From assembly GCF_000294655.1 (NCBI RefSeq), contig NZ_CAHP01000010.1, positions 45,518 through 103,650 of the forward strand: a stretch of DNA of 58,133 bases, read 5' to 3'. Under the pieces are notes generated by a model. It saw nothing but the letters and a program-made list of their open reading frames with translations. It made no database searches and was not told where the DNA came from. The translations under genes were made by a program, and so were the position numbers. Shown one piece after another: positions 1 to 58,133 of the stretch (its first letter is position 1; every line of letters begins with the position of its first letter). The DNA is from Magnetospirillum molischianum DSM 120 (GTDB lineage: Bacteria; Pseudomonadota; Alphaproteobacteria; Rhodospirillales; Magnetospirillaceae).

Positions 1-174
1 GGCATCGTCGGTAGCATTGGCCTTCGGCCAGCCGCCTTCAATGTAATCAATACCAATTCGGTCAAGCTCACGAGCAATCCGCACCTTGTCGGTGGCGGAG
101 AAGTCAACGCCTTGGGTCTGCGCGCCGTCGCGCAGGGTGGTGTCATAGACATAGACGCGGTTGCTGGTGATCAT
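1..174 (-). CDS. cimA: (R)-citramalate synthase, N-terminal fragment
   Basis: This is the first ~58 codons of a gene that runs off the left edge. The translation begins [20 protein letters not shown] and continues with [10 protein letters not shown] and [21 protein letters not shown] is the metal-binding N-terminal motif of the HMG-CoA-lyase-like acyltransferases, and the [10 protein letters not shown] and IEGGWP stretches match citramalate/2-isopropylmalate synthases of the CimA type. The enzyme condenses pyruvate with acetyl-CoA to citramalate in a threonine-independent route to isoleucine. An in-frame ATG five codons upstream (189) is possible; neither start has a strong ribosome site. Only the family assignment is firm, since the substrate-determining and C-terminal regulatory parts are missing. 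Confidence 0.8.
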
Positions 175-314
175 GTCTCGCTGCTTCATGGTCGAAAAGG
201 CGCGCCCCAGGCGCGCGGGGACGAGAAGCATAGTGGATGGAGACAGCGAAGCCAACCGAAACGGGTTGGGGCGACCTTACATCGGCTTGATCAACGAAGA
301 GAGAAATCGCTGCG

Positions 315-348
315 CCGCCCGGTCGAAAGCTGGACTTCGACCGGGCGG
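315..348 (-). terminator. rpoH terminator hairpin
   Basis: A perfect 13-bp inverted repeat (CCGCCCGGTCGAA and its complement) with an 8-base loop starts 10 bases after the rpoH stop codon. The following run on the minus strand has only short T stretches, so termination may be imperfect. It also separates rpoH from cimA. Confidence 0.6.
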
Positions 349-357
349 GAAAGGGCT

Positions 358-1230
358 TTAGGCGGCGACCGGAATGAACCCGGCCTTGACCAGATCTTTG
401 ACCTTCTCGAAGGCTTTGACCTCGATCTGTCGGATACGCTCGCGCGAGACTCCATAGCGCAGCCCCAGTTCCTCAAGGGTGGCGGGATCATCACGCAGAC
501 GGCGCTCGACGAAGATTTCGCGTTCGCGCTCGGTCAACCCGTCAAGCGCCTGACTAATCAACTGACGCCCCTTGTCCAGTTCCTCGCGCCGAGCGTAGGA
601 GGTTTCCTGATTGTCGGCCTCGTCAGCCAACAAATCCTGAATCTCGGTCCCACCTTCGCCGACCTGAATGTTGAGCGAGCCGTCACGAGCCGCCATCCGG
701 CGATTCATCGAGATGACATCGCTTTCATCGACCGACAATTCGCGGGCGATCGCGGTGACGTGCTCGGGGGCCAGATCGCCGCTTTCGAGCAGGCGCAGCC
801 GCGACTTGATCCGACGCAGATTGAAGAACAGCTTCTTCTGAGCGGCCAGGGTGCCGATCTTGACCATCGACCACGAATTCAGAACGAACTCGTTCAGCGA
901 TGCCTTGATCCACCACATCGCATAGGTGGCGAGACGGAAGCCGCGATCGGGATCGAACTTCTTGACCGCACGCATCAGGCCGATATTCCCTTCGGAAATC
1001 AGATCGGCGACGGGCAGGCCGTAGTGGCGATAGCCAATCGCGATCTTCGCCACCAGACGCAGGTGCGACGTAACAAGGCGATGAGCGGCATCGGTGTCTT
1101 CATAATCGACCCAACGCCGGGCCAACATGAACTCCTCCTCGGCCTCAAGGAGCGGAAACGCGCGTATATCGCGGAGATATTTGGCCAAGCCGTCGTCGCC
1201 ATCGACAACGGGAAGAGCTGCTACCGACAT
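358..1230 (-). CDS. rpoH: RNA polymerase sigma-32 (heat-shock sigma factor)
   Basis: The 290-residue product is a full-length sigma-70-family protein. Region 2 is seen in LISEGNIGLMRAVKKFDP and the ATYAMWWIKAS segment. The diagnostic RpoH box QKKLFFNLR lies at about residues 131-139. Region 4.2 is the helix-turn-helix around YGVSRERIRQIE near the C-terminus. It directs core polymerase to heat-shock promoters. The upstream ATG at 1236 directly abuts the AGGAGG ribosome site, whereas the ATG at 1230 has a 6-base spacing, so the shorter start is chosen. A 217-base leader separates the likely promoter from the start, room for the post-transcriptional control common for this gene. Alphaproteobacteria often carry more than one rpoH; which paralogue this is cannot be told here. 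Confidence 0.95.
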   Translation of the reverse strand: MSVAALPVVDGDDGLAKYLRDIRAFPLLEAEEEFMLARRWVDYEDTDAAHRLVTSHLRLVAKIAIGYRHYGLPVADLISEGNIGLMRAVKKFDPDRGFRLATYAMWWIKASLNEFVLNSWSMVKIGTLAAQKKLFFNLRRIKSRLRLLESGDLAPEHVTAIARELSVDESDVISMNRRMAARDGSLNIQVGEGGTEIQDLLADEADNQETSYARREELDKGRQLISQALDGLTEREREIFVERRLRDDPATLEELGLRYGVSRERIRQIEVKAFEKVKDLVKAGFIPVAA

Positions 1231-1446
1231 GATCATCCTCCTGGATTTCTGTCATCGTCTGGTCCCGCGCCAGTCAAAGGCGGCGGGCAATGGCGGAAAG
1301 GTGAAGAGGCAATCAGTCGCGGCTCGGGCACATCATGGTCATCATGTCATATCCTCCCAAGAGCAACATGACCCCGGACCCGTCGAAAGCGACAGCATCC
1401 CTGCCTCGACGGTTCCAGTCGGCCACCGTCAAGAGCGATCCCACAC

Positions 1447-1475
1447 ATTATGCTGAACGCACCGATTGAAATCAA
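1447..1475 (-). promoter_or_regulatory. Predicted rpoH promoter
   Basis: On the minus strand TTGATT and CATAAT are separated by exactly 17 bases, a good match to a housekeeping-sigma promoter. It lies in the 472-base gap between rpoH and ndk. That gap otherwise holds only the ndk terminator and no convincing gene; a 114-codon open frame within it has no family features or ribosome site. Confidence 0.5.
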
Positions 1476-1602
1476 CAACGCCTCCCCAAGGGGGTGGAAA
1501 TACGGAGACAGCATGGCTGCCCCAAGGCGTATTTGAACGGAGGAAGATGGCAAGATCAGGGCAGGCATTAAGAAAAGTCGTGGCAAATCATCGCCGAAAC
1601 GC

Positions 1603-1634
1603 AAAACACCCCCCAGAGCAGAACTCTGGAGGGT
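1603..1634 (-). terminator. ndk terminator
   Basis: An inverted repeat with an ACCCTCCAGAG arm, a 5-base loop and a complementary arm is followed on the minus strand by GTTTTG. It lies about 70 bases past the ndk stop codon and has the form of a rho-independent terminator. Confidence 0.75.
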
Positions 1635-1702
1635 GAATGACGTCGGTTCCGGGTCGGCACACGCCTGAAAAGCGGCACCGAGACCGAACAAGTCGGATCG
1701 AC

Positions 1703-2125
1703 TTAGCCGACCAGCTCGGTTCCGGCGAAGAAGTAGGCGATCTCGATCGCGGCGTTCTCGGCGGAGTCCGAACCGTGGACCGAGTTGGCTTCAACCGACT
1801 CGGCGAAATCGGCGCGGATCGTTCCCGGAGCGGCATTGGCCGGGTTGGTGGCGCCCATGATCTCGCGGTTGCGGGCGACGGCGTTCTCGCCTTCGAGAAC
1901 CTGGACCACGACCGGGCCGGAAATCATGAAGGCAACCAGTTCGCCGAAGAACGAGCGCTCGGCATGCACCGAGTAGAACTGCTCGGCCTGCTCTTTGGTG
2001 AGGCGGATCCGCTTCTGCGCCACGAAGCGCAGGCCGGCTTCCTCGAATCGGGCGTTGATCTTGCCGGTCAGGCTGCGGCGGGTGGCGTCCGGCTTAATGA
2101 TCGACAGGGTACGTTCGATAGCCAT
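1703..2125 (-). CDS. ndk: Nucleoside diphosphate kinase
   Basis: The 140-residue protein has the standard length of bacterial Ndk. It begins [14 protein letters not shown] and holds the active-site motif NSVHGSD with the phospho-accepting histidine at residue 117. The enzyme moves the gamma-phosphate from ATP to other (d)NDPs through a phospho-histidine and so balances nucleotide pools in the cytosol. The start was placed at the conserved MAIERT; the 27 extra codons upstream show no conservation. It is transcribed away from the ABC-F gene, with about 175 bases between the two starts for divergent promoters. Confidence 0.96.
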
Positions 2126-2302
2126 GAATGAGATTCCTTGGTCGGCGGTTGCTTGCGCCGCGCCTTCGTCCCCCCACGGACGAGCAGCAGCGATCCCTCT
2201 CCCCACGGCCGGCGTGGGGGAGCGGGCGCGTTATAGCGCCATCGCGCCCAGGGAGCAACGGAAGCTTTGGCCCCTGGCATCATCCGTGTTAAGCAACGCT
2301 CC

Positions 2303-4183
2303 ATGCTGCGTATCACCGATCTGACTTTCCGCTACGGCGGCCGCGCTCTGTTCGAGCAGGCTGGCGTTCACATTGCCGCAGGCCAGCGCGTTGGCCTTGT
2401 CGGGCGCAACGGCACCGGCAAATCGACCCTGTTCAAGCTGATCCTGGGCGAATTGCACCCTGATGGTGGCGACATTTCCTTGCGCGCACGCGCACGGATT
2501 GGCCGCTTGGCTCAGGAAGCGCCAGAGGGCGAAACCTGCCTGATCGACTGCGTTCTGGCCGCCGACACCGAACGCGCCACCCTGCTGGACGAAGCCGAGA
2601 CCACCACCGACGGCCACCGCATCGCCGAAATTCACGAGCGTCTGAACACTATCGACGCCCATTCCGCCCCGGCACGAGCGGCGGCGATTCTGTCCGGCCT
2701 GGGCTTTTCCGCCGAAGCGCAGATGCGCCCGGTCTCGGATTTTTCCGGCGGCTGGCGGATGCGTGTCGCCCTGGCGGCGGCGCTGTTCGCGAATCCCGAC
2801 CTGTTGCTGCTTGACGAACCGACCAACCACCTTGATCTCGAAGCAACCCTGTGGCTGCAAAACCACCTCGCCTCGTGGCCCGGCACACTGTTGGTGATCA
2901 GCCACGACCGTGAATTGCTGAACGAAGTTGCGACCCGCATCGTCCATCTCGACGGCGGCAAGTTGGTTGCCTATGGCGGCAATTACGACCAGTTCGAGGC
3001 AACCCGTCGCGCCCGGATGGAATTGCAGGCCAAAGCCTTCACCAAGCAGGCTGAACAACGCCGTAAAATTCAGGCCTTCATCGACCGATTCCGCGCCAAG
3101 GCAACCAAGGCGACCCAGGCGCAAAGCCGGGTCAAGATGCTGGAACGGATGGAGATGGTGGTTCCGGTGGTCGAGGATCGCGCCGTCAGCTTCGACTTCC
3201 CCGATCCAGAGCCGATGAGCCCGCCGATCCTGGCAATCGACGACGGCATCGCCGGGTATGGCGACAAAGCGATTCTGAAGGGCCTCGACCTGCGAATCGA
3301 CATGGACGACCGCATCGCTCTGCTGGGTGCCAACGGCAACGGAAAATCGACCCTGGCCAAGGTGCTGTCGGGACGACTGAAGCTGTTGAAAGGCAGCCTG
3401 CGCAAGCCGCCGAAGCTGCGGATCGGCTATTTCGCCCAGCATCAGACCGAAGAATTGCGCGCCGAGCGAACCGCCTTCGAGCACATGGCCGAACTGATGA
3501 AGGGCCAACTCGATTCCAAGGTCCGGGCCCAGCTTGGCCGGTTCGGCTTCGAGCAGGAGCGCGCCGACGTCAAGGTCGCCAACCTGTCCGGTGGCGAGAA
3601 GTCGCGGTTGTTGTTTGCCCTGATGAGCCGCGACGCCCCCCATCTGATGATCCTCGACGAACCAACCAACCATCTCGATATCGACGCACGCGAAGCGCTG
3701 GTGTCGGCGCTAAACGCCTATGACGGCGCGGTGGTCCTGATCAGCCACGACCCTCACCTGATCGAACTGGCCGCCGACCGTCTGTGGCTGGTCGGCGATG
3801 GCTGCGTTACCGCCTTCGACGGCGACTTGGCTGGCTACCGCCGCCTGCTGCTCGACCGTGCCCGTGAAGCGCGCCGCGAGGCCAAGCCGGAACGCGCCAC
3901 CGACGTCATCGACCGCAAGGCCGACCGCCGTGCCGCCGCCGAAGCCCGCGCCCAGCTTGCCCCCCTGCGCAAGGCGGCTCAGGCGGCGGAAAAGACCTTG
4001 GAAAACCTGCATCGCCAGCAGGCCGAAATCACCAACCAACTGGCCGACCCTCAATTGTACCAAGGCCCACCGGCCCGCCTGACCGAGTTGCGTCTGCGCG
4101 AAGCCGAGTTGGCCCGCAAGGTCGCCGCTGCCGAATCGGCTTGGCTGGAAGCCCATGAGGCGCTTGAACAAACCTCGACATAA
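2303..4183 (+). CDS. yheS: ABC-F ATPase, YheS type
   Basis: The 626-residue protein has two ABC ATPase domains and no membrane segments. Walker A motifs are GRNGTGKST (about 34-42) and GANGNGKST (about 341-349). Signatures are FSGGWRMR and LSGGEKSR, each followed by LDEPTNHLD. The inter-domain linker holds the family stretch FIDRFRAKATKATQAQS, and a charged coiled-coil tail ends the protein. The order and wording of these blocks match E. coli YheS better than Uup or EttA. ABC-F proteins act on the ribosome, binding near the E site and easing stalled peptide-bond formation. The start is placed at MLRITDLTF, where homology begins; the ribosome site is weak. Confidence 0.9.
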   Translation: MLRITDLTFRYGGRALFEQAGVHIAAGQRVGLVGRNGTGKSTLFKLILGELHPDGGDISLRARARIGRLAQEAPEGETCLIDCVLAADTERATLLDEAETTTDGHRIAEIHERLNTIDAHSAPARAAAILSGLGFSAEAQMRPVSDFSGGWRMRVALAAALFANPDLLLLDEPTNHLDLEATLWLQNHLASWPGTLLVISHDRELLNEVATRIVHLDGGKLVAYGGNYDQFEATRRARMELQAKAFTKQAEQRRKIQAFIDRFRAKATKATQAQSRVKMLERMEMVVPVVEDRAVSFDFPDPEPMSPPILAIDDGIAGYGDKAILKGLDLRIDMDDRIALLGANGNGKSTLAKVLSGRLKLLKGSLRKPPKLRIGYFAQHQTEELRAERTAFEHMAELMKGQLDSKVRAQLGRFGFEQERADVKVANLSGGEKSRLLFALMSRDAPHLMILDEPTNHLDIDAREALVSALNAYDGAVVLISHDPHLIELAADRLWLVGDGCVTAFDGDLAGYRRLLLDRAREARREAKPERATDVIDRKADRRAAAEARAQLAPLRKAAQAAEKTLENLHRQQAEITNQLADPQLYQGPPARLTELRLREAELARKVAAAESAWLEAHEALEQTST

Positions 4184-4251
4184 GTCTAGGGCTTCCCCTG
4201 CCCTTGCCAGAGGTATAGAATCTATTTCGAGGTGCAACCAAGGGGGCAGCG

Positions 4252-5985
4252 GTGAGTGAAGTCAAGCCGAATTCCCCACGACCATCATCAGCGAAGCAAG
4301 CCCGCCCTCCTGACGAACTGAGGGTTATTCTTCGCCTTTTGGTCATGCTGGTGGTCCTCTTGATGATCGTCGGCTCGGCTGGCTTTTCAGTTCACCTTCG
4401 GCAAGCCGCAATTGAAGATGCCGAGTCAAATACCGTCGGCGTCGCCCGGTTGCTGGACGAAACTCTAACCCGCACGCTCGGCACCACCGACATGTTGCTA
4501 CGGCGGATGGCCGAAATTGCCCGCGCCCATCATCACGGCCGAATTTCCGCCGAGCAGCAACGAACTGAACTGGGTGATCTCCAGGCCAGCCTGCCGGAAC
4601 GCGGCAGCATTGTCGTGATCGACGCCCAGGGCAATACCGTCGCCGCGCAGGTTCCATCGACTCTTGGAACGACAGTCAATCTGTCCGACCGGCCGTGGTT
4701 CAAGGCCCACGCCGAGGGAACCGAACTGGTCGTCGCGCCGATGGTCTTCGCCCGCTACAGCAATAATCTGATCTTCACCGTCAGCCGCCGGGTCTCGGAC
4801 GATCAGGGCAACTTCATCGGCGTCGTTGCCTGCGGTATCCACGCCATCTACTTCACCAATTTCTATAACAGCCTGGTCCTGGGGCAGGACGGCGTGATCG
4901 CTGCCGCCAGCACCGAGGGGCTGATCCTGCGTCAGCCCAACCCGGAACTTTACGTCGGTCGATCGGTTCAGAGCGGGCCGATTTTCGAGGCCGCAGTAAA
5001 CAAGCCGGCCGGAACCGTCATCGGCCCGTCCCTGTCCGATGGAATCGACCGGATCAGTGCCTATCGCCGCTTGAAGGATTACGACATCGTGGTGGTCGCC
5101 GGCATGGCGCTCGACGAAGTGCTCGCACCGTGGTGGTCAACCGTGGGTGCCCTGCTCATCGCCCTGTTTCTGGCGGGAACCGCCGTGGCCGGGTTGGCGG
5201 TGATGGCTTTTCGCGGCATCGGGCGCGAGCAGGCGATCCTGGCCGGGCTGGAACAGCGGGTGCAAGAGCGAACCGAAGAGGCTGAACACCGCGCCGAGGA
5301 AGCCCGCCTCGCCAACGAAAGCAAGACCCGCTTTCTTGCCGCCGCCAGCCACGATCTGCGCCAACCGCTTCAGGCCGCAGGCATGTTCGCCGAAGTTTTA
5401 TCCTCCCGGATCACCGATCCCAGCACCGCCACCGTCGTCGATAAACTGCGCCGGAGCATCGAGGCAACCAACTCGCTGCTGGGGTCTCTGCTCGACGTCT
5501 CGGCCCTGGAAGCAGGCAAAATCACCCCCAATCTAAGCACGTTCCGGCTGATGCCGCTGCTGGCTGCCCTGGTTGACCAGATCGAGCCGGAAGCGACCAG
5601 CCGGGGACTGTCGATCGGCGCGGTCCCGACCGAGGCCCGGATCGTCAGCGACCCGGTCCTGCTGGAACGGTTGTTGCGCAACCTGCTGGTCAACGCCGTC
5701 CGCTACACCGAAACAGGCGGCATTCTGATCGGATGCCGCCATCGTGGCGACCATGTTGCGATCCAGGTTTGGGATACAGGCATCGGCATCCCCGCCAGCA
5801 AAGTCGCCAAAGTGTTCGACGACTTCACCCGAATCGACCGGCCAGGAACAACAGCCGATTCACGCGGCCTTGGCCTTGGTCTTGGCGTGGTGCGACGGAT
5901 GGCGGGGCTGCTCGATCATCCTCTGGAGGTCCGCACCCTCACCGGCCGGGGATCGTGTTTCGGCGTCCTGGTACCCAGAGGGTAG
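4252..5985 (+). CDS. Membrane sensor histidine kinase with extracytoplasmic Cache-like domain
   Basis: The 577-residue kinase starts at a GTG behind an AAGGGGG ribosome site. A transmembrane helix near residues 27-49 is followed by a ~240-residue periplasmic region with features of dCache sensors (DRPWFKAH, then a second lobe ending VVVAGMALDEV). A second helix lies near 300-322, then a coiled coil. The HisKA box is ASHDLRQPLQ with the phospho-acceptor at about H367. The ATPase has N box LLVNAVRYT and G boxes DTGIGIP and GLGLGLGVV. The sequence ends right after the ATPase domain, so there is no receiver domain, although HDLRQPLQ kinases are often hybrids. No regulator is adjacent, so it is an orphan. 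The ligand is unknown. Confidence 0.88.
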   Translation: MSEVKPNSPRPSSAKQARPPDELRVILRLLVMLVVLLMIVGSAGFSVHLRQAAIEDAESNTVGVARLLDETLTRTLGTTDMLLRRMAEIARAHHHGRISAEQQRTELGDLQASLPERGSIVVIDAQGNTVAAQVPSTLGTTVNLSDRPWFKAHAEGTELVVAPMVFARYSNNLIFTVSRRVSDDQGNFIGVVACGIHAIYFTNFYNSLVLGQDGVIAAASTEGLILRQPNPELYVGRSVQSGPIFEAAVNKPAGTVIGPSLSDGIDRISAYRRLKDYDIVVVAGMALDEVLAPWWSTVGALLIALFLAGTAVAGLAVMAFRGIGREQAILAGLEQRVQERTEEAEHRAEEARLANESKTRFLAAASHDLRQPLQAAGMFAEVLSSRITDPSTATVVDKLRRSIEATNSLLGSLLDVSALEAGKITPNLSTFRLMPLLAALVDQIEPEATSRGLSIGAVPTEARIVSDPVLLERLLRNLLVNAVRYTETGGILIGCRHRGDHVAIQVWDTGIGIPASKVAKVFDDFTRIDRPGTTADSRGLGLGLGVVRRMAGLLDHPLEVRTLTGRGSCFGVLVPRG

Positions 5986-6051
5986 GCGAGTCAAATTCGC
6001 GCGATGCACCGTGAGGACATCACGCGAGAACTCGCCGTCCTGGCAAACGCC

Positions 6052-6519
6052 CTAGGAACTCGTTTCGGTACTGGCCTTTTCAACCCAGCCGCCGCTTTCG
6101 CCTTGCTGGTAGTAGGTCAGAACGTGACCGGCCTCCTTCCACTGCTTCCAGCGAATCCGTGCCGCCGCCACCGCGTCGGGGTCGGTTCCGTCGAACAGAT
6201 CGAGGCAACGATCGAATTCCCCGACCGCCGCGGGCGTCACCCCGTCGCAAGCGACCAGAACCTTCGCTCCATTGGGGTTCTCTTCCTCGGCGGTTAGCCA
6301 AACCGGCTGGAGAGCGGCCTCGCCATCGCTGGCACTGCCATGCGGTAGCCACGAATCCGACTGATAGGTCCACAGGCGATCCGACAGCACCTGGACCCGT
6401 TCGGTCGAACCGGCCAGAACCACTACCCGCAGCCCCGCTGCCAGAACTTTTTCCAACAGACGCGGCAAGGCATGTTCAAGCGGCCAACGGGTGAGGTGAT
6501 AAAAGCCAATCCTGCTCAT
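6052..6519 (-). CDS. holC: DNA polymerase III chi subunit
   Basis: The 155-residue protein starts MSRIGFYHLTRWPLE and has the DPIII chi order: ALPRLLEKVLAAGLRVVVLA, then a lid region with WLPHG, then a C-terminal segment with VLTYYQQG. Chi joins the clamp-loader complex to single-strand-binding protein at the fork. The track of the first codons favours the ATG at 6519; a TTG two codons upstream is less likely. In many proteobacteria holC follows pepA; here the pepA-like genes are about 16 kb away, so that pairing is broken. Confidence 0.9.
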   Translation of the reverse strand: MSRIGFYHLTRWPLEHALPRLLEKVLAAGLRVVVLAGSTERVQVLSDRLWTYQSDSWLPHGSASDGEAALQPVWLTAEEENPNGAKVLVACDGVTPAAVGEFDRCLDLFDGTDPDAVAAARIRWKQWKEAGHVLTYYQQGESGGWVEKASTETSS

Positions 6520-6557
6520 AACCAAACACTTAGCACGACGCCTTCGGCACGGCTAGA

Positions 6558-6596
6558 ATTGGCCGCCCGTTACGGTCATCATACCGATGGGCCAAT
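6558..6596. terminator. Long inverted repeat between holC and the regulator gene
   Basis: ATTGGCC and GGCCAAT frame an inner CGGT/ACCG hairpin. It lies 185 bases past the end of the response-regulator gene and just before holC. It could end the regulator transcript, but no T-run follows. The rest of the 6526-6780 gap is AT-rich towards 6780 and shows no gene. Confidence 0.35.
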
Positions 6597-6780
6597 CCGA
6601 TGACGCTCGTTAGCACAAAACGTCGAACGGAGGTCACTCCCCCCTCTCGTCAAGGACATTACACGCCTGGACGAATCACAAACCATCCGAAATTCATGAC
6701 GACACATTCTGTCAGATAGAAATAAAACTATCAGATGCGTCACATGAACAAAACTTCACTGCTGAAAAATTAACTTTTAA

Positions 6781-7518
6781 CTACTTGATATCAACATTCA
6801 CCGCCAAGACATACCCTCCCCCACGGACTGTCTTGAGCAGGTCTGGAGATTTGGGGTCGTCCTCCATTTTCCTCCGCAAACGCCCAACCTGGACATCGAT
6901 GGTACGATCGAGAGGACCGGACACCCTCCCTCGGGCCAAGTCGAGCAACTGGTCGCGACTCAATACCTGATGCGGGTGTCTGAGAAAGGCAAGCAGGAGG
7001 TCGAACTCGCCGCTGGTCATCTCGACGAGCACACCATCGGATGACGTGAGGCGGCGGCGCTTGGCGTCCAACGTCCATCCCGAAAAGACAAAGACTTCGC
7101 CGGTTCTCCCCTCCGTGTTCACGTCTTGCGGATTGGTAGGAACTGTCGGAAAAGACGGCCCCGACCGGCGCAGAACCGCCCGGATGCGGGCAAGCAATTC
7201 CCTGGTGCTGAATGGTTTCGCGAGGTAGTCGTCAGCCCCCATTTCCAGCCCCACCACCCGGTCGATCTCGGAACCCATGGCGGTCAGCATTATGATCGGC
7301 GTGGCCGTGGTTGCGCGCAGGTGACGACAGAGGGACAGACCATCCTCGCCCGGCAGCATCAGGTCGAGGATGATCAGGTCGATAACCTCCCCCTCCAGGG
7401 CACACCGCATCGCAGTCCCATCGCCGACACTCGTCACCTGGTAGCCCTGGGCGCTCAGGGCCTGGCTCACCAGATCGCAAATTTCAGCATCGTCATCGAC
7501 GACCAGGATGCTCGTCAT
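6781..7518 (-). CDS. OmpR/CusR-type response regulator
   Basis: The 245-residue protein has an N-terminal receiver domain with acidic pocket VVDDD (7-10), phospho-acceptor D52 in LIILDLMLP, and the conserved lysine in YLAKPFS. The C-terminal winged helix includes RDQLLDLARG, RTIDVQVGRLRRKME and the terminal hairpin VRGGGYVLAV. Its ATG overlaps the kinase stop by 4 bases, so it is translated after the kinase, the reverse of the usual order. It is divergent from the RND efflux operon, which makes it the likely CusR-like activator of that operon. The linker between the two domains is somewhat long. Confidence 0.9.
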   Translation of the reverse strand: MTSILVVDDDAEICDLVSQALSAQGYQVTSVGDGTAMRCALEGEVIDLIILDLMLPGEDGLSLCRHLRATTATPIIMLTAMGSEIDRVVGLEMGADDYLAKPFSTRELLARIRAVLRRSGPSFPTVPTNPQDVNTEGRTGEVFVFSGWTLDAKRRRLTSSDGVLVEMTSGEFDLLLAFLRHPHQVLSRDQLLDLARGRVSGPLDRTIDVQVGRLRRKMEDDPKSPDLLKTVRGGGYVLAVNVDIK

Positions 7519-8888
7519 ACCTCTTTCTCCTGCGGCAAAATGACGACCACACGCATCCCTCCCCCCTGGCGATCTTCTAGATGGATGTCTCCCCCATGAG
7601 CGCGAATGATGTCACGCGCCACCGTCATCCCCAGGCCAATGCCACCCATCTGGCGATTGCGCGACCCGTCGAGACGGTAAAATGGATTGAAAACCTTTTC
7701 TCGCTCCGCGACGGGTATCCCAGCCCCCCGATCTTCGACAATCACCTCGACAGTTGAACCGATGCGCCGGGCTTGAACCTTCGCCTCGCGACCATAGCGG
7801 GCGGCATTCTCGATCAGGTTGGTGAGGGCGCGCTTCATCGCTGTCGGGCGGCAGGCACAGACCAGACGCGTGCTCCATTCAAAATCCGCGATCAGACCGA
7901 TGTCGGTAATGTCGTCGCAGATCACCGCGAGCGTCGCCGCGAGATCAATGCTCTGGGTCGCCTCGTTTACGGCTTCGTCACGGGCGAATTCCAGGCTGGA
8001 CGCCACCATCGCTTCCATTTCCGTCAAGTCATGCAACATCTTGTCTCGGCCGTCCCCCTCGGGCAGCAGATCCATCCGCAACCGCATGCGGGTGATCGGG
8101 CTTCGCAGATCGTGGCTGATCGCCGCCAGCATCTGAGTGCGATCCTCGACGAAACGGCGGATTCGATCCTGCATTTCGTTAAAGGCAGCAACGGCACGAC
8201 GGACCTCCCAAGGCCCATCCTCGGGCAGACGGGGGGCATTGACGTCTCGACCGAGGCGGTCGGCGGCGGCGGCGAAGGTCGCCAAGGGTCGGCCGACCCA
8301 ACTCGTTGCCAGGGACCCAAATACCAGAATGGCGACCATCATCGCCAAAGTGGACAAGGCCGCATGGGGCGACCACCACGAGGCGTCGCGAACCATCGTC
8401 ATCTCGAAATTGACCCAGCGCCCGTCATTTAACAGGAAAGACACCTGCATCGCCCGATCATGGGGAAACCCGGTCAACAGGTTAATCCAGAGTCCCCGAC
8501 CTTGGTCGGAAGACGTCTGGTGATGGGCGACGCGAAGACGAGAATGATCGACAGTTGCGAAATAGGGCTTGAGGGCAGCCTGCACCATTGACAGCTCGTC
8601 TTCGTCGGAATGGCGTCCCTCAACTTTCGGGTGATCCGACAACGAAATCGCTGTGATCGCACCGCCCAATTCGCCAACCAGGGCGGCCCTCTCTTGTGGC
8701 GGGGTTTTATCGAGCAGATGGGTGATGACGGCGATGTGGTCGGCGCAAAGCCGTTCACTGGTTTCGATGAGGCTATCTCGCCGGTCATTAGACAGGAAAT
8801 AGGTACCGGCGACGTGCGAGATCGTCAATCCGACCAGCAGAACGATCATGGTTCTGCCTGCGACAGAATCTGGAAGGAATGACGTCAT
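7515..8888 (-). CDS. CusS-type membrane sensor histidine kinase
   Basis: The 457-residue protein has a helix near residues 12-30, a periplasmic sensor of about 135 residues, a second helix near 165-188, a HAMP linker, a HisKA domain with ISHDLRSPITRM (histidine about 259), and an ATPase with NLIENAARYG, EDRGAGIP and IGLGMTVARDI. The layout is that of heavy-metal sensor kinases. The start MTSFLPDSV is chosen because the 15 codons upstream run into the AT-rich promoter region. Metal recognition is inferred from the divergent efflux operon; the periplasmic part has few His/Met ligands, so the ligand is uncertain. Confidence 0.88.
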   Translation of the reverse strand: MTSFLPDSVAGRTMIVLLVGLTISHVAGTYFLSNDRRDSLIETSERLCADHIAVITHLLDKTPPQERAALVGELGGAITAISLSDHPKVEGRHSDEDELSMVQAALKPYFATVDHSRLRVAHHQTSSDQGRGLWINLLTGFPHDRAMQVSFLLNDGRWVNFEMTMVRDASWWSPHAALSTLAMMVAILVFGSLATSWVGRPLATFAAAADRLGRDVNAPRLPEDGPWEVRRAVAAFNEMQDRIRRFVEDRTQMLAAISHDLRSPITRMRLRMDLLPEGDGRDKMLHDLTEMEAMVASSLEFARDEAVNEATQSIDLAATLAVICDDITDIGLIADFEWSTRLVCACRPTAMKRALTNLIENAARYGREAKVQARRIGSTVEVIVEDRGAGIPVAEREKVFNPFYRLDGSRNRQMGGIGLGMTVARDIIRAHGGDIHLEDRQGGGMRVVVILPQEKEV

Positions 8889-8975
8889 CTCACGACAGCC
8901 TCGCCGATCAGAACGGGAATGTACTTTTACCAAATACTAATCGGCAATGAAAAAACATATGTAAATAACTGTTCA

Positions 8976-8999
8976 TTACAATTTTTACAAAACTTTACA
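8976..8999. promoter_or_regulatory. TTACA direct repeats, candidate operator of the efflux operon
   Basis: TTACA occurs three times at 8976, 8985 and 8995, nearly one helical turn apart. This lies in the AT-rich gap between the kinase start (8888) and the efflux operon start (9061). OmpR-family regulators usually bind direct repeats spaced about one turn, so this is the best candidate site for the adjacent regulator. Confidence 0.4.
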
Positions 9000-9060
9000 C
9001 GTCAGATCGACGTAAATCACACAAGATAATCACCACTCTTCTCTGCTTCTGGATCAAAAG

Positions 9061-9501
9061 ATGAAGGTGGAACCGCACCGGATGACAATGGCCGCCATTC
9101 TCGGGATGGCGATGGCCTTAGGCTCGGAGACGGCCAAGGCCGATCCAAGGGATTACCAATTCGAAGCGGCGCAGCCCCAGATCGCTGTGTCACCCAGTGC
9201 CCCCCTGGCAATCCGGCTGATCCATGTTCCTTCGGGAAAGGCGTTGACCGACGCCATCTTGTTCCAGCCGAAACTGGAAATGCCGATGGGCGCGGCGACG
9301 ATGCCGACCAAGATCACGCCGTCCACTCCCGACGGCAAGGGACTCTATCCTTTCGTCGCCGATGTCGCGATGGCTGGGCCGTGGACCTTGACTGTCTCGG
9401 CCAAGGTTCAAGGGGAAGCCGCCACCCTCACCGGCAAGGTTCTGTTCACCGCCGTCGCCTCCGATCCGGCCGGTTCAAGGGATCACGGACACGGGCATTA
9501 A
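9061..9501 (+). CDS. Periplasmic FixH/YtkA-like protein of the metal efflux operon
   Basis: The 146-residue protein has a signal peptide (about residues 1-27, ending SETAKA). A single immunoglobulin-like domain of the YtkA/FixH kind follows, seen in MPMGAATMP, the KGLYPFVADVAMAGPWTL strand pair and the terminal LFTAVA strand. The last residues RDHGHGH are histidine-rich and could bind metal. It is the first gene of the operon, 21 bases before the outer-membrane channel. Similar proteins often stand beside copper or RND pumps, so it may hand over metal in the periplasm; that role is inferred. The ribosome site is weak. Confidence 0.7.
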   Translation: MKVEPHRMTMAAILGMAMALGSETAKADPRDYQFEAAQPQIAVSPSAPLAIRLIHVPSGKALTDAILFQPKLEMPMGAATMPTKITPSTPDGKGLYPFVADVAMAGPWTLTVSAKVQGEAATLTGKVLFTAVASDPAGSRDHGHGH

Positions 9502-9522
9502 ACCGGAGTGACAGGAGGCAGC

Positions 9523-10833
9523 ATGACGATGAAGGCAAGACGAACCGTCGTGACCATGGCGTTGCTCGCGGCGTTTGCCTCGTGCCCCCCGGCCTGGGCA
9601 GAGGAGGCGGGAAGCGGTCCTGAGCTTACCTCGATGTCCTCGTCTGGCGGTTCGGTCGATAGCCTCCTCAATCGTGCGCGCCAGATGAGTCTCGAGCTTC
9701 AAGTGGCCGCTCTGGAGGCGGAAGCGGCTACCGCCAGGATCGAAGGAGCGGGTTCCCTGGCCGACCCCAAACTGTCGTTGTCGGTCGAGGACTGGAACAC
9801 CAACCGCAATGGCGGCTTCTTTCCCGGCAACCCGGCGGCCAGCACCATGAAGAAGCTTCGTTTATCCCAGGAACTACCGTTCTGGGGGAAACGTGACCTC
9901 AAGCGCGAGATCGCCGCCGCCGGAGCCCGCAAGGCAGCCGTGCTCAAGCGTCAGGTCGAGAACGACCTGATCGCACGGGTGAAGTTCGCCTACGCCGACT
10001 ATCACTCGGCTCATCTGGTGATCGAGGCGGCAAAGGATTTGCGGACCCGTCTCGACACGCTGGCTCGGCTGGCTCGTGTCCGTTACGCCCAAGCTCTGGG
10101 GCGCTTGCAGGATGTGACGCGGGCCGAGGTTGAGAAGTCCTCTCTCGATGCCGAGATCGTTCGTGTCGAGGGGGAACGCCGCAAGGCGCGAGCCAGGATC
10201 AATCGGTTGCTGGCCCGCCCCCTCGACACCCCCCTACTCGAAACGCCGATTGCCCGTCCGATCCCGGTGTTGGAGAGCTTGGATCTTGCGGTTTTGAGCG
10301 AACGGGCACAATCGGAGAACCCCGATATCCTGGCACAGATCGCCACTATCGAAGGTTCGGACAAGGCACTCAGCCTCGCCGAACGCAGTTGGTATCCCGA
10401 TTTCGAGGTCGGCGTCAGCGCAGTCAAACGGGAGGGCGATTGGCGCGGTTACGAGGCCATGGTCAGCATGAACCTGCCCTTGCAGTGGGGGCTGCGGGAG
10501 TCCGACATCGGTGAAGCCAAGGCAATGACCGCCGCCGCCCGCGCGAAACGCGAAGTGCGATCTCGGGAATTGGACAACGAGGTCGCCGACGCCTGGATCA
10601 GCCTCAAATCCGCACATGAGGTGGAAATGCTACTGCGCGAAAGCCAGTTGCCCCAAGCCGAAATCGGCTTCCAGGCCGCCTTGCGCAGTTACGAATTCGG
10701 ACGGAGTGAGATGGTTGACGTGTTCCAGAGCGAACAGCAGGTGTGGAAATCGCATATCGACCTCGTGAAGGTCGTGTTCGAGCAACAAGTCCGCCTCGCC
10801 GAGTTGGAGAAATTGGTGGGACGCGACCTATGA
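9523..10833 (+). CDS. cusC: TolC-family outer-membrane channel of the RND efflux system
   Basis: The 436-residue protein has a signal peptide (about 1-27, ending PPAWA) and the long amphipathic helices of outer-membrane efflux proteins in two repeats. The first contains KLSLSVEDWN and the second SWYPDFEVGVSAVKREGDW. The ATG lies 4 bases after an AGGAGG site; earlier in-frame starts lie before it. It should form the trimeric exit duct for the CusB/CusA-like proteins encoded next. Its stop overlaps the adaptor start (ATGA). It lacks the N-terminal lipobox of E. coli CusC. Confidence 0.88.
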   Translation: MTMKARRTVVTMALLAAFASCPPAWAEEAGSGPELTSMSSSGGSVDSLLNRARQMSLELQVAALEAEAATARIEGAGSLADPKLSLSVEDWNTNRNGGFFPGNPAASTMKKLRLSQELPFWGKRDLKREIAAAGARKAAVLKRQVENDLIARVKFAYADYHSAHLVIEAAKDLRTRLDTLARLARVRYAQALGRLQDVTRAEVEKSSLDAEIVRVEGERRKARARINRLLARPLDTPLLETPIARPIPVLESLDLAVLSERAQSENPDILAQIATIEGSDKALSLAERSWYPDFEVGVSAVKREGDWRGYEAMVSMNLPLQWGLRESDIGEAKAMTAAARAKREVRSRELDNEVADAWISLKSAHEVEMLLRESQLPQAEIGFQAALRSYEFGRSEMVDVFQSEQQVWKSHIDLVKVVFEQQVRLAELEKLVGRDL

Positions 10834-12227
10834 AACAGCCTTCCCCCTTCGTCATCGGCGGAATTGCCGTCCTTGCCGCGCTGGGGGGTGGCTACTGGAT
10901 CGGTCGCTCCAGCCATGGTGACGTCCAGCCGCCCGTTGCTACCGGCAGGACGATGGAACGCCAGATCCTGTTTTACCAGAATCCAGACGCCACCCCGGAT
11001 TACTCGCCCGTTCCCAAGAGGGATGTCCAGGGGCGCGACTACACTCCGGTCTACGCCGATCCCGATCCCAATCCTGTTCCGGCCACCAAACCGCAGGAGC
11101 ATGGCAAGATTCTCTATTACCGCAATCCGATGGGCCTGCCCGACAGATCACCCGTGCCGAAACAGGACAGCATGGGGATGGATTACGTTCCGGTCTACGA
11201 AGGGGACGACAACGGGACCACGATCCGAATCAGCCCCGAGAAGGTACAGAAACTAGGTGTCCGGACGGAAACGGCACGGATGAACACGCTTACCCGCTCG
11301 GTCCGCGCCGTCGGTTCGGTTCAGATCGACGAACGCAACTTGCATGTCGTTACTGCGAAATTTGAAGGCTATATCGAACGCCTGCATGTCAACCAGACGG
11401 GCCAGATGGTTAGGCGAGGCCAACCCTTGATGGAGGTCTACAGCCCCGACTTGGTTCTGGCCGAGCAGGAATATCAGGTAGCCATGACGGGAGCGCAGGC
11501 CCTGAACCAAGCCAGCCGGGATGCACAGGAGTCCGCGCGGTCGCTGGCCGAGGGGGCCTTGACCCGTCTCCGAAACCTCGACGTGTCCGCCGCCCAGATC
11601 GAGCGGTTGCGGCAGGGAGGGGCGGCCAGCCGAACCCTGACCCTTGCCGCTCCCGCTTCGGGGATCGTCGTGGAGAAGCGGGCGATCCAAGGAATGCGGT
11701 TCATGCCCGGCGAGATGCTGTATCAGATCGCCGACCTATCTCGAATCTGGGTGGTTGCCGATGTGTTCGAACAAGACTTAGCTCAGGTCAGAGTTGGCCT
11801 GACCGCCAAGGCCAGTTTCGACGCCTTGCCGGGTTCGAGTTTTACCGGCAAGGTCACATTCATCTCCCCCTTCGTGACGCCAGAGACCCGCACCGTCAAG
11901 GTCCGAATCGAACTGCTGAACCCCGATGGGCGCCTCAAACCCGCCCTTTACGGCACGGTGGATCTGGCATCGCCGGTCGCGGATCGGCCGGTGCTGACCA
12001 TCCCTGATTCTGCAATCCTCGACAGCGGCACCCGGCAAACCGTGTTGGTGGAACGGGGGGACGGACTTTACGAACCGCGCGAGGTGAAGGTTGGCACACG
12101 GGCGGGCGGCTTGATCGAAGTGCGCGATGGGGTGGCCGAAGGGGAAAAAGTGGTCGTTCGCGCCAACTTCCTGATCGACGCAGAAAGCAACCTGCGTGCC
12201 GCCCTGCAAAGTTTCCACTCACACTGA
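10830..12227 (+). CDS. cusB: Periplasmic adaptor (membrane fusion protein) with two heavy-metal-binding repeats
   Basis: The 465-residue protein has an N-terminal membrane anchor (about 5-22). Two copies of the short heavy-metal-binding domain follow, near residues 46-78 and 92-125. The adaptor body comprises barrel-sandwich and hairpin (VTAKFEGYIERLHVNQTG), beta-barrel (FEQDLAQVRVG) and membrane-proximal domains. The second repeat has the CusB pattern with NPM, DSM and GMD. The first reads NPD, DVQ and GRD, so it has lost all three methionines. The adaptor links pump and channel and, in CusB, passes Cu(I)/Ag(I) to the pump. It overlaps the channel gene by 4 bases. Confidence 0.92.
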   Translation: MKQPSPFVIGGIAVLAALGGGYWIGRSSHGDVQPPVATGRTMERQILFYQNPDATPDYSPVPKRDVQGRDYTPVYADPDPNPVPATKPQEHGKILYYRNPMGLPDRSPVPKQDSMGMDYVPVYEGDDNGTTIRISPEKVQKLGVRTETARMNTLTRSVRAVGSVQIDERNLHVVTAKFEGYIERLHVNQTGQMVRRGQPLMEVYSPDLVLAEQEYQVAMTGAQALNQASRDAQESARSLAEGALTRLRNLDVSAAQIERLRQGGAASRTLTLAAPASGIVVEKRAIQGMRFMPGEMLYQIADLSRIWVVADVFEQDLAQVRVGLTAKASFDALPGSSFTGKVTFISPFVTPETRTVKVRIELLNPDGRLKPALYGTVDLASPVADRPVLTIPDSAILDSGTRQTVLVERGDGLYEPREVKVGTRAGGLIEVRDGVAEGEKVVVRANFLIDAESNLRAALQSFHSH

Positions 12228-12241
12228 GGCGTAGACCCGCC

Positions 12242-15200
12242 ATGATCGCCGCAATCATTCGCTGGTCCGCCCGCAATGTCTTCCTCGTTCTGCTGGGAAC
12301 CATTTTCATCATCGGTGCCGGAACGCTGGCGGTCAAACGCCTGCCGCTCGACGCACTCCCCGACCTGTCCGACGTACAGGTGATCCTCTACACCGAGGTG
12401 CCAGGACAGGCTCCCCAGGTGGTAGAGGATCAAGTCACCTATCCACTCACGACCGCCATGCTGAGTGTACCGAGATCGAAAACGGTTCGTGGGTTCTCGT
12501 TCTTCGGCGTCTCTTTTGTCTACATCATCTTCGAAGACGGCACCGACATCTATTGGGCACGGTCGCGGGTGCTGGAATATCTCAGTTCTGCGGCCAAGCG
12601 TATGCCGACAGGCGTGACGCCTACTCTTGGCCCCGACGCGACCGGGGTGGGATGGGTCTACCAGTACGTGGTTCTGGCCAAGGATCGGACGCTCGCCGAG
12701 TTACGCACGATCCAGGACTGGTATATCCGCTACCAACTGGCCAAGGCCGAAGGCGTGGCCGAGGTTGCAAGTGTCGGTGGGTTCGTCCAGCAATATCAGG
12801 TGGTGGTCGATCCACAACGGCTCCAGGCCTATGGCATTCCACTGTCCAAGATCACCGAGGTGATCCGCAAGAGCAACATAGACGTCGGCGGCCGGACGGT
12901 AGAGTTAGCCGAGACAGAATTCGTCGTCCGAGGACATGGATACCTGCGAGGAATCGACGACATAGAAAACCTTGTCCTGAAATCGGACAAAGGTACTCCG
13001 GTACTGGTACGAGACGTCGCACGAGTCGAACTCGGTCCCGACGAACGACGAGGCATCGCCGAACTCAATGGCGAAGGCGAGGTGGTCAGCGGCATTGTGC
13101 TGCAACGGTTCGGCCAGAACGCCCTGTCCGTTATCGAGCACGTCAAGGCCAAGATCACCGAGTTATCGCCAGGTTTGCCCGAGGGCGTCTCGATCAAGGC
13201 GGTCTACGACCGCTCCGACCTGATCCTGCGCGCGATCGACACACTGAAGCGGACCCTGATCGAGGAAAGTGTCATCGTCGCGATCGTCTGCATGGTCTTT
13301 CTGCTGCATCTGCGCTCGGCGCTGGTGGCGATCGTCATGCTGCCTGTCGGCGTACTGGTCGCCGCCATCGTCATGAACGCCTTGGGCATGACGTCCAACA
13401 TCATGTCGCTGGGCGGGGTGGCCATCGCGGTGGGAGCGATGGTGGACGCGGCGATAGTCATGATCGAAAATGCCCACAAGCACCTGGAGCGGATGAAACC
13501 TGGGGACAATCGTGCCGAGGCTCTAATCTCAGCTGCCATCGAAGTCGGCCCCAGCCTGTTCTTCGGCCTGTTGATCATCACCGTTTCGTTCCTGCCGGTG
13601 TTTGCCCTGGAAGCCCAGGAAGGACGGCTGTTCAAGCCGCTTGCTTTCACGAAGACCTTCACGATGGCCGCAGCCGCCCTGCTGTCGGTGACGCTGGTTC
13701 CTGTGCTGATGATGCTGTTCATTCGGGGACGGATCGTTCCAGAGAGCCGGAATCCAATCAATCGCGCCATGATCTGGGCCTACCGCCCGATCATCACCGG
13801 CGTGATGCGGGCCAAGACCGCGACCATCGCCCTTGCCGTTCTCGTTCTCGCCGCCTCATGGTTTCCGTTGTCGCGGCTGGGTGCCGAATTCATGCCGACT
13901 TTGAACGAAGGCACCCTGCTCTACATGCCAACCACGCTCCCCGGTCTGTCGATCACCAAAGCGACCGAGTTGCTCCAGACCCAGGACAAGATAATCAAGA
14001 GCTTCCCCGAGGTGGAATCGGTTTGGGGCAAGGCGGGTCGGGCTGGCACCGCCACCGATCCCGCCCCCTCCGAGATGTTCGAAACCGTGATCAACCTGAA
14101 GCCTGAATCCGAGTGGCGCCCCGGCATGACCACGGACAAGCTGATCGCCGAAATGGACAAGGCCCTCCAGATGCCAGGGGTCTCCAACGCCTGGACCATG
14201 CCGCTGCGCGCCCGGATTGACATGCTGTCAACCGGCATCCGCACTCCGATCGGCATCAAGGTGTTCGGCAAGGATCTCGACGAAATGGAGGTGTTGGCCC
14301 GTCAGATCGAAGCCGCGGTGCGAACCGTTCCCGGCACCTCCTCCGCTTATGCCGAGCGCATCGGCGGAGGCTATTACCTCAACATCGAACCTGACCGGCC
14401 CCAGCTTGCGCGCTACGGTGTCACCATTGGCGATCTCCAGGAGGTAGTCCTCACCGCCCTCGGGGGTGAAACCGTCACCACCACAGTCGAAGGGCGTGAA
14501 CGCTTTTCGGTTAACGTGCGTTATCCTCGTGCGTTTCGCTCCGACCCGCAGGCCATCGCCGAGAAAGTGCTGGTGGCAGGCACCGACGGGACGCAGGTGC
14601 CGTTGGGCCAATTGGCCCGGATCCACCTGTCGAAGGGGCCGACGGGCATTCGTACCGAGAACGCATTGCTATCGACCTACATCTATGTAGACATCCGCGA
14701 CCGCGACATCGCCTCCTATGTCGCCGATGCGCGCAAGGCCGTCCAGGCTTCGGTGAAAATGCCGTCTGGCTATTTCATCACTTGGTCGGGACAGTTCGAG
14801 TACATGGAGCGCGCGAGCGAGACTCTGAAGATTGTTGTGCCGTTAACGATCAGCATCATCTTCCTGCTGCTCTATCTGAATTTCAGACGAGTGACCGAGG
14901 CCTTGATCGTGATGACCTCGCTGCCCTTTGCCCTCGTGGGGGGGCTGTGGCTACAATGGTACCTCGGCTACAACATGAGTGTGGCGGTGGCAATCGGCTA
15001 CATCGCCCTGGCAGGAGTCGCCGCCGAGACTGGGGTGGTGATGCTGATCTATCTCGATCATGCCCTGAACGACCTCAAGGCAAAGCGCGCGGCTGAAGGT
15101 ATCCCCTTCACGCGAGCCGATCTTTACCTCGCGATCATGGAGGGAGCGGTCGAACGGGTGCGACCCAAGATGATGACCGTGGTGGCGATCATGGCCGGTC

Positions 15201-15364
15201 TGCTTCCGATCATGTGGAGTACCGGCACAGGCTCCGAACTGATGCGTCGCATCGCCATGCCGATGGTCGGCGGCATGGTGTCATCCACCCTGCTGACTCT
15301 GATCGTCATCCCGGCGATCTACGGCTTGGTCAAACAGCATGCGATTCCGCGAGAGGCCGCTTGA
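12242..15364 (+). CDS. cusA: Heavy-metal RND efflux pump, CusA type
   Basis: The 1040-residue inner-membrane pump has the 12-helix RND layout with two large periplasmic loops. Proton-relay residues are present: the aspartate in VGAMVDAAIVMIENAHK, the glutamate in GVAAETGVVMLIYLD, and the lysine in RVRPKMMTV. The stretch RARIDMLSTGIRTPIGIKV matches the methionine-containing metal site region of CusA rather than CzcA. It should drive Cu(I)/Ag(I) or a related ion out through the adaptor and channel. It begins 14 bases after the adaptor gene. Substrate is inferred by family; no CusF-type chaperone is recognisable except the FixH-like first gene. Confidence 0.93.
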   Translation: MIAAIIRWSARNVFLVLLGTIFIIGAGTLAVKRLPLDALPDLSDVQVILYTEVPGQAPQVVEDQVTYPLTTAMLSVPRSKTVRGFSFFGVSFVYIIFEDGTDIYWARSRVLEYLSSAAKRMPTGVTPTLGPDATGVGWVYQYVVLAKDRTLAELRTIQDWYIRYQLAKAEGVAEVASVGGFVQQYQVVVDPQRLQAYGIPLSKITEVIRKSNIDVGGRTVELAETEFVVRGHGYLRGIDDIENLVLKSDKGTPVLVRDVARVELGPDERRGIAELNGEGEVVSGIVLQRFGQNALSVIEHVKAKITELSPGLPEGVSIKAVYDRSDLILRAIDTLKRTLIEESVIVAIVCMVFLLHLRSALVAIVMLPVGVLVAAIVMNALGMTSNIMSLGGVAIAVGAMVDAAIVMIENAHKHLERMKPGDNRAEALISAAIEVGPSLFFGLLIITVSFLPVFALEAQEGRLFKPLAFTKTFTMAAAALLSVTLVPVLMMLFIRGRIVPESRNPINRAMIWAYRPIITGVMRAKTATIALAVLVLAASWFPLSRLGAEFMPTLNEGTLLYMPTTLPGLSITKATELLQTQDKIIKSFPEVESVWGKAGRAGTATDPAPSEMFETVINLKPESEWRPGMTTDKLIAEMDKALQMPGVSNAWTMPLRARIDMLSTGIRTPIGIKVFGKDLDEMEVLARQIEAAVRTVPGTSSAYAERIGGGYYLNIEPDRPQLARYGVTIGDLQEVVLTALGGETVTTTVEGRERFSVNVRYPRAFRSDPQAIAEKVLVAGTDGTQVPLGQLARIHLSKGPTGIRTENALLSTYIYVDIRDRDIASYVADARKAVQASVKMPSGYFITWSGQFEYMERASETLKIVVPLTISIIFLLLYLNFRRVTEALIVMTSLPFALVGGLWLQWYLGYNMSVAVAIGYIALAGVAAETGVVMLIYLDHALNDLKAKRAAEGIPFTRADLYLAIMEGAVERVRPKMMTVVAIMAGLLPIMWSTGTGSELMRRIAMPMVGGMVSSTLLTLIVIPAIYGLVKQHAIPREAA

Positions 15365-15447
15365 TACCGGCCAACCCATCAATTCACGGGCCGGTTGGCA
15401 TGAGACTCTTAAGGGGGGGGCTGATCCTGCGGGCCGAATTTGCGGCC

Positions 15448-17123
15448 TCGCCTCTCAATTCCAGTTCTTCCCATTACCGAGATCCCCGAACGTGTAGGAG
15501 ACCTGTCCGAACACCATGGTACGGTCAAAGACCTCGCGGATGGGAGAGGAGGGAATCCCGACGAATGGGAATTGCGTCGTTCCCTCGGACTGCATGCGCC
15601 AGCGACGCGTGCCGATTCCGATACTCATACGGTCGGTAACGAAATAGGACAGGGTCGCCTCAAGCTGATAGCCGCTACCTTCGGCATCTTCTCCCAAGGG
15701 ATTGATGTCCGGGCGCATCCAGTGATTGTCCTCGCTGCCGGTGGTGCTGAGCCACGGCAGCCATGCCGCTTCGGCAGACAATTTCAGCCGTTCCGCCAGC
15801 CAGACGTCGCCGGCCACGCCAAGTCGGGCGGAGTTCCACAAGAATCTGCGGCTGAGCATAAGCTGGTCTGGGCCGACTACGGGTGAGGGCGATCCGGGAG
15901 GCTCGCAGATGAACGGATTGGTGGCGATCTGGGTGCAACCGTAAGCGTTTTGCCGTTCGTCGTAATAGCTGTAGCCGACAAACGGTCCGGCCCGCCAGCC
16001 GCCGCTCATGAAGGCGTAGCCCACATCGATGGTCGCATAGAGGCTCTGGCTATTCTTACGGATATGGACAGTTTTGGAATAGGGGTCGGGAGGGAGGAAG
16101 AAATCCTCATCGTACATGTCTGCGCCATCGGCGAATGCAATGCCGCCGACAAACCCTTTCAAGAAGGCTCCGGAATGGTGGTCAATTCGACCAAATACTT
16201 CCGTCATCGTGCCTGTTCCAGGCCAGGTCAGGCGGGAATTCATCGCAGATTTATTGTATAGGTCGAACAGGTCGTAGCGGAAATTGCCGGTAGTCCAGCC
16301 CGCGCGCGTGCCAAATTCGATGGAAAAATCGCGGATTGGGGGAGACTCTTCGGCAACCGCCGGCGACGGGCCAAAATGGTAGTTTATTCCAAATTTCAGG
16401 GCATTGAAGGACTGACGGGCGGTCGCTCCGTAAGCCTTCTGAACAGGCAAATAGGAGCTATCCAGAGATTGTTTGCCGAATCGGTAATGGGTGAACTCGC
16501 TCTTCAGCGACAGGCCATCCCCCAGAGCTTGCTCAACACCAAGTCCGGCATTTCCGCCTAAAAGGTTCTGCGTCGACTCAATAGACGGACCAGGGACGTA
16601 GTAGTCCCCGGCGGAAATCGAGAGACTCTGGTGAGCGTAGCTTGGGCCACCTTTGACGAAAAGCAACGTGGACCCTTCGGCGTAACCGATCCGTGCGTCC
16701 AAGCTGGCGAGTGCATCGATCTCCGAGTGGCAGGTCCAGCCGAAGAAACCGCTGGGATTGCTACAAACGGCATTGCCGGTGAGGGTCGATGCATCGATTT
16801 CTCCCTCGACTCCAACCACCCAATGGCGTCCGACGGGCCAATTGTAGCCCAGAGTCAAGCCGCCCAGAAGACCCATCTGGCTGCCGCTGGCCGGGAACAG
16901 GGATTCGTTGGGGGCCGCGAGAATACCAGTCGGGTCCGACCAATCGGTAGCACCCCACGCCGTTCCGAAATTCAGGCCAGCATAGAAACCGTCCCAACTG
17001 GAGGCGGGAATCACGGCCATCGACTGATCGGCGGCGAAAGACTGGCTGGCCAATAACGCGCCAACGGCGGCTACGATAATACTCTTTCGCATACGCTTTC
17101 TCGATAGCCTCTCAGTTAGCTCA
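15448..17123. repeat. Tandem repeat unit A (outer-membrane gene plus flanks)
   Basis: This 1676-bp unit is repeated at an offset of exactly 1814 bp. It starts 7 bases beyond the stop codon of the outer-membrane gene and ends 31 bases upstream of its start codon. The two units differ by a few tens of bases, mostly in the second half of the gene. Confidence 0.93.
15455..17092 (-). CDS. Two-barrel outer-membrane protein with omptin-like protease domain, copy A
   Basis: The 545-residue protein has a signal peptide (1-20, ending SQSFA). The first barrel (about 33-240) starts WDGFYAGLNFGTAWG and ends with the typical final strand FGINYHF, like Omp25/OmpA-type 8-strand proteins. A ~15-residue linker leads to a second barrel (about 255-535). 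This carries D328-x-D330 in MYDEDF and D455-x-H457 in SEDNHWM. These match the D83/D85 and D210/H212 pairs of OmpT, and the 125-residue distance from second Asp to third Asp is the same as in OmpT. So it is probably a surface protease or lysis-type adhesin fused to a small porin-like barrel. Only 31 bp of native upstream DNA remains, so it may depend on read-through from copy B. Confidence 0.8.
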   Translation of the reverse strand: MRKSIIVAAVGALLASQSFAADQSMAVIPASSWDGFYAGLNFGTAWGATDWSDPTGILAAPNESLFPASGSQMGLLGGLTLGYNWPVGRHWVVGVEGEIDASTLTGNAVCSNPSGFFGWTCHSEIDALASLDARIGYAEGSTLLFVKGGPSYAHQSLSISAGDYYVPGPSIESTQNLLGGNAGLGVEQALGDGLSLKSEFTHYRFGKQSLDSSYLPVQKAYGATARQSFNALKFGINYHFGPSPAVAEESPPIRDFSIEFGTRAGWTTGNFRYDLFDLYNKSAMNSRLTWPGTGTMTEVFGRIDHHSGAFLKGFVGGIAFADGADMYDEDFFLPPDPYSKTVHIRKNSQSLYATIDVGYAFMSGGWRAGPFVGYSYYDERQNAYGCTQIATNPFICEPPGSPSPVVGPDQLMLSRRFLWNSARLGVAGDVWLAERLKLSAEAAWLPWLSTTGSEDNHWMRPDINPLGEDAEGSGYQLEATLSYFVTDRMSIGIGTRRWRMQSEGTTQFPFVGIPSSPIREVFDRTMVFGQVSYTFGDLGNGKNWN

Positions 17124-17124
17124 A

Positions 17125-17263
17125 TAAGATCAATCCCTGGGCAGCCCTGGCACCGTCAGTCGGACTTTACCTGGCTATCCAGATCGGCGACCTCAACTTT
17201 CCCAATTACCCGACCAGCGGGACTTGGTTTTTCAACCCGATGGCCTGGCAAATGATGTTCGTC
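17125..17263 (+). pseudogene. opgC fragment left between the two outer-membrane genes
   Basis: These 139 bp match 19603-19741 inside the intact opgC gene with three mismatches (at 17131, 17177 and 17197); two of the three would be silent. The fragment encodes the KINPWAALAPSVGLYL to AWQMMFV part of OpgC, has no start and cannot be functional. It is the remains of a larger duplication whose opgC 5' part has been deleted. Confidence 0.93.
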
Positions 17264-18937
17264 GCCTCTCAATTCCAGTTCTTCCCATTACCGAGATCCC
17301 CGAACGTGTAGGAGACCTGTCCGAACACCATGGTACGGTCAAAGACCTCGCGGATGGGAGAGGAGGGAATCCCGACGAATGGGAATTGCGTCGTTCCCTG
17401 GGACTGCATGCGCCAGCGACGCATGCCGATTCCGATACTCATACGGTCGGTAACGAAATAGGACAGGGTCGCCTCAAGCTGATAGCCGCTACCTTCGGCA
17501 TCTTCTCCCAAGGGGTTGATGTTTGGGCGCATCCAGTGATTGTCCTCGCTGCCGGTGGTGCTGAGCCACGGCAGCCATGCCGCTTCGGCAGACAATTTCA
17601 GCCGTTCCGCCAGCCAGACGTCGCCGGCCACGCCAAGTCGGGCGGAGTTCCACAAGAATCTGCGGCTGAGCATAAGCTGGTCTGGGCCGACTACGGGTGA
17701 GGGCGATCCGGGAGGCTCGCAGAAAAGCGGATTGGTGGCGATCTGGGTGCAACCGTAAGCGTTTTGCCGTTCGTCGTAATAGCTGTAGCCGACAAACGGT
17801 CCGGCCCGCCAGCCGCCGCTCATGAAGGCGTAGCCCACATCGATGGTCGCATAGATACTCTGGCTATTCTTACGGATCTGGACAGTTTTGGAATAGGGGT
17901 CAGAATAGGGTGGGAAATCTTCATCGTACATGTCTGCGCCATCGGCGAATGAAATGCCGCCGACAAACCCTTTCAAGAAGGCCCCGGAATGGTGGTCAAT
18001 TCGACCAAATACTTCCGTCATCGTGCCTGTTCCAGGCCAGGTCAGGCGGGAATTCATCGCAGATTTATTGTATAGGTCGAACAGGTCGTAGCGGAAATTG
18101 CCGGTAGTCCAGCCCGCGCGCGTGCCAAATTCGATGGAAAAATCGCGGATTGGGGGAGACTCTTCGGCAACCGCCGGCGACGGGCTAAAATGGTAGTTTA
18201 TTCCAAATTTCAGGGCATTGAAGGACTGACGGGCGGTCGCTCCGTAAGCCTTCTGAACAGGCAAATAGGAGCTATCCAGAGATTGTTTGCCGAATCGGTA
18301 ATGGGTGAACTCGCTCTTCAGCGACAGGCCATCCCCCAGAGCTTGCTCAACACCAAGTCCGGCATTTCCGCCTAAAAGGTTCTGCGTCGACTCAATAGAC
18401 GGACCAGGGACGTAGTAGTCCCCGGCGGAAATCGAGAGACTCTGGTGAGCGTAGCTTGGGCCACCTTTGACGAAAAGCAACGTGGACCCTTCGGCGTAAC
18501 CGATCCGTGCGTCCAAGCTGGCGAGTGCATCGATCTCCGAGTGGCAGGTCCAGCCGAAGAAACCGCTGGGATTGCTGCAAACGGCATTGCCGGTGAGGGT
18601 CGATGCATCGATTTCTCCCTCGACTCCAACCACCCAATGGCGTCCGACGGGCCAATTGTAGCCCAGAGTCAAGCCGCCCAGAAGACCCATCTGGCTGCCG
18701 CTGGCCGGGAACAGGGATTCGTTGGGGGCCGCGAGAATACCAGTCGGGTCCGACCAATCGGTAGCACCCCACGCCGTTCCGAAATTCAGGCCAGCATAGA
18801 AACCGTCCCAACTGGAGGCGGGAATCACGGCCATCGACTGATCGGCGGCGAAAGACTGGCTGGCCAATAACGCGCCAACGGCGGCTACGATAATACTCTT
18901 TCGCATACGCTTTCCCGATAGCCTCTCAGTTAGCTCA
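17262..18937. repeat. Tandem repeat unit B (outer-membrane gene plus flanks)
   Basis: This is the second 1676-bp unit, offset 1814 bp from unit A. It keeps its native upstream region towards opgC. Both junctions share only a few bases (TCG at the left edge, CTCA at the right), which suggests illegitimate recombination, not transposition; no insertion sequence is present. Confidence 0.93.
17269..18906 (-). CDS. Two-barrel outer-membrane protein with omptin-like protease domain, copy B
   Basis: This 545-residue paralogue of copy A keeps the same signal peptide, both barrels and the D328/D330 and D455/H457 pairs. Its first 240 residues are identical to copy A. All 13 substitutions lie at residues 241-503: G241S, A319S, a four-residue block 332-335 (FLPP to PPYS), H343Q, L351I, F394L, I395F, D462N, T495M and E503Q. 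The 332-335 block directly follows the first catalytic pair and residue 462 lies five after the catalytic histidine, so the changes cluster near the presumed surface cleft. It has the native promoter region and is divergent from opgC. Substrate is unknown. Confidence 0.8.
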   Translation of the reverse strand: MRKSIIVAAVGALLASQSFAADQSMAVIPASSWDGFYAGLNFGTAWGATDWSDPTGILAAPNESLFPASGSQMGLLGGLTLGYNWPVGRHWVVGVEGEIDASTLTGNAVCSNPSGFFGWTCHSEIDALASLDARIGYAEGSTLLFVKGGPSYAHQSLSISAGDYYVPGPSIESTQNLLGGNAGLGVEQALGDGLSLKSEFTHYRFGKQSLDSSYLPVQKAYGATARQSFNALKFGINYHFSPSPAVAEESPPIRDFSIEFGTRAGWTTGNFRYDLFDLYNKSAMNSRLTWPGTGTMTEVFGRIDHHSGAFLKGFVGGISFADGADMYDEDFPPYSDPYSKTVQIRKNSQSIYATIDVGYAFMSGGWRAGPFVGYSYYDERQNAYGCTQIATNPLFCEPPGSPSPVVGPDQLMLSRRFLWNSARLGVAGDVWLAERLKLSAEAAWLPWLSTTGSEDNHWMRPNINPLGEDAEGSGYQLEATLSYFVTDRMSIGIGMRRWRMQSQGTTQFPFVGIPSSPIREVFDRTMVFGQVSYTFGDLGNGKNWN

Positions 18938-18961
18938 CCGAAGCACCCTCGGCCGACTTCA

Positions 18962-18979
18962 ATACAATCAATATTGTAT
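18962..18979. promoter_or_regulatory. Inverted repeat in the outer-membrane gene/opgC divergent promoter region
   Basis: ATACAAT and ATTGTAT are separated by CAAT, a perfect 7-bp dyad. It lies between the start of copy B (18906) and opgC, in an AT-rich stretch suited to a promoter. It could be an operator for one or both genes; the protein that binds is unknown. Confidence 0.4.
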
Positions 18980-19123
18980 CAATATGTTAACTACGATGAA
19001 ACTCATCCAATTGCAACGATTGACCGCCTCAGAGGCATGGGGCGAAAAACTTGCCGAATCAAACCACGTTCCAATAAAATGGGGAGTAAATCCGCGACCA
19101 AGACCTCGCCCCGGATGCCGACC

Positions 19124-20272
19124 ATGGACAAGTCTCGCCGCGACCCTTTGATTGACGCCGTTCGTGGCCTAGCCCTGGTCATGATTTTCATCAATCACGT
19201 CCCAGGAAATCCGCTAGAAGAACTCACCTCGCGCAACTTCGGCCCGTCCGACGCCACCGAGCTGTTCGTTTTTCTTGCTGGTTATTCCGCTGCTATCGTC
19301 TATGGCCGTCGAATGGAGCGTGACGGGCTGGTTCGCACCAGTTTCCGGCTGTGGGGACGGGCGTTCAATCTCTATGTCCTCCACTTGTTCACCTTGCTGC
19401 TGGCCACGGCTATCGCCGCTACCGCCTCGCTGGTCACCGCCGATCCCCATCTGCTTGATTGGATCAATCTCGGCCCGATCTTCTTCGATCCAGTGCCGAC
19501 CCTGATCGGTGTGGTGACGCTCGGGCATCAGGCTGGTTATTTCAACATCCTGCCCCTCTATATCCTTCTTATGGCTGCCGCTTCGGTCATGCTGCCGCTG
19601 GTTAAGATTAATCCCTGGGCAGCCCTGGCACCGTCAGTCGGACTTTACCTGGCTGTCCAGATCGGCGACCTCAATTTTCCCAATTACCCGACCAGCGGGA
19701 CTTGGTTTTTCAACCCGATGGCCTGGCAAATGATGTTCGTCATCGGTCTGGTCTGCGGCAACCGAGCCCGAAACGGCCTGATCCCTGTACCCTATCATCC
19801 GTTCGTGGCGATGGCGGCCGGGCTGGTGATCGTGGTCGGACTGGGGATGAAACTGGCTGGATACTATCCATCGCCGGACGCCCTACCGCTGCCGTTCTTC
19901 ATGTTTGGCCAGGATAAGACGTTCATGACCGTGCCCCGCTTGGTCCACGCCCTCGCCCTGCTCTATCTGGGGGCACATTTCGGTGCCCGCGCCGCCCTGC
20001 GCTGGCTTGGCCCAATCGGACGGAGCCTTGAGGAGATGGGGCGGCACGGTCTCCTGATCTTTTGCACCGGGTCGGTGTTCGCCATCCTGGCCCAGCTGTG
20101 CCTGTTCGCGATCGACGCCGACCGGCTGACCGCCGGGGCGGTGGTTCTGGCCGGATTGGCTGGCCTGATGTTCTTGGCAAAGGGACGGTCATGGTATCTT
20201 GGAGTTTCTCGCGTGGAGCAACAACTCGGCTCATCGCCGCAGCCATCGGCCTTGCCTGCCAACTCGGTATAG
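19124..20272 (+). CDS. opgC: OpgC-family acyltransferase (glucan succinylation)
   Basis: The 382-residue integral membrane protein starts with the family block DPLIDAVRGLALVMIFINHV, followed by SDATELFVFLAGYSAA and about ten hydrophobic helices. OpgC proteins move succinyl groups onto osmoregulated periplasmic glucans at the inner membrane. The start is placed at the ATG ten codons before the conserved block; in-frame ATGs at 19079 and 19115 are alternatives and no ribosome site is decisive. A second copy of its middle section lies between the two upstream outer-membrane genes. The next gene overlaps its 3' end by 82 bp, suggesting shared function in glucan modification. Confidence 0.85.
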   Translation: MDKSRRDPLIDAVRGLALVMIFINHVPGNPLEELTSRNFGPSDATELFVFLAGYSAAIVYGRRMERDGLVRTSFRLWGRAFNLYVLHLFTLLLATAIAATASLVTADPHLLDWINLGPIFFDPVPTLIGVVTLGHQAGYFNILPLYILLMAAASVMLPLVKINPWAALAPSVGLYLAVQIGDLNFPNYPTSGTWFFNPMAWQMMFVIGLVCGNRARNGLIPVPYHPFVAMAAGLVIVVGLGMKLAGYYPSPDALPLPFFMFGQDKTFMTVPRLVHALALLYLGAHFGARAALRWLGPIGRSLEEMGRHGLLIFCTGSVFAILAQLCLFAIDADRLTAGAVVLAGLAGLMFLAKGRSWYLGVSRVEQQLGSSPQPSALPANSV

Positions 20273-20967
20273 AACCGGCCAGAGCCCAACCCCAATCCTG
20301 CCCGTCCGAAACCAGCGTGAGAGTTGACTATCGTCACGCTCTACCCCACGTCGCCGCCAAGCTCGCCGGTGGCGGCCCTGTGCGGGTGGTGACCCTGGGG
20401 TCGTCCTCGACTGCCGGGTTCGGTGCCAGTTCGGCCGATCATTCCTATCCGACCCGCCTCGGCGAACTGCTGGCCCAGGCATTCCGTAACGACCAGATCG
20501 AGGTGATCAACAGCGGCATCAACGGCCAGAACGCCGAGGAAATGGTCGCCCGCCTGTATCACGATGCCATCGAAGAAGGCGCCGATCTGGTCATCTGGCA
20601 GACCGGCACCAACGACGCGGTGTCGCGCATCGACCCGGAGAAGTTCCGCGACCACCTCGAACGGGGCATCGCTTGGTTAGCCGAGGCCGGAATCGACCTT
20701 ATCCTGATGGACCCGCAATTCTATCCCGGCCTGCGCTCTCAGCCGGTTTATGAACGGTATGTCGAAGTCATGCGGGAAACGGCGGCACGGCATGATGTGC
20801 CCCTGTTTCCCCGCTATGAACTGATGCGTCACTGGGCCTCGCTATCCCCGCCACCAGCCTTCCTCTCCGATGACCGCTTCCATCTCAATGATGACGGCTA
20901 TGCTTGTATTGCCGAACTGGTCGCGGCCATGATTATCCATGCGGTGCGGGACGGGCCGCAGACCTAA
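20191..20967 (+). CDS. Secreted SGNH/GDSL-type hydrolase
   Basis: The 258-residue protein has a signal peptide (about 1-31, ending EPARA). Block I is VVTLGSSSTAGFGA with the serine nucleophile, block II the glycine in INSGINGQNAEEM, block III QTGTNDA, and block V DDRFHLNDDGY with Asp and His. It should cleave or transfer an ester-linked acyl group in the periplasm. The start ATG lies behind AAGGGACGG inside the opgC 3' end, an 82-bp overlap, so translation is coupled. With opgC it may trim or exchange glucan substituents; this is inferred from position. Confidence 0.82.
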   Translation: MVSWSFSRGATTRLIAAAIGLACQLGIEPARAQPQSCPSETSVRVDYRHALPHVAAKLAGGGPVRVVTLGSSSTAGFGASSADHSYPTRLGELLAQAFRNDQIEVINSGINGQNAEEMVARLYHDAIEEGADLVIWQTGTNDAVSRIDPEKFRDHLERGIAWLAEAGIDLILMDPQFYPGLRSQPVYERYVEVMRETAARHDVPLFPRYELMRHWASLSPPPAFLSDDRFHLNDDGYACIAELVAAMIIHAVRDGPQT

Positions 20968-21024
20968 GCTCAACCCAGGCTCCGTTCGCCGGTATCGCAC
21001 GAGGCCGAAGCGGCAAGCGCCTGT

Positions 21025-22494
21025 TTACCCTCCGGCCAAAGCGTCGAACAACCTGACTCCAAAGCCAGTCGCGGATTCTGGACAGAGCGGGTCGTCTTCG
21101 TCGGCAAATTCCTTCCCCGCCATATCGATATGCGCCCAGGGCAGATCGGGCGGGACGAAGTGCCACAGGAACCGGGCAGCATCGTCATTGTCCGGCACCT
21201 CGCCCCACGAGCAATTGCGCAGATCGGCAATGTCGGACTTGATGTCCTCGTCACAGGATTCGGTGATCGGCAACCGCCATAGCGGCTCGGCCTCGGCCTT
21301 GCCCAGCGTCAACAGCCTTTTTGCCAGCCGGTCGTCATTAGCGTAGAGACCAGCGTAGAAATCGCCCAGAACCTCTTCGACCGTACCCGTCAGAGTGGCG
21401 ATATCGACCATCGCCCGCGGAGCGAGCGTCCTGGCGGCATAGGCCAGCGCATCGGCCAGAACCAGCCGTCCCTCGGCATCGGTATCGATCACTTCGACAG
21501 TCAGGCCAGAAGCGGACACCCATACGTCGCCGGGACGTTGGGCTCGGCCCGAAGGCATGTTTTCCGCCAACGCCAACACGCCGACGACATGGGCGCAGGC
21601 CTTACGCCCAGCGATGGCACGAACCGCACCGATGACCGCTGCGGCCCCAGCCATGTCGGCCTTCATCAACTCCATCTCGTCATCGTCGGCCTTGATGGTG
21701 ATGCCGCCGGAATCAAAGGTAATTCCCTTGCCGACCAGAACCAGAGGCGGTTCCGTGCAACCACGCCAGCGGAGCAAGACCAATCGCGGCGGGCGGGCGC
21801 TACCTCGTCCCACCGCCGCCAACAGCCCCAACCCGGCGGCGGCAATCGCGGTCTCGTCCAGCACCGTTACCTCGACGCCCAGACTTTCCAACTGACGGGC
21901 GCGGGCGACGAATTCATCCGGTCCCAGCACGTTGGCCGGTTCGTCGGTCAGATCGCGGGCTAGAAACACGCCTTGCGCCACCGCGTCACGGGCGTCGAAC
22001 AACGCCTGCGCCCGATCGGGATCGTCAGTGGTGATCGTCACCGCCTCCAGCACCGGCGGGCGGTCGTCCTCATCGTCGGGATCAAGCCGGGTCCGGTATT
22101 GACGCAATGGACGATAGGATTTCAGCCGCACCCCATAGGCCAATTCCGCCGCCATCTCGGGCGGCAGATCAAGCGCAGCCAAGGCGTTCACCGCCCCTGA
22201 CTCGTCAAAGGCGTCAAGCAACGCCCCTCCGATACGGCGTAACCGTCCAGGGCCGGGAGACTTGCGGCCCCCCAGTCCCACCGCGATCAGGGCGTCAAGC
22301 GGTGGCCGTGGAGCAAGAAACAACTCGACCTCACCGGCATCGCCAGTGAACCCAGCCTGTTTCAACGCCCCGAGCAACCGCCCATCGGGATCGAGGGCGG
22401 CGAATGCCGCCCTCGCTTGCCGCCGTCGGCCCAGGCCAACGGCGACGGTTCCGACCAGAGGAGCCTCCGATGGTCGAGCGAAAGAAATACGCAC
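21025..22494 (-). CDS. M17 leucyl aminopeptidase family protein, second copy
   Basis: The 489-residue protein carries the two-zinc site: GKGITFDSGG (Lys, Asp), MKADMAGAAAV (Asp) and TDAEGRLVLAD (Asp, Glu and catalytic Arg). It has DTDAEGRL in place of the usual NTDAEGRL, but the changed residue is not a metal ligand, so it should be active. The N-terminal domain is unlike that of the gene upstream. The GTG start lies 5 bases past the stop of the first aminopeptidase, with AAGGGAG before that stop, so both are co-transcribed. It probably removes N-terminal residues from peptides in the cytosol; substrate preference may differ from its neighbour. Confidence 0.86.
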   Translation of the reverse strand: MRISFARPSEAPLVGTVAVGLGRRRQARAAFAALDPDGRLLGALKQAGFTGDAGEVELFLAPRPPLDALIAVGLGGRKSPGPGRLRRIGGALLDAFDESGAVNALAALDLPPEMAAELAYGVRLKSYRPLRQYRTRLDPDDEDDRPPVLEAVTITTDDPDRAQALFDARDAVAQGVFLARDLTDEPANVLGPDEFVARARQLESLGVEVTVLDETAIAAAGLGLLAAVGRGSARPPRLVLLRWRGCTEPPLVLVGKGITFDSGGITIKADDDEMELMKADMAGAAAVIGAVRAIAGRKACAHVVGVLALAENMPSGRAQRPGDVWVSASGLTVEVIDTDAEGRLVLADALAYAARTLAPRAMVDIATLTGTVEEVLGDFYAGLYANDDRLAKRLLTLGKAEAEPLWRLPITESCDEDIKSDIADLRNCSWGEVPDNDDAARFLWHFVPPDLPWAHIDMAGKEFADEDDPLCPESATGFGVRLFDALAGG

Positions 22495-22499
22495 TCGGG

Positions 22500-24005
22500 C
22501 TACTTGCTCCCTTTGTCCTCGTAAGCGTCGGCAACCAGACGGTCGAGCAGGCGAACACCGAACGCGGTCGCTCCCTTCGGGCAGGTCGCGGTGTCCTTCT
22601 TGGACCACGCCATCCCGGCGATATCGAGATGCGCCCACGGCACGTCGTTGGTGAAGCGCTTCAAGAACTGAGCCGCGGTAATCGAGCCGCCCTCACGCCC
22701 GCCGACATTCTTCATATCGGCGATGTCGGATTTGATCTGCTTGTCATAGGCCTCGCCCAGCGGCAACCGCCACAACGGCTCGCCCACCGCCTTACCCGCG
22801 GCAGTCAAACGATCGGCCAAGCGGTCGTCGCCTGCGAACAGACCGGCATATTCATGGCCAAGCGAAATGATGATTGCCCCGGTCAAGGTGGCAAGATCGA
22901 CCATGAATTTCGGCTTGAAGCGATCCTGGGTGTACCAGAGCGCATCGGCAAGAACCAACCGCCCCTCGGCGTCGGTGTTGATGACCTCAATGGTCTGGCC
23001 CGACATCGACGTAACGACATCGCCGGGACGCTGCGCGGTGCCCGATGGCATATTCTCGACCAGTCCGACCACGCCGACAGCGTTGACCTTGGCCTTGCGG
23101 GCAGCGAGAGCGCGCAGGGTACCGATCACGGTGGCGGCCCCGGCCATGTCCCACTTCATGTCTTCCATGCCGCCCGCGGGCTTAATCGAAATCCCGCCGG
23201 AATCGAACGTAACGCCCTTACCGACGAAAGCGACCGGAGCCGCTTTGGCATCCTCGGCTCCCTGCCAGCGCATCACGACCAGCTTCGATTCGTGTTCCGA
23301 GCCTTGGCCGACGCCCAACAGCGCCCCCATGCCCAGCTTACGCATCTGCTTCTCGCCAAGAACCTCAACCTCGACACCCAGCGCGGCCAGGGTTTCGGCC
23401 TGAGCGGCCAGACTTTCCGGGTTGATGATATTGGCCGGTTCGCTGACCAGATCGCGAGTGAAGTCGATCGCCTCGGCCAGTTTGTCGAGACGGTTAAACG
23501 ACGATTTTGCTTCGGCCTGGGATTCGACCAGCAGGGACAACCGCTTCAGCGACGGCTTGTCGTCCTTCTTTTCCTTGGTCCGGTACTTATCGAAGCGATA
23601 AGAGCGCAGCCGGGCACCAAAGGCAGTCTGGGCGGCGAATTCGGCCGGAGCGATCGATTGACCGACAAAGGTGTCAATGGCGATTGCCGCATCGGTCTCG
23701 CCCGACGTCAGCAGAGCAGCGGCGGCGTTGCCGCCGAACGCCTGGGCTGCCTGGGCGTCGAGATCCTTGGGCTTGCCGATCCCGACCAGCAGCACGCGCG
23801 AAGCGGCAAGGCCCGACGGTGCCAACAGGGTCAGGGTCTGGCCCTTCTTGCCTTCGAACCGGCTGGCGGCGATAGCCCGTCCAAGGCTGCCCTTGGTCTC
23901 GACGTCAAGCGACTGGGCCGTGGTGGACAACAGTCCGCCTTCGGCAACGGCGACGACCACGGCGCCCTGAGCGGGCAGCGACGGCTTGGAAAACGCAATC
24001 TTCAT
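22500..24005 (-). CDS. pepA: Leucyl aminopeptidase
   Basis: The 501-residue protein matches PepA in length and motifs: GKGVTFDSGG, MKWDMAGAATV, and NTDAEGRLVLAD with the metal ligands and catalytic arginine. The enzyme is a hexameric cytosolic di-metal exopeptidase that finishes peptide turnover. The start MKIAFSKP follows a clear GAGGAG site; 26 upstream codons are not conserved. It heads a two-gene M17 operon. In E. coli PepA also binds DNA in Xer recombination; whether this one does cannot be told from sequence. Confidence 0.93.
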   Translation of the reverse strand: MKIAFSKPSLPAQGAVVVAVAEGGLLSTTAQSLDVETKGSLGRAIAASRFEGKKGQTLTLLAPSGLAASRVLLVGIGKPKDLDAQAAQAFGGNAAAALLTSGETDAAIAIDTFVGQSIAPAEFAAQTAFGARLRSYRFDKYRTKEKKDDKPSLKRLSLLVESQAEAKSSFNRLDKLAEAIDFTRDLVSEPANIINPESLAAQAETLAALGVEVEVLGEKQMRKLGMGALLGVGQGSEHESKLVVMRWQGAEDAKAAPVAFVGKGVTFDSGGISIKPAGGMEDMKWDMAGAATVIGTLRALAARKAKVNAVGVVGLVENMPSGTAQRPGDVVTSMSGQTIEVINTDAEGRLVLADALWYTQDRFKPKFMVDLATLTGAIIISLGHEYAGLFAGDDRLADRLTAAGKAVGEPLWRLPLGEAYDKQIKSDIADMKNVGGREGGSITAAQFLKRFTNDVPWAHLDIAGMAWSKKDTATCPKGATAFGVRLLDRLVADAYEDKGSK

Positions 24006-24208
24006 GGAACTCCTCGCGGGGGAAGAAAAGGAAGGGGAAGAAGCGGTTGGATCAACCTTAGACCTCATTCTCCCGCCTGTCACGATGAGGAGACGAAAGA
24101 CGAGCCATCATCCTGGAGCATTGGCCTCGTCCCGCCACTTGGCGCATACTCTTCAAGACCCGTTCGCACGGGGCACGATCGCGGTTTTCCCGCACGGAGG
24201 ATTCCGAC

Positions 24209-24715
24209 ATGCCGACCAAGGTTGCCACGTTTCTCGCCCATGCCCTGGCGATGGAGAACGAAGCGGCCGATCGCTACGAAGAGCTGGCCGACACCATGGA
24301 GGTTCACAACAATCCAGACGTCGCCGAGTTGTTCCGACAAATGTCTGAATTTTCGCGCCACCATGCGGCCTCGGTCGCCGAGCGTACCGTCCCGCACGAA
24401 ATGCCCGCGTTGAAATCCTGGCAATATCGCTGGAACAGCCTCGAACCGCCCGAAGTCGGCGCTGTCGAGGGGACTCATTACCGCATGACGCCCTATCATG
24501 CCCTTAGTTTCGCGCTCGACAACGAACGGCGAGGCCGCGATTTCTATGCCGCTCGCGCCAAAGATGGCGAGACCGCCGAAATCCGCCGTCTCGCGGCGGA
24601 AATGGCCAAGGAGGAAGAGGAGCACGTCCAGGAACTGGAACGCTGGATCACCAGCATCCCCCGCCCAGATTCCGACTGGGCCGACGATCCCGACGACGCT
24701 GTTGTCGCGGACTGA
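24209..24715 (+). CDS. Rubrerythrin/ferritin-like four-helix protein
   Basis: The 168-residue protein has paired helices with carboxylate and histidine ligands in ENEAADRYEEL, SEFSRHHAAS, ALDNERRGRDFY and KEEEEHVQELE. These are the ExxH-type repeats of ferritin-like di-iron proteins. It lacks the C-terminal rubredoxin domain of classical rubrerythrin. Such proteins reduce peroxide or bind iron. A strong GGAGG site precedes the start. It is divergent from pepA and convergent with the glycosyltransferase gene downstream. Confidence 0.8.
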   Translation: MPTKVATFLAHALAMENEAADRYEELADTMEVHNNPDVAELFRQMSEFSRHHAASVAERTVPHEMPALKSWQYRWNSLEPPEVGAVEGTHYRMTPYHALSFALDNERRGRDFYAARAKDGETAEIRRLAAEMAKEEEEHVQELERWITSIPRPDSDWADDPDDAVVAD

Positions 24716-24749
24716 CGGCCCGCAAGGCTCCGGTCGAATCCCGTCACTC

Positions 24750-26765
24750 TTACGCCGGAACCTCCAACCGGCGCGGACGGCGTCCGGTACAGGCGGCATC
24801 CCAGATCAGCCGGAATCCTCGCTCCAGATCGCGGGCAAAGCGGTCGGTGTCAAATAGCGCAGAGGAAAGCCGGGCTGCGGCGAGGCGCTCCGTCACTGTT
24901 GCCAGCGCCGCCGGGTCGGTCGCCAGAGCCACCGCTTTCTCTTCATACGCATCAAGATCAGGACAGATCAGTTCGGGTAGGCCCAACGCACCGAGCAAAC
25001 TGGCTCCGACCCGTGAAGCGAAAGCCTCACCCGGCGTCGTCAGGATGGGGAGCCCGGCCCACAGCGCGTCGCTGGCAGTGGTGTGGGCGTTATAAAATAG
25101 AGTGTCTAGCCCCAAACCGGCGTGACGATGACGGGCAAGATGGCGGGGCTTGGGCTCGCGGGCAGCAAAGACCAACCGGGCGGGATCGATTCCCCGCGCC
25201 TGTGCCTCGCGCCGTAGATTGGTCTCCATCGCCACCGAATCGCCCAGCAGCCATAGCACCGAGTCCGGTACCCGTTCGAGAATCCGCATCCAGCGACCGA
25301 ACATGATCGGCTCGATTTTATAGGCCTGATTGAAGCAGCAGAACACGAACGCGCCGTCGGGAAGCCCGTATGCGGCGCGTTCGGCCGAATCGGGCGATAT
25401 CGGCTGAGTGCGGTCGTTGGGCTGATAACAGTGGGGCAGAACCAGCAGGCTTTCCGAGAAAGCAGCCTCGGCCCCCGGCGGTGCGACAACCCCATCGACG
25501 ATAACCCAATCGATGAAGGACGCGCCGCTGGTTCCCGGCAGACCCAGCCAATTGACGGCGACCGGCGCCGGTCGTAGCGCGGTCAGGGCCAGGCGGTTGC
25601 CCCGCGTGTGGACGTTGATATCGACCAGGATGTCGATCCCGGCCTTGGCGATCGCGGCGGCGGCAGCAGCATTGTCCTCGGCGGCGAGATCGAGGAACAG
25701 GTCCGATCCCTCGCGCACGGCACGGCGATAGGCGCTGCCATCGTCGGGACCGAGCGACAGCGCCGCCACCCGCACCGCTGCCCGATCATGGGCGGCAAAC
25801 AGGCCACGCATCAAATGGCTGGTGGGATGGTCGTGGAAATCGGCCGACAGATAGCCGACCGTCAGCCGGTCGCGTCGTCCCGCTCGGGCGATCCGAGGCG
25901 ACGGCCCCGACGCTTTGGCCTCGGCGGCGATCTGATCAGCGCGACGGCGAGCAAAGACCTGCCCTTCGGAGGGCGTCAAGGTCAGCGGTAGGGTCAAGGC
26001 TTGCATTGGCCCAATCCAAGGACCGGGCTGGGCCAGCGCCGGTTCGACCAGATCGGAGCGCAGACGCTCGATCCCATCCCAATCGCACAGACTGAGACGG
26101 GCCTCGGCCAACCGCCCGATCAGCCCCAGATCGCCGGGGCGGACAGCAACGGCACGGCGGTAATAATCGAGTGCAGCCAGCGGATCGCCCGAACGGCGAA
26201 CGGCATTTCCTGCGCCCAGCAGCGCTTCGGGCATGGTCGGCGCGACTGCCACCGCTTGCTCGAACAGGGCAGCCGCCTCGACCGCCCGGCCGGATTCAAG
26301 CCGCAGATTGCCAAGATTAACCAGCAAGGCCGGTGCTTTGGGGGCCAGTTCCAGAGCGCGAAGCAATGCCGATTCGGCGGCGGTACGCCGCCCGCGAGCC
26401 AGATGAATGCGAGCCAGCCCTGACCACAGCATCCAGACTTCCGGGCGCGTGGCGAGACCAGACTGAAACGCCGCCTCGGCCTCGTCCAAACGGCCGGATT
26501 CGGTCAGCAGCATTCCTAAATTCAGCCACGCCTCGGCCATCTCCGGCGCCAGGGCAACGGCACGGCGCAAGGCGGCGGCGGCGGGAGCGGTCTTGCCGCG
26601 ATCCTTCAGCACCCGAGCCAGATTGTAATGAATCATCGGATGGTCGGGCAGAAAACCGGCAAGACGGCGGCAGGCCGCTTCGGCCTCGCTTAGACGTCCG
26701 GCGCGATACAGCACCTCGGACTGGCCCGCCAGCCGCTCGATTTCCGCCATTTTCGCCGCATCCAT
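24750..26765 (-). CDS. TPR-containing SPINDLY/OGT-like glycosyltransferase
   Basis: The 671-residue protein has about six tetratricopeptide repeats in its first 215 residues (for example AEAWLNLGMLLTESGRLDEAEAA). A GT41-type catalytic half follows: VGYLSADFHDHPTSHLM, DILVDINVHTRGNR, GLPGTSGASFIDWVI, FCCFNQAYKIEP and GLDTLFYNAHTTASDALW. These blocks match the SPINDLY/OGT family, which moves GlcNAc or fucose onto Ser/Thr. In alphaproteobacteria such enzymes often modify flagellin or other surface proteins; target and sugar are unknown here. A GTG six codons upstream is an alternative start. Confidence 0.88.
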   Translation of the reverse strand: MDAAKMAEIERLAGQSEVLYRAGRLSEAEAACRRLAGFLPDHPMIHYNLARVLKDRGKTAPAAAALRRAVALAPEMAEAWLNLGMLLTESGRLDEAEAAFQSGLATRPEVWMLWSGLARIHLARGRRTAAESALLRALELAPKAPALLVNLGNLRLESGRAVEAAALFEQAVAVAPTMPEALLGAGNAVRRSGDPLAALDYYRRAVAVRPGDLGLIGRLAEARLSLCDWDGIERLRSDLVEPALAQPGPWIGPMQALTLPLTLTPSEGQVFARRRADQIAAEAKASGPSPRIARAGRRDRLTVGYLSADFHDHPTSHLMRGLFAAHDRAAVRVAALSLGPDDGSAYRRAVREGSDLFLDLAAEDNAAAAAAIAKAGIDILVDINVHTRGNRLALTALRPAPVAVNWLGLPGTSGASFIDWVIVDGVVAPPGAEAAFSESLLVLPHCYQPNDRTQPISPDSAERAAYGLPDGAFVFCCFNQAYKIEPIMFGRWMRILERVPDSVLWLLGDSVAMETNLRREAQARGIDPARLVFAAREPKPRHLARHRHAGLGLDTLFYNAHTTASDALWAGLPILTTPGEAFASRVGASLLGALGLPELICPDLDAYEEKAVALATDPAALATVTERLAAARLSSALFDTDRFARDLERGFRLIWDAACTGRRPRRLEVPA

Positions 26766-26923
26766 CTTCGCCTTGGTCCCCACCCGATTGGTTCAAGCCG
26801 GGCATCCTCACTCGAACCCCGCGTCGCCCGCAATCGATTCCGTGGCGTTTCGGTGGCCCTCGCGCCCCGGCCTGTGTTAGGAGTGCCGCTCGCGCCCCGT
26901 CCGGGGCCAAAGCGTGAGGTTTT

Positions 26924-27697
26924 ATGACAACGGCGAATGATCCGGCGGCGAAGCTCGGCAAGGTGACCCTGGTGGGAGCCGGTCCCGGCGATCCCGATCT
27001 TCTGACCGTCAAGGCGGCACGGCTGATCGGCTCCGCCCGACTGGTGGTTTATGACCGGCTGGTCAGTGCCGAGATTTTGGCCCTGATTCCCCCTGATGCC
27101 GAGCAAATCTTCGCGGGCAAGGAATGCGGTCGCCATTACCTGACCCAAAGCGAAACCAACGACCTGTTGCTGCGACTGGCCCGTTCCGGCCGCGACGTGG
27201 TGCGGCTGAAAGGCGGCGACCCGTTCGTGTTCGGACGTGGCAGCGAGGAGGCTCTGTTCCTCGCCCGCAACGGCATTGCCTTCGAAGTGGTGCCGGGAAT
27301 CAGCGCCGCGGCCGGAGTCTCGACCTATGCCGGGATTCCTCTGACTCATCGCGGGCTGGCCACTGGCGCACGCTTCGTCACCGGCCACCTGCGCGAGGGC
27401 AAGCCGCTCGACCTGCATTGGGACACGCTGGGCGATCCCGACACCACGCTGGTGATTTACATGGGGCTGCAATCGCTGAAGGAAACGTCGGCCGAGTTGA
27501 TCGCCGCCGGACTGCCGCCCGATACCCCCGCCGCCGCGATCGAGAACGGCACCACGCCACGCCAGCGCCGGGTGATCGCCACCCTGGAAACTCTTTATGA
27601 TCGTGCTCACGCTGCCGAGCTGCATCCACCGACCCTGATCGTGATCGGCAAGGTGGTCTCGCTATCCGATGAACTGGACTGGTTCGACGCGCGATGA
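26924..27697 (+). CDS. cobA: Uroporphyrinogen-III C-methyltransferase
   Basis: The 257-residue protein is a stand-alone SUMT. The S-adenosylmethionine loop VGAGPGDPDLLTVKAARL, VYDRLVS, RLKGGDPFVFGRGSEE and the late PTLIVIGKVV strand are all present. It methylates uroporphyrinogen III at C2 and C7 to precorrin-2, the branch point for sirohaem and cobalamin. The last bases overlap the chelatase start by 4, so the two act in one operon. Confidence 0.93.
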   Translation: MTTANDPAAKLGKVTLVGAGPGDPDLLTVKAARLIGSARLVVYDRLVSAEILALIPPDAEQIFAGKECGRHYLTQSETNDLLLRLARSGRDVVRLKGGDPFVFGRGSEEALFLARNGIAFEVVPGISAAAGVSTYAGIPLTHRGLATGARFVTGHLREGKPLDLHWDTLGDPDTTLVIYMGLQSLKETSAELIAAGLPPDTPAAAIENGTTPRQRRVIATLETLYDRAHAAELHPPTLIVIGKVVSLSDELDWFDAR

Positions 27698-28437
27698 TGG
27701 CGGATCGGCCCGCTTTGGTGCTGGTTGGCCACGGCTCGGCCCGCCATCCCGAAGCCGGCGCCCCCCTGAAAGCGCTGGCCGATGAACTGCGCCGCCGCGA
27801 TCTGTTCGCGTCTGTCGATGCACGTTTCCTGAAGCAGGAACCACGGCTGGAGCCACCCGCCCCTGCCCCTCTGACCGTGGTGGTGCCGGTATTGACCGGC
27901 GGTGGGGCCTTCGCCGAAACCCGGCTGGCCGAGCAGGCCGAACTTGACGGGCCGCTGACGCTACGCCAAGGCAGCCGCATCCTGCTGACGCCTCCGGTCG
28001 GTGCTCATCCCGGCTTTGCCGCGCTGATCGCTCGGACGGCGGAACGGGCCGCCGCAACCGCCGACCTCTCTCCCGCATCGTCGGTTCTACTCCTGATCGG
28101 CCACGGCGCATCCCGACCGGAAGGTGCGGCCGGAACCGCCCAGGCAATCGCCACGCGGATCGAGGCAACCCATCGCTTTGCCGCCGTCACCGCACTGTTT
28201 CTGGAACAGGAACCGCTTGCCGCATCCTGGCCCGATTGGGTCGCCGGACGCCCGGCTGTCGTGCTGCCGCTGCTGCTGTCACAAGGCGGCCACGCCCGCT
28301 TCGATCTGCCCGCTTTGTTCGGGCCAGAGCGGAGCGGCGGGCATCGGATCGTAATGGCGGCACCGCCAACCGATACGGCGGAACTGGCCGACATCGTTCT
28401 AAACTTGGCGTTCGACGCCATCGATCAGCGCCGGTAG
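27694..28437 (+). CDS. cbiX: CbiX-type sirohydrochlorin chelatase, two-domain form
   Basis: The 247-residue protein holds two copies of the CbiX fold. LVGHGSARHP begins the first (about 8-17) and LLIGHGASRPEG the second (about 132-143); the histidines are the metal-binding residues. The family inserts cobalt or iron into sirohydrochlorin. Gene order after cobA supports a role in sirohaem or cobalamin synthesis. The metal cannot be decided here. Its 3' end overlaps the convergent hydrolase gene by 13 bp. Confidence 0.85.
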   Translation: MMADRPALVLVGHGSARHPEAGAPLKALADELRRRDLFASVDARFLKQEPRLEPPAPAPLTVVVPVLTGGGAFAETRLAEQAELDGPLTLRQGSRILLTPPVGAHPGFAALIARTAERAAATADLSPASSVLLLIGHGASRPEGAAGTAQAIATRIEATHRFAAVTALFLEQEPLAASWPDWVAGRPAVVLPLLLSQGGHARFDLPALFGPERSGGHRIVMAAPPTDTAELADIVLNLAFDAIDQRR

Positions 28438-29453
28438 GTCCACGCCCCGCCCGGCCCGGTCTCTCGAACGATCTCGCCCCGCTGCGCGAGATGGGCCAAG
28501 TGAGCCACCGTCTCTCCGGCGGCGAACACCGTCTGATTGGAATCCATCGGACGAGGAAACAACACCCGCATCACTTCGACCACCGTCGCCGGAGTTTCGA
28601 CACTCTCAAGAGTCCGTTCTAACCGCTCGGCATGATGAGCCGCCAACACATCGATGCGGGCGTGCAGCCCCCGGAACGGCAGGCCGTGCGACGGCAGGAC
28701 CAAGGTATCCTCGGGCAAGGCCCGCAACCGCATCAACGAGTCAAGAAACGCCGATAGCGGATCTTCGTCGGGTTGCTGCGGCCAAACCCCGACAATCGGG
28801 CTGATGCGGGGCAGAACCTGATCGCCCGAGATCAGCACCCCAGCCTCGGCACAATACAGGCACAGATGCTCGGGAGAATGCCCGCCGCCGACGATCGCCC
28901 GCCAGTCCCGCCCGCCAATGGTGAGGACATCATCCTCGCGAATCGCCTCGAACCGGGGTGGTACCGCATCGATACGGGAGCGATAGGTGTTGCCGTGCCG
29001 CTCGATCTCGTCGCACAACGCGGAATCGAGGCTGAGGCTGCGGTAGAAATCGGCTTGGTTAGCGGCATAGTCGGGATCGCTCTCCAACCACAGCATCCGC
29101 CCGAACAACCACTCGGACCGTGTTGCCGTCAACCCAACGTCAAGCCGTGCCGCCAGCCACCCCGCCAGCCCGATATGATCGGGGTGGAAATGGGTGGCTA
29201 TCAGCCGGGTCGCCCGCCTCCCAACCAGCGGCCCGTCGAGCAATTCACTCCATAAAGTGCGGGTGAGGTCGTCGGAGACACCGCAATCGACCAGCGCCAT
29301 CCCATCGGAACCGTCGTCGAGCACCCAAAGATTGATGTGATCGAGCGCGAAGGGCAACGGCATTTTCAGCCAGGAAATACCAGGAGCGACCTGGATCAGC
29401 TGGCCCGGCTCGGGCGGCTGACTGAACGGATAGACCAGGGATGAGGGAGCCAA
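28425..29453 (-). CDS. Metallo-beta-lactamase-fold hydrolase
   Basis: The 342-residue protein has the di-metal motif THFHPDHIG, plus GHSPEHLCLY and ISGDQVLPRIS, as in glyoxalase-II-like hydrolases, followed by a C-terminal helical domain with LPSHGLPF. The substrate is unknown. The likely start is a TTG behind GAAAGG; the next in-frame ATG lies 31 codons later, inside the conserved block MPLPFALDHINLW, which argues for the TTG. It follows menA by 13 bases in the same direction. Confidence 0.8.
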   Translation of the reverse strand: MAPSSLVYPFSQPPEPGQLIQVAPGISWLKMPLPFALDHINLWVLDDGSDGMALVDCGVSDDLTRTLWSELLDGPLVGRRATRLIATHFHPDHIGLAGWLAARLDVGLTATRSEWLFGRMLWLESDPDYAANQADFYRSLSLDSALCDEIERHGNTYRSRIDAVPPRFEAIREDDVLTIGGRDWRAIVGGGHSPEHLCLYCAEAGVLISGDQVLPRISPIVGVWPQQPDEDPLSAFLDSLMRLRALPEDTLVLPSHGLPFRGLHARIDVLAAHHAERLERTLESVETPATVVEVMRVLFPRPMDSNQTVFAAGETVAHLAHLAQRGEIVRETGPGGAWTYRR

Positions 29454-29466
29454 AGGACGCGCCTTT

Positions 29467-30408
29467 CTAGAGAATCAGGCCGAGCGTCAACAATCCCGAA
29501 ATCAGCAATTGCAGCCGGGCCGTCGTGCCGAGAATGATGTTAAAGGCTGGTCCCCGCGCCTCGGTCGTGAAACGGCGGATCAGACTGATCGCCATCGGCA
29601 GCGCACCCAACACCAACCATCCGCCCGCCGGGCCGGTCGGCCCGACCAGAAGAACAAACGGTGCCAGCACCATCACGGCGTAAAGCGCCTGACTGTTGCG
29701 CAATCCGGCGCGGATCGCCAGTGTGCGCCGCCCGATCAAACGGTCGGCCTCCATGTCGCGGTAATTATTGGCCATCAACACGGCGGCCGCTACCAAGCCT
29801 ACCGCCAGACCGACAATCACGGCGGAAAGGCTAAGACCGTGGGCCTGAAGGTAATAACTGCCCCCTACCGCGCCGAGACCGAAGAATGCAATCACGAACA
29901 CTTCACCGAACGGGCCGTAGGCAATCGGGCGCGCCCCGCCGGAATAGCACCAGCCGCCGGCCAGCGAGGCCAGACCCAGCGCCAGAATCGGCAGTCCGCC
30001 CAACGTGACAAGATAAAGGCCGAACAGACAGGCAAGCCCGAAACAGACCAGAGCAGCGGCACGCACCCGCCCTGGCGTCACCCAACCCAGCGCGGTAACA
30101 CGGGGCGGCCCCTGGCGCAAAGGCTGGTCACCGCCGCGTAATGCATCGGCAACGTCGTTATGAAGATTTGTTCCTGCCTGGATCAGCAAAGCCCCACCCA
30201 GCGCAGCCAGAAACGGGCGCGGATCGAAATGACCGGCCTCGGCCCAACCCAGCGCGGTACCGGCCAGAACCGGGGCAACCGCCATGGTCAGGGTGCGGGG
30301 ACGGATCGCCAGCCACCACAGCCGCCATCCGGCCGGGGGACGGTCGGCGCGGCTGGCCTCGTCTTCAGCGAGAGAAGAGGCCATCTGCTGACCGGGCTCA
30401 ATATTCAT
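29467..30408 (-). CDS. menA: 1,4-dihydroxy-2-naphthoate polyprenyltransferase
   Basis: The 313-residue protein is a UbiA-superfamily prenyltransferase with about eight or nine membrane helices. The first aspartate motif is NLHNDVADALRGGD and the second ANNYRDMEADRLIGRRT; WLAIRPRTLTMAVAPV is typical of MenA. It attaches the polyprenyl tail in menaquinone synthesis at the inner membrane. Presence of menA suggests the organism makes menaquinone besides ubiquinone, consistent with some phototrophic or facultatively anaerobic Rhodospirillales. No other men gene is in the window. Confidence 0.86.
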   Translation of the reverse strand: MNIEPGQQMASSLAEDEASRADRPPAGWRLWWLAIRPRTLTMAVAPVLAGTALGWAEAGHFDPRPFLAALGGALLIQAGTNLHNDVADALRGGDQPLRQGPPRVTALGWVTPGRVRAAALVCFGLACLFGLYLVTLGGLPILALGLASLAGGWCYSGGARPIAYGPFGEVFVIAFFGLGAVGGSYYLQAHGLSLSAVIVGLAVGLVAAAVLMANNYRDMEADRLIGRRTLAIRAGLRNSQALYAVMVLAPFVLLVGPTGPAGGWLVLGALPMAISLIRRFTTEARGPAFNIILGTTARLQLLISGLLTLGLIL

Positions 30409-30544
30409 ATCTTGGCCTTACTTTTCCCAGACACCCGATGGCGACCGATTCGCCTGGACCAGGGTGAGGTAACATACTCCAGCCGACCCTGTTCGAGAAG
30501 CTTTGGCGGATTCGCCCGTCCACCGCCCGGCAGGCGTCACGGAA

Positions 30545-30562
30545 CCTTCATATATCTGTCAA
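30545..30562 (+). promoter_or_regulatory. PHO box (PhoB-binding site) upstream of pstS
   Basis: CCTTCAT-ATAT-CTGTCAA fits the two-half-site PHO box pattern CTGTCAT-N4-CTGTCAT with a near-perfect second half. It is about 80 bases before the pstS start. Autoregulation is expected because phoB is the last gene of the same operon. Confidence 0.75.
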
Positions 30563-30644
30563 GGAGACGTAACCCCCGGTCGATATGGTGGCTGTGCCGA
30601 GGAACTGTCCCCGGCACCGTTCTATTCGCTCCATCGGAGGTCTC

Positions 30645-31679
30645 ATGCTGAGGAAGACCATGGCCGTGGCCGCCATTGCGGTTGCGTCGCTCGCCGTCGC
30701 AGGCACCGCTCACGCCCGCGATCAGATTCGCGTCGTCGGCTCGTCGACCGTGTACCCCTTCACCACTGCGGTGGCCGAACAGTTCGGCAAGACCGGCAAG
30801 TTCAAGACCCCGGTGGTCGAAAGCACCGGAACTGGCGGCGGCTTCAAGCTGTTCTGTGGCGGTGTTGGTCCCGACCATCCAGATATTAGCGATGCCTCCC
30901 GCGCGATCAAGGCCTCCGAAATCGAAAATTGCGCCAAGAACGGCGTTTCCGAAATCGTCGAGATCAAGATCGGCTATGATGGCATTGTTCTGGCGGCCGC
31001 CAAGCGCGCCAAACATATCGATGTCACCCGTCAGCAACTGTTCCTGGCCCTGGCCAAGGAAGTGCCGGTCAACGGCAAGCTGGTCGAAAACCCCTATGTG
31101 ACCTGGAATCAGATCGATCCCAAGCTGCCCACGCAGAAGATCGAAGTGCTCGGCCCGCCGCCGACCTCGGGCACCCGTGACGCCTTCATCGAACTGGTGT
31201 TCGAACACGCAGCCGAATCCTTCCCCGAGTTGAAGGAACTGAAGAAGACCGACGAAAAAGCCTTCAAGAAGGCGTACTCGTCGATCCGCGAGGACGGAGG
31301 CTATATCGAGGCTGGCGAGAACGACAACCTGATCGTCCAGAAGCTTGATGCCAACCCGAATGCATTCGGCATCTTCGGCTACAGCTTCCTGGAGCAGAAC
31401 GAGGACAAGATCCAGGGGTCGATGGTCGATGGCGTCGCCCCCACCTTCGACGATATCGCCTCCGGCAAGTATGCGGTGTCGCGCCCGCTGTATATCTACG
31501 TCAAGAAGGCCCATGTCGGTCAGATCCCCGGCATCAAGGAATTCCTGGCCGAATACAGCTCGGAAAAGTCCTGGGGCAAGACCGGCTATCTCGCCGACAA
31601 GGGCCTGATCCCGCTGGCCGATGGCGAGCGCAAGGAATGGGCCACCAAGGCCACCTCGCTCGTCACCCTGACGAAGTAA
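30645..31679 (+). CDS. pstS: Phosphate ABC transporter, periplasmic binding protein
   Basis: The 344-residue protein has a signal peptide (1-24, ending GTAHA). The phosphate-binding loops are VVGSSTVYPFT near the N-terminus and PPTSGTRDAF in the middle, with VESTGTGGGFK and DISDASR between. It captures periplasmic phosphate for PstCAB. A GGAGGT ribosome site lies 6 bases before the ATG. A hairpin follows directly and may raise its level over the downstream genes. Confidence 0.95.
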   Translation: MLRKTMAVAAIAVASLAVAGTAHARDQIRVVGSSTVYPFTTAVAEQFGKTGKFKTPVVESTGTGGGFKLFCGGVGPDHPDISDASRAIKASEIENCAKNGVSEIVEIKIGYDGIVLAAAKRAKHIDVTRQQLFLALAKEVPVNGKLVENPYVTWNQIDPKLPTQKIEVLGPPPTSGTRDAFIELVFEHAAESFPELKELKKTDEKAFKKAYSSIREDGGYIEAGENDNLIVQKLDANPNAFGIFGYSFLEQNEDKIQGSMVDGVAPTFDDIASGKYAVSRPLYIYVKKAHVGQIPGIKEFLAEYSSEKSWGKTGYLADKGLIPLADGERKEWATKATSLVTLTK

Positions 31680-31687
31680 GATCGTCC

Positions 31688-31717
31688 GCAGCCGCCCCGC
31701 CCCACCGGGGCGGCTGC
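31688..31717 (+). terminator. Hairpin between pstS and pstC
   Basis: A perfect 11-bp stem (GCAGCCGCCCC) with an 8-base loop begins 9 bases after the pstS stop. Only a weak T-rich run follows, so it is likely a leaky terminator or an mRNA-protecting structure. Confidence 0.6.
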
Positions 31718-31793
31718 TATCTTTCTGCGGCCGGTCTGTTACAGTCCCGGCCGGCAAAGATGCCGCACCCCGCTCACCAGTTAGACGATCCCC

Positions 31794-33170
31794 ATGCAGC
31801 TTCTCATTCTGACCGTCGTTCTTCTCGCTCTTACGGGTATCGGTTTCAGTACGGGGCGCCGCCGAGCCCTGGCGGTCGTGGAGGGAAATCCCCGCCTGCT
31901 GCATTCGCTCCCCAACCATCATGGCTACCTTGTCGCCCTGTGGTGCGGCATTCCCGCCCTGCTGGTGGTCGTTGGCTGGCTGGCGTTCGAGCCGTCACTG
32001 CTGCATGCCCTGGTGATCTCGGCCCTGCCGCCCGAACTGGCCGAGATGTCCGACGAACGACTGTCGCTGGTCTACAACGAAGTCCGCAACGTCGCATTGA
32101 ACGGCCAGACCGCCGGATCGGATGCGGTCGCCGAAGCGGCCCGCCATTATCTCTCGTTACGTCAGACCCTGTTCGGCGCGACCGCCGTCGTTGCCCTGGT
32201 CCTGGCCGTCGCCGGTCTGGCCTGGGCGCGCGGTCACATCCATCGCGACCTGCGCGCCCGCAATCGGGTCGAACGGGTCGTCACCGTCTTTTTGGTGATG
32301 GCGTCCACCGTCGCGATCTTCACCACCATCGGCATCGTTCTGTCGCTGCTGTTCGAATCGCTGCGCTTCTTCCATTTCGTTCCGGTCAGCGAGTTCCTGT
32401 TCGGCACGGCCTGGAGCCCGCAGATGGCGATCCGCAGCGATCAGGTCGGCAGTTCGGGGGCTTTCGGCGCGGTGCCGCTGTTCGCCGGAACCATGCTGAT
32501 CGCCGGAATCGCCCTGGTGGTCGCGGTTCCGCTCGGCCTGCTCTCGGCGATCTACATGTCCGAATACGCCCTACCCCGCTTCCGCTCGGTGGTGAAGCCG
32601 ATGCTGGAAATCCTGGCCGGCATCCCGACCGTGGTCTACGGCTTCTTTGCCGCCCTGACGGTGGCGCCGTTTATCCGTGACCTCGGCACCTCGCTCGGGC
32701 TGACCGTCGCCTCGGAAAGCGCGCTGGCCGCCGGTCTGGTGATGGGGATCATGATCATTCCCTTCGTGTCGTCCCTGTCCGACGACGTTATATCCGCCGT
32801 CCCGCAATCCCTGCGCGAAGGCGCTTACGGACTGGGCGCAACCAAGTCGGAAACCATCAAGCAAGTGGTGATCCCGGCGGCGTTGCCCGGTATCGTCGGC
32901 GGCGTTCTGCTGGCCGCTTCGCGCGCCATCGGCGAAACGATGATCGTGGTCATGGCCGCCGGTCTGGCCGCCAACCTGACCGCCAATCCGCTGGAAGCCG
33001 TTACCACCGTTACCACCCAGATCGTCACCCTCCTGGTCGGCGATCAGGAATTCGACAGCCCCAAAACCCTGGCCGCCTTTGCTCTGGGTCTGGCGCTGTT
33101 CACCATCACCCTGGCGTTGAATGCAGTCGCCCTGCACATCGTCAACAAGTACCGGGAAAAATATGACTGA
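31794..33170 (+). CDS. pstC: Phosphate ABC transporter permease PstC
   Basis: The 458-residue protein is longer than classical PstC (about 310-330 residues) because of an N-terminal extension. That extension has two extra helices and an ~80-residue soluble part (about 60-140). The core permease follows with the coupling motif EGAYGLGATKSETIKQVVIP that contacts PstB. The long form is common in alphaproteobacteria. It works with PstA as the membrane channel for phosphate. Confidence 0.92.
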   Translation: MQLLILTVVLLALTGIGFSTGRRRALAVVEGNPRLLHSLPNHHGYLVALWCGIPALLVVVGWLAFEPSLLHALVISALPPELAEMSDERLSLVYNEVRNVALNGQTAGSDAVAEAARHYLSLRQTLFGATAVVALVLAVAGLAWARGHIHRDLRARNRVERVVTVFLVMASTVAIFTTIGIVLSLLFESLRFFHFVPVSEFLFGTAWSPQMAIRSDQVGSSGAFGAVPLFAGTMLIAGIALVVAVPLGLLSAIYMSEYALPRFRSVVKPMLEILAGIPTVVYGFFAALTVAPFIRDLGTSLGLTVASESALAAGLVMGIMIIPFVSSLSDDVISAVPQSLREGAYGLGATKSETIKQVVIPAALPGIVGGVLLAASRAIGETMIVVMAAGLAANLTANPLEAVTTVTTQIVTLLVGDQEFDSPKTLAAFALGLALFTITLALNAVALHIVNKYREKYD

Positions 33171-34476
33171 GACCACGCAAATGGCTAGGCTTGGTGCCGT
33201 CCGTCCCACCGCCGAGATCGTTGCCGCGCGGCTGAAGCGCCGCCACAATGCAGAGCGCCGGTTCCGCGCCGTCGGTCTGGGCGCTGTTCTGCTGGCTCTC
33301 GGTTTCCTCGGCATATTGCTGTTCACCATCGTCGGTAACGGCATTACCGCCTTCGTGCAAACCTATGTTCGGATCGACGTCACCTTCGATTCCGCTCTGC
33401 TGGGAATCGAAGGTGACACCGGCCCCGACGCACTGGCCGCCGCGAATTATCAGGCGATCATCAAGCAATCGCTGTATCGCACCTTCCCCGAAGCAAAGAC
33501 CCGCGCCGAACAGCGCCAGTTGGGGGCGATGGTCTCATCCGGGGCAGATATCGACCTGCGCAAGATGCTGACCGCCGATCCGTCGCTATTGGGCCAGACC
33601 CGCAGCCTATGGCTGCTGGCCGACGACGACATCGACATGGCGGTCAAGGGCCATATCCCGCGCCAGCAGGGGATCGCCGGCAACCGCCTGTCAGACAACG
33701 AACTCCGCTGGCTGAGTGAACTGGAATCCCGTGGCGCGGTCGAAACCCGCTTCAACACCTTGCTATGGAGTTCGGGCGATTCGCGCGAACCGGAACTGGC
33801 GGGTCTGTGGGGCGCGGTGGTCGGCTCGATCTTCTCGCTGGTCATCACTCTGCTGGTCAGCTTTCCACTGGGGGTCGCCACCTCGGTCTATCTTGAGGAA
33901 TTTGCACCGAAGAATCGCTGGACCGACCTGATCGAAGTCAACATCAACAATCTGGCGGCAGTGCCCTCGGTAGTGTTCGGCCTGCTCGGTCTCGCGGTGT
34001 TCCTCAACATTCTCGGCATGCCTCGTTCAGCCCCGCTGGTTGGCGGTTTGGTTCTGGCGCTGATCTGTCTTCCCACCATCATCATCGCCGCCCGCGCCGC
34101 GATGAAGGCGGTGCCGCCCTCGATCCGCGAAGCCGCCGCCGGACTGGGCGCGTCGAAGCTTCAGGTCGTCACCGATCATGTCCTGCCATTGTCGATGCCC
34201 GGCATTCTGACCGGAACCATCCTCGGCATGGCTCACGCCCTGGGCGAGACGGCCCCTCTTCTGATGATTGGCATGGTTGCCTTTATCGTCGATATCCCGG
34301 CCACGCCGCTGGACCCGGCGGCGGTGCTGCCGGTTCAGGTCTATCTGTGGGCCGACAGCCCGGAACGCGCCTTCGTCGAACGGACCTCGGCGGCCATCAT
34401 GGTGCTGCTGCTGTTCCTGGCGCTGATGAACCTATCGGCGATCCTGCTGCGCAAAAAATTCGAACGGAGATGGTAG
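33163..34476 (+). CDS. pstA: Phosphate ABC transporter permease PstA
   Basis: The 437-residue protein has a large soluble insert (about 55-215) after its first helix, then the permease core with the coupling loop [21 protein letters not shown]. Like the neighbouring PstC it belongs to the long alphaproteobacterial form. Its ATG overlaps the end of pstC by 8 bases, which couples translation of the two permeases. Confidence 0.92.
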
Positions 34477-34483
34477 TCTCATC

Positions 34484-35275
34484 ATGAACAGTCAGGTTAC
34501 CGCTCATCGTCCCCAGGGCTGCGCCAAGGTCTCGGCCCGATCCCTCAGCGTTCATTACGGCGAAAAGCATGCATTGCAGGCGGTCGATCTCGACATCCGC
34601 GCTGGCGAGGTCACCGCGCTGATTGGCCCCTCGGGCTGCGGTAAATCGACCTTCCTGCGCTGCATCAACCGCATGAACGATATGGTCGAAGGCGCGAAGG
34701 TCAGCGGTAGCCTGACGCTCGATGGCTCGGATATTTACGACCGCGCGCTTGACGTGGTGCAGTTACGGGCACGAGTCGGGATGGTGTTCCAAAAGCCCAA
34801 TCCATTCCCCAAATCGATCTACGACAACATTGCCTACGGCCCGCGTATCCACGGTCTGGCCCGCGATCAGAACGAGTTGGACGAGATCGTGATGACCAGC
34901 CTGGAGCGGGCCGGTTTGCTGGCCGAGGTCAAAGACCGGCTGACCGAATCCGGCACCAGCCTATCGGGCGGACAACAGCAACGCCTGTGCATCGCGCGCG
35001 CCATCGCGGTCGGCCCCGAAGTAATCCTGATGGATGAGCCGTGTTCAGCGCTCGACCCGATCGCCACCGCCAAGGTCGAGGAACTGATCGACGATTTGCG
35101 TGAAAATTACACCATCGTGATCGTCACCCACTCGATGCAGCAGGCCGCCCGCGTGTCCCAGCGCACCGCGTTCTTTCACCTGGGCAAACTGATTGAGGTC
35201 AGCGACACTGAACAGATCTTCACCAACCCACAGCAGCCACTGACTCAGGGCTATATCACCGGCCGTTTCGGCTGA
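34484..35275 (+). CDS. pstB: Phosphate ABC transporter ATPase
   Basis: The 263-residue ATPase has Walker [10 protein letters not shown], the Q-loop [18 protein letters not shown] typical of PstB, signature [14 protein letters not shown], Walker [14 protein letters not shown], and the switch histidine in [14 protein letters not shown]. It powers PstCA and also takes part in phosphate signalling through PhoU. Confidence 0.97.
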
Positions 35276-35285
35276 GGGGGTTCGC

Positions 35286-35987
35286 ATGGAAGAGCAGGTC
35301 CACACGGTTAAATCCTACGACGAGGAACTGGCCCATCTGACCGGCATCATTGCCCGGATGGGCGGCATGGCCGAGGCTCAGTTCGCCTCTAGCCTGCATG
35401 CTCTGTCACGTCGCAACGAAGCCCTGGCCCAACGGGTGATCGAAGGCGACATCCGCATCGACGAGTTGGACAAAGAGGTGCAGAGCTTCGCCGTCCGCCT
35501 GCTTGCGCTGCGCCAGCCGATGGCGGTCGATCTGCGTCAGATCGTCGGTGCCCTCAACATCTCGGGCGAAATCGAACGGGTTGGCGATTATGCCGCCAAT
35601 CTGGCTAAACGCTCGCTGGTTCTGCACCATGTCGGAGTCTCCGTCCCGGTGGCCGGAGTGGTGCGCCTGGGCGATTTGGTCCGCGGCCTGCTGAAGGACG
35701 TACTCGACGCCTATTTGGAAAAAGACGTCGCCAAGGCACTGGGCGTCTGGAGCCGCGACGAAGAAGTCGATGCGATGTATAATGGCGTCATGCAGGATTT
35801 GATAACCCTGATGACACAGGATTCAGGTACCATCACCGCCGCCACCCATCTGCTGTTCATCGCCAAGAATATCGAACGGATCGGCGACCATGCCACCAAC
35901 ATTGCCGAGGCTTTGCATTATCAAATTCTCGGCACCTCGCCCGCTGGCTTGCGGCCCAAGGGCAACACCGTCGGAGGACCGGAATGA
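35286..35987 (+). CDS. phoU: Phosphate signalling regulator PhoU
   Basis: The 233-residue all-helical protein has two three-helix repeats, each with its metal-binding signature: GEIERVGDYAANLAK and KNIERIGDHATNIAEAL. PhoU reports the state of the Pst transporter to the PhoR/PhoB system and keeps it off in phosphate excess. It follows pstB by 10 bases and overlaps phoB by 4. Confidence 0.96.
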   Translation: MEEQVHTVKSYDEELAHLTGIIARMGGMAEAQFASSLHALSRRNEALAQRVIEGDIRIDELDKEVQSFAVRLLALRQPMAVDLRQIVGALNISGEIERVGDYAANLAKRSLVLHHVGVSVPVAGVVRLGDLVRGLLKDVLDAYLEKDVAKALGVWSRDEEVDAMYNGVMQDLITLMTQDSGTITAATHLLFIAKNIERIGDHATNIAEALHYQILGTSPAGLRPKGNTVGGPE

Positions 35988-36712
35988 GCCCGCGTGACGC
36001 CACTCCCGCAGGCCAGGCGAGGCCGCTGATCCTCATTGTCGAGGACGAAGCCTCTCTGGCCACCATGTTGCGCTATAACCTCGAGAAAGAGGGATTTCGC
36101 GTCTGCGAAGCCGGTGACGGCGAAGAGGCTTTGACCCTGGTCGCCGAGCGGCGGCCCGATCTGGTTCTGCTCGACTGGATGTTGCCGTCGCTATCGGGGA
36201 TCGAGGTCTGCCGCCAATTGCGGCGGAAACCCGCCACCCGCGACCTGCCGATCATCATGTTGACCGCGCGCGGCGAGGAAAGCGACAAGATCCGCGGCCT
36301 TAACACCGGGGCCGACGATTATCTGACCAAGCCGTTCTCGCTGCCCGAACTGATGGCCCGCACCCGCGCCTTGCTTCGCCGCGCCCAGCCGGTACCGCAA
36401 AAGGGACAACTGACCTGGGGCGATATCAGCATGGATCTGGCCGCCCATCGGGTGACCCGAGCGGCCCGGCCCATCCATCTCGGCCCGACTGAATTCCGGC
36501 TGTTACAGTTTTTTCTTCAGCATCCGGGCACGGTGTTCTCACGCGAGGAGTTGCTCGACGCGGTTTGGGGGCCAGACATCTATGTCGAGCCTCGTACCGT
36601 TGACGTTCATATCCGTCGCCTGCGCAAAGCACTGAATTGCGACACCGAAAGCGACATCATCCGTACCGTGCGTGCCGCAGGCTACGCTCTGGACGCAGAA
36701 TCCGCTGCCTGA
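35984..36712 (+). CDS. phoB: Phosphate regulon response regulator PhoB
   Basis: The 242-residue protein has a receiver domain (VEDEAS acidic pocket, phospho-acceptor D64 in VLLDWMLP, lysine in YLTKPFS) and a winged helix (TEFRLLQFFLQHPG, RTVDVHIRRLRKAL, IRTVRAAGYAL). It activates genes with PHO boxes when phosphate is low. No phoR kinase gene follows; it must lie elsewhere. It is the last gene before the tRNA that marks the phage boundary. Confidence 0.94.
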   Translation: MSPRDATPAGQARPLILIVEDEASLATMLRYNLEKEGFRVCEAGDGEEALTLVAERRPDLVLLDWMLPSLSGIEVCRQLRRKPATRDLPIIMLTARGEESDKIRGLNTGADDYLTKPFSLPELMARTRALLRRAQPVPQKGQLTWGDISMDLAAHRVTRAARPIHLGPTEFRLLQFFLQHPGTVFSREELLDAVWGPDIYVEPRTVDVHIRRLRKALNCDTESDIIRTVRAAGYALDAESAA

Positions 36713-36807
36713 GCCGTAGGGGCTTGCGCCGCGACCGCCGTCAGGGTATCTGTCAAAACGACTTCGCGTTCTGGGGTGAATGATCGCGTTTACCCCCTCG
36801 CGACAGG

Positions 36808-36897
36808 GGAAGTGTGGCCGAGTGGTTTAAGGCAGAGGTCTTGAAAACCTCCGAAGTCTCGCGACTTCCGTGGGTTCGAATCCCACCGCTTCCGCCA
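36808..36897 (+). tRNA. tRNA-Ser (anticodon UGA)
   Basis: A 90-base class-II tRNA with encoded CCA end. The acceptor arm pairs GGAAGTG with CGCTTCC (one G-T pair). The anticodon stem is GAGGT/ACCTC around loop CTTGAAA, giving TGA. A variable arm of serine type and the T-loop TTCGAAT are present. It lies at the junction between chromosomal phoB and phage-type genes, a usual integration target. Confidence 0.95.
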
Positions 36898-36904
36898 CAA
36901 ATTC

Positions 36905-36936
36905 AAGCCAATCCTTTGAAAAGGATTGGCTTTTTT
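36905..36936 (+). terminator. tRNA-Ser terminator
   Basis: A perfect 12-bp stem (AAGCCAATCCTT with its complement, loop TGAA) runs into a T6 tract. It starts 8 bases after the tRNA and should end its transcript. Confidence 0.93.
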
Positions 36937-37003
36937 GTTTCCTAAAACGATCAACCCACAACGTAACCCACATATCGTTTTCTGGCTTGGGCAGATGGAG
37001 GGG

Positions 37004-37213
37004 TCACCCCCCTCCCTGCCGCTCTATCTGCCTGCCCATCCAATTGAGAACGTCCGTCTGCTTCCATGCGACGTAGGGACCACCAAACAGCCGCAACGGC
37101 GCGGGGAAATCCCCATCCTTGATTTTGGCGTAAACCGTCGCCCTGGACAGCCCCACCTTGCTCAGAACCTCGGGCAGCCGGAGGAACCGCTCGTCCGGAA
37201 CAACATCAATCAT
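37004..37213 (-). CDS. AlpA-like helix-turn-helix protein (excisionase type)
   Basis: The 69-residue protein has the AlpA/MerR-like winged helix in LRLPEVLSKVGLSRATVYAK followed by KDGDFPAPLRLFGGPYVAW. Such proteins act as phage regulators or excisionases. Its ribosome site GGAGGGG overlaps the stop codon region of the preceding gene, so it is the last gene of the leftward operon. Its position nearest the tRNA fits a role in excision; this is inferred. Confidence 0.8.
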   Translation of the reverse strand: MIDVVPDERFLRLPEVLSKVGLSRATVYAKIKDGDFPAPLRLFGGPYVAWKQTDVLNWMGRQIERQGGG

Positions 37214-37216
37214 CCC

Positions 37217-38362
37217 CTACCCCTCCCCATTCACCCGCGCCCGCTGCTCGTCCAGCGCGCCGGAGCCGAGTTCGCGGCAGACTTCAAGATCGAGCGCCTC
37301 CCACACCGCATCGACCTCGGCTTCCGTCGCCGCGGCCTGCATCTGGGCAAGACCGGCGGCGGCTTCGGAGGAGAGGGTTCCGATTTTTTGCATCCCGCCA
37401 GCGCCAAAAGGGTCGCTCAAGGATTGGGGATCGGCGTCCCGTTCCTGCTGCTGGCGGAGGCGGTCAAGCCGTTCGCGCTCCTCATCGGCGGATCTGGCGA
37501 TCGACCCAAGATTCTCAGACACTGTCCGCAGGAAGGCGTGGGTATCTTTCGTCTGGACCTTCCACCACGCCGTCAAAGCGGCTCGGCCCTTCCTGGCTTC
37601 CTCTTCGGCCTGAACTCGCAACGCCTGTTGCGCCGGGGTGATAATTTCGCCACCAGAAACCCATGCCGCCAATTTGCGCCCGGCATCCTCGTTGATGAGG
37701 TCAATCCCCTCGACAATCGGCTTAAGGGCGTCCGGCACCTTCCCCTTCGGGTATTCGTGCAGGAAGTGGCCCCGGCCGACCATTTGAAGAACGAGGGTCA
37801 GTTCGAACCGCCATGACTTATCGAACTGCTCGACCCATTCGTCCTGGCGCACCCACTCCTTCCGACCGTTGACCTCGACTTCTTTCATCGGCTGCTTGGC
37901 GCGGGTGCAGAAGATCAGGTGGCACCGACTGGTGAGCAGGCGGCGCTTGACCTTCTCCAGGCGGGCCTTCGGGTCTTTCCACTTCGCCACACCTTTGCTG
38001 CCGTTGTTGTCGGCGATGTCGAGGACACCGCCATCACCGCCCCACAGGTGCGAAAGGCTGTCGAACACGGCGACGGTGAACCCGGCTTTTTCCACCTCAT
38101 CCAGGGCGGCGATATACCGCTCCGGGCTGAAGGGAGGGGTCAACTCGGCATAAACGTAGCCCCCAGCGATGGCGTCGCAATAGAGCCGCCCGCGCCCAGC
38201 CTCGGTGTCGATCAGCACCCTCTTGGACGGGTCGGCCTCCATGCCTGCCATCAGCTTAAGGGCGGACAGCGTTTTTCCGGATTCGCTGCCTCCGTAGAAC
38301 TGGATCAGTAAGCGAGCGCCCGCGCGGGTGGCAGGCTGAAAATTGAGAATGCCCATGGTCAT
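37217..38362 (-). CDS. RecA-fold phage ATPase (AAA_24-like)
   Basis: The 381-residue protein has Walker A GGSESGKT (about 24-31), a Walker-B-like strand FTVAVFDSLSHLW, and a sensor-like LIFCTRAKQ. The C-terminal third is charged and helical. Such nucleotide-binding proteins accompany phage exonucleases and are thought to aid recombination or replication. The ATG at 38362 overlaps the nuclease stop (ATGA); an ATG two codons on has better spacing to GGAG, so either start is possible. Confidence 0.78.
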   Translation of the reverse strand: MTMGILNFQPATRAGARLLIQFYGGSESGKTLSALKLMAGMEADPSKRVLIDTEAGRGRLYCDAIAGGYVYAELTPPFSPERYIAALDEVEKAGFTVAVFDSLSHLWGGDGGVLDIADNNGSKGVAKWKDPKARLEKVKRRLLTSRCHLIFCTRAKQPMKEVEVNGRKEWVRQDEWVEQFDKSWRFELTLVLQMVGRGHFLHEYPKGKVPDALKPIVEGIDLINEDAGRKLAAWVSGGEIITPAQQALRVQAEEEARKGRAALTAWWKVQTKDTHAFLRTVSENLGSIARSADEERERLDRLRQQQERDADPQSLSDPFGAGGMQKIGTLSSEAAAGLAQMQAAATEAEVDAVWEALDLEVCRELGSGALDEQRARVNGEG

Positions 38363-39360
38363 GCTCCAGGGATGAAGGCGTTTTCGACGGCGCGGCGAAT
38401 CGCCGCTGGCGCGGCGCGCTCGGTGATTGATCGGCCGCGTTCGGCGATGCGTTGGTGTGCGTAAGGGGGAATACCGACCCGAAAGGCGGTGTCCTGGTCA
38501 AGGCTATCGCGGCGGCGATAGCCCGGCCATGCCGCACGATGCTGGCCGTCCTTAAGGCACCGGGCGAACAGGTCGAGCGCCTCGCGGTTTTCCTGCCGAC
38601 CGGCGTCGAGCGCAAAGCTGTCGAGCTCAATCACGCTGGCCAAATATGGCGGCGACTTTTCCTGAACAACGAACCAGTAATGTTTCGGCTCGTTGCCCGT
38701 CGCCAGTTGCCACCCGTCCAGATACCATGCGGCACGGCGGTAATAGCGCAGGTTGTCAGCCGCCCGCCCAAAGTCGAGTGGGTTGGCATCGATGGCTGTC
38801 TTGTAGTCGATCAGATAAGACTGATCATCTGGAACCCGGTCGGCCCGCAAGCGGCACCAAACGCCGGTGACAGGGTCACGCCAGAAAGCAGACACCTCCG
38901 ACCTCCCCGGCCGCTCGAAAGCGGCGCGGGCGAAGCTGTTGGCGAACAGGGCGTCGCGCATGTCGATGATTTGCCGATGCTGCTCTGTCAGCAGGGGGAT
39001 TTGGCCAGCGGCGCGGGCCTCGTCTCTGGCCGTCCGGGCCGCCTTGGTCTTGTAATCGTCCGCCTCGATCACGCGAACCGAAGCCTCGAACAGGCCCGGT
39101 TCCAGGAAAACAATGTGGGCGGCCTTGCCGAGGCCGAACGCCGTCGTTTCGGTCGCCTCCCACGACGGGTTGAGCCGCTGGCTTTCCCACCAGAATCGGG
39201 CGGGGCATTCGTCGAGCATGGTGTCCACGCCGCCAGCCGACAGGCTCGGCGTCGGGCACGGGTCGGCGTGATAGACCTCGTTCGGCATGTCGTAGATGCC
39301 GGGTCCGGTCGCGGCGAGAGCTGCGCGGGCTTCGGCGAGGTTGGTGATGAGGTCAGCCAT
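38359..39360 (-). CDS. RecE-like PD-(D/E)XK exonuclease
   Basis: The 333-residue protein opens with GIYDMPNEVYHADP and GKAAHIVFLEP, features of the lambda-type PDDEXK family near RecE. The catalytic core is seen in RLRADRVPDDQ and LIDYKTA (Asp and D-Y-K). It should resect double-strand ends so that a partner can anneal or exchange strands; the next gene encodes the likely ATPase partner. Start MADLITNLA is chosen after GGAG; 45 codons upstream are not conserved. Confidence 0.82.
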   Translation of the reverse strand: MADLITNLAEARAALAATGPGIYDMPNEVYHADPCPTPSLSAGGVDTMLDECPARFWWESQRLNPSWEATETTAFGLGKAAHIVFLEPGLFEASVRVIEADDYKTKAARTARDEARAAGQIPLLTEQHRQIIDMRDALFANSFARAAFERPGRSEVSAFWRDPVTGVWCRLRADRVPDDQSYLIDYKTAIDANPLDFGRAADNLRYYRRAAWYLDGWQLATGNEPKHYWFVVQEKSPPYLASVIELDSFALDAGRQENREALDLFARCLKDGQHRAAWPGYRRRDSLDQDTAFRVGIPPYAHQRIAERGRSITERAAPAAIRRAVENAFIPGA

Positions 39361-39427
39361 AGTCAGCGGCTCCATCTGTGGAGATTTCGAATTACCCAGG
39401 GCAGGCAGCGGCGGATAAAGGCGGGGA

Positions 39428-39856
39428 TCATTGGCGGGGCTCCTGCTGCTTTGCCCAATCCCGGACGATTGCTGGGGTTGCGTCCCGAGCGGCACGCCAA
39501 ATCAGGCGCAGCTTCGCGAGGTCGGTCTGAGCGGCCATGTGGCATTCGGGCTCAGGCAGGCCGAGTTGATCGGCGATCCAGCGGTACGTCCGGTTGCGGG
39601 CCGATTTCTGGATGCGGCGGACGGCGGCGGCGTATTCGTCGGTGCCGGGTTTTTCCTTGATGTCGTAGGCGCCCGGCGCGTCCCTCCACAGCCGGTCAAC
39701 GACCTCATGGCAATGCTGCCGCGCCCTGTGGATTTCGGCCGACACCAGCGGCTTGCCATGCCAGGACCAAAGTCCGCAGCAGCGGTGCTTAATTCCGTAG
39801 GAAGTCTGAACCTCGGCAGCGGGTTCCCCGCAAGACGGGCAGATCGGCGCGTTCAT
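39428..39856 (-). CDS. Zinc-finger phage protein (DUF3268-like)
   Basis: The 142-residue protein begins MNAPICPSCGEPAAEV and continues with HRCCGLWSWHGKPLV, giving two Cys-rich knuckles for one zinc. The rest is helical and charged. It resembles zinc-finger-containing phage proteins of the DUF3268 kind; function is unknown. Its start overlaps the tiny membrane-protein gene upstream by ATGA. Confidence 0.72.
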   Translation of the reverse strand: MNAPICPSCGEPAAEVQTSYGIKHRCCGLWSWHGKPLVSAEIHRARQHCHEVVDRLWRDAPGAYDIKEKPGTDEYAAAVRRIQKSARNRTYRWIADQLGLPEPECHMAAQTDLAKLRLIWRAARDATPAIVRDWAKQQEPRQ

Positions 39857-39936
39857 GGCATTGTCTCCAGCAGCAGGGCGAACAGCACCACAAGCACCCC
39901 GGCCTCGATGATCAGCAGGCGGTCGGCTAGGCGCAT
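39853..39936 (-). CDS. 27-residue membrane peptide
   Basis: This 27-codon gene encodes a charged start (MRLADRLL) and one hydrophobic helix (IIEAGVLVVLFALLL). Its start lies 10 bases inside the end of the preceding gene and its stop overlaps the next start, so it is set into a chain of coupled genes. The overlaps and helix make it credible despite its size. Role unknown. Confidence 0.6.
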   Translation of the reverse strand: MRLADRLLIIEAGVLVVLFALLLETMP

Positions 39937-40169
39937 GGCGGCAAATCCTCGGGCTGGAAGCTGCTGACCGGGTGCCGCAGAGAGACGACGCTCGGGCTGG
40001 TGACGATCTCCTCGGGCCAGACGACGATACTGTCGCCGTCCGACGTCTCGACCCGATAAGCGATGATCGACCCGCTGATGCGTCTGGTGACGTTGCGCAC
40101 GACGGCCGGGCCGGAATACTCCCCCGGCACGGAGACGATGACGGTGGTGTCGAGGGGGATTGGGTTCAT
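39927..40169 (-). CDS. Small phage protein, beta-rich
   Basis: The 80-residue product (MNPIPLDTTVIVSVPGEYSG) looks like a small beta-barrel: alternating strands such as AVVRNVTRRISGSIIAYRVE and SIVVWPEEI. The ribosome site GGAG overlaps the stop of the preceding gene. No family is recognised. Confidence 0.6.
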   Translation of the reverse strand: MNPIPLDTTVIVSVPGEYSGPAVVRNVTRRISGSIIAYRVETSDGDSIVVWPEEIVTSPSVVSLRHPVSSFQPEDLPPCA

Positions 40170-40174
40170 GGCCC

Positions 40175-40570
40175 CTACTCCGCTGCTACGGCGTCGGGCC
40201 AGTCGTCGCGTTCGAACGACTCGGGTTCGGGCGCGGCAACGGGGGTGGTGGCGTCGTCGATCAGTTCGTCCTGGCGCGCCATCAGCCAATCGGCGATCAA
40301 CTGCCAGAGCGGCGACGAGGTCGGCAGGCGGCGGTATTCACCTTTGGTCGCCTGCTGGGTATCGCGGTGCCCGTAGACCTCGATCTCGGTAATCTCGATC
40401 TCGGCTTCATCGCCGGGATACCAGCAGCCCGCAGCGGTGTTGAAGCTGTCCGCGCTGCCGGGCGAATAGGTGAAAGTCGCGACCCCCTCGATATCGACTT
40501 CTTCGGCCAGGATCAGACCGGCCTCGATAACCTTGTGGGGGAAGGTGAAGTTGTAGGTGCTGGTCAGCAT
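40175..40570 (-). CDS. Hypothetical phage protein, acidic
   Basis: The 131-residue acidic protein starts MLTSTYNFTFPHKVIEAG and includes GCWYPGDEAEIEITEIEVYG and SSPLWQLIADWLMARQDEL. A GAGGAGGG site lies in the end of the gene before it, 3 bases away, so it is part of the leftward operon. Not recognised. Confidence 0.65.
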   Translation of the reverse strand: MLTSTYNFTFPHKVIEAGLILAEEVDIEGVATFTYSPGSADSFNTAAGCWYPGDEAEIEITEIEVYGHRDTQQATKGEYRRLPTSSPLWQLIADWLMARQDELIDDATTPVAAPEPESFERDDWPDAVAAE

Positions 40571-40573
40571 GGT

Positions 40574-40780
40574 TCAGCCCTCCTCGTCTCGGGAAGCTGC
40601 GATGGCTGCGCGGTACTGGTCGTACCGGGAGATAGCGGCGGCCAGCTTGGCGTTCAGGTCACGGAGGCGGTCGCCCTCACGTCGAGAATCAGTGAGGTCA
40701 GACTCTGCCTCCAGGTACAGCGCGCGGATGCGGGCGTTCTCGGTAGCCAGATCGGGTGCAGTGGTGTTCGGATCGGCCAT
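40574..40780 (-). CDS. Short coiled-coil phage protein, first gene of the leftward operon
   Basis: The 68-residue product (MADPNTTAPDLATENARIRA) is predicted to be a helix or coiled coil. The start lies behind GGAGGGAAAG. It is the first gene after the pair of operator palindromes, so it is the most tightly repressed in the lysogen if those sites work as proposed. Confidence 0.65.
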   Translation of the reverse strand: MADPNTTAPDLATENARIRALYLEAESDLTDSRREGDRLRDLNAKLAAAISRYDQYRAAIAASRDEEG

Positions 40781-40816
40781 CTTTCCCTCCCATCGGGGTG
40801 TTGATGGGGTTATGTT

Positions 40817-40830
40817 CACAGAATTCTGTG
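40817..40830. promoter_or_regulatory. Phage operator palindrome, left pair, site 1
   Basis: CACAGAATTCTGTG is a perfect 14-bp palindrome located 36 bases before the first gene of the leftward operon. The same sequence recurs at 49012 in the repressor/Cro intergenic region. On the minus strand it sits behind TTGCCA, so it could block that promoter. Confidence 0.75.
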
Positions 40831-40849
40831 CATATGGCAACAGAGAATG

Positions 40850-40863
40850 CACAGAATTCTGTT
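40850..40863. promoter_or_regulatory. Phage operator palindrome, left pair, site 2
   Basis: CACAGAATTCTGTT has a perfect 12-bp core. Its centre is 33 bp, about three helical turns, from that of site 1, which would let two bound dimers face the same side of the DNA. Confidence 0.72.
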
Positions 40864-40934
40864 CTTCATGCAAAACCGCCTCTGTGCGACCATGCGTTGT
40901 GCATTGGCGCGAAACCTGACCGAAAGAGGTAGCG

Positions 40935-41249
40935 ATGGTGAGGGTGTTGATTGCGGCTGTAATTCTGGCGGTATCCAGCGGATCAGCCTCGGCGCAGCTT
41001 TACAACCCGCTCGAAACCACGAGCGATTCCCGCGCCCGGCACTCGGCCGAGAATTACGACACCTATCGCAGTCGGGGGAACGACGCACCGCTGGGCGGAT
41101 ACTCCCACCCCATGGGCGATCCGTCGCCGTCTGGGACGCTCACTCCCGGTTACGGCTCGTCCGGGTCAGGCTATGGCAGCAGCCCCTTACAGAGCGGGAA
41201 CAGCCAGGGCGGATACGGATCGAATAATCGGGGATCACGGGGATGGTAA
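40935..41249 (+). CDS. Secreted Gly/Ser-rich protein
   Basis: The 104-residue protein has a signal peptide (1-20, ending SGSASA). A low-complexity tail of Gly, Ser, Tyr and Asn follows (for example GYGSSGSGYGSSPLQS). AGAGGT lies 4 bases before the ATG. No catalytic motif is visible; it may be a surface or periplasmic filler. It is the first rightward gene of the cargo block. Confidence 0.65.
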   Translation: MVRVLIAAVILAVSSGSASAQLYNPLETTSDSRARHSAENYDTYRSRGNDAPLGGYSHPMGDPSPSGTLTPGYGSSGSGYGSSPLQSGNSQGGYGSNNRGSRGW

Positions 41250-41665
41250 TGGGTATATGGAGCCGCGCATTCCCTACAAAAGAGGTTAGAGCTTCATTAC
41301 TGGCCCTCTCGATTGAGAAAGAGAGAATTTCAAAGGACATATTTCTCTCCAGTGCTTTCTCCATTGTTGAGAAACGGGTTATTTCTACAATTTCTGAATT
41401 ACCAGATAATGTAAAAAAATCAATTACAGAGGATGGGTTTAGTCCAACCGATCTCGTAAGAATAATGCTGCGCAACGGATCACATGACATCCTATCATCA
41501 GGGGCGCTTCACATTTACAGGGGCGTTCTATCCGTTGATGGAAACAATGTTCACTCCCTGTGGACTTATTTAGTTAATGAATTTGTAAAAGAAGGAAAAA
41601 TGACCCCAGAAGAAGCTGAATCCGATAGGGATTATCTCGCCGAACAAATTGCGTCCGCTGGATAA
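41249..41665 (+). CDS. Hypothetical cargo protein
   Basis: The 138-residue product starts at an ATG overlapping the previous stop (TAATG), behind GGGGA. It is mostly helical and has lower GC and many AT-ending codons compared with phage and host genes, a sign of separate origin. No family is recognised. Confidence 0.65.
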   Translation: MGIWSRAFPTKEVRASLLALSIEKERISKDIFLSSAFSIVEKRVISTISELPDNVKKSITEDGFSPTDLVRIMLRNGSHDILSSGALHIYRGVLSVDGNNVHSLWTYLVNEFVKEGKMTPEEAESDRDYLAEQIASAG

Positions 41666-41696
41666 ACATTCCGCTTCCTGCGATTAAAAGGATTTC

Positions 41697-42140
41697 ATGA
41701 GCCGCCTCCTCTCCGTCACCAGCGCCCTGATCCTCGCCGGATGCGCGTTCCACGAGGTTCATCCCCTCAGTGCTATTGATCGGTCGGATAAGATCGCGCT
41801 CGTCCCGCCCGGTTCCTTTGGTGTCATCGGGGAGATGAAAGCGGCGCTCGCCCGCAATGGCTGGACGCTCATCGTCTCGACGGGAGATCAGAAGGTCACC
41901 GGAAAAATCGCGCCCGACATTGACGTCAAGATCGGGAACGAGCGCAGCCCGCGATACACCTTCCTGGTGGAGCAACACACCTGGAACCCTTGCCTGATCG
42001 GGGCCAATGCCTTGCGCTATGAAATCTCGATCATCGACACGCGAACCGGGGGCGAGGTGCACCGGATCAAAGGGCGCGGAGATTGTTGGTTTGGGCGGAA
42101 TGACGCCGAGATCGCCGAGGCAATTGACGGATTACGGTGA
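41697..42140 (+). CDS. Lipoprotein
   Basis: The 147-residue protein has a lipobox LILAGC after MSRLLSVTSA, with cysteine at 16. The mature part has strands such as KIALVPPGSFGVIG and TFLVEQHTWNPC, and ends EIAEAIDGLR, as in small periplasm-facing lipoproteins. It could act in lysogenic conversion or membrane anchoring. Not further recognised. Confidence 0.7.
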   Translation: MSRLLSVTSALILAGCAFHEVHPLSAIDRSDKIALVPPGSFGVIGEMKAALARNGWTLIVSTGDQKVTGKIAPDIDVKIGNERSPRYTFLVEQHTWNPCLIGANALRYEISIIDTRTGGEVHRIKGRGDCWFGRNDAEIAEAIDGLR

Positions 42141-42174
42141 TGGGTGACGCCCCCTCGATCCCACCTACCTCGAC

Positions 42175-42324
42175 ATGGTTGACGACGTGGCGCAACGGAT
42201 TGCCGCCTGGGACGGCAGCGGCGATCAGGACGAGTTCGCCCGACAGGTAGCGATCCTGGCGAGCGCGGCCCCGAAGCTGACGGCGGAAGTGCGGCGGTTG
42301 AGATGGGAACCGGAGAGGGATTAG
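42175..42324 (+). CDS. Small hypothetical protein
   Basis: A 49-codon frame encodes MVDDVAQRIAAWDGSGDQDE, then FARQVAILASAAPKLTAEVR, a plausible helical protein. The open frame extends upstream to 42148 (DPTYLD) without another start, and there is no clear ribosome site, so it could be the tail of a decayed gene. Confidence 0.4.
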   Translation: MVDDVAQRIAAWDGSGDQDEFARQVAILASAAPKLTAEVRRLRWEPERD

Positions 42325-42572
42325 GGGTTGGGGCGCGAAAGATCGCGCTCGGACCAGATATCAGCCAAACGCATTGCGGCCTCAAAGGAGCACATTTTCC
42401 CTAAAACAATTATTCCATTATTCCCTTTGTTGGTTTCGATCACCTCAAAAATAAAATAGCCTCCGAACCCAAGGTGTTCGGCCCCAGAATCAATCACCGT
42501 TTGCCGCGCAAGGGTGGCTACATGAATGCTTCTTTCTGCATTTATTATAGAACTCGCGAGGATATTTTCCAT
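42321..42572 (-). CDS. Hypothetical protein, head-to-head with the next gene
   Basis: The 83-residue product (MENILASSIINAERSIHVAT) looks like a folded alpha/beta protein with FGGYFIFEVIETNKG. Its start codon shares CATG with the rightward gene, and GGGGAG lies 8 bases upstream inside that gene. Codon use is AT-rich. Not recognised. Confidence 0.5.
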   Translation of the reverse strand: MENILASSIINAERSIHVATLARQTVIDSGAEHLGFGGYFIFEVIETNKGNNGIIVLGKMCSFEAAMRLADIWSERDLSRPNP

Positions 42573-43281
42573 GGTTGTTTCTCCCCGACAGTCCCCAAGA
42601 ATTTCGGCAAACCAACTTGCTCAATATATGGTCTCCTCGGATACCGCTAGGCTTGGAATTATTAGAAAGGCGAGAGACCCCCAAACGCCAGTGATAATCC
42701 GATATCGAGACGCTCGAGCGCCGATATGTGCATTTTTATCAGATCAACAGCGCAAATTGAATCCACTGACTGCCGCAGAGGATATGCTTCAGCAAAGATC
42801 TGACGATCCGAGCGAATCTCCATTTCGAAAAGACGATGCCAAAAGTTCTATAGAAGTGATTCGTGCCATTCAAAGAATGGGAAACAGCCTATCTCAATAT
42901 GAATTTCACTTACCTCCTAGCAACCAGGATAAACTTTATATATGTGGAGTAGAGATATCGATCAGGGCCGACCTTGTTGTTTACGGTTCATCGCGAGGGG
43001 TCAAGCAGATTGGAGCTGCCGTTCTAAGAATGACCCAAGATGACGCCGATACGGACGCAGCCCGCGACAAGAGAAGGGACATGGGGTGCGTCGTTGCCAC
43101 TCTGACAAAACTACATGTTGAGAAGAACCTCAGCGGAGAAAGACTCCCAGTCAATAAGCTCTGCATGTCAATTGACGTTCAGCATGGCGAGTTATTCGTG
43201 GCCCCGAACGCGAACACCCGACGGATGAACGACATTGAAAGCGTTTGCCGTGTGATATCGGAGATGTGGGATAAGGCCTAA
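42571..43281 (+). CDS. Hypothetical cargo protein
   Basis: The 236-residue product starts MVVSPRQSPRISANQLAQYM behind CGAGGA (8-base spacing). The order ISANQLAQYM, VIIRYRDAR, ISIRADLVVYG and QIGAAVLRM looks like a conserved alphaproteobacterial hypothetical family, perhaps nuclease-like, but no catalytic set can be assigned with confidence. Codon use is less GC-rich than in the host genes. Confidence 0.65.
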   Translation: MVVSPRQSPRISANQLAQYMVSSDTARLGIIRKARDPQTPVIIRYRDARAPICAFLSDQQRKLNPLTAAEDMLQQRSDDPSESPFRKDDAKSSIEVIRAIQRMGNSLSQYEFHLPPSNQDKLYICGVEISIRADLVVYGSSRGVKQIGAAVLRMTQDDADTDAARDKRRDMGCVVATLTKLHVEKNLSGERLPVNKLCMSIDVQHGELFVAPNANTRRMNDIESVCRVISEMWDKA

Positions 43282-43449
43282 CCCCCAACCCCGTGAGCAA
43301 TTACCCATCTTCCGTCGAGGAGTAGGCGAGTCTCGGTTCGGAAGCCCATGGCAAAAAGAATGATATGTAGGAGGTCTCACGACCACCGCAGCCTGACACC
43401 CTGAATTTTGTTCATTCGCTGCTAAATATCAATTCAAGGTGATAAGCCG

Positions 43450-43812
43450 ATGCGTTTCTTTATGGTTCCGATCGCTGCAATATTTTGCTTTCTTGTTGGC
43501 TGCGCAACGCCAGTTAGCTACAGCAATACCCCACTACATACATATGATAAAGATACTGAGTATGAGATTGAGGAAAGCCCAGAAGGGTTCTCCATTTCCA
43601 TCTACTACTCAAGATACCAAATGGTCCCGGAAAGCGATGCTGTTGCTACCGCATGTAAATCTCAGTTGACATCAATCGCCTGGGATGAGGCTGACCGGCG
43701 AGGACGGAAAATCGAGCTAAATGAACAGCGCATTCGACTGTCGATGGGGCGTAATGGCCTGACGGGGATCACGTCATGCCAAGCCCTTGGGGTGGCGCGG
43801 TGGGCTAAATGA
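43450..43812 (+). CDS. Small lipoprotein
   Basis: The 120-residue product has the lipobox FLVGC with cysteine at 18, after a hydrophobic stretch MVPIAAIFCF. The mature domain starts TPVSYSNTPL and shows alternating strands with one further Cys pair (CKSQ, SCQALG). AAGGTGA precedes the start. Not recognised beyond the lipoprotein signal. Confidence 0.68.
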   Translation: MRFFMVPIAAIFCFLVGCATPVSYSNTPLHTYDKDTEYEIEESPEGFSISIYYSRYQMVPESDAVATACKSQLTSIAWDEADRRGRKIELNEQRIRLSMGRNGLTGITSCQALGVARWAK

Positions 43813-43855
43813 GGGGCTATTGACCTCGTTTCTTGCCTTCTATACCTGTTGGACC

Positions 43856-43886
43856 GCGGCGGATGCGATTAATCGCGATCCGCCGC
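43856..43886. repeat. GC-rich near-perfect palindrome
   Basis: A 31-base inverted repeat with arms GCGGCGGAT-GCGAT and ATCGC-GATCCGCCGC has one bulged base and a 2-base centre. It lies between two convergent genes, so it could be a two-way terminator, but no T-run follows on either strand. Confidence 0.5.
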
Positions 43887-43907
43887 TGATCCTTCTTCAG
43901 TCCGTTT

Positions 43908-44099
43908 TTACGGCTTGGGATCTGGCCTAATTAGAGCAGCCCCCCCCTCCCTGGGGAACTCGACTGTCTCCCTGGCGACAGCAAGAAGATGCGCCGCTTC
44001 ATGGTAGCCAAGACGGCACGCTTCACGCTGTAAGCAGGCCAAGCTTTCAGAAAAATAATTTATACGGATCTTTTTGAGGTCGTTTGGGTTCTTACTCAT
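43908..44099 (-). CDS. Small helical protein coupled to the acetyltransferase
   Basis: The 63-residue product (MSKNPNDLKKIRINYFSESL) has a helical core with CLQREACRLGYHEAAHLLAVA. Its ATG overlaps the stop of the GNAT gene by 4 bases, so the two are co-translated. Similar short proteins follow GNAT-like genes in alphaproteobacteria; function unknown. Confidence 0.6.
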   Translation of the reverse strand: MSKNPNDLKKIRINYFSESLACLQREACRLGYHEAAHLLAVARETVEFPREGGAALIRPDPKP

Positions 44100-44659
44100 A
44101 CTCCAGCCCCTTCCCAGGCGAGGGCGGTGCGTTCAAAGTTCGGATCGCCAGCTTCGGATAAGGTCATTGGGACTATGTCATCCCAATGGCGAGGCTCCCC
44201 CAAGATCGGTATGACAGGGCCGTAAATGCTATCGACCTGCTCCCCGACCGGCTCTGCACCATGCCGGGACCAGAAGCGGATCAGGCCCGGATAAGCCAGC
44301 CCGCCAACCTTGTCGTATCCCTTCCTGCGGCAAAGCCGTAGAGCCGTCGTTGCGATCTTGTTGAGCAGCGCAAGCGAGCGAAATTCATCGCGGATCGCAA
44401 TGCGTTCGATCCGAGCGAATTCGCAAAACCATCGTATCCGAACCGTTCCAGCAGGCTCCCCTCCAACCTTCGCAAGGATGTGAGTCGCGCAATGGTCGTT
44501 CTCGTCGAAGGTGTGTTCATACGTCCACCCCGGCTGCCCAAGAAAGACAAGCGCACGCACAGCAACGATCATCTGCATCTGATCGTGAGATGTTGCGATT
44601 TCAACGCTAATATCTTCGGGAGAGGGTTTCCCTTTAAGCTTTTCTATAACTTCAGTCAT
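44096..44659 (-). CDS. GNAT-family N-acetyltransferase
   Basis: The 187-residue protein has the GNAT order: strand VAVRALVFLGQPGW, acceptor region, GEPAGTVRIRWF, the acyl-CoA-binding stretch IERIAIRDEFRSLALLNKIA, and GYDKVGGLAYPGLIRFWSRHG. Length and layout also recall autoinducer-synthase-like folds, but the first helix block of LuxI is not seen. The start lies behind GAGG. Its substrate is unknown. It is coupled to the 63-residue gene. Confidence 0.78.
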   Translation of the reverse strand: MTEVIEKLKGKPSPEDISVEIATSHDQMQMIVAVRALVFLGQPGWTYEHTFDENDHCATHILAKVGGEPAGTVRIRWFCEFARIERIAIRDEFRSLALLNKIATTALRLCRRKGYDKVGGLAYPGLIRFWSRHGAEPVGEQVDSIYGPVIPILGEPRHWDDIVPMTLSEAGDPNFERTALAWEGAGV

Positions 44660-44762
44660 GGCAGCCTCAACTATTAAGAAAAGCCATTTTTCTAAAATGA
44701 ACAATGGCGGGCTTATGATCACAAATATTTTTATTTAGTAGAAGAAATCATAAGAAACCATC

Positions 44763-44778
44763 GTTTCACGGGTGAAAC
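44763..44778. promoter_or_regulatory. Perfect dyad before the LysR-type gene
   Basis: GTTTCAC-GG-GTGAAAC lies 15 bases before the LysR-type start. It could be an operator in the leader. It resembles a ParB site (GTTTCACGTGAAAC) with two extra central bases, which argues against true parS. Confidence 0.45.
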
Positions 44779-44793
44779 AGGGCGCGGGAGGAG

Positions 44794-45717
44794 GTGGTGG
44801 ATTGGGACGACATCAGGGTGATGATCGAGGTTGCCCGCGCGAACTCGTTCACCGGCGCGGCGGTGACCCTTGGCGTCAGCAAGGCGACAGTCAGTCGTCG
44901 TATCGCGACTCTGGAAGCAATGGCCGGGGCGCGACTATTCCGGCGTCTCCCTGGTGGGGCTGCCCTAACCCCTCAAGGGGAGGAGATCATTTCTCGGGCG
45001 CTGCGGATCGAAGACGATATCTTGGACCTCGAAAAAGCGCTGCGCAGCATGCGAACGCGCCCAAACCGAATGGTTACCGTCAGGATGTCGGAAGGTGTGG
45101 CGTCATATCTGATGACGCCTGTGATGGCGGGGCAGGCATTAGGGCCGCTTGGGAAAGCCGCAATGCTGCATGGGATTGAACTCCCCCCTATAAAGATAGT
45201 CGGATTTGATCCATCTATAAAATCTGATATTGATATTATATGGCAGTCTGGTGAAAAACTACCCCCAGGGCGTCCGAATGACCGCGTAAGAAAACTCTCT
45301 GATGTATATTTTGTTCCGTTCCTTTCGGATGACTACATGAGGCTTGATAAGCTTCCGTGCAGGTTTGAGGATTTGTCTCGGCATAAGCTTGTTACTCTTG
45401 ATGCATACACGCACTTTCGAGGGGGTGGCTGGGATAACTGGCACCATTTGCTAGAGGAGGGTGATAGACCTCCAATATCAACGGCATGGTCATGCTCGGT
45501 TGGTCATCTGACATTACGCGGGGCTGGAATAGGTGTTCTGCCCACCTATTCCCCGCTCTACGCGGACGGGCTGAAGGTGACGGATATCACCTCCCCCCCC
45601 ATGGTCGCGGCGCTTTGGATGGTGTGTGGGCAGGACGCCGCAAAAGACCCACTGGTTAAGCGGTGCATGGATGGATTGTGGCGGATGTTCCAGTCTGCCG
45701 ACTGGATGCATCCTTAG
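44794..45717 (+). CDS. LysR-family transcriptional regulator
   Basis: The 307-residue protein has an N-terminal winged helix (IEVARANSFTGAAVTLGVSK then ATVSRRIATLE) and a C-terminal effector domain with GIGVLPTY near the end. Two adjacent GTG codons lie behind GGGAGGAG. The middle (about 130-205) uses AT-rich codons, unlike the two ends, which suggests a mosaic. LysR proteins are unusual in prophages and usually control metabolic genes; its target is not evident nearby. It is convergent with the phospholipase-D-like gene and overlaps it by 4 bases. Confidence 0.85.
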   Translation: MVDWDDIRVMIEVARANSFTGAAVTLGVSKATVSRRIATLEAMAGARLFRRLPGGAALTPQGEEIISRALRIEDDILDLEKALRSMRTRPNRMVTVRMSEGVASYLMTPVMAGQALGPLGKAAMLHGIELPPIKIVGFDPSIKSDIDIIWQSGEKLPPGRPNDRVRKLSDVYFVPFLSDDYMRLDKLPCRFEDLSRHKLVTLDAYTHFRGGGWDNWHHLLEEGDRPPISTAWSCSVGHLTLRGAGIGVLPTYSPLYADGLKVTDITSPPMVAALWMVCGQDAAKDPLVKRCMDGLWRMFQSADWMHP

Positions 45718-46256
45718 CGATCTTGATATTCCTGGCTGTGCCCCTGGTGCAGCCGCCAGTTCTCGGCATAGCGCCGGGCGGTCGCCTCGTCCTCGATCAC
45801 CAGAAGGTTCTCGGCGTTCGCTTTCTGGGCCGACTGCGAGAAGTTGAAGCTGCCGGTGATGACGCGGTGCCCGTCGATCACCATCACCTTGTTGTGAGCG
45901 ATCTTCTCCTTACGGTCCACCGACAACGGAATTCCGGCTCGGGCGATTAGCCCGGCTGCAACCGCACCCGATGCCCGGCAAACCGGCTTGTCCTCAGCGC
46001 AGACATTGACCCGGTCGATCACCACCTGCACATCCACACCTCGCCGCTTGGCATCGATCAACGCCTTGACGATGGCTGCGTCCGTGAAGTTGTACGCCTG
46101 CACCAGCACTTGGCGCTGGGCTGCGCCGATCTGATCGACGATCACCCCCGTACAGTCTCCCCCAGGCGTGAAGCATAGCGCCTCAAGGCTGACGGTCTGT
46201 CCGGCAAGTGTGGGTAAAGGGGCAAGTAGGGCAACGGCAAGCAGGGCGGCGCGCAT
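45714..46256 (-). CDS. Secreted phospholipase-D-family nuclease
   Basis: The 180-residue protein has a signal peptide (about 1-19) and one HKD motif, H121-x-K123 with D128 in HNKVMVIDG, followed by ITGSFNFSQSA. One HKD copy plus a signal peptide is the layout of the Nuc-type endonuclease, which works as a dimer in the periplasm. It could degrade incoming DNA and protect the host of the prophage; this is inferred. Confidence 0.82.
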   Translation of the reverse strand: MRAALLAVALLAPLPTLAGQTVSLEALCFTPGGDCTGVIVDQIGAAQRQVLVQAYNFTDAAIVKALIDAKRRGVDVQVVIDRVNVCAEDKPVCRASGAVAAGLIARAGIPLSVDRKEKIAHNKVMVIDGHRVITGSFNFSQSAQKANAENLLVIEDEATARRYAENWRLHQGHSQEYQDR

Positions 46257-46383
46257 TCATAATCTCCAGATATGACGTGCACCGATTCTATCCTCTTACC
46301 TACCTTTCGCAATAAGAACACATGGTGGATTGAATGCGGAACAAAATTGGAACATACTTCGGAAAAATGCATGGAGGTCCGCT

Positions 46384-46629
46384 ATGGCCCTGGAAACTCT
46401 ATTTATCTGCCAACCTTACGCCGCCGCAAAGAGAGGCGCGCTGAAACCACAGCCCCCAGTGTCTTATAAAACCGAAGATCAAGCTGTTCGACGCGCCCAG
46501 AGAATGATGGATGGAGGTCGGGTTGCTGGTGTCGATGTCGTCCGCCAGACCGCCGACACCGAGGCTGGCGATTATGACGAGCCAATATTCGTGATGCGCC
46601 TGGGGGATGTGCCCCGGATCGACATCTGA
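46384..46629 (+). CDS. Small hypothetical protein
   Basis: The 81-residue product starts MALETLFICQPYAAAKRGAL behind GGAGGT. It has an alpha-beta pattern with DQAVRRAQRMMDGGRVAGVD and DEPIFVMRLGDVPRID. A clear terminator follows. No family is recognised. Confidence 0.68.
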   Translation: MALETLFICQPYAAAKRGALKPQPPVSYKTEDQAVRRAQRMMDGGRVAGVDVVRQTADTEAGDYDEPIFVMRLGDVPRIDI

Positions 46630-46659
46630 CCATTCGCCGATCTGTCCGTCGCCTACCAC

Positions 46660-46684
46660 AACCCCGCCGGAGCGGGGTTTTTAT
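46660..46684 (+). terminator. Rho-independent terminator
   Basis: AACCCCGC and GCGGGGTT form an 8-bp stem around a 4-base loop, followed by TTTAT. It ends the 81-residue gene. Confidence 0.85.
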
Positions 46685-46736
46685 TGAGATAAGTCTTTCC
46701 GCGCGTTTCGACCCACGCCCCCGCGTGGGGGGCGAC

Positions 46737-47201
46737 TCAATAAGCGAGCTTCACCTTGCCTTCGCGCCCGTCATAGACCACCAGAACATCCCGAAGAAGG
46801 GTGCGGCCGATCAAGGCGCGGTGAACCTGCCCGCCGTTTGTGAGCAGCGCTCCGGCAAAGCGGCCCCACTGGATATAGCCAATCGCGGGAACGACGATAT
46901 GGGCGAGATAGACGTTCACTTCCGTCGCCCCACCCACACCGCTCACCATCACGCGGTCGATAATGGGGAGATTGATCGATCGCGCCAGAGAATCGTCAAT
47001 GCAACTTTCAGCAGCGCCGGTATCCAAAAGAGCGGGAACGCCGGTCGCTTGAGAGAGGAGTTGAGCACCGTGCGATAGCGCCGCATAGTTAACCCCGGTA
47101 TCGAAGCCGATATCGACGAACAAAGTTGGGCCGATATTCGTAAGGGAGTCGGAGGCGCTATAGTCACCCCCTCCGGGGAACCCGCATTCAAGCAGTGGCA
47201 T
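46737..47201 (-). CDS. Retropepsin-like aspartic protease
   Basis: The 154-residue protein has the retroviral-protease active site ALLDTGAAESCI with D60, the later strand GVGGATEVNVYLAH, and the closing ALIGRTLLRDVLVVYDG, as in clan AA proteases. One domain of this length would work as a homodimer. It has no signal peptide. The start overlaps the end of the gene before it by 14 bases. Substrate unknown. Confidence 0.78.
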   Translation of the reverse strand: MPLLECGFPGGGDYSASDSLTNIGPTLFVDIGFDTGVNYAALSHGAQLLSQATGVPALLDTGAAESCIDDSLARSINLPIIDRVMVSGVGGATEVNVYLAHIVVPAIGYIQWGRFAGALLTNGGQVHRALIGRTLLRDVLVVYDGREGKVKLAY

Positions 47202-47442
47202 GGCTGAATGGCCGCATGTAGACCGACGCGGGCAAGGTGACTGGCGGAGCGCCGACGCGGCGGATTAAGTATGGGCCTCGTCCAAAGCGCCGCACCGCCT
47301 CGGAAGCTGCGGCATCGAGCGTATCCCATGCGCCAACGAAGTTTTCGTCGTGAAAAATGACGAACTTTCCCATGTGATGGCTTTCCAGATCGGCCCTCGC
47401 TCGCTCGAAGGCGGCGATCTCACGATCAAGCGGTTTGTCCAT
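47188..47442 (-). CDS. Small protein paired with the retropepsin-like protease
   Basis: The 84-residue product (MDKPLDREIAAFERARADLE) has the pattern of DUF5678-like proteins: HHMGKFVIFHDENFVGAWDT then AASEAVRRFGRGPYLIRRVG. Genes of this kind are often found next to retropepsin-like proteases. The two overlap by 14 bases, so they are coupled. Confidence 0.68.
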   Translation of the reverse strand: MDKPLDREIAAFERARADLESHHMGKFVIFHDENFVGAWDTLDAAASEAVRRFGRGPYLIRRVGAPPVTLPASVYMRPFSHATA

Positions 47443-47555
47443 GGCGAAATTCCTCTGTTGCACCGCGCAGTATGCCATCCCTCGACATGGTGATCAATCA
47501 GACCAGGGCAAGTGGCAAGGGGTCTATCACAACGCTCCGGCGGGGGTTTTTATAC

Positions 47556-47975
47556 CTAAGCCGCCCTTTCTCCGGCCCCTGCCTCATAGCCCCGCATCGC
47601 CAGGGTGACAATGCGAGGGACCAGTAGAGTTCCGTCCTCGTAATAGCCGATGGTTCGGCGCGAGAGGTCGAACAGGTCGGCAAGCTGGTCTTGGGTCAAC
47701 CCGAATGTCTTTCGCCATTCCCGGAACGCTTCCGGCCTGGGCGCGCGGCCATCCTGCCATGCCGCCCGCTTGTAAAGGTCTGGGCTGCTGAAATCGACCT
47801 CGCATCCGTCGAATTCCAGGCTATGCCCCCAATCCTCAATGCGCGGATTATGTGCGCCTGACGGAAGATCGGCGGACAGGTCCAGGGCGCACACCGTGCC
47901 ATCGTCCCATCCCAAGTCGACAATGCCATGATCGCCCATGCTTGCCGTAATGAGGCGGGGGGATTTATTCGCCAT
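47556..47975 (-). CDS. DUF2442/helix-turn-helix protein, antitoxin-like
   Basis: The 139-residue protein has an N-terminal DUF2442-like domain (DLGWDDGTVCALDLSADL) and a C-terminal XRE-type helix-turn-helix (FGLTQDQLADLFDLSRRTIG). Its ATG shares one base with the stop of the DUF4160 gene (TGATG), so they are coupled. The pair resembles a toxin-antitoxin unit; that it acts so is inferred. Confidence 0.72.
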   Translation of the reverse strand: MANKSPRLITASMGDHGIVDLGWDDGTVCALDLSADLPSGAHNPRIEDWGHSLEFDGCEVDFSSPDLYKRAAWQDGRAPRPEAFREWRKTFGLTQDQLADLFDLSRRTIGYYEDGTLLVPRIVTLAMRGYEAGAGERAA

Positions 47976-48193
47976 CACTTCCTCCAGAGGGTCAGCAGCG
48001 CATCGCGGTTCGCGGCGACATAGGCGTGGGCGGTTTCCAGGGCGGCAGCCGGAGCGTCCCCGGTGATGACCTCGCCGGTTTCAATCGCGATCACCGCCGC
48101 GCAATCAGCCGAGATCAGGTGAACGTGCGGGACGCCATGATCGCCGAAATAGAGCCGGAGCTTGAACCCGTTGAAAACAAGAAGCGTGGGCAT
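47975..48193 (-). CDS. DUF4160 protein
   Basis: The 72-residue product (MPTLLVFNGFKLRLYFGDHG) has the DUF4160 core YFGDHGVPHVHLISADC. It is the first gene of the two-gene unit with the DUF2442/HTH protein. A dyad lies 25 bases before the start. Confidence 0.78.
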   Translation of the reverse strand: MPTLLVFNGFKLRLYFGDHGVPHVHLISADCAAVIAIETGEVITGDAPAAALETAHAYVAANRDALLTLWRK

Positions 48194-48217
48194 TTCGGCT
48201 CCGTGATGATGTAGCCA

Positions 48218-48234
48218 TTGTGCATCTATTGCAC
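48218..48234. promoter_or_regulatory. Dyad upstream of the DUF4160/DUF2442 pair
   Basis: TGTGCA-TCTAT-TGCACA lies 25 bases before the DUF4160 start, where an autoregulatory operator of a toxin-antitoxin-like unit would be expected. The helix-turn-helix protein of the pair is the natural candidate to bind it. Confidence 0.45.
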
Positions 48235-48401
48235 ATTAAGGGCAAGCCTCGCAGGGGTACGGATCGAAACGATACCGTGCGTTACCTGGAACACCTCCCC
48301 GAACGCGAAAACCGCAGCCCTCGGGCATCACGTATGGCGAGCTCTCGGCTTGACCGCATGTTCGTCTTATGTTCTCATCTGGGGCGAACAGGGAGGTAGC
48401 G

Positions 48402-48626
48402 ATGGGTTGGGTGGAAAGTCAGGAAAACAAGAGATACACCCGGTGGGCCGAAGAGCTTGGTGGCCCATTGCCTGAAAAACGCAGGCGCCTACTAGAGATG
48501 TGCCTAAGAATGCCAGATGTCAGAGGGGCTGAGAGGGATGCTCTTGTTCGAGACTATTATCTTTTCCTTCGCTCTGATCAAGAAGAGCCCCAACAACAGC
48601 TGATGCCGCTCCGGCAGGGTCGCTGA
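48402..48626 (+). CDS. Small basic helical protein
   Basis: The 74-residue product (MGWVESQENKRYTRWAEELG) is charged and helical, with ERDALVRDYYLFLRS. A GGGAGGT site lies 4 bases before the ATG. Its last 107 bases overlap the 3' end of the repressor gene on the other strand. No family recognised. Confidence 0.6.
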   Translation: MGWVESQENKRYTRWAEELGGPLPEKRRRLLEMCLRMPDVRGAERDALVRDYYLFLRSDQEEPQQQLMPLRQGR

Positions 48627-48945
48627 TACCGTATGATGCGGCCCAGCTCGCCACCGCCTTGAAGACGCTGCTGACTGGGACCGTATCATCCTCAAGACCA
48701 GACAATAAGACATCTCCGCCTACTATATCTGCCGGTGTTTTATCTACTGCTCTGGCGAGTTTTATAAGGCGGATATGGGTGATACTTCGTGTCCTGCCCG
48801 AAAAGAGTTCAGATAGCAGGTTCGGGGAGACTCCTGCCCTCGTCCCCCACCCGCGCATGGTTAGCCCCTCGGACAGCATGAAGGCGTGAATTTTCTTCGC
48901 CAAATCTGAGGCGTTTGGTTCAATTTTTGGTGGCCGCTTTGACAT
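48520..48945 (-). CDS. Phage repressor (XRE-type helix-turn-helix)
   Basis: The 141-residue protein has an N-terminal helix-turn-helix in TMRGWGTRAGVSPNLLSELF, followed by SITHIRLIKLARAVD. It then has a short alanine-rich C-terminal part with no LexA/CI S24 peptidase, so induction by RecA-driven self-cleavage is unlikely. It is divergent from a Cro-like gene, with two palindromic sites between them, the usual place for the lysogeny repressor. Ribosome site is weak. Confidence 0.72.
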   Translation of the reverse strand: MSKRPPKIEPNASDLAKKIHAFMLSEGLTMRGWGTRAGVSPNLLSELFSGRTRSITHIRLIKLARAVDKTPADIVGGDVLLSGLEDDTVPVSSVFKAVASWAASYGISDPAGAASAVVGALLDQSEGKDNSLEQEHPSQPL

Positions 48946-48983
48946 GTTCTGGAGTGTGCCCGATCCTTGCGCCGAAGAATGAG

Positions 48984-48997
48984 CACAGAAATCTGTG
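48984..48997. promoter_or_regulatory. Phage operator palindrome, right pair, site 1
   Basis: CACAGAAATCTGTG matches the 14-bp operator with one central change. It lies nearest to the repressor gene and could be used for its own control. Confidence 0.7.
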
Positions 48998-49004
48998 ATG
49001 CCCC

Positions 49005-49032
49005 TTGAATGCACAGAATTCTGTGGTATCGT
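49005..49032 (+). promoter_or_regulatory. Predicted promoter of the Cro-like gene
   Basis: TTGAAT (49005-49010) and TATCGT (49027-49032) are 16 bases apart. The operator at 49012 fills the spacer, so a bound protein would exclude RNA polymerase. The start codon follows 8 bases later. Confidence 0.5.
49012..49025. promoter_or_regulatory. Phage operator palindrome, right pair, site 2
   Basis: CACAGAATTCTGTG is identical to the site at 40817. It lies between the -35 and -10 elements of the Cro-like promoter. Its centre is 28 bp from that of site 1. Confidence 0.75.
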
Positions 49033-49039
49033 TATCCTC

Positions 49040-49273
49040 ATGATCATAGAAGCCTCAATCGCTCGCTGCCGCGCGTTCGCCCATTCGCCAGGGATGTCGA
49101 AAGCAAGGCTTGCGTCTCTGGCCGGTCTTCACCGCAACGCCCTGCGAGACATGGACCGCACCGACTGGTCTCCAACCGCCGATACCTTGCGAAAACTGGA
49201 AGCAGTCATCCCCCCGGACTGGTATCCGCCAGAAGAATCCCCCACCCCCACCACCTCATCGGAGGCCGCGTGA
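49040..49273 (+). CDS. Cro-like regulator
   Basis: The 77-residue product (MIIEASIARCRAFAHSPGMS) has a helix-turn-helix in KARLASLAGLHRNALRDMDR. It is divergent from the repressor and under the operator pair, like Cro in lambdoid phages. It is basic in the reading part and ends in a Pro/Thr-rich tail. Function is inferred from position. Confidence 0.68.
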   Translation: MIIEASIARCRAFAHSPGMSKARLASLAGLHRNALRDMDRTDWSPTADTLRKLEAVIPPDWYPPEESPTPTTSSEAA

Positions 49274-49276
49274 TGG

Positions 49277-49666
49277 CTACGCGCTCCCGGCGGGAACATC
49301 TCGTTCACTTTCGGTTTTCAACCGAGCCGCAATATCTGCTGCGTCATCGAGAGGAATCGCAAAAGTGTGTGGAACTCCGCGATCCGTCACGAACTGGACC
49401 AGCACAACATCTTGAAGGCGGTCGCGCTGAATGTGAGCCGATGAAAGGCCTTCTGCCGGAACCACGCGGGCTTTTCCGCCAGAGAGTGACCGCGCCCTTA
49501 GTTCAGCGCACATCCGCGCGAGGCCGGAAATGACCTGCTCGACCACGCCAGCTTTGGCCACAAGATCAATCTCGCCGTTGGCTCCAAGGCGCAGGGTGAA
49601 CTGGACTTCGTCACGATCCAGATCGACTGCACCCATCGGCATCCCCGTCAATCTCTTCTTCGCCAT
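49277..49666 (-). CDS. Hypothetical phage protein
   Basis: The 129-residue product (MAKKRLTGMPMGAVDLDRDE) starts 7 bases after AGGAG. It has two beta-hairpins (VQFTLRLGANGEIDLVAKAG and a later VVLVQFVTDRGVPHTFAIPL) around a helix, like a small ligand- or nucleic-acid-binding fold. It is convergent with the Cro-like gene, with three bases between. Not recognised. Confidence 0.65.
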   Translation of the reverse strand: MAKKRLTGMPMGAVDLDRDEVQFTLRLGANGEIDLVAKAGVVEQVISGLARMCAELRARSLSGGKARVVPAEGLSSAHIQRDRLQDVVLVQFVTDRGVPHTFAIPLDDAADIAARLKTESERDVPAGSA

Positions 49667-49713
49667 CTTCATTCTCCTGCTGGTGTTCCTGAACCCCACC
49701 AGCATAGCGAGAG

Positions 49714-49740
49714 CCGCCCCGGGAGTCTTTCCCGGGGCGG
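49714..49740. terminator. GC-rich hairpin between divergent phage genes
   Basis: CCGCCCCGGGA pairs with its complement across a 4- to 5-base loop. It lies between the starts of two divergent genes, so it may be a leader hairpin or the end of a transcript from the right; no clear T-run follows. Confidence 0.45.
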
Positions 49741-49768
49741 AACTCATTTCTTTGACGGAGCAAGCAGC

Positions 49769-50092
49769 ATGACCACCGAAACCACCCTCCCCGACTCCCC
49801 TCTGGCGAATCTCCGCGAGCGCAGCCTGTACAAGGCATTTTCGGTCGGGGTGAGGGACCTTGATGAGGCGATCGAGATCGCCCGCAAGATGGTCGATTTT
49901 ACCCTGGGCAAGGAGGCGGTGACGGACGAGGAAACCCGGCGGCAGATGAGGATCACTCTGTTTGGGCTCCACCTCAACGAACCGCTCGACCATGCCGCCA
50001 GGATCGTCAACGCCCAGGTCGAATACCTGCTGACCGGAAAAGTCCCGGAAGGCACCGAGGGTGGTGTCTCCCAGGACAAAGCCGAGGTCTAA
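49769..50092 (+). CDS. Hypothetical phage protein
   Basis: The 107-residue product (MTTETTLPDSPLANLRERSL) is helical and acidic, with LDEAIEIARKMVDFTLGKEA. GGAG lies 8 bases before the ATG. It is convergent with the 56-residue gene on the other strand, 7 bases away. Not recognised. Confidence 0.62.
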   Translation: MTTETTLPDSPLANLRERSLYKAFSVGVRDLDEAIEIARKMVDFTLGKEAVTDEETRRQMRITLFGLHLNEPLDHAARIVNAQVEYLLTGKVPEGTEGGVSQDKAEV

Positions 50093-50099
50093 AGCGATG

Positions 50100-50270
50100 C
50101 TACAATTTATTCGGCGGATTCTTCTCAAGGGAAGCAAGTATGGTCTTGTAGAGACCAACGGCTTCAGCGGTGTCCGCCAAAACATCATACCTTTCAGTGG
50201 CTGTCTTTTGCCTTCTCGCGAGAAGGCCCGCAGCAAGTTGGGCGGCGACAAGCTTGTCAGTTTCGGACAT
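50100..50270 (-). CDS. 56-residue helical phage protein
   Basis: The product MSETDKLVAAQLAAGLLARR, then QKTATERYDVLADTAEAV, ends in SLEKNPPNKL. It is helical and looks like small phage proteins of Rhodobacterales and Rhodospirillales prophages. GGAG lies 10 bases before the ATG. The rightward frame over this stretch has no protein-like character, which supports the minus strand. Confidence 0.6.
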   Translation of the reverse strand: MSETDKLVAAQLAAGLLARRQKTATERYDVLADTAEAVGLYKTILASLEKNPPNKL

Positions 50271-50314
50271 CCGAATATCTCCACGATGGGTTGTGACAAA
50301 GCCATCGTAGGGAA

Positions 50315-50345
50315 GGCCGGACTGGACTCGACACCCAGTCCGGCC
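50315..50345. repeat. Perfect 11-bp hairpin before the 93-residue gene
   Basis: GGCCGGACTGG and CCAGTCCGGCC are separated by 9 bases. It lies between the divergent starts of the 56-residue and the next rightward gene; it may be a regulator site or a leader hairpin. Confidence 0.45.
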
Positions 50346-50365
50346 AGTCTTTGCGGGGGTGCAGC

Positions 50366-50644
50366 ATGACCCTCCGCACCGTCGATCCCAGATCGGCCTA
50401 TGCCGCCTCCTGCCGGTCTGACCTGAACACCCAGGTTAACGCCTGCTGTGATCTGCATGAGGACGACATCGCCGGTTACGCGCTGATCGTCTGGGATCGG
50501 CGCGGCGGATGCCGAACTGCACTGTGGACGCACGAGGGGCCGGTGAGCATGGCCCTCGCCCCAACCTATGCCGGCGACGCGCTGAACCGCCATGTGGCGG
50601 TCATGCTGTCGCAGACCGAGACGGTGGAGACGTCCGATGCGTAG
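50366..50644 (+). CDS. Hypothetical phage protein
   Basis: The 92-residue product (MTLRTVDPRSAYAASCRSDL) has an alpha-beta pattern with DLHEDDIAGYALIVWDRRGG. Its stop overlaps the next start (ATGCGTAG), so the two are coupled. Not recognised. Confidence 0.62.
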   Translation: MTLRTVDPRSAYAASCRSDLNTQVNACCDLHEDDIAGYALIVWDRRGGCRTALWTHEGPVSMALAPTYAGDALNRHVAVMLSQTETVETSDA

Positions 50645-51083
50645 TGCGCTCAACCAATCCTCTTCGATTTCTCGCCTCCTCTCTGGGACATCGGTGCTGT
50701 TCCAGGGTGAACAATGCAAAGGGAGGGCGCGCAAAACCACGGTGTTCACAGCCGATGATTTGCAGTTCGCGGTCGCTATATCCCAGTGCTTGGCCGGTAT
50801 GGCTCGCGAAACGGTCGGAGGAATTCGCGGCCTTGCCAAGAAGATCGACGTCGATCCCCGGACACTCCAGGGCTGGATCGCCATGGAGGCCCTGCCCCGC
50901 CTGACCGAGGCACGGCGGATCGCCAAATCATGCCCGCCTTTCGCGGATTTGCTGGCGCGCGAAATGGGCCTGCCTCTCGACACGATCACCGCCAGCGATG
51001 TTGCCGACCTTCGCCGCTCCGTTGATACCGCCGCCCGCGTGGTCGAGCGGTTGGCGGGGCCGAATCAACTCGCACTGATCTGA
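50637..51083 (+). CDS. Phage helix-turn-helix regulator
   Basis: The 148-residue product has a central helix-turn-helix in IRGLAKKIDVDPRTLQGWIA after a short basic start, then a helical tail (LRRSVDTAARVVERLAG). It may be a CII-like or early activator, given its place in the rightward operon. The ATG at 50637 overlaps the preceding gene by 8 bases. Confidence 0.62.
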   Translation: MRSALNQSSSISRLLSGTSVLFQGEQCKGRARKTTVFTADDLQFAVAISQCLAGMARETVGGIRGLAKKIDVDPRTLQGWIAMEALPRLTEARRIAKSCPPFADLLAREMGLPLDTITASDVADLRRSVDTAARVVERLAGPNQLALI

Positions 51084-51198
51084 AGCTGCCATGAAACCCG
51101 TCCCGCTCTGGAAGCTGCCGCGCTCCGAGCAGCTTCAAATCCGACGGTCCCGCCGCGAAGCACGGGCCGCCATGAAATCGAACCAAAAGGATAGCGCC

Positions 51199-51786
51199 AT
51201 GAACGACAACCTCACTGATCTTGCCGATCGAATCGAAGGCGCCGGTGCGACTGAGGCGATCTTGACTGCCGCCGACGCCGGATTACTCGACGCTGGCCTG
51301 GATGCCGAAGACGTCCGGGTGATCCTGGGCGACATGAACACCCTGGCTGCGGATGTCACCGGGCATATGCTCGACATCCTCAAGAACACGCCTAAGCCCT
51401 GGCAGCAGATGAGCCGGGTCGAACAGCAATGCCTGATCGACAACCTGACGATTCGGAGCGGTGCTCTGGTGCGCGGCATTGTCCGCCTGATCGCCGCGGG
51501 CGGCCGTCAGGTCATTCTGGCCGAGGTCAAGACCGTCGCCAACAAGGACAAGGCGATCGAGGCCACCTTGACCATGCGCAAGGACAGCGAACACCGCCAC
51601 GCTCTGTTCGACGCCCAGGGCCTTGATGTCCTGATCGTCGTGGCTGACGCGGGCGATTGCTTCGAGGGGAGCCAGCCCGAGCCGGATGCTCCATCCAGCA
51701 ATCAGCCGGAGCTTGATTTCGATGGCGCTGGTGTCGAGCCGGACGATGGTCCGGTATTTGACCGGTCCGATCTGGCGGCGGAGTAA
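51199..51786 (+). CDS. Hypothetical phage protein
   Basis: The 195-residue product starts MNDNLTDLADRIEGAGATEA behind AAGGAT. An in-frame ATG at 51091 would add 36 basic residues and cannot be excluded. Helical repeats, a strand VILAEVKTV and an acidic tail are seen. It lies just before rusA and may be a recombination or DNA-binding partner; this is only positional. Confidence 0.6.
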   Translation: MNDNLTDLADRIEGAGATEAILTAADAGLLDAGLDAEDVRVILGDMNTLAADVTGHMLDILKNTPKPWQQMSRVEQQCLIDNLTIRSGALVRGIVRLIAAGGRQVILAEVKTVANKDKAIEATLTMRKDSEHRHALFDAQGLDVLIVVADAGDCFEGSQPEPDAPSSNQPELDFDGAGVEPDDGPVFDRSDLAAE

Positions 51787-51791
51787 CGGGG

Positions 51792-52226
51792 ATGGACTCC
51801 GTTACGATCACGATCCCTGGGGCGGCGATGGGGAAAGGTCGGCCGCGCATTGGGAAAACAAGATCAGGCCAAGCTATCGCGTTCACTCCGAAGCCGACCA
51901 AGACCCGCGAGGGTGTCGTGGCGTCTCTGGCTATGGATGCGATGGGTTCGCGCGATCCGTTTTCGGGTCCGGTGGAAATGGTTTTGAGCGCCGTCCTTCC
52001 GATCCCGAAGTCTTGGCCGAAAAAACGGCAGGCGGCGGCTTTGTCTGGGGAGGAAAGGCCGACGACAAAGCCCGATCTCGACAACATTGCAAAGCTGATC
52101 TGGGATGGCCTCAACAACATCGTCTATTCGGACGATAAGCAGATTGTGCGGCTGACGGCTGATAAGCGGTACGGGGTGAATCCCGTCACCGTCGTTACGG
52201 TGCGGGAAATCGCGAGGGCACCATGA
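51792..52226 (+). CDS. rusA: RusA-type Holliday junction resolvase
   Basis: The 144-residue protein has the RusA core KPDLDNIAKLIWDGLN (D95, D97, K101) and SDDKQI with the third catalytic aspartate, matching the D70/D72/D91 set of E. coli RusA. It also has the N-terminal GKGRPRIGK. It should cut four-way junctions during phage recombination or before packaging. Its stop overlaps the next start by ATGA. Confidence 0.92.
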   Translation: MDSVTITIPGAAMGKGRPRIGKTRSGQAIAFTPKPTKTREGVVASLAMDAMGSRDPFSGPVEMVLSAVLPIPKSWPKKRQAAALSGEERPTTKPDLDNIAKLIWDGLNNIVYSDDKQIVRLTADKRYGVNPVTVVTVREIARAP

Positions 52227-52642
52227 AGCCCCCGTCCAAGCCGCGCATCCCGGCCTCGATGCTTCGGTACGCCGAGGCATCGCAGGCACCGCTGGATCGG
52301 AAACTGCCGCCAGCGCCGAAAGCAAACACGCCCGAAGCGCAAGAACCGACGGCGCTTGATCCGATCCAGGCGGCAAAGCGTCCGGGATACCGGGCCGGGG
52401 GGTGGAAGTGACACGACCTCGCGCACGAAGCCTCCATCTCAATCGGCCTCACCGAATATCACGAGACCCGCGATTGCCATGAGGGCGAGACCGATGACGA
52501 GCGGCTGCGAGTTGCCCAGGCATGCCGGGACCGGGCTGCGGAATGGCTCGACGGGCGCTTCAAGGGGGCTGTCGTCACCAGGGAAATCGAAATGCCAGCA
52601 CAGATCTATGCGGCACCGAAAAAGCGAAGGGGGAAGAAGTGA
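52223..52642 (+). pseudogene. Small phage gene split by an in-frame TGA
   Basis: A 62-codon frame (MKPPSKPRIPASMLRYAEAS) coupled to rusA ends at TGA (52409-52411). The same frame goes on for 76 more codons of protein-like sequence (HDLAHEASISIGLTEYHETR, then DDERLRVAQACRDRAAEWLD, ending PKKRRGKK). This second part has no start codon near its beginning. The simplest reading is one 138-codon gene cut by a nonsense change (for example CGA or TGG to TGA). The first part may still be made. No family is recognised. Confidence 0.65.
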
Positions 52643-53592
52643 CAGACCTGCCTGAACCGCCGGTGCCAGCCGATTGCGATCTACGGGATTACCGCTGGAT
52701 GCCGATGGATGCCGCCGCCCTCCTGAACAGCGATTTCAACGCCACCCCGGATGATACCGCGTGGAGAGCGGCAGTCACTCTGTGGCTGCGGGCGTGGCAT
52801 CAAATCCCCGCCGGGTCGCTCCCGGACGACGACGCCACCCTGTGCCATCTGTCCGGGCTGGGGCGGGATATCAAGACCTGGAAAAAGATCAGGTCCACAG
52901 CCCTCCACGGCTTCATCCTTTGCTCAGATGGCCGCCTCTATCACACCTATCTCTGCCGGAAAGTGGCCGAGGCATGGGAGGAAAAGAGGGGATTTAACGA
53001 GCGTCGGGCGAAGGATCGGGAGCGAAAAAGGAAGGGGAGTTCCGCTGGAATTCCAGCGGAAAGCACCGACAATTCCAGCGGAAACGATCTGTTTAAACAA
53101 GAACCTTCCGCCGGAATTCCAGCGGAAACGCCGATACACGCGCGCGTTGGACAGGACAGGACAGAAGAGTCTGACGTGTTGTTAGCGCGCACGACGCGCG
53201 ATCCGTCTCGGGAAGCCCTCGAAGCGATCGGGGCTTGGGACGATCCCAACTGCCGGATCGACGGCGGGAGGGTTTTGACCTGGATCGAGATCGGGGCCGA
53301 TCTGGATCACGACATCCTGCCGACCATTCGCCGGGTGCTGGAAAGCGCCAGACGGTCCAGATCGAACCCGGCTTGGCTGCCCTCATCGCTGAACTTTTTC
53401 GACAAAGCAATTTCCGACGCAAAAGCGGCGCGGCTGAGGCCGTTGCCTGAACCGGAGGTAATCCCCCATGGCACCGACCAACACAGCCATCGTCCCTCGC
53501 GCCGCCCAGGCTATGACCCTGACGAAAGTCGACGCCGCACGCTTGAGGCGTTCCCTGACCTCGTGGGAGGGGATTTCGGAGGCGCTCCCTGA
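52639..53592 (+). CDS. DUF1376 phage replication-type protein
   Basis: The 317-residue protein starts at a GTG behind AGGGGG. The N-terminal DUF1376 domain is plain: YRWMPMDAAALLNSDFN, CHLSGLGRDIKTWKKI, and GFILCSDGRLYHTYLCRKVA then AEAWEEKRGF. A disordered, repeat-coding middle follows (about 130-175), then a domain with VLTWIEIGADLDHDILPTIR. DUF1376 proteins are found at the replication locus of phages and have a winged-helix look. The middle of the gene carries three copies of a DNA repeat, as in lambda O. The last 125 bases overlap the next gene. Confidence 0.8.
   Translation: MTDLPEPPVPADCDLRDYRWMPMDAAALLNSDFNATPDDTAWRAAVTLWLRAWHQIPAGSLPDDDATLCHLSGLGRDIKTWKKIRSTALHGFILCSDGRLYHTYLCRKVAEAWEEKRGFNERRAKDRERKRKGSSAGIPAESTDNSSGNDLFKQEPSAGIPAETPIHARVGQDRTEESDVLLARTTRDPSREALEAIGAWDDPNCRIDGGRVLTWIEIGADLDHDILPTIRRVLESARRSRSNPAWLPSSLNFFDKAISDAKAARLRPLPEPEVIPHGTDQHSHRPSRRPGYDPDESRRRTLEAFPDLVGGDFGGAP
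53040..53128. repeat. Iteron-like repeats inside the DUF1376 gene, candidate phage origin
   Basis: AATTCCAGCGGAAA occurs at 53049, 53071 and 53115 in one direction. Starts are 22 and 44 bases apart, so the repeats sit on a 22-bp grid with one empty slot. That slot holds AT-rich GTTTAAAC. The first and third copies have inverted partners (53040 and 53106), forming a perfect and a near-perfect 22-bp palindrome. They lie in the low-complexity middle of a replication-type gene, as iterons do in lambda O. Confidence 0.6.
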
Positions 53593-54088
53593 CGGTATCG
53601 CCGAACTGCTTCCGGCAGCGCTTGCCCACGTTGAGGCCCGCCTTGCTCCGGTCGAGCCGCATGTCCTCGCCGGTCTGATGCAACGGATGTGGGACGCTGG
53701 AGTGCCCCAACCTCACCCGACCACCTTGGCCGAGTGGCGGCGGCTGCTGTCGCCCTACCCGGCTGACGTGTTGGCCGCCGCATTCGATCAGGTCGCCCGC
53801 ACCCACCGCTGGCCCGATCCGCCCAAGATCGCGGATGTGGTGCGCTGGATCGGCGAGGAGATGACCCGTCTCAGCGATTGGCGTCACCGGCTCCAGCAGG
53901 CCCAACTGCGAGCGCGCCTTGATGCCAAGGGGCGGGCTGATGAGGACGCGAGACAAGCAAGGATTGCACGGTGGCGCTCAAACCTCAGTCCTGAGGATCA
54001 GGACGCGCTGGCGCGGGTCCGGTCTCGTCTGGCTGCGGGAGAGAGCGCTGCGTCGATTGTAGCTGAGAGCATCGGAGGGACCGCATGA
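53468..54088 (+). CDS. Possible helicase-loader-like phage protein
   Basis: The 206-residue product (MAPTNTAIVPRAAQAMTLTK) starts behind GGAGGT and overlaps the previous gene by 125 bp. It is helical, with VARTHRWPDPPKIADVVRWI, a pattern seen in phage replication proteins that act after the initiator, as lambda P does after O. It has no Walker motif. The role is inferred from position. Confidence 0.55.
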   Translation: MAPTNTAIVPRAAQAMTLTKVDAARLRRSLTSWEGISEALPDGIAELLPAALAHVEARLAPVEPHVLAGLMQRMWDAGVPQPHPTTLAEWRRLLSPYPADVLAAAFDQVARTHRWPDPPKIADVVRWIGEEMTRLSDWRHRLQQAQLRARLDAKGRADEDARQARIARWRSNLSPEDQDALARVRSRLAAGESAASIVAESIGGTA

Positions 54089-54726
54089 CGATCCTGCAAA
54101 ACAAACCCCATGTGCTGGCCCGCGAATCGACCACGCTGGTCGGCCTGCTCGACTGGGCATACCGGCGACAGTGCGCGGACGCGATGATCGGCCGAGGACT
54201 GCACGGCCTGGAAGCCGGGGCTGATGGCGACAACGGCGGGGCGTTCAGCAGGGGCGGATCGAACGCGGCGACGATCGCGATGAACGGCCAGCTCGGGTGC
54301 ATCATCCGCTCGACCGGCTGGCAGCAATCCCCCGATGTCCACCCCGACGCAATCGCGGTGGTCGGCGCGGTCGAGATGCTGGACGACGGGCCGAGCCGGT
54401 GGCTGGTGGTCGAGCACGCCCGGCGCGGTACGTCGCCGACCTGGGGGTCTGAGCCGTATTTCGTCCCGAGCGGGGTCTACCGGCATGACCAGGGCGTGGT
54501 GATCCGCCATGACGAGGTGCAACACCGACACAAGCGGCCGCAGACCGTCGAGGTGCGTGCGTGCCCGGTCGAACTGCATCCGAGCCCGGCCTACGTCGCG
54601 ATGTGCCGGGCCGAGTATCGGCGCTGGTATCTGGCGCTGGAAGTCCTGGCCTTGGTGCTGGATGAGCGATCGCTGACCCGGTGGAGAGTGGACGGGATCG
54701 GGGCTGATTCGGAGCCGTGGAAATGA
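54085..54726 (+). CDS. Hypothetical phage protein
   Basis: The 213-residue product (MTILQNKPHVLARESTTLVG) overlaps the preceding stop by ATGA. It includes LLDWAYRRQCADAMIGRGLH and a C-terminal helix AYVAMCRAEYRRWYLALEVL. Its place between replication and terminase genes fits a late-gene activator (Q- or RinA-like), but no family is recognised. Confidence 0.62.
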   Translation: MTILQNKPHVLARESTTLVGLLDWAYRRQCADAMIGRGLHGLEAGADGDNGGAFSRGGSNAATIAMNGQLGCIIRSTGWQQSPDVHPDAIAVVGAVEMLDDGPSRWLVVEHARRGTSPTWGSEPYFVPSGVYRHDQGVVIRHDEVQHRHKRPQTVEVRACPVELHPSPAYVAMCRAEYRRWYLALEVLALVLDERSLTRWRVDGIGADSEPWK

Positions 54727-55157
54727 CTGCGTTCAGCCTTTGGGATTTTTCCCAGAAGATGTCCCCGCTTCGCTGTGCAGCCTATTTGTGTTGGCGCAAT
54801 ATCACAGCCGAGGAATTGTCAAAAAACCGGAAGTACGTTCGGGCGGAATTGCTATCGATTCTTCGCCTCCCATATTCAATGAGTGACGAAGACGCGAGGC
54901 ATAGGATGGGGGGAGGCCTAACCCGTCGTGCAGAAATGATGCGGTTTCGGGCTATTTTTCTGATCGGAACCTATCTCCCTGACAATGTCAGGCGCGAACT
55001 TATGTCTGGACGTTACATCATCACAGCGTGCCGCCCCGATGGCGACCGTGTGGAAATACAGCCCGACGATTTCTGTACCCTTGATATTGATCTGTTGAAT
55101 GGGCGTCTCATCAGTCCAAACAGAACCTTTGGCGATGTAGCAATCCATATCCCTTGA
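54723..55157 (+). CDS. Hypothetical phage protein
   Basis: The 144-residue product (MTAFSLWDFSQKMSPLRCAA) overlaps the previous stop by ATGA. It is helical at first, with LCWRNITAEELSKNRKYVRA, and beta-rich later. Codon use is more AT-rich than in its neighbours, so it may be a late addition. A strong terminator follows it. Confidence 0.62.
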   Translation: MTAFSLWDFSQKMSPLRCAAYLCWRNITAEELSKNRKYVRAELLSILRLPYSMSDEDARHRMGGGLTRRAEMMRFRAIFLIGTYLPDNVRRELMSGRYIITACRPDGDRVEIQPDDFCTLDIDLLNGRLISPNRTFGDVAIHIP

Positions 55158-55201
55158 CAAATCCCCGACTGAATGTTTGACTTTTCGGAGTGCCATACGA
55201 G

Positions 55202-55236
55202 CGCCCGGAGGGAAACCTGCCGGGCGTTTTCTTTTT
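55202..55236 (+). terminator. Strong terminator before the terminase genes
   Basis: CGCCCGG and CCGGGCG form a 7-bp stem around an 11-base loop, followed by TTTTCTTTTT. It separates the early/middle operon from the packaging genes; antitermination or a new promoter would be needed to cross it. Confidence 0.85.
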
Positions 55237-55249
55237 CCGGCCCGGTGAT

Positions 55250-55876
55250 GTGCCAGTCCCTCCAGATCATCCACTCTGCGGCGCAAAGACCCGCAGCGGC
55301 GAACCGTGCCGTCAACCCGCCATGCGAAACGGGAGGTGTCGGATGCATGGCGGAAAAAGCACTGGTCCGAAAGACACAGCCGCAATGGAAGGGAACCAAC
55401 GGGCAGTGCGACACGGGGTCTGGTCGCGGCTCCTGACCGAGGATGATCGGGAGTTCCTCGCCCTGCCCCAGGCCGAGCGGCTGGCGATCCTTCAGGGCAC
55501 AGCCGAGTTACGGGCCTTCCGGGCGCACCAAGCCGCGCCGGTTCCGGAGGCCAGCCCCGATGATGGCGATGATGAGGGCAAGACCAGCGGCGGATCGCTC
55601 GACGCCGCTTTCAACCGCAACGCCCGGACAGCCGGGGCGCTGGCTCGTACCCGGGTGATGATCGCCCAGGCCGCCGCCGATGGCGTGGCTCTGCCGGGCG
55701 ATCAGGTGGCAGGCGATGACGACGACGTGGAGGCAGTAACCGAGGATGAGCGGACTGCGCGATTGGTTGCGATCCTCGACGCCGGAGCAGCGCCGGGAGA
55801 TGGCGACCCTCCTGGCACATCCGCTGTGGACACCGGCCAGCCTGCCGCAGATCGAGGCCCTGTTAAGCCCGGCTGA
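55250..55876 (+). CDS. Terminase small-subunit-like protein with HGGxSTGP motif
   Basis: The 208-residue product has the Cys/His cluster CGAKTRSGEPCRQPAMRNGR followed by CRMHGGKSTGP, a motif common in proteins next to phage large terminases. A helical region and an acidic, disordered tail follow. The GTG at 55250 is chosen because an earlier GTG (55190) would put the terminator inside the gene. It should recognise phage DNA for packaging. Its last 131 bases overlap terL. Confidence 0.72.
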   Translation: MPVPPDHPLCGAKTRSGEPCRQPAMRNGRCRMHGGKSTGPKDTAAMEGNQRAVRHGVWSRLLTEDDREFLALPQAERLAILQGTAELRAFRAHQAAPVPEASPDDGDDEGKTSGGSLDAAFNRNARTAGALARTRVMIAQAAADGVALPGDQVAGDDDDVEAVTEDERTARLVAILDAGAAPGDGDPPGTSAVDTGQPAADRGPVKPG

Positions 55877-57299
55877 CGTTCTGGGGTATGGCGGTGCTGC
55901 CGGTGGCGGCAAGACGGACCTGTTGCTGGGCGCGGCACTCACAATGCACCGCAGGGCGGTGATCTACCGCCGGGAAGGGCCGCAGCTTGAGGGGCTGGAA
56001 GATCGGTCGGGCGAGATTGTCGGCGATGCCGGACGGTTCACCCGCCAGCGCCGGACATGGACGCTGCGGGGTCGATTGGCGGCGGCCCCCGGCGGTCGGA
56101 AGATCAGGTCGGTAGCGCGGACGGTGCGATTTGGAGCGGTGCCCAGGCCGGGCGACTGGAAGAAATTCCAGGGACGCCCGTTCGATCTGGTCGGCTTCGA
56201 TGAGGCGGCGAACTTCCTGGAACTCCAGGTTCGGATGCTGATGACCTGGAACCGCACCACGGTTCCGGGCCAGCGCTGCCGGGTGATCCTGGCGTTCAAC
56301 CCGCCGACGGACACCGAGGGTTTTTGGATCATCGACTATTTCGGCCCCTGGCTGGATCGGAACCACCCGAACCCGGCCAAGCCGGGAGAACTGCGGTGGT
56401 TCGTCTCGATCGACAGGCGCGACGTCGAGGTTCCGGGACCGGGGCCGGTCGAGCACGAGGGCAAGGTTCTGCGACCGAAAAGCCGGACCTTCGTTCCCGC
56501 CCGGGTCGAGGACAACGCCTTCCTGGCTGGAAGCGATTACGAGGCCACGCTGGACATGCTGCCCGAACCCCTGAGAAGCGCCTTCCGCCATGGCGATTTC
56601 GCCGCCATGCAGCAGGACAACGCCTTCCAGGTGGTCCCGACCGACTGGATCAAGGCGGCTCAAGCGCGGTGGCGTCCGGATGGCGGCCAGGGCAAGCCGA
56701 TGGATGCGCTCGGCCTCGACATCGCCCGGGGCGGACAGGACAAGACGATCCTTTCTCCGCGCCACGGGGCGTGGTTCGCCGAGTTGCAGGCTTATCCAGG
56801 ATCTGCGACTCCGAACGGGCCGCTGGTTGCCGGTCTGGCGGTAGGGGCGGCTAAGGATGGCGCGCCGATCCAGCTTGACGTGATCGGGGTCGGCTCTTCG
56901 GTATACGACCATCTGACGGGCGCCGGGGTCCAGGTGGTCGGCCTGAATGGTGCCGCGAAATCCCATGCCCGCGACAAGTCGGGGCGTCTGGGATTTTATA
57001 ATCTCAGGGCCGAGTTGTGGTGGGTGATGCGCGAGGCCCTCGACCCTGTCCACGGCGATGGCATTGCCCTGCCGCCTGATCGCGAGTTGCTGGCCGATCT
57101 CGCCGCGCCGCGCTGGACGCTGACCAGCGGCGGCATCCTGATCGAAGGCAAGGATGACCTGATTAAACGGATCGGCCGCAGCCCCGACCGGGGTGACGCG
57201 GTGGTCTATGCCAACCGGCGCACTATGAAGGTGGGGCGCGGCGAACCGATCTTCGCCCGATCCGAATACGACCCGCGAACGACTTTCGCACAAAGCTGA
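55746..57299 (+). CDS. terL: Terminase large subunit
   Basis: The 517-residue protein has the packaging ATPase domain with Walker A GGAAGGGKT (49-57), Walker B FDLVGFDEA (D152, E153), and coupling motif VILAFNPPTDTEG. The RNase-H-like nuclease domain starts at MDALGLDIARGGQDKT and has further acidic residues in DVIGVGSSVYD and SPDRGDAVVYA. It cuts concatemeric DNA and pumps it into the prohead. Its start lies inside the small subunit gene. Confidence 0.93.
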   Translation: MSGLRDWLRSSTPEQRREMATLLAHPLWTPASLPQIEALLSPADVLGYGGAAGGGKTDLLLGAALTMHRRAVIYRREGPQLEGLEDRSGEIVGDAGRFTRQRRTWTLRGRLAAAPGGRKIRSVARTVRFGAVPRPGDWKKFQGRPFDLVGFDEAANFLELQVRMLMTWNRTTVPGQRCRVILAFNPPTDTEGFWIIDYFGPWLDRNHPNPAKPGELRWFVSIDRRDVEVPGPGPVEHEGKVLRPKSRTFVPARVEDNAFLAGSDYEATLDMLPEPLRSAFRHGDFAAMQQDNAFQVVPTDWIKAAQARWRPDGGQGKPMDALGLDIARGGQDKTILSPRHGAWFAELQAYPGSATPNGPLVAGLAVGAAKDGAPIQLDVIGVGSSVYDHLTGAGVQVVGLNGAAKSHARDKSGRLGFYNLRAELWWVMREALDPVHGDGIALPPDRELLADLAAPRWTLTSGGILIEGKDDLIKRIGRSPDRGDAVVYANRRTMKVGRGEPIFARSEYDPRTTFAQS

Positions 57300-57312
57300 A
57301 GGAGATTTGACC

Positions 57313-57528
57313 ATGTGCAGAGGTGGGGGGGCAGCGCCATCGATTCCGACGCCGGAGCCGCCGAAGGAGCCGGTCAAGCTGGCCTCAACTCAGGTGCAGC
57401 AGGCCAGCGACACCACGCGCAAACAACTCGCCGCCGCCGGGTCGACGATGGGCGGGACGCTGCTGACCGGTGGCCAGGGTCTGCTCGGTCAGCCTGATAC
57501 GCTCAAGAAAACCCTGTTGGGGAACTGA
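57313..57528 (+). CDS. Small virion-associated protein between terminase and portal
   Basis: The 71-residue product (MCRGGGAAPSIPTPEPPKEP) is low-complexity and lies behind AAGGAG. Short proteins of this sort are usual between terL and the portal gene of T7-like phages. Role unknown. Confidence 0.65.
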   Translation: MCRGGGAAPSIPTPEPPKEPVKLASTQVQQASDTTRKQLAAAGSTMGGTLLTGGQGLLGQPDTLKKTLLGN

Positions 57529-57531
57529 TAT

Positions 57532-58133
57532 ATGGCCGACACCGACCGCCGCGCCCGCTATCTGCGCCGCCTCGACGCACTGAAGGCAGAGCGGTCATCG
57601 TTTGTCAGCCACTGGCAGGATATTTCCACCCACCTGTTGCCGCGTCGGGGCCGCTTCCTGACCACCGATCGCAATAAGGGCGACCGGCGCAACGGCGACA
57701 TCATCGACAACACCGGCACCATCGCGCATCGCACCCTGGCGTCAGGTCTGATGTCCGGCGTTACGTCTCCGGCCCGGCCTTGGTTCCGCCTTGGCGCTCC
57801 TGATCCGGCGCTGGCCGAGGACGCCGAGGTTAAGACGTGGCTGTCCGATGTCGAGCGGTTGATGCGCGAGGTGTTCAACCGATCGAGCCTCTACAACGCG
57901 CTCTACTCGGTCTATGAGGAATTGGCCGCGTTCGGCACGGCAGCGATGCTGGTCTACGAGAACATGGCCCCGGAAGGACCGATCATCACCTGCCAGACCC
58001 TGACGGCGGGCGAGTATTGGGTGGCGCAGAACAGCGCCGGTCAGGTCGACACCCTCTACCGCGAATACAGCATGACTGTCGGCCAGTTGGTCGAGGAGTT
58101 CGGCGAAAGCGTGGTAAGCCAGTCTGTCCGCGA
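57532..58133 (+). CDS. Head-to-tail portal protein, podovirus type, N-terminal part
   Basis: The first 200 codons are in the window and the gene runs off the right edge. The translation (MADTDRRARYLRRLDALKAE, then WQDISTHLLPRRGRFL, TGTIAHRTLASGLMSGVTSP, ARPWFRLGAPD) matches the T7-like head-to-tail connector family. It forms the dodecameric DNA gate of the head. Its type indicates a short-tailed phage. Confidence 0.88.
   Translation, partial: MADTDRRARYLRRLDALKAERSSFVSHWQDISTHLLPRRGRFLTTDRNKGDRRNGDIIDNTGTIAHRTLASGLMSGVTSPARPWFRLGAPDPALAEDAEVKTWLSDVERLMREVFNRSSLYNALYSVYEELAAFGTAAMLVYENMAPEGPIITCQTLTAGEYWVAQNSAGQVDTLYREYSMTVGQLVEEFGESVVSQSVR

Follow-up and report, generated by a model that had tools for sequence, protein, structure and literature searches.

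Outer-membrane proteins that carry several complete barrels in one chain have been described from alphaproteobacteria: MnoP combines a BRP barrel with an OprB-type barrel, and a BRP-AEP-BRP triple fusion is also on record; according to the sections of the survey that treat these proteins, the other barrel belongs to a transport family and is not omptin-like (PMC4827864). The closest described protein is TC 1.B.72.2.3, in whose 577 residues a BRP-family barrel is fused to a PomS/T domain that bears limited similarity to omptins (Reddy & Saier 2016, PMC4827864). It is alphaproteobacterial and has a domain order like that of the proteins described here, and the sections of the survey that cover it mention neither catalytic residues nor three- or four-barrel strings of omptin-like type (PMC4827864). 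Its length equals that of a Methylobacterium radiotolerans homologue in our set (L007, 577 residues), a likeness by length alone. In Escherichia coli a small barrel is likewise paired with an omptin, OmpA raising the activity of OmpT up to twofold in a 1:1 manner with a lower KM, as stated in the relevant passages of PMC7617971; those are two separate proteins, whereas the proteins described below hold both barrels in one chain. For Bradyrhizobium diazoefficiens, a table of genes regulated by microoxia lists bll1872 as an omptin-family protease (PMC6515984).

Two paralogous genes in Magnetospirillum molischianum

The window, a stretch of 58,133 nucleotides from contig NZ_CAHP01000010.1 of M. 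molischianum DSM 120, contains two open reading frames on the minus strand, gene 1 (15455..17092) and its paralogue gene 2 (17269..18906, an offset of 1814 bp), each encoding a predicted outer-membrane protein of 545 residues. The two products are identical at 532 of 545 residues in pairwise comparison; 13 codons are changed and 6 differ silently, four of the changed ones are adjacent, and positive selection is not claimed. Between the genes lies, on the plus strand, a 137-bp copy (17125..17261, 97.8%) of window positions 19603-19739, which fall within the neighbouring opgC-like gene. Promoter-like sites numbered three against a shuffle mean of 1.8 (sd 1.1), not clearly in excess.

The gene 1 protein consists of a signal peptide (judged by eye), an OMP_b-brl barrel (barrel B, residues 35-240, 16373..16990, minus strand) and an omptin-like barrel (barrel O, residues 256-535, 15488..16327, minus strand); the corresponding minus-strand segments of gene 2, placed by the 1814-bp offset, are 18187..18804 and 17302..18141. 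Barrel B matches Pfam PF13505 with 46.5 bits in gene 1 and 45.4 bits in gene 2 (cut-off 28.7). The OmpA barrel has eight strands, and barrel B, also with eight predicted strands, is an OmpA-sized barrel, which gives no support to the porin-like domain of the original prediction. The proposal that it closes with its own terminal strand at F240 held well: F240 is in place, residues 235-240 read G-x-N-Y-x-F, and G235 and N237 are invariant in all 39 rows of the structure alignment. Among the family ORFs a strict terminal-strand pattern occurs in 68 of 84 B barrels of B-O chains, in 23 of 48 of B-B-O-B chains and at few omptin-barrel ends (2 of 84 in B-O). It did not hold up across the family, and the G-x-N-Y-x-F-like end is therefore claimed only for the window proteins and the 39-row alignment. 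The extracellular loops predicted for barrel B have a negative net charge in 28 of the 39 rows (no control set), which fits weakly what an effect like that of OmpA on OmpT would want.

The AlphaFold2 model of the window protein (pLDDT 79.6, pTM 0.59) has 8 and then 10 strands once neighbouring DSSP elements are merged, in agreement with the earlier idea of two complete barrels in series, and a single large barrel did not appear; a relative (L032) is predicted with 8+10+8 strands. With at least two complete barrels predicted per chain, the window protein would take its place among the multi-barrel outer-membrane fusions. That both barrels arose from a single one, duplicated inside the gene, was considered and not adopted: BLASTP of the halves gave an E value of 0.32 and a profile comparison aligned the last 69 columns only (probability 78).

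The second barrel and the omptins

Sequence searches with the window proteins alone gave no sign of an omptin relation, which was revealed by their relatives, a 61-row profile and the predicted structure. Neither window protein matches Pfam Omptin (PF01278), which has no match in the whole genome of the strain; the NCBIfam omptin models returned no omptin from the window proteins and matched two relatives far under cut-off. No PDB chain was found at the sequence level, either by phmmer with the window proteins (E up to 10) or by a nine-row profile (E up to 1). When 26 distinct relatives were scanned with Pfam Omptin, 11 passed its cut-off, and none of four scanned four-barrel proteins did, so that a PF01278 match, by which the kinship was to be recognised, is seen in some relatives only and fails for the window proteins. 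A profile of the C-terminal domains aligned with E. coli K-12 OmpT at a probability of 96.3 (E 1.8e-9) locally and 97.8 (E 4.8e-12) globally, these E values being for one comparison, and the N-terminal control profile reached a probability of 0.3; identity to OmpT is 18% over 177 columns. When the window model was compared with the PDB by Foldseek, the eight best matches were all Pla or OmpT (TM 0.69-0.80 by target length), and the second half is predicted to adopt the ten-stranded fold of these omptins, although joined to another barrel. The Pfam scores of the relatives, the profile comparison and the structure prediction thus support an omptin-like second barrel.

The four residues proposed as counterparts of the OmpT catalytic pairs were found where expected: D328-E329-D330 (16103..16111 in gene 1, 17917..17925 in gene 2) and D455-N456-H457 (15722..15730 and 17536..17544, all minus strand) are in register with D83/D85 and D210/H212 of K-12 OmpT in the profile alignment. 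This D,D,D,H set is present in every row of the first alignment (9 of 9), in every row of the structure alignment (39 of 39) and in all 61 C-domains matched over more than 200 residues, each set counting the two copies of the window. Before that length selection it was found in 61 of 69 matched ORFs, the remaining eight being short, split or distant. Such conservation is, on sequence grounds, more than chance would give. The 125 residues between D330 and D455 do equal the D85-D210 spacing of OmpT, but the distance varies from 117 to 129 among the nine alignment rows, and exactly 125 is not a conserved feature.

Most of the specificity-pocket and LPS-site residues of OmpT are not kept in the 61 C-domains. 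In the acidic substrate pocket, which we take to comprise E27 and D208, the D208 column holds G in 51 of 61, and the E27 column K in 24 and E in 9 (global alignment only). At the presumed LPS-binding residues Y134, E136, R138, R175 and K226, Y134 is kept in 53, E136 is replaced by Y (41) or F (9), R138 and R175 are retained in 20 and 6, respectively, and K226 has given way to G in 47. The S99 column is S in 51 of 61, with H and Q in the two window copies. Of the label "omptin-like protease", the barrel is upheld; the protease is a putative one. Since these pocket and LPS-site residues are mostly lost, activity and specificity can only be inferred: active proteolysis by barrel O is likely, and a specificity for other than dibasic sites has roughly even prospects.

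Strings of two to four barrels

The family set comprised 150 distinct ORFs. The barrel-omptin layout accounts for 81 of them, while 5 chains contain three barrels and 19 contain four, five of the last in single-contig genomes. The architecture of the window proteins recurs at 30-37% identity in several genera. Layouts in the family are B-O, O-B (the swapped order, seen once), B-O-B, B-B-O-B and B-O-B-B beside stand-alone forms, and the three- and four-barrel layouts are inherited. Gaps between the domain matches at 108 B-to-O junctions run from 5 to 48 (median 20), and a four-barrel string would comprise 34 strands if each barrel has 8 or 10. The omptin relation is easily missed, because the annotation of the four plasmid homologues that were inspected says no more than "outer membrane beta-barrel protein".

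No omptin chain with three or four barrels was found in the open-licence PMC literature, among the matches listed. String formation by an omptin-like family appears to be new; the two-barrel design itself is not new in kind, since the 577-residue BRP-PomS/T fusion already stands in the survey section concerned (Reddy & Saier 2016, PMC4827864). We give an even chance to a broader reading, that alphaproteobacteria build inherited single-polypeptide strings of two to four barrels around an omptin-type protease, that BAM would insert the barrels successively, using internal and final terminal strands, and that the extra barrels may take over the activating part of free OmpA and LPS or give the protease a pattern within the membrane.

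Proposed function and alternatives

Sequence comparison and structure prediction together establish the predicted architecture, the family relation and the conservation of the catalytic residues. We propose that each gene yields a single chain, which BAM would fold into two separate outer-membrane barrels: an eight-stranded OmpA-like barrel, joined through some 15 linker residues to a ten-stranded omptin-type barrel. The D/D and D/H pairs would lie where strands 3 and 7 of barrel O end, presumably on the extracellular side. The product would be a surface endopeptidase with the small barrel as its built-in partner, which would keep the protease 1:1 with an OmpA-like scaffold and tune its activity as free OmpA does that of OmpT. 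This is the reading we consider most likely, with reasonable though limited confidence; the partner role of barrel B, taken alone, is a tentative suggestion. An assay of any family member was not found in the open-licence PMC literature, among the matches listed.

FadL-type barrels spanning about 550-570 columns do appear in the Foldseek listing, which could suggest one large 18-stranded barrel, but their alignments are poor (TM 0.19-0.31, rmsd 16-27 A) beside those of the omptins (about 300 columns, TM 0.69-0.83 of target), on which ground that structure was rejected; B and O also occur apart, in swapped order and in strings, and a single barrel is very improbable. We give practically no credence to a gene-calling or assembly artefact merging two genes, for both window copies are open throughout, several genera share the architecture and four-barrel ORFs stand in five single-contig genomes.

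The second barrel could be a non-cleaving, anion-selective channel of PomS/T type that shares omptin ancestry, its four polar residues having another task, such as binding a metal or ligand at the channel mouth. The filing of the 577-residue fusion under PomS/T in that section of the survey (PMC4827864) speaks for such a channel, as do the loss of most OmpT pocket and LPS residues and the Pfam Pom scores (PF17251, cut-off 22.4): the window proteins are unmatched, but one relative (L002) scores 30.7 with no Omptin match and another (L009, 23.1) passes both cut-offs. Invariance of D-x-D and D-x-H in every C-domain and omptins as the top PDB matches weigh against it, and we regard a channel as unlikely. 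The chain might instead be a precursor whose linker is cut by the omptin domain or another protease, the barrels then acting separately; the short and variable domain gaps and the protease nature of omptins are compatible with this, while the inheritance of three- and four-barrel layouts argues mildly against routine separation, and we hold a precursor to be quite improbable.

Substrates of BAM are usually described as one barrel with the signal in the last strand. Two-barrel proteins and strings of up to four raise the question of how the cell folds them, and chains of up to four barrels, in which some barrels end internally, would provide a natural means of testing whether BAM acts from the C-terminus only or on several barrels successively. 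The B-O chain may be seen as the OmpA-OmpT pair in covalent form, so that partner activation of a membrane protease would become testable by parting the barrels.

The omptin-like second barrel

The original prediction described the second half of both window proteins as omptin-like (Pfam PF01278). For these two proteins no omptin match was returned by Pfam, NCBIfam, phmmer against the PDB or a PF01278 search of their own genome; for some of their relatives the assignment stands, with 11 of the 26 distinct relatives scanned with Pfam exceeding the Omptin cut-off (22.6 bits) and the top score found in L023 (48.8 bits, covering positions 10-244 of the 283 in the profile). Sixty-one C-domains, the window's two among them, were selected from 69 for matches longer than about 200 residues; their profile aligned with K-12 OmpT at a probability of 96.3 in local mode (177 columns, 18% identity) and 97.8 in global mode; the control, a profile of the first barrel, gave 0.3. 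The OmpT residues D83, D85, D210 and H212 align with D328, D330, D455 and H457, each invariant in 61/61 C-domains of this set, from which L064_1, a distant ORF without the tetrad, had been removed by hand.

The first domain (residues 11-240) matches OMP_b-brl (PF13505) with 46.5 and 45.4 bits in the two window proteins, the cut-off being 28.7. An AlphaFold2 model built from the window protein and 38 further rows (residue number equals model numbering plus 20; whole-chain mean pLDDT 79.6, pTM 0.59) places eight strands within residues 35-240, followed by ten C-terminal strands, the latter counted after merging neighbouring DSSP elements. Two separate barrels had been anticipated, and the model bears this out; the description of the first as porin-like is not supported, its eight predicted strands making it OmpA-sized rather than porin-sized. 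This barrel ends in G-I-N-Y-H-F, where G235 and N237 do not vary across the 39 alignment rows. In a Foldseek search of the PDB with this model, the first eight matches were Pla and OmpT. In the model the D/D and D/H pairs are located at the ends of C-terminal strands three and seven; assuming entry of the chain from the periplasmic side, these ends would be extracellular.

Reddy and Saier (2016, PMC4827864) describe fusions of outer-membrane barrels as rare, and report MnoP together with a three-barrel BRP-AEP-BRP chain, as well as a 577-aa alphaproteobacterial protein in which a BRP barrel precedes a PomS/T domain with limited omptin similarity. The last matches the two-barrel design of the window proteins, so the plain two-barrel finding is known in kind. 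The 1086-aa TPR-PomS/T protein of the same source (TC 1.B.72.2.4) is resembled by L149 (155-3481), whose 1109 aa give weak TPR matches and end in an omptin-like barrel. The entries listed in searches of the open-licence PMC literature showed neither this catalytic conservation nor three- or four-barrel omptin strings.

The gene pair and its distribution

The two 545-aa ORFs lie on the minus strand at 15455-17092 (gene 1) and 17269-18906 (gene 2), and every residue named in the original prediction is present at its position in both. The proteins share 532 of 545 residues; their DNA is 98.6% identical over 1678 columns, at an offset of 1814 bp. Twelve of the 13 amino-acid differences fall in the omptin-like barrel and the remaining one in the linker; four adjacent codons after D328/D330 (codons 332-335; 16088-16099 and 17902-17913) differ between the copies. 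A Cus-type efflux operon (OEP, CusB-like, AcrB-family) lies upstream of the pair in window coordinates, and an opgC-like gene (18974-20272), followed by a GDSL-type hydrolase gene, lies on the opposite side. Between the copies, at 17125-17261, is a 137-bp copy (97.8%) of the opgC-like gene interior (19603-19739), so the duplication is not a plain tandem copy.

Within the genus, the two-barrel gene is present in 1 of 17 genomes (the window's own) and the opgC-like gene likewise in 1 of 17, and the block of fusion genes and opgC-like gene therefore looks like accessory DNA. Relatives of the efflux pump, 87-90% identical, occur in five other genomes of the genus. Counting the own genome, the window's C-domain is matched in 2/55 genomes of its family and 4/317 of its order; a nine-row profile matched 11 of 385 genomes drawn across the class (own included), six of them only weakly or partially, and 71 of 248 in the family of genome G673. 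A B-O copy in G673 (L058; B, OMP_b-brl barrel; O, omptin-like barrel) clusters with Bradyrhizobium loci in the C-domain tree.

Strings of barrels

Domain profiles were run on 155 non-identical ORFs with an omptin-like domain, giving B-O in 84, O alone in 46, B-B-O-B in 16, B-O-B in five, B-O-B-B in three and O-B in one; five rows come from the window's own genes, as cut copies, and merging these leaves 150 ORFs (81, 44, 16, 5, 3 and 1). These counts are not frequencies, as nearly all ORFs come from searches aimed at the barrel-omptin family, and the O-alone class includes 21 proteins (of the 46) with at least 100 unrecognised residues in front, as well as fragments and six distant matches. The D,D,D,H set is read in 142/155 ORFs (141/150); the other 13 are four cut window-gene copies, three broken-gene pieces (L069, L056) and the distant matches L062-L067. 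In one of these, L069 (685-2379, G673), a B-O gene is split by an in-frame TGA and N replaces the first catalytic D; this gene is probably decaying, and the L058 copy elsewhere in G673 is intact.

Four-barrel ORFs are present in five single-contig genomes (G865, G895, G904, G739 and G819). Four four-barrel proteins scanned with Pfam each contain three OMP_b-brl stretches, and none of the four has an Omptin match above cut-off. The model of a three-barrel protein, L032, has 8+10+8 strands after merging of neighbouring DSSP elements (pLDDT 74.9, pTM 0.60), and its nine best structure matches are Pla and OmpT. The sole reversed order seen is L175 (1908-3674), with the omptin-like barrel first and OMP_b-brl second. 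A 1111-aa ORF of G673 (C1:7372799-7375702) with four OMP_b-brl matches may be a chain of B barrels that lacks an omptin. In L059, L184, L191, L200 and L148, about 235-245 front residues (487 in L148) are matched by no profile used, and these stretches are perhaps other barrel types.

A tree was built from 94 B barrels (from 36 of the B-O proteins, 8 of the 16 B-B-O-B proteins and all other strings, plus 14 free ones). Most of them cluster according to their position, and the string layouts therefore look inherited, not accidental; 11 labels require 16 changes against a shuffled mean of 54.6, in a tree from a short search with many weak forks and long branches. In the C-domain tree the fused label requires four changes, at least three of them by well-supported branches; this is a provisional count of fusions, as some of the rows in which no first barrel was recognised (L022, L051) may be broken genes and L060 has since been read as B-O.

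Limits of the protease reading and a possible role for the first barrel

We take OmpT E27 and D208 to be the acidic specificity pocket, and E136, R138, R175 and K226 to be the LPS site. In the OmpT alignment all six are mostly replaced in the 61 C-domains; Y134, likewise an LPS-site residue, is conserved in 53 of 61, and the S99 column holds S in 51 of 61 and H and Q in the window's two copies. For omptins, PMC3048539 describes catalytic residues, acidic pocket and LPS site as all conserved. Since pocket and LPS-site residues are mostly replaced and the catalytic residues invariant, the second barrel is, as judged from sequence, omptin-related with the catalytic set but without the acidic pocket and LPS-site features, and its proteolytic activity and specificity are putative.

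The loops of the first barrel carry a net negative charge in 28 of 39 rows, in a count made without a control set. Because the LPS site is mostly lost, the built-in first barrel may take over as activator of the omptin-like barrel, a tentative hypothesis that we consider possible while leaning against it.
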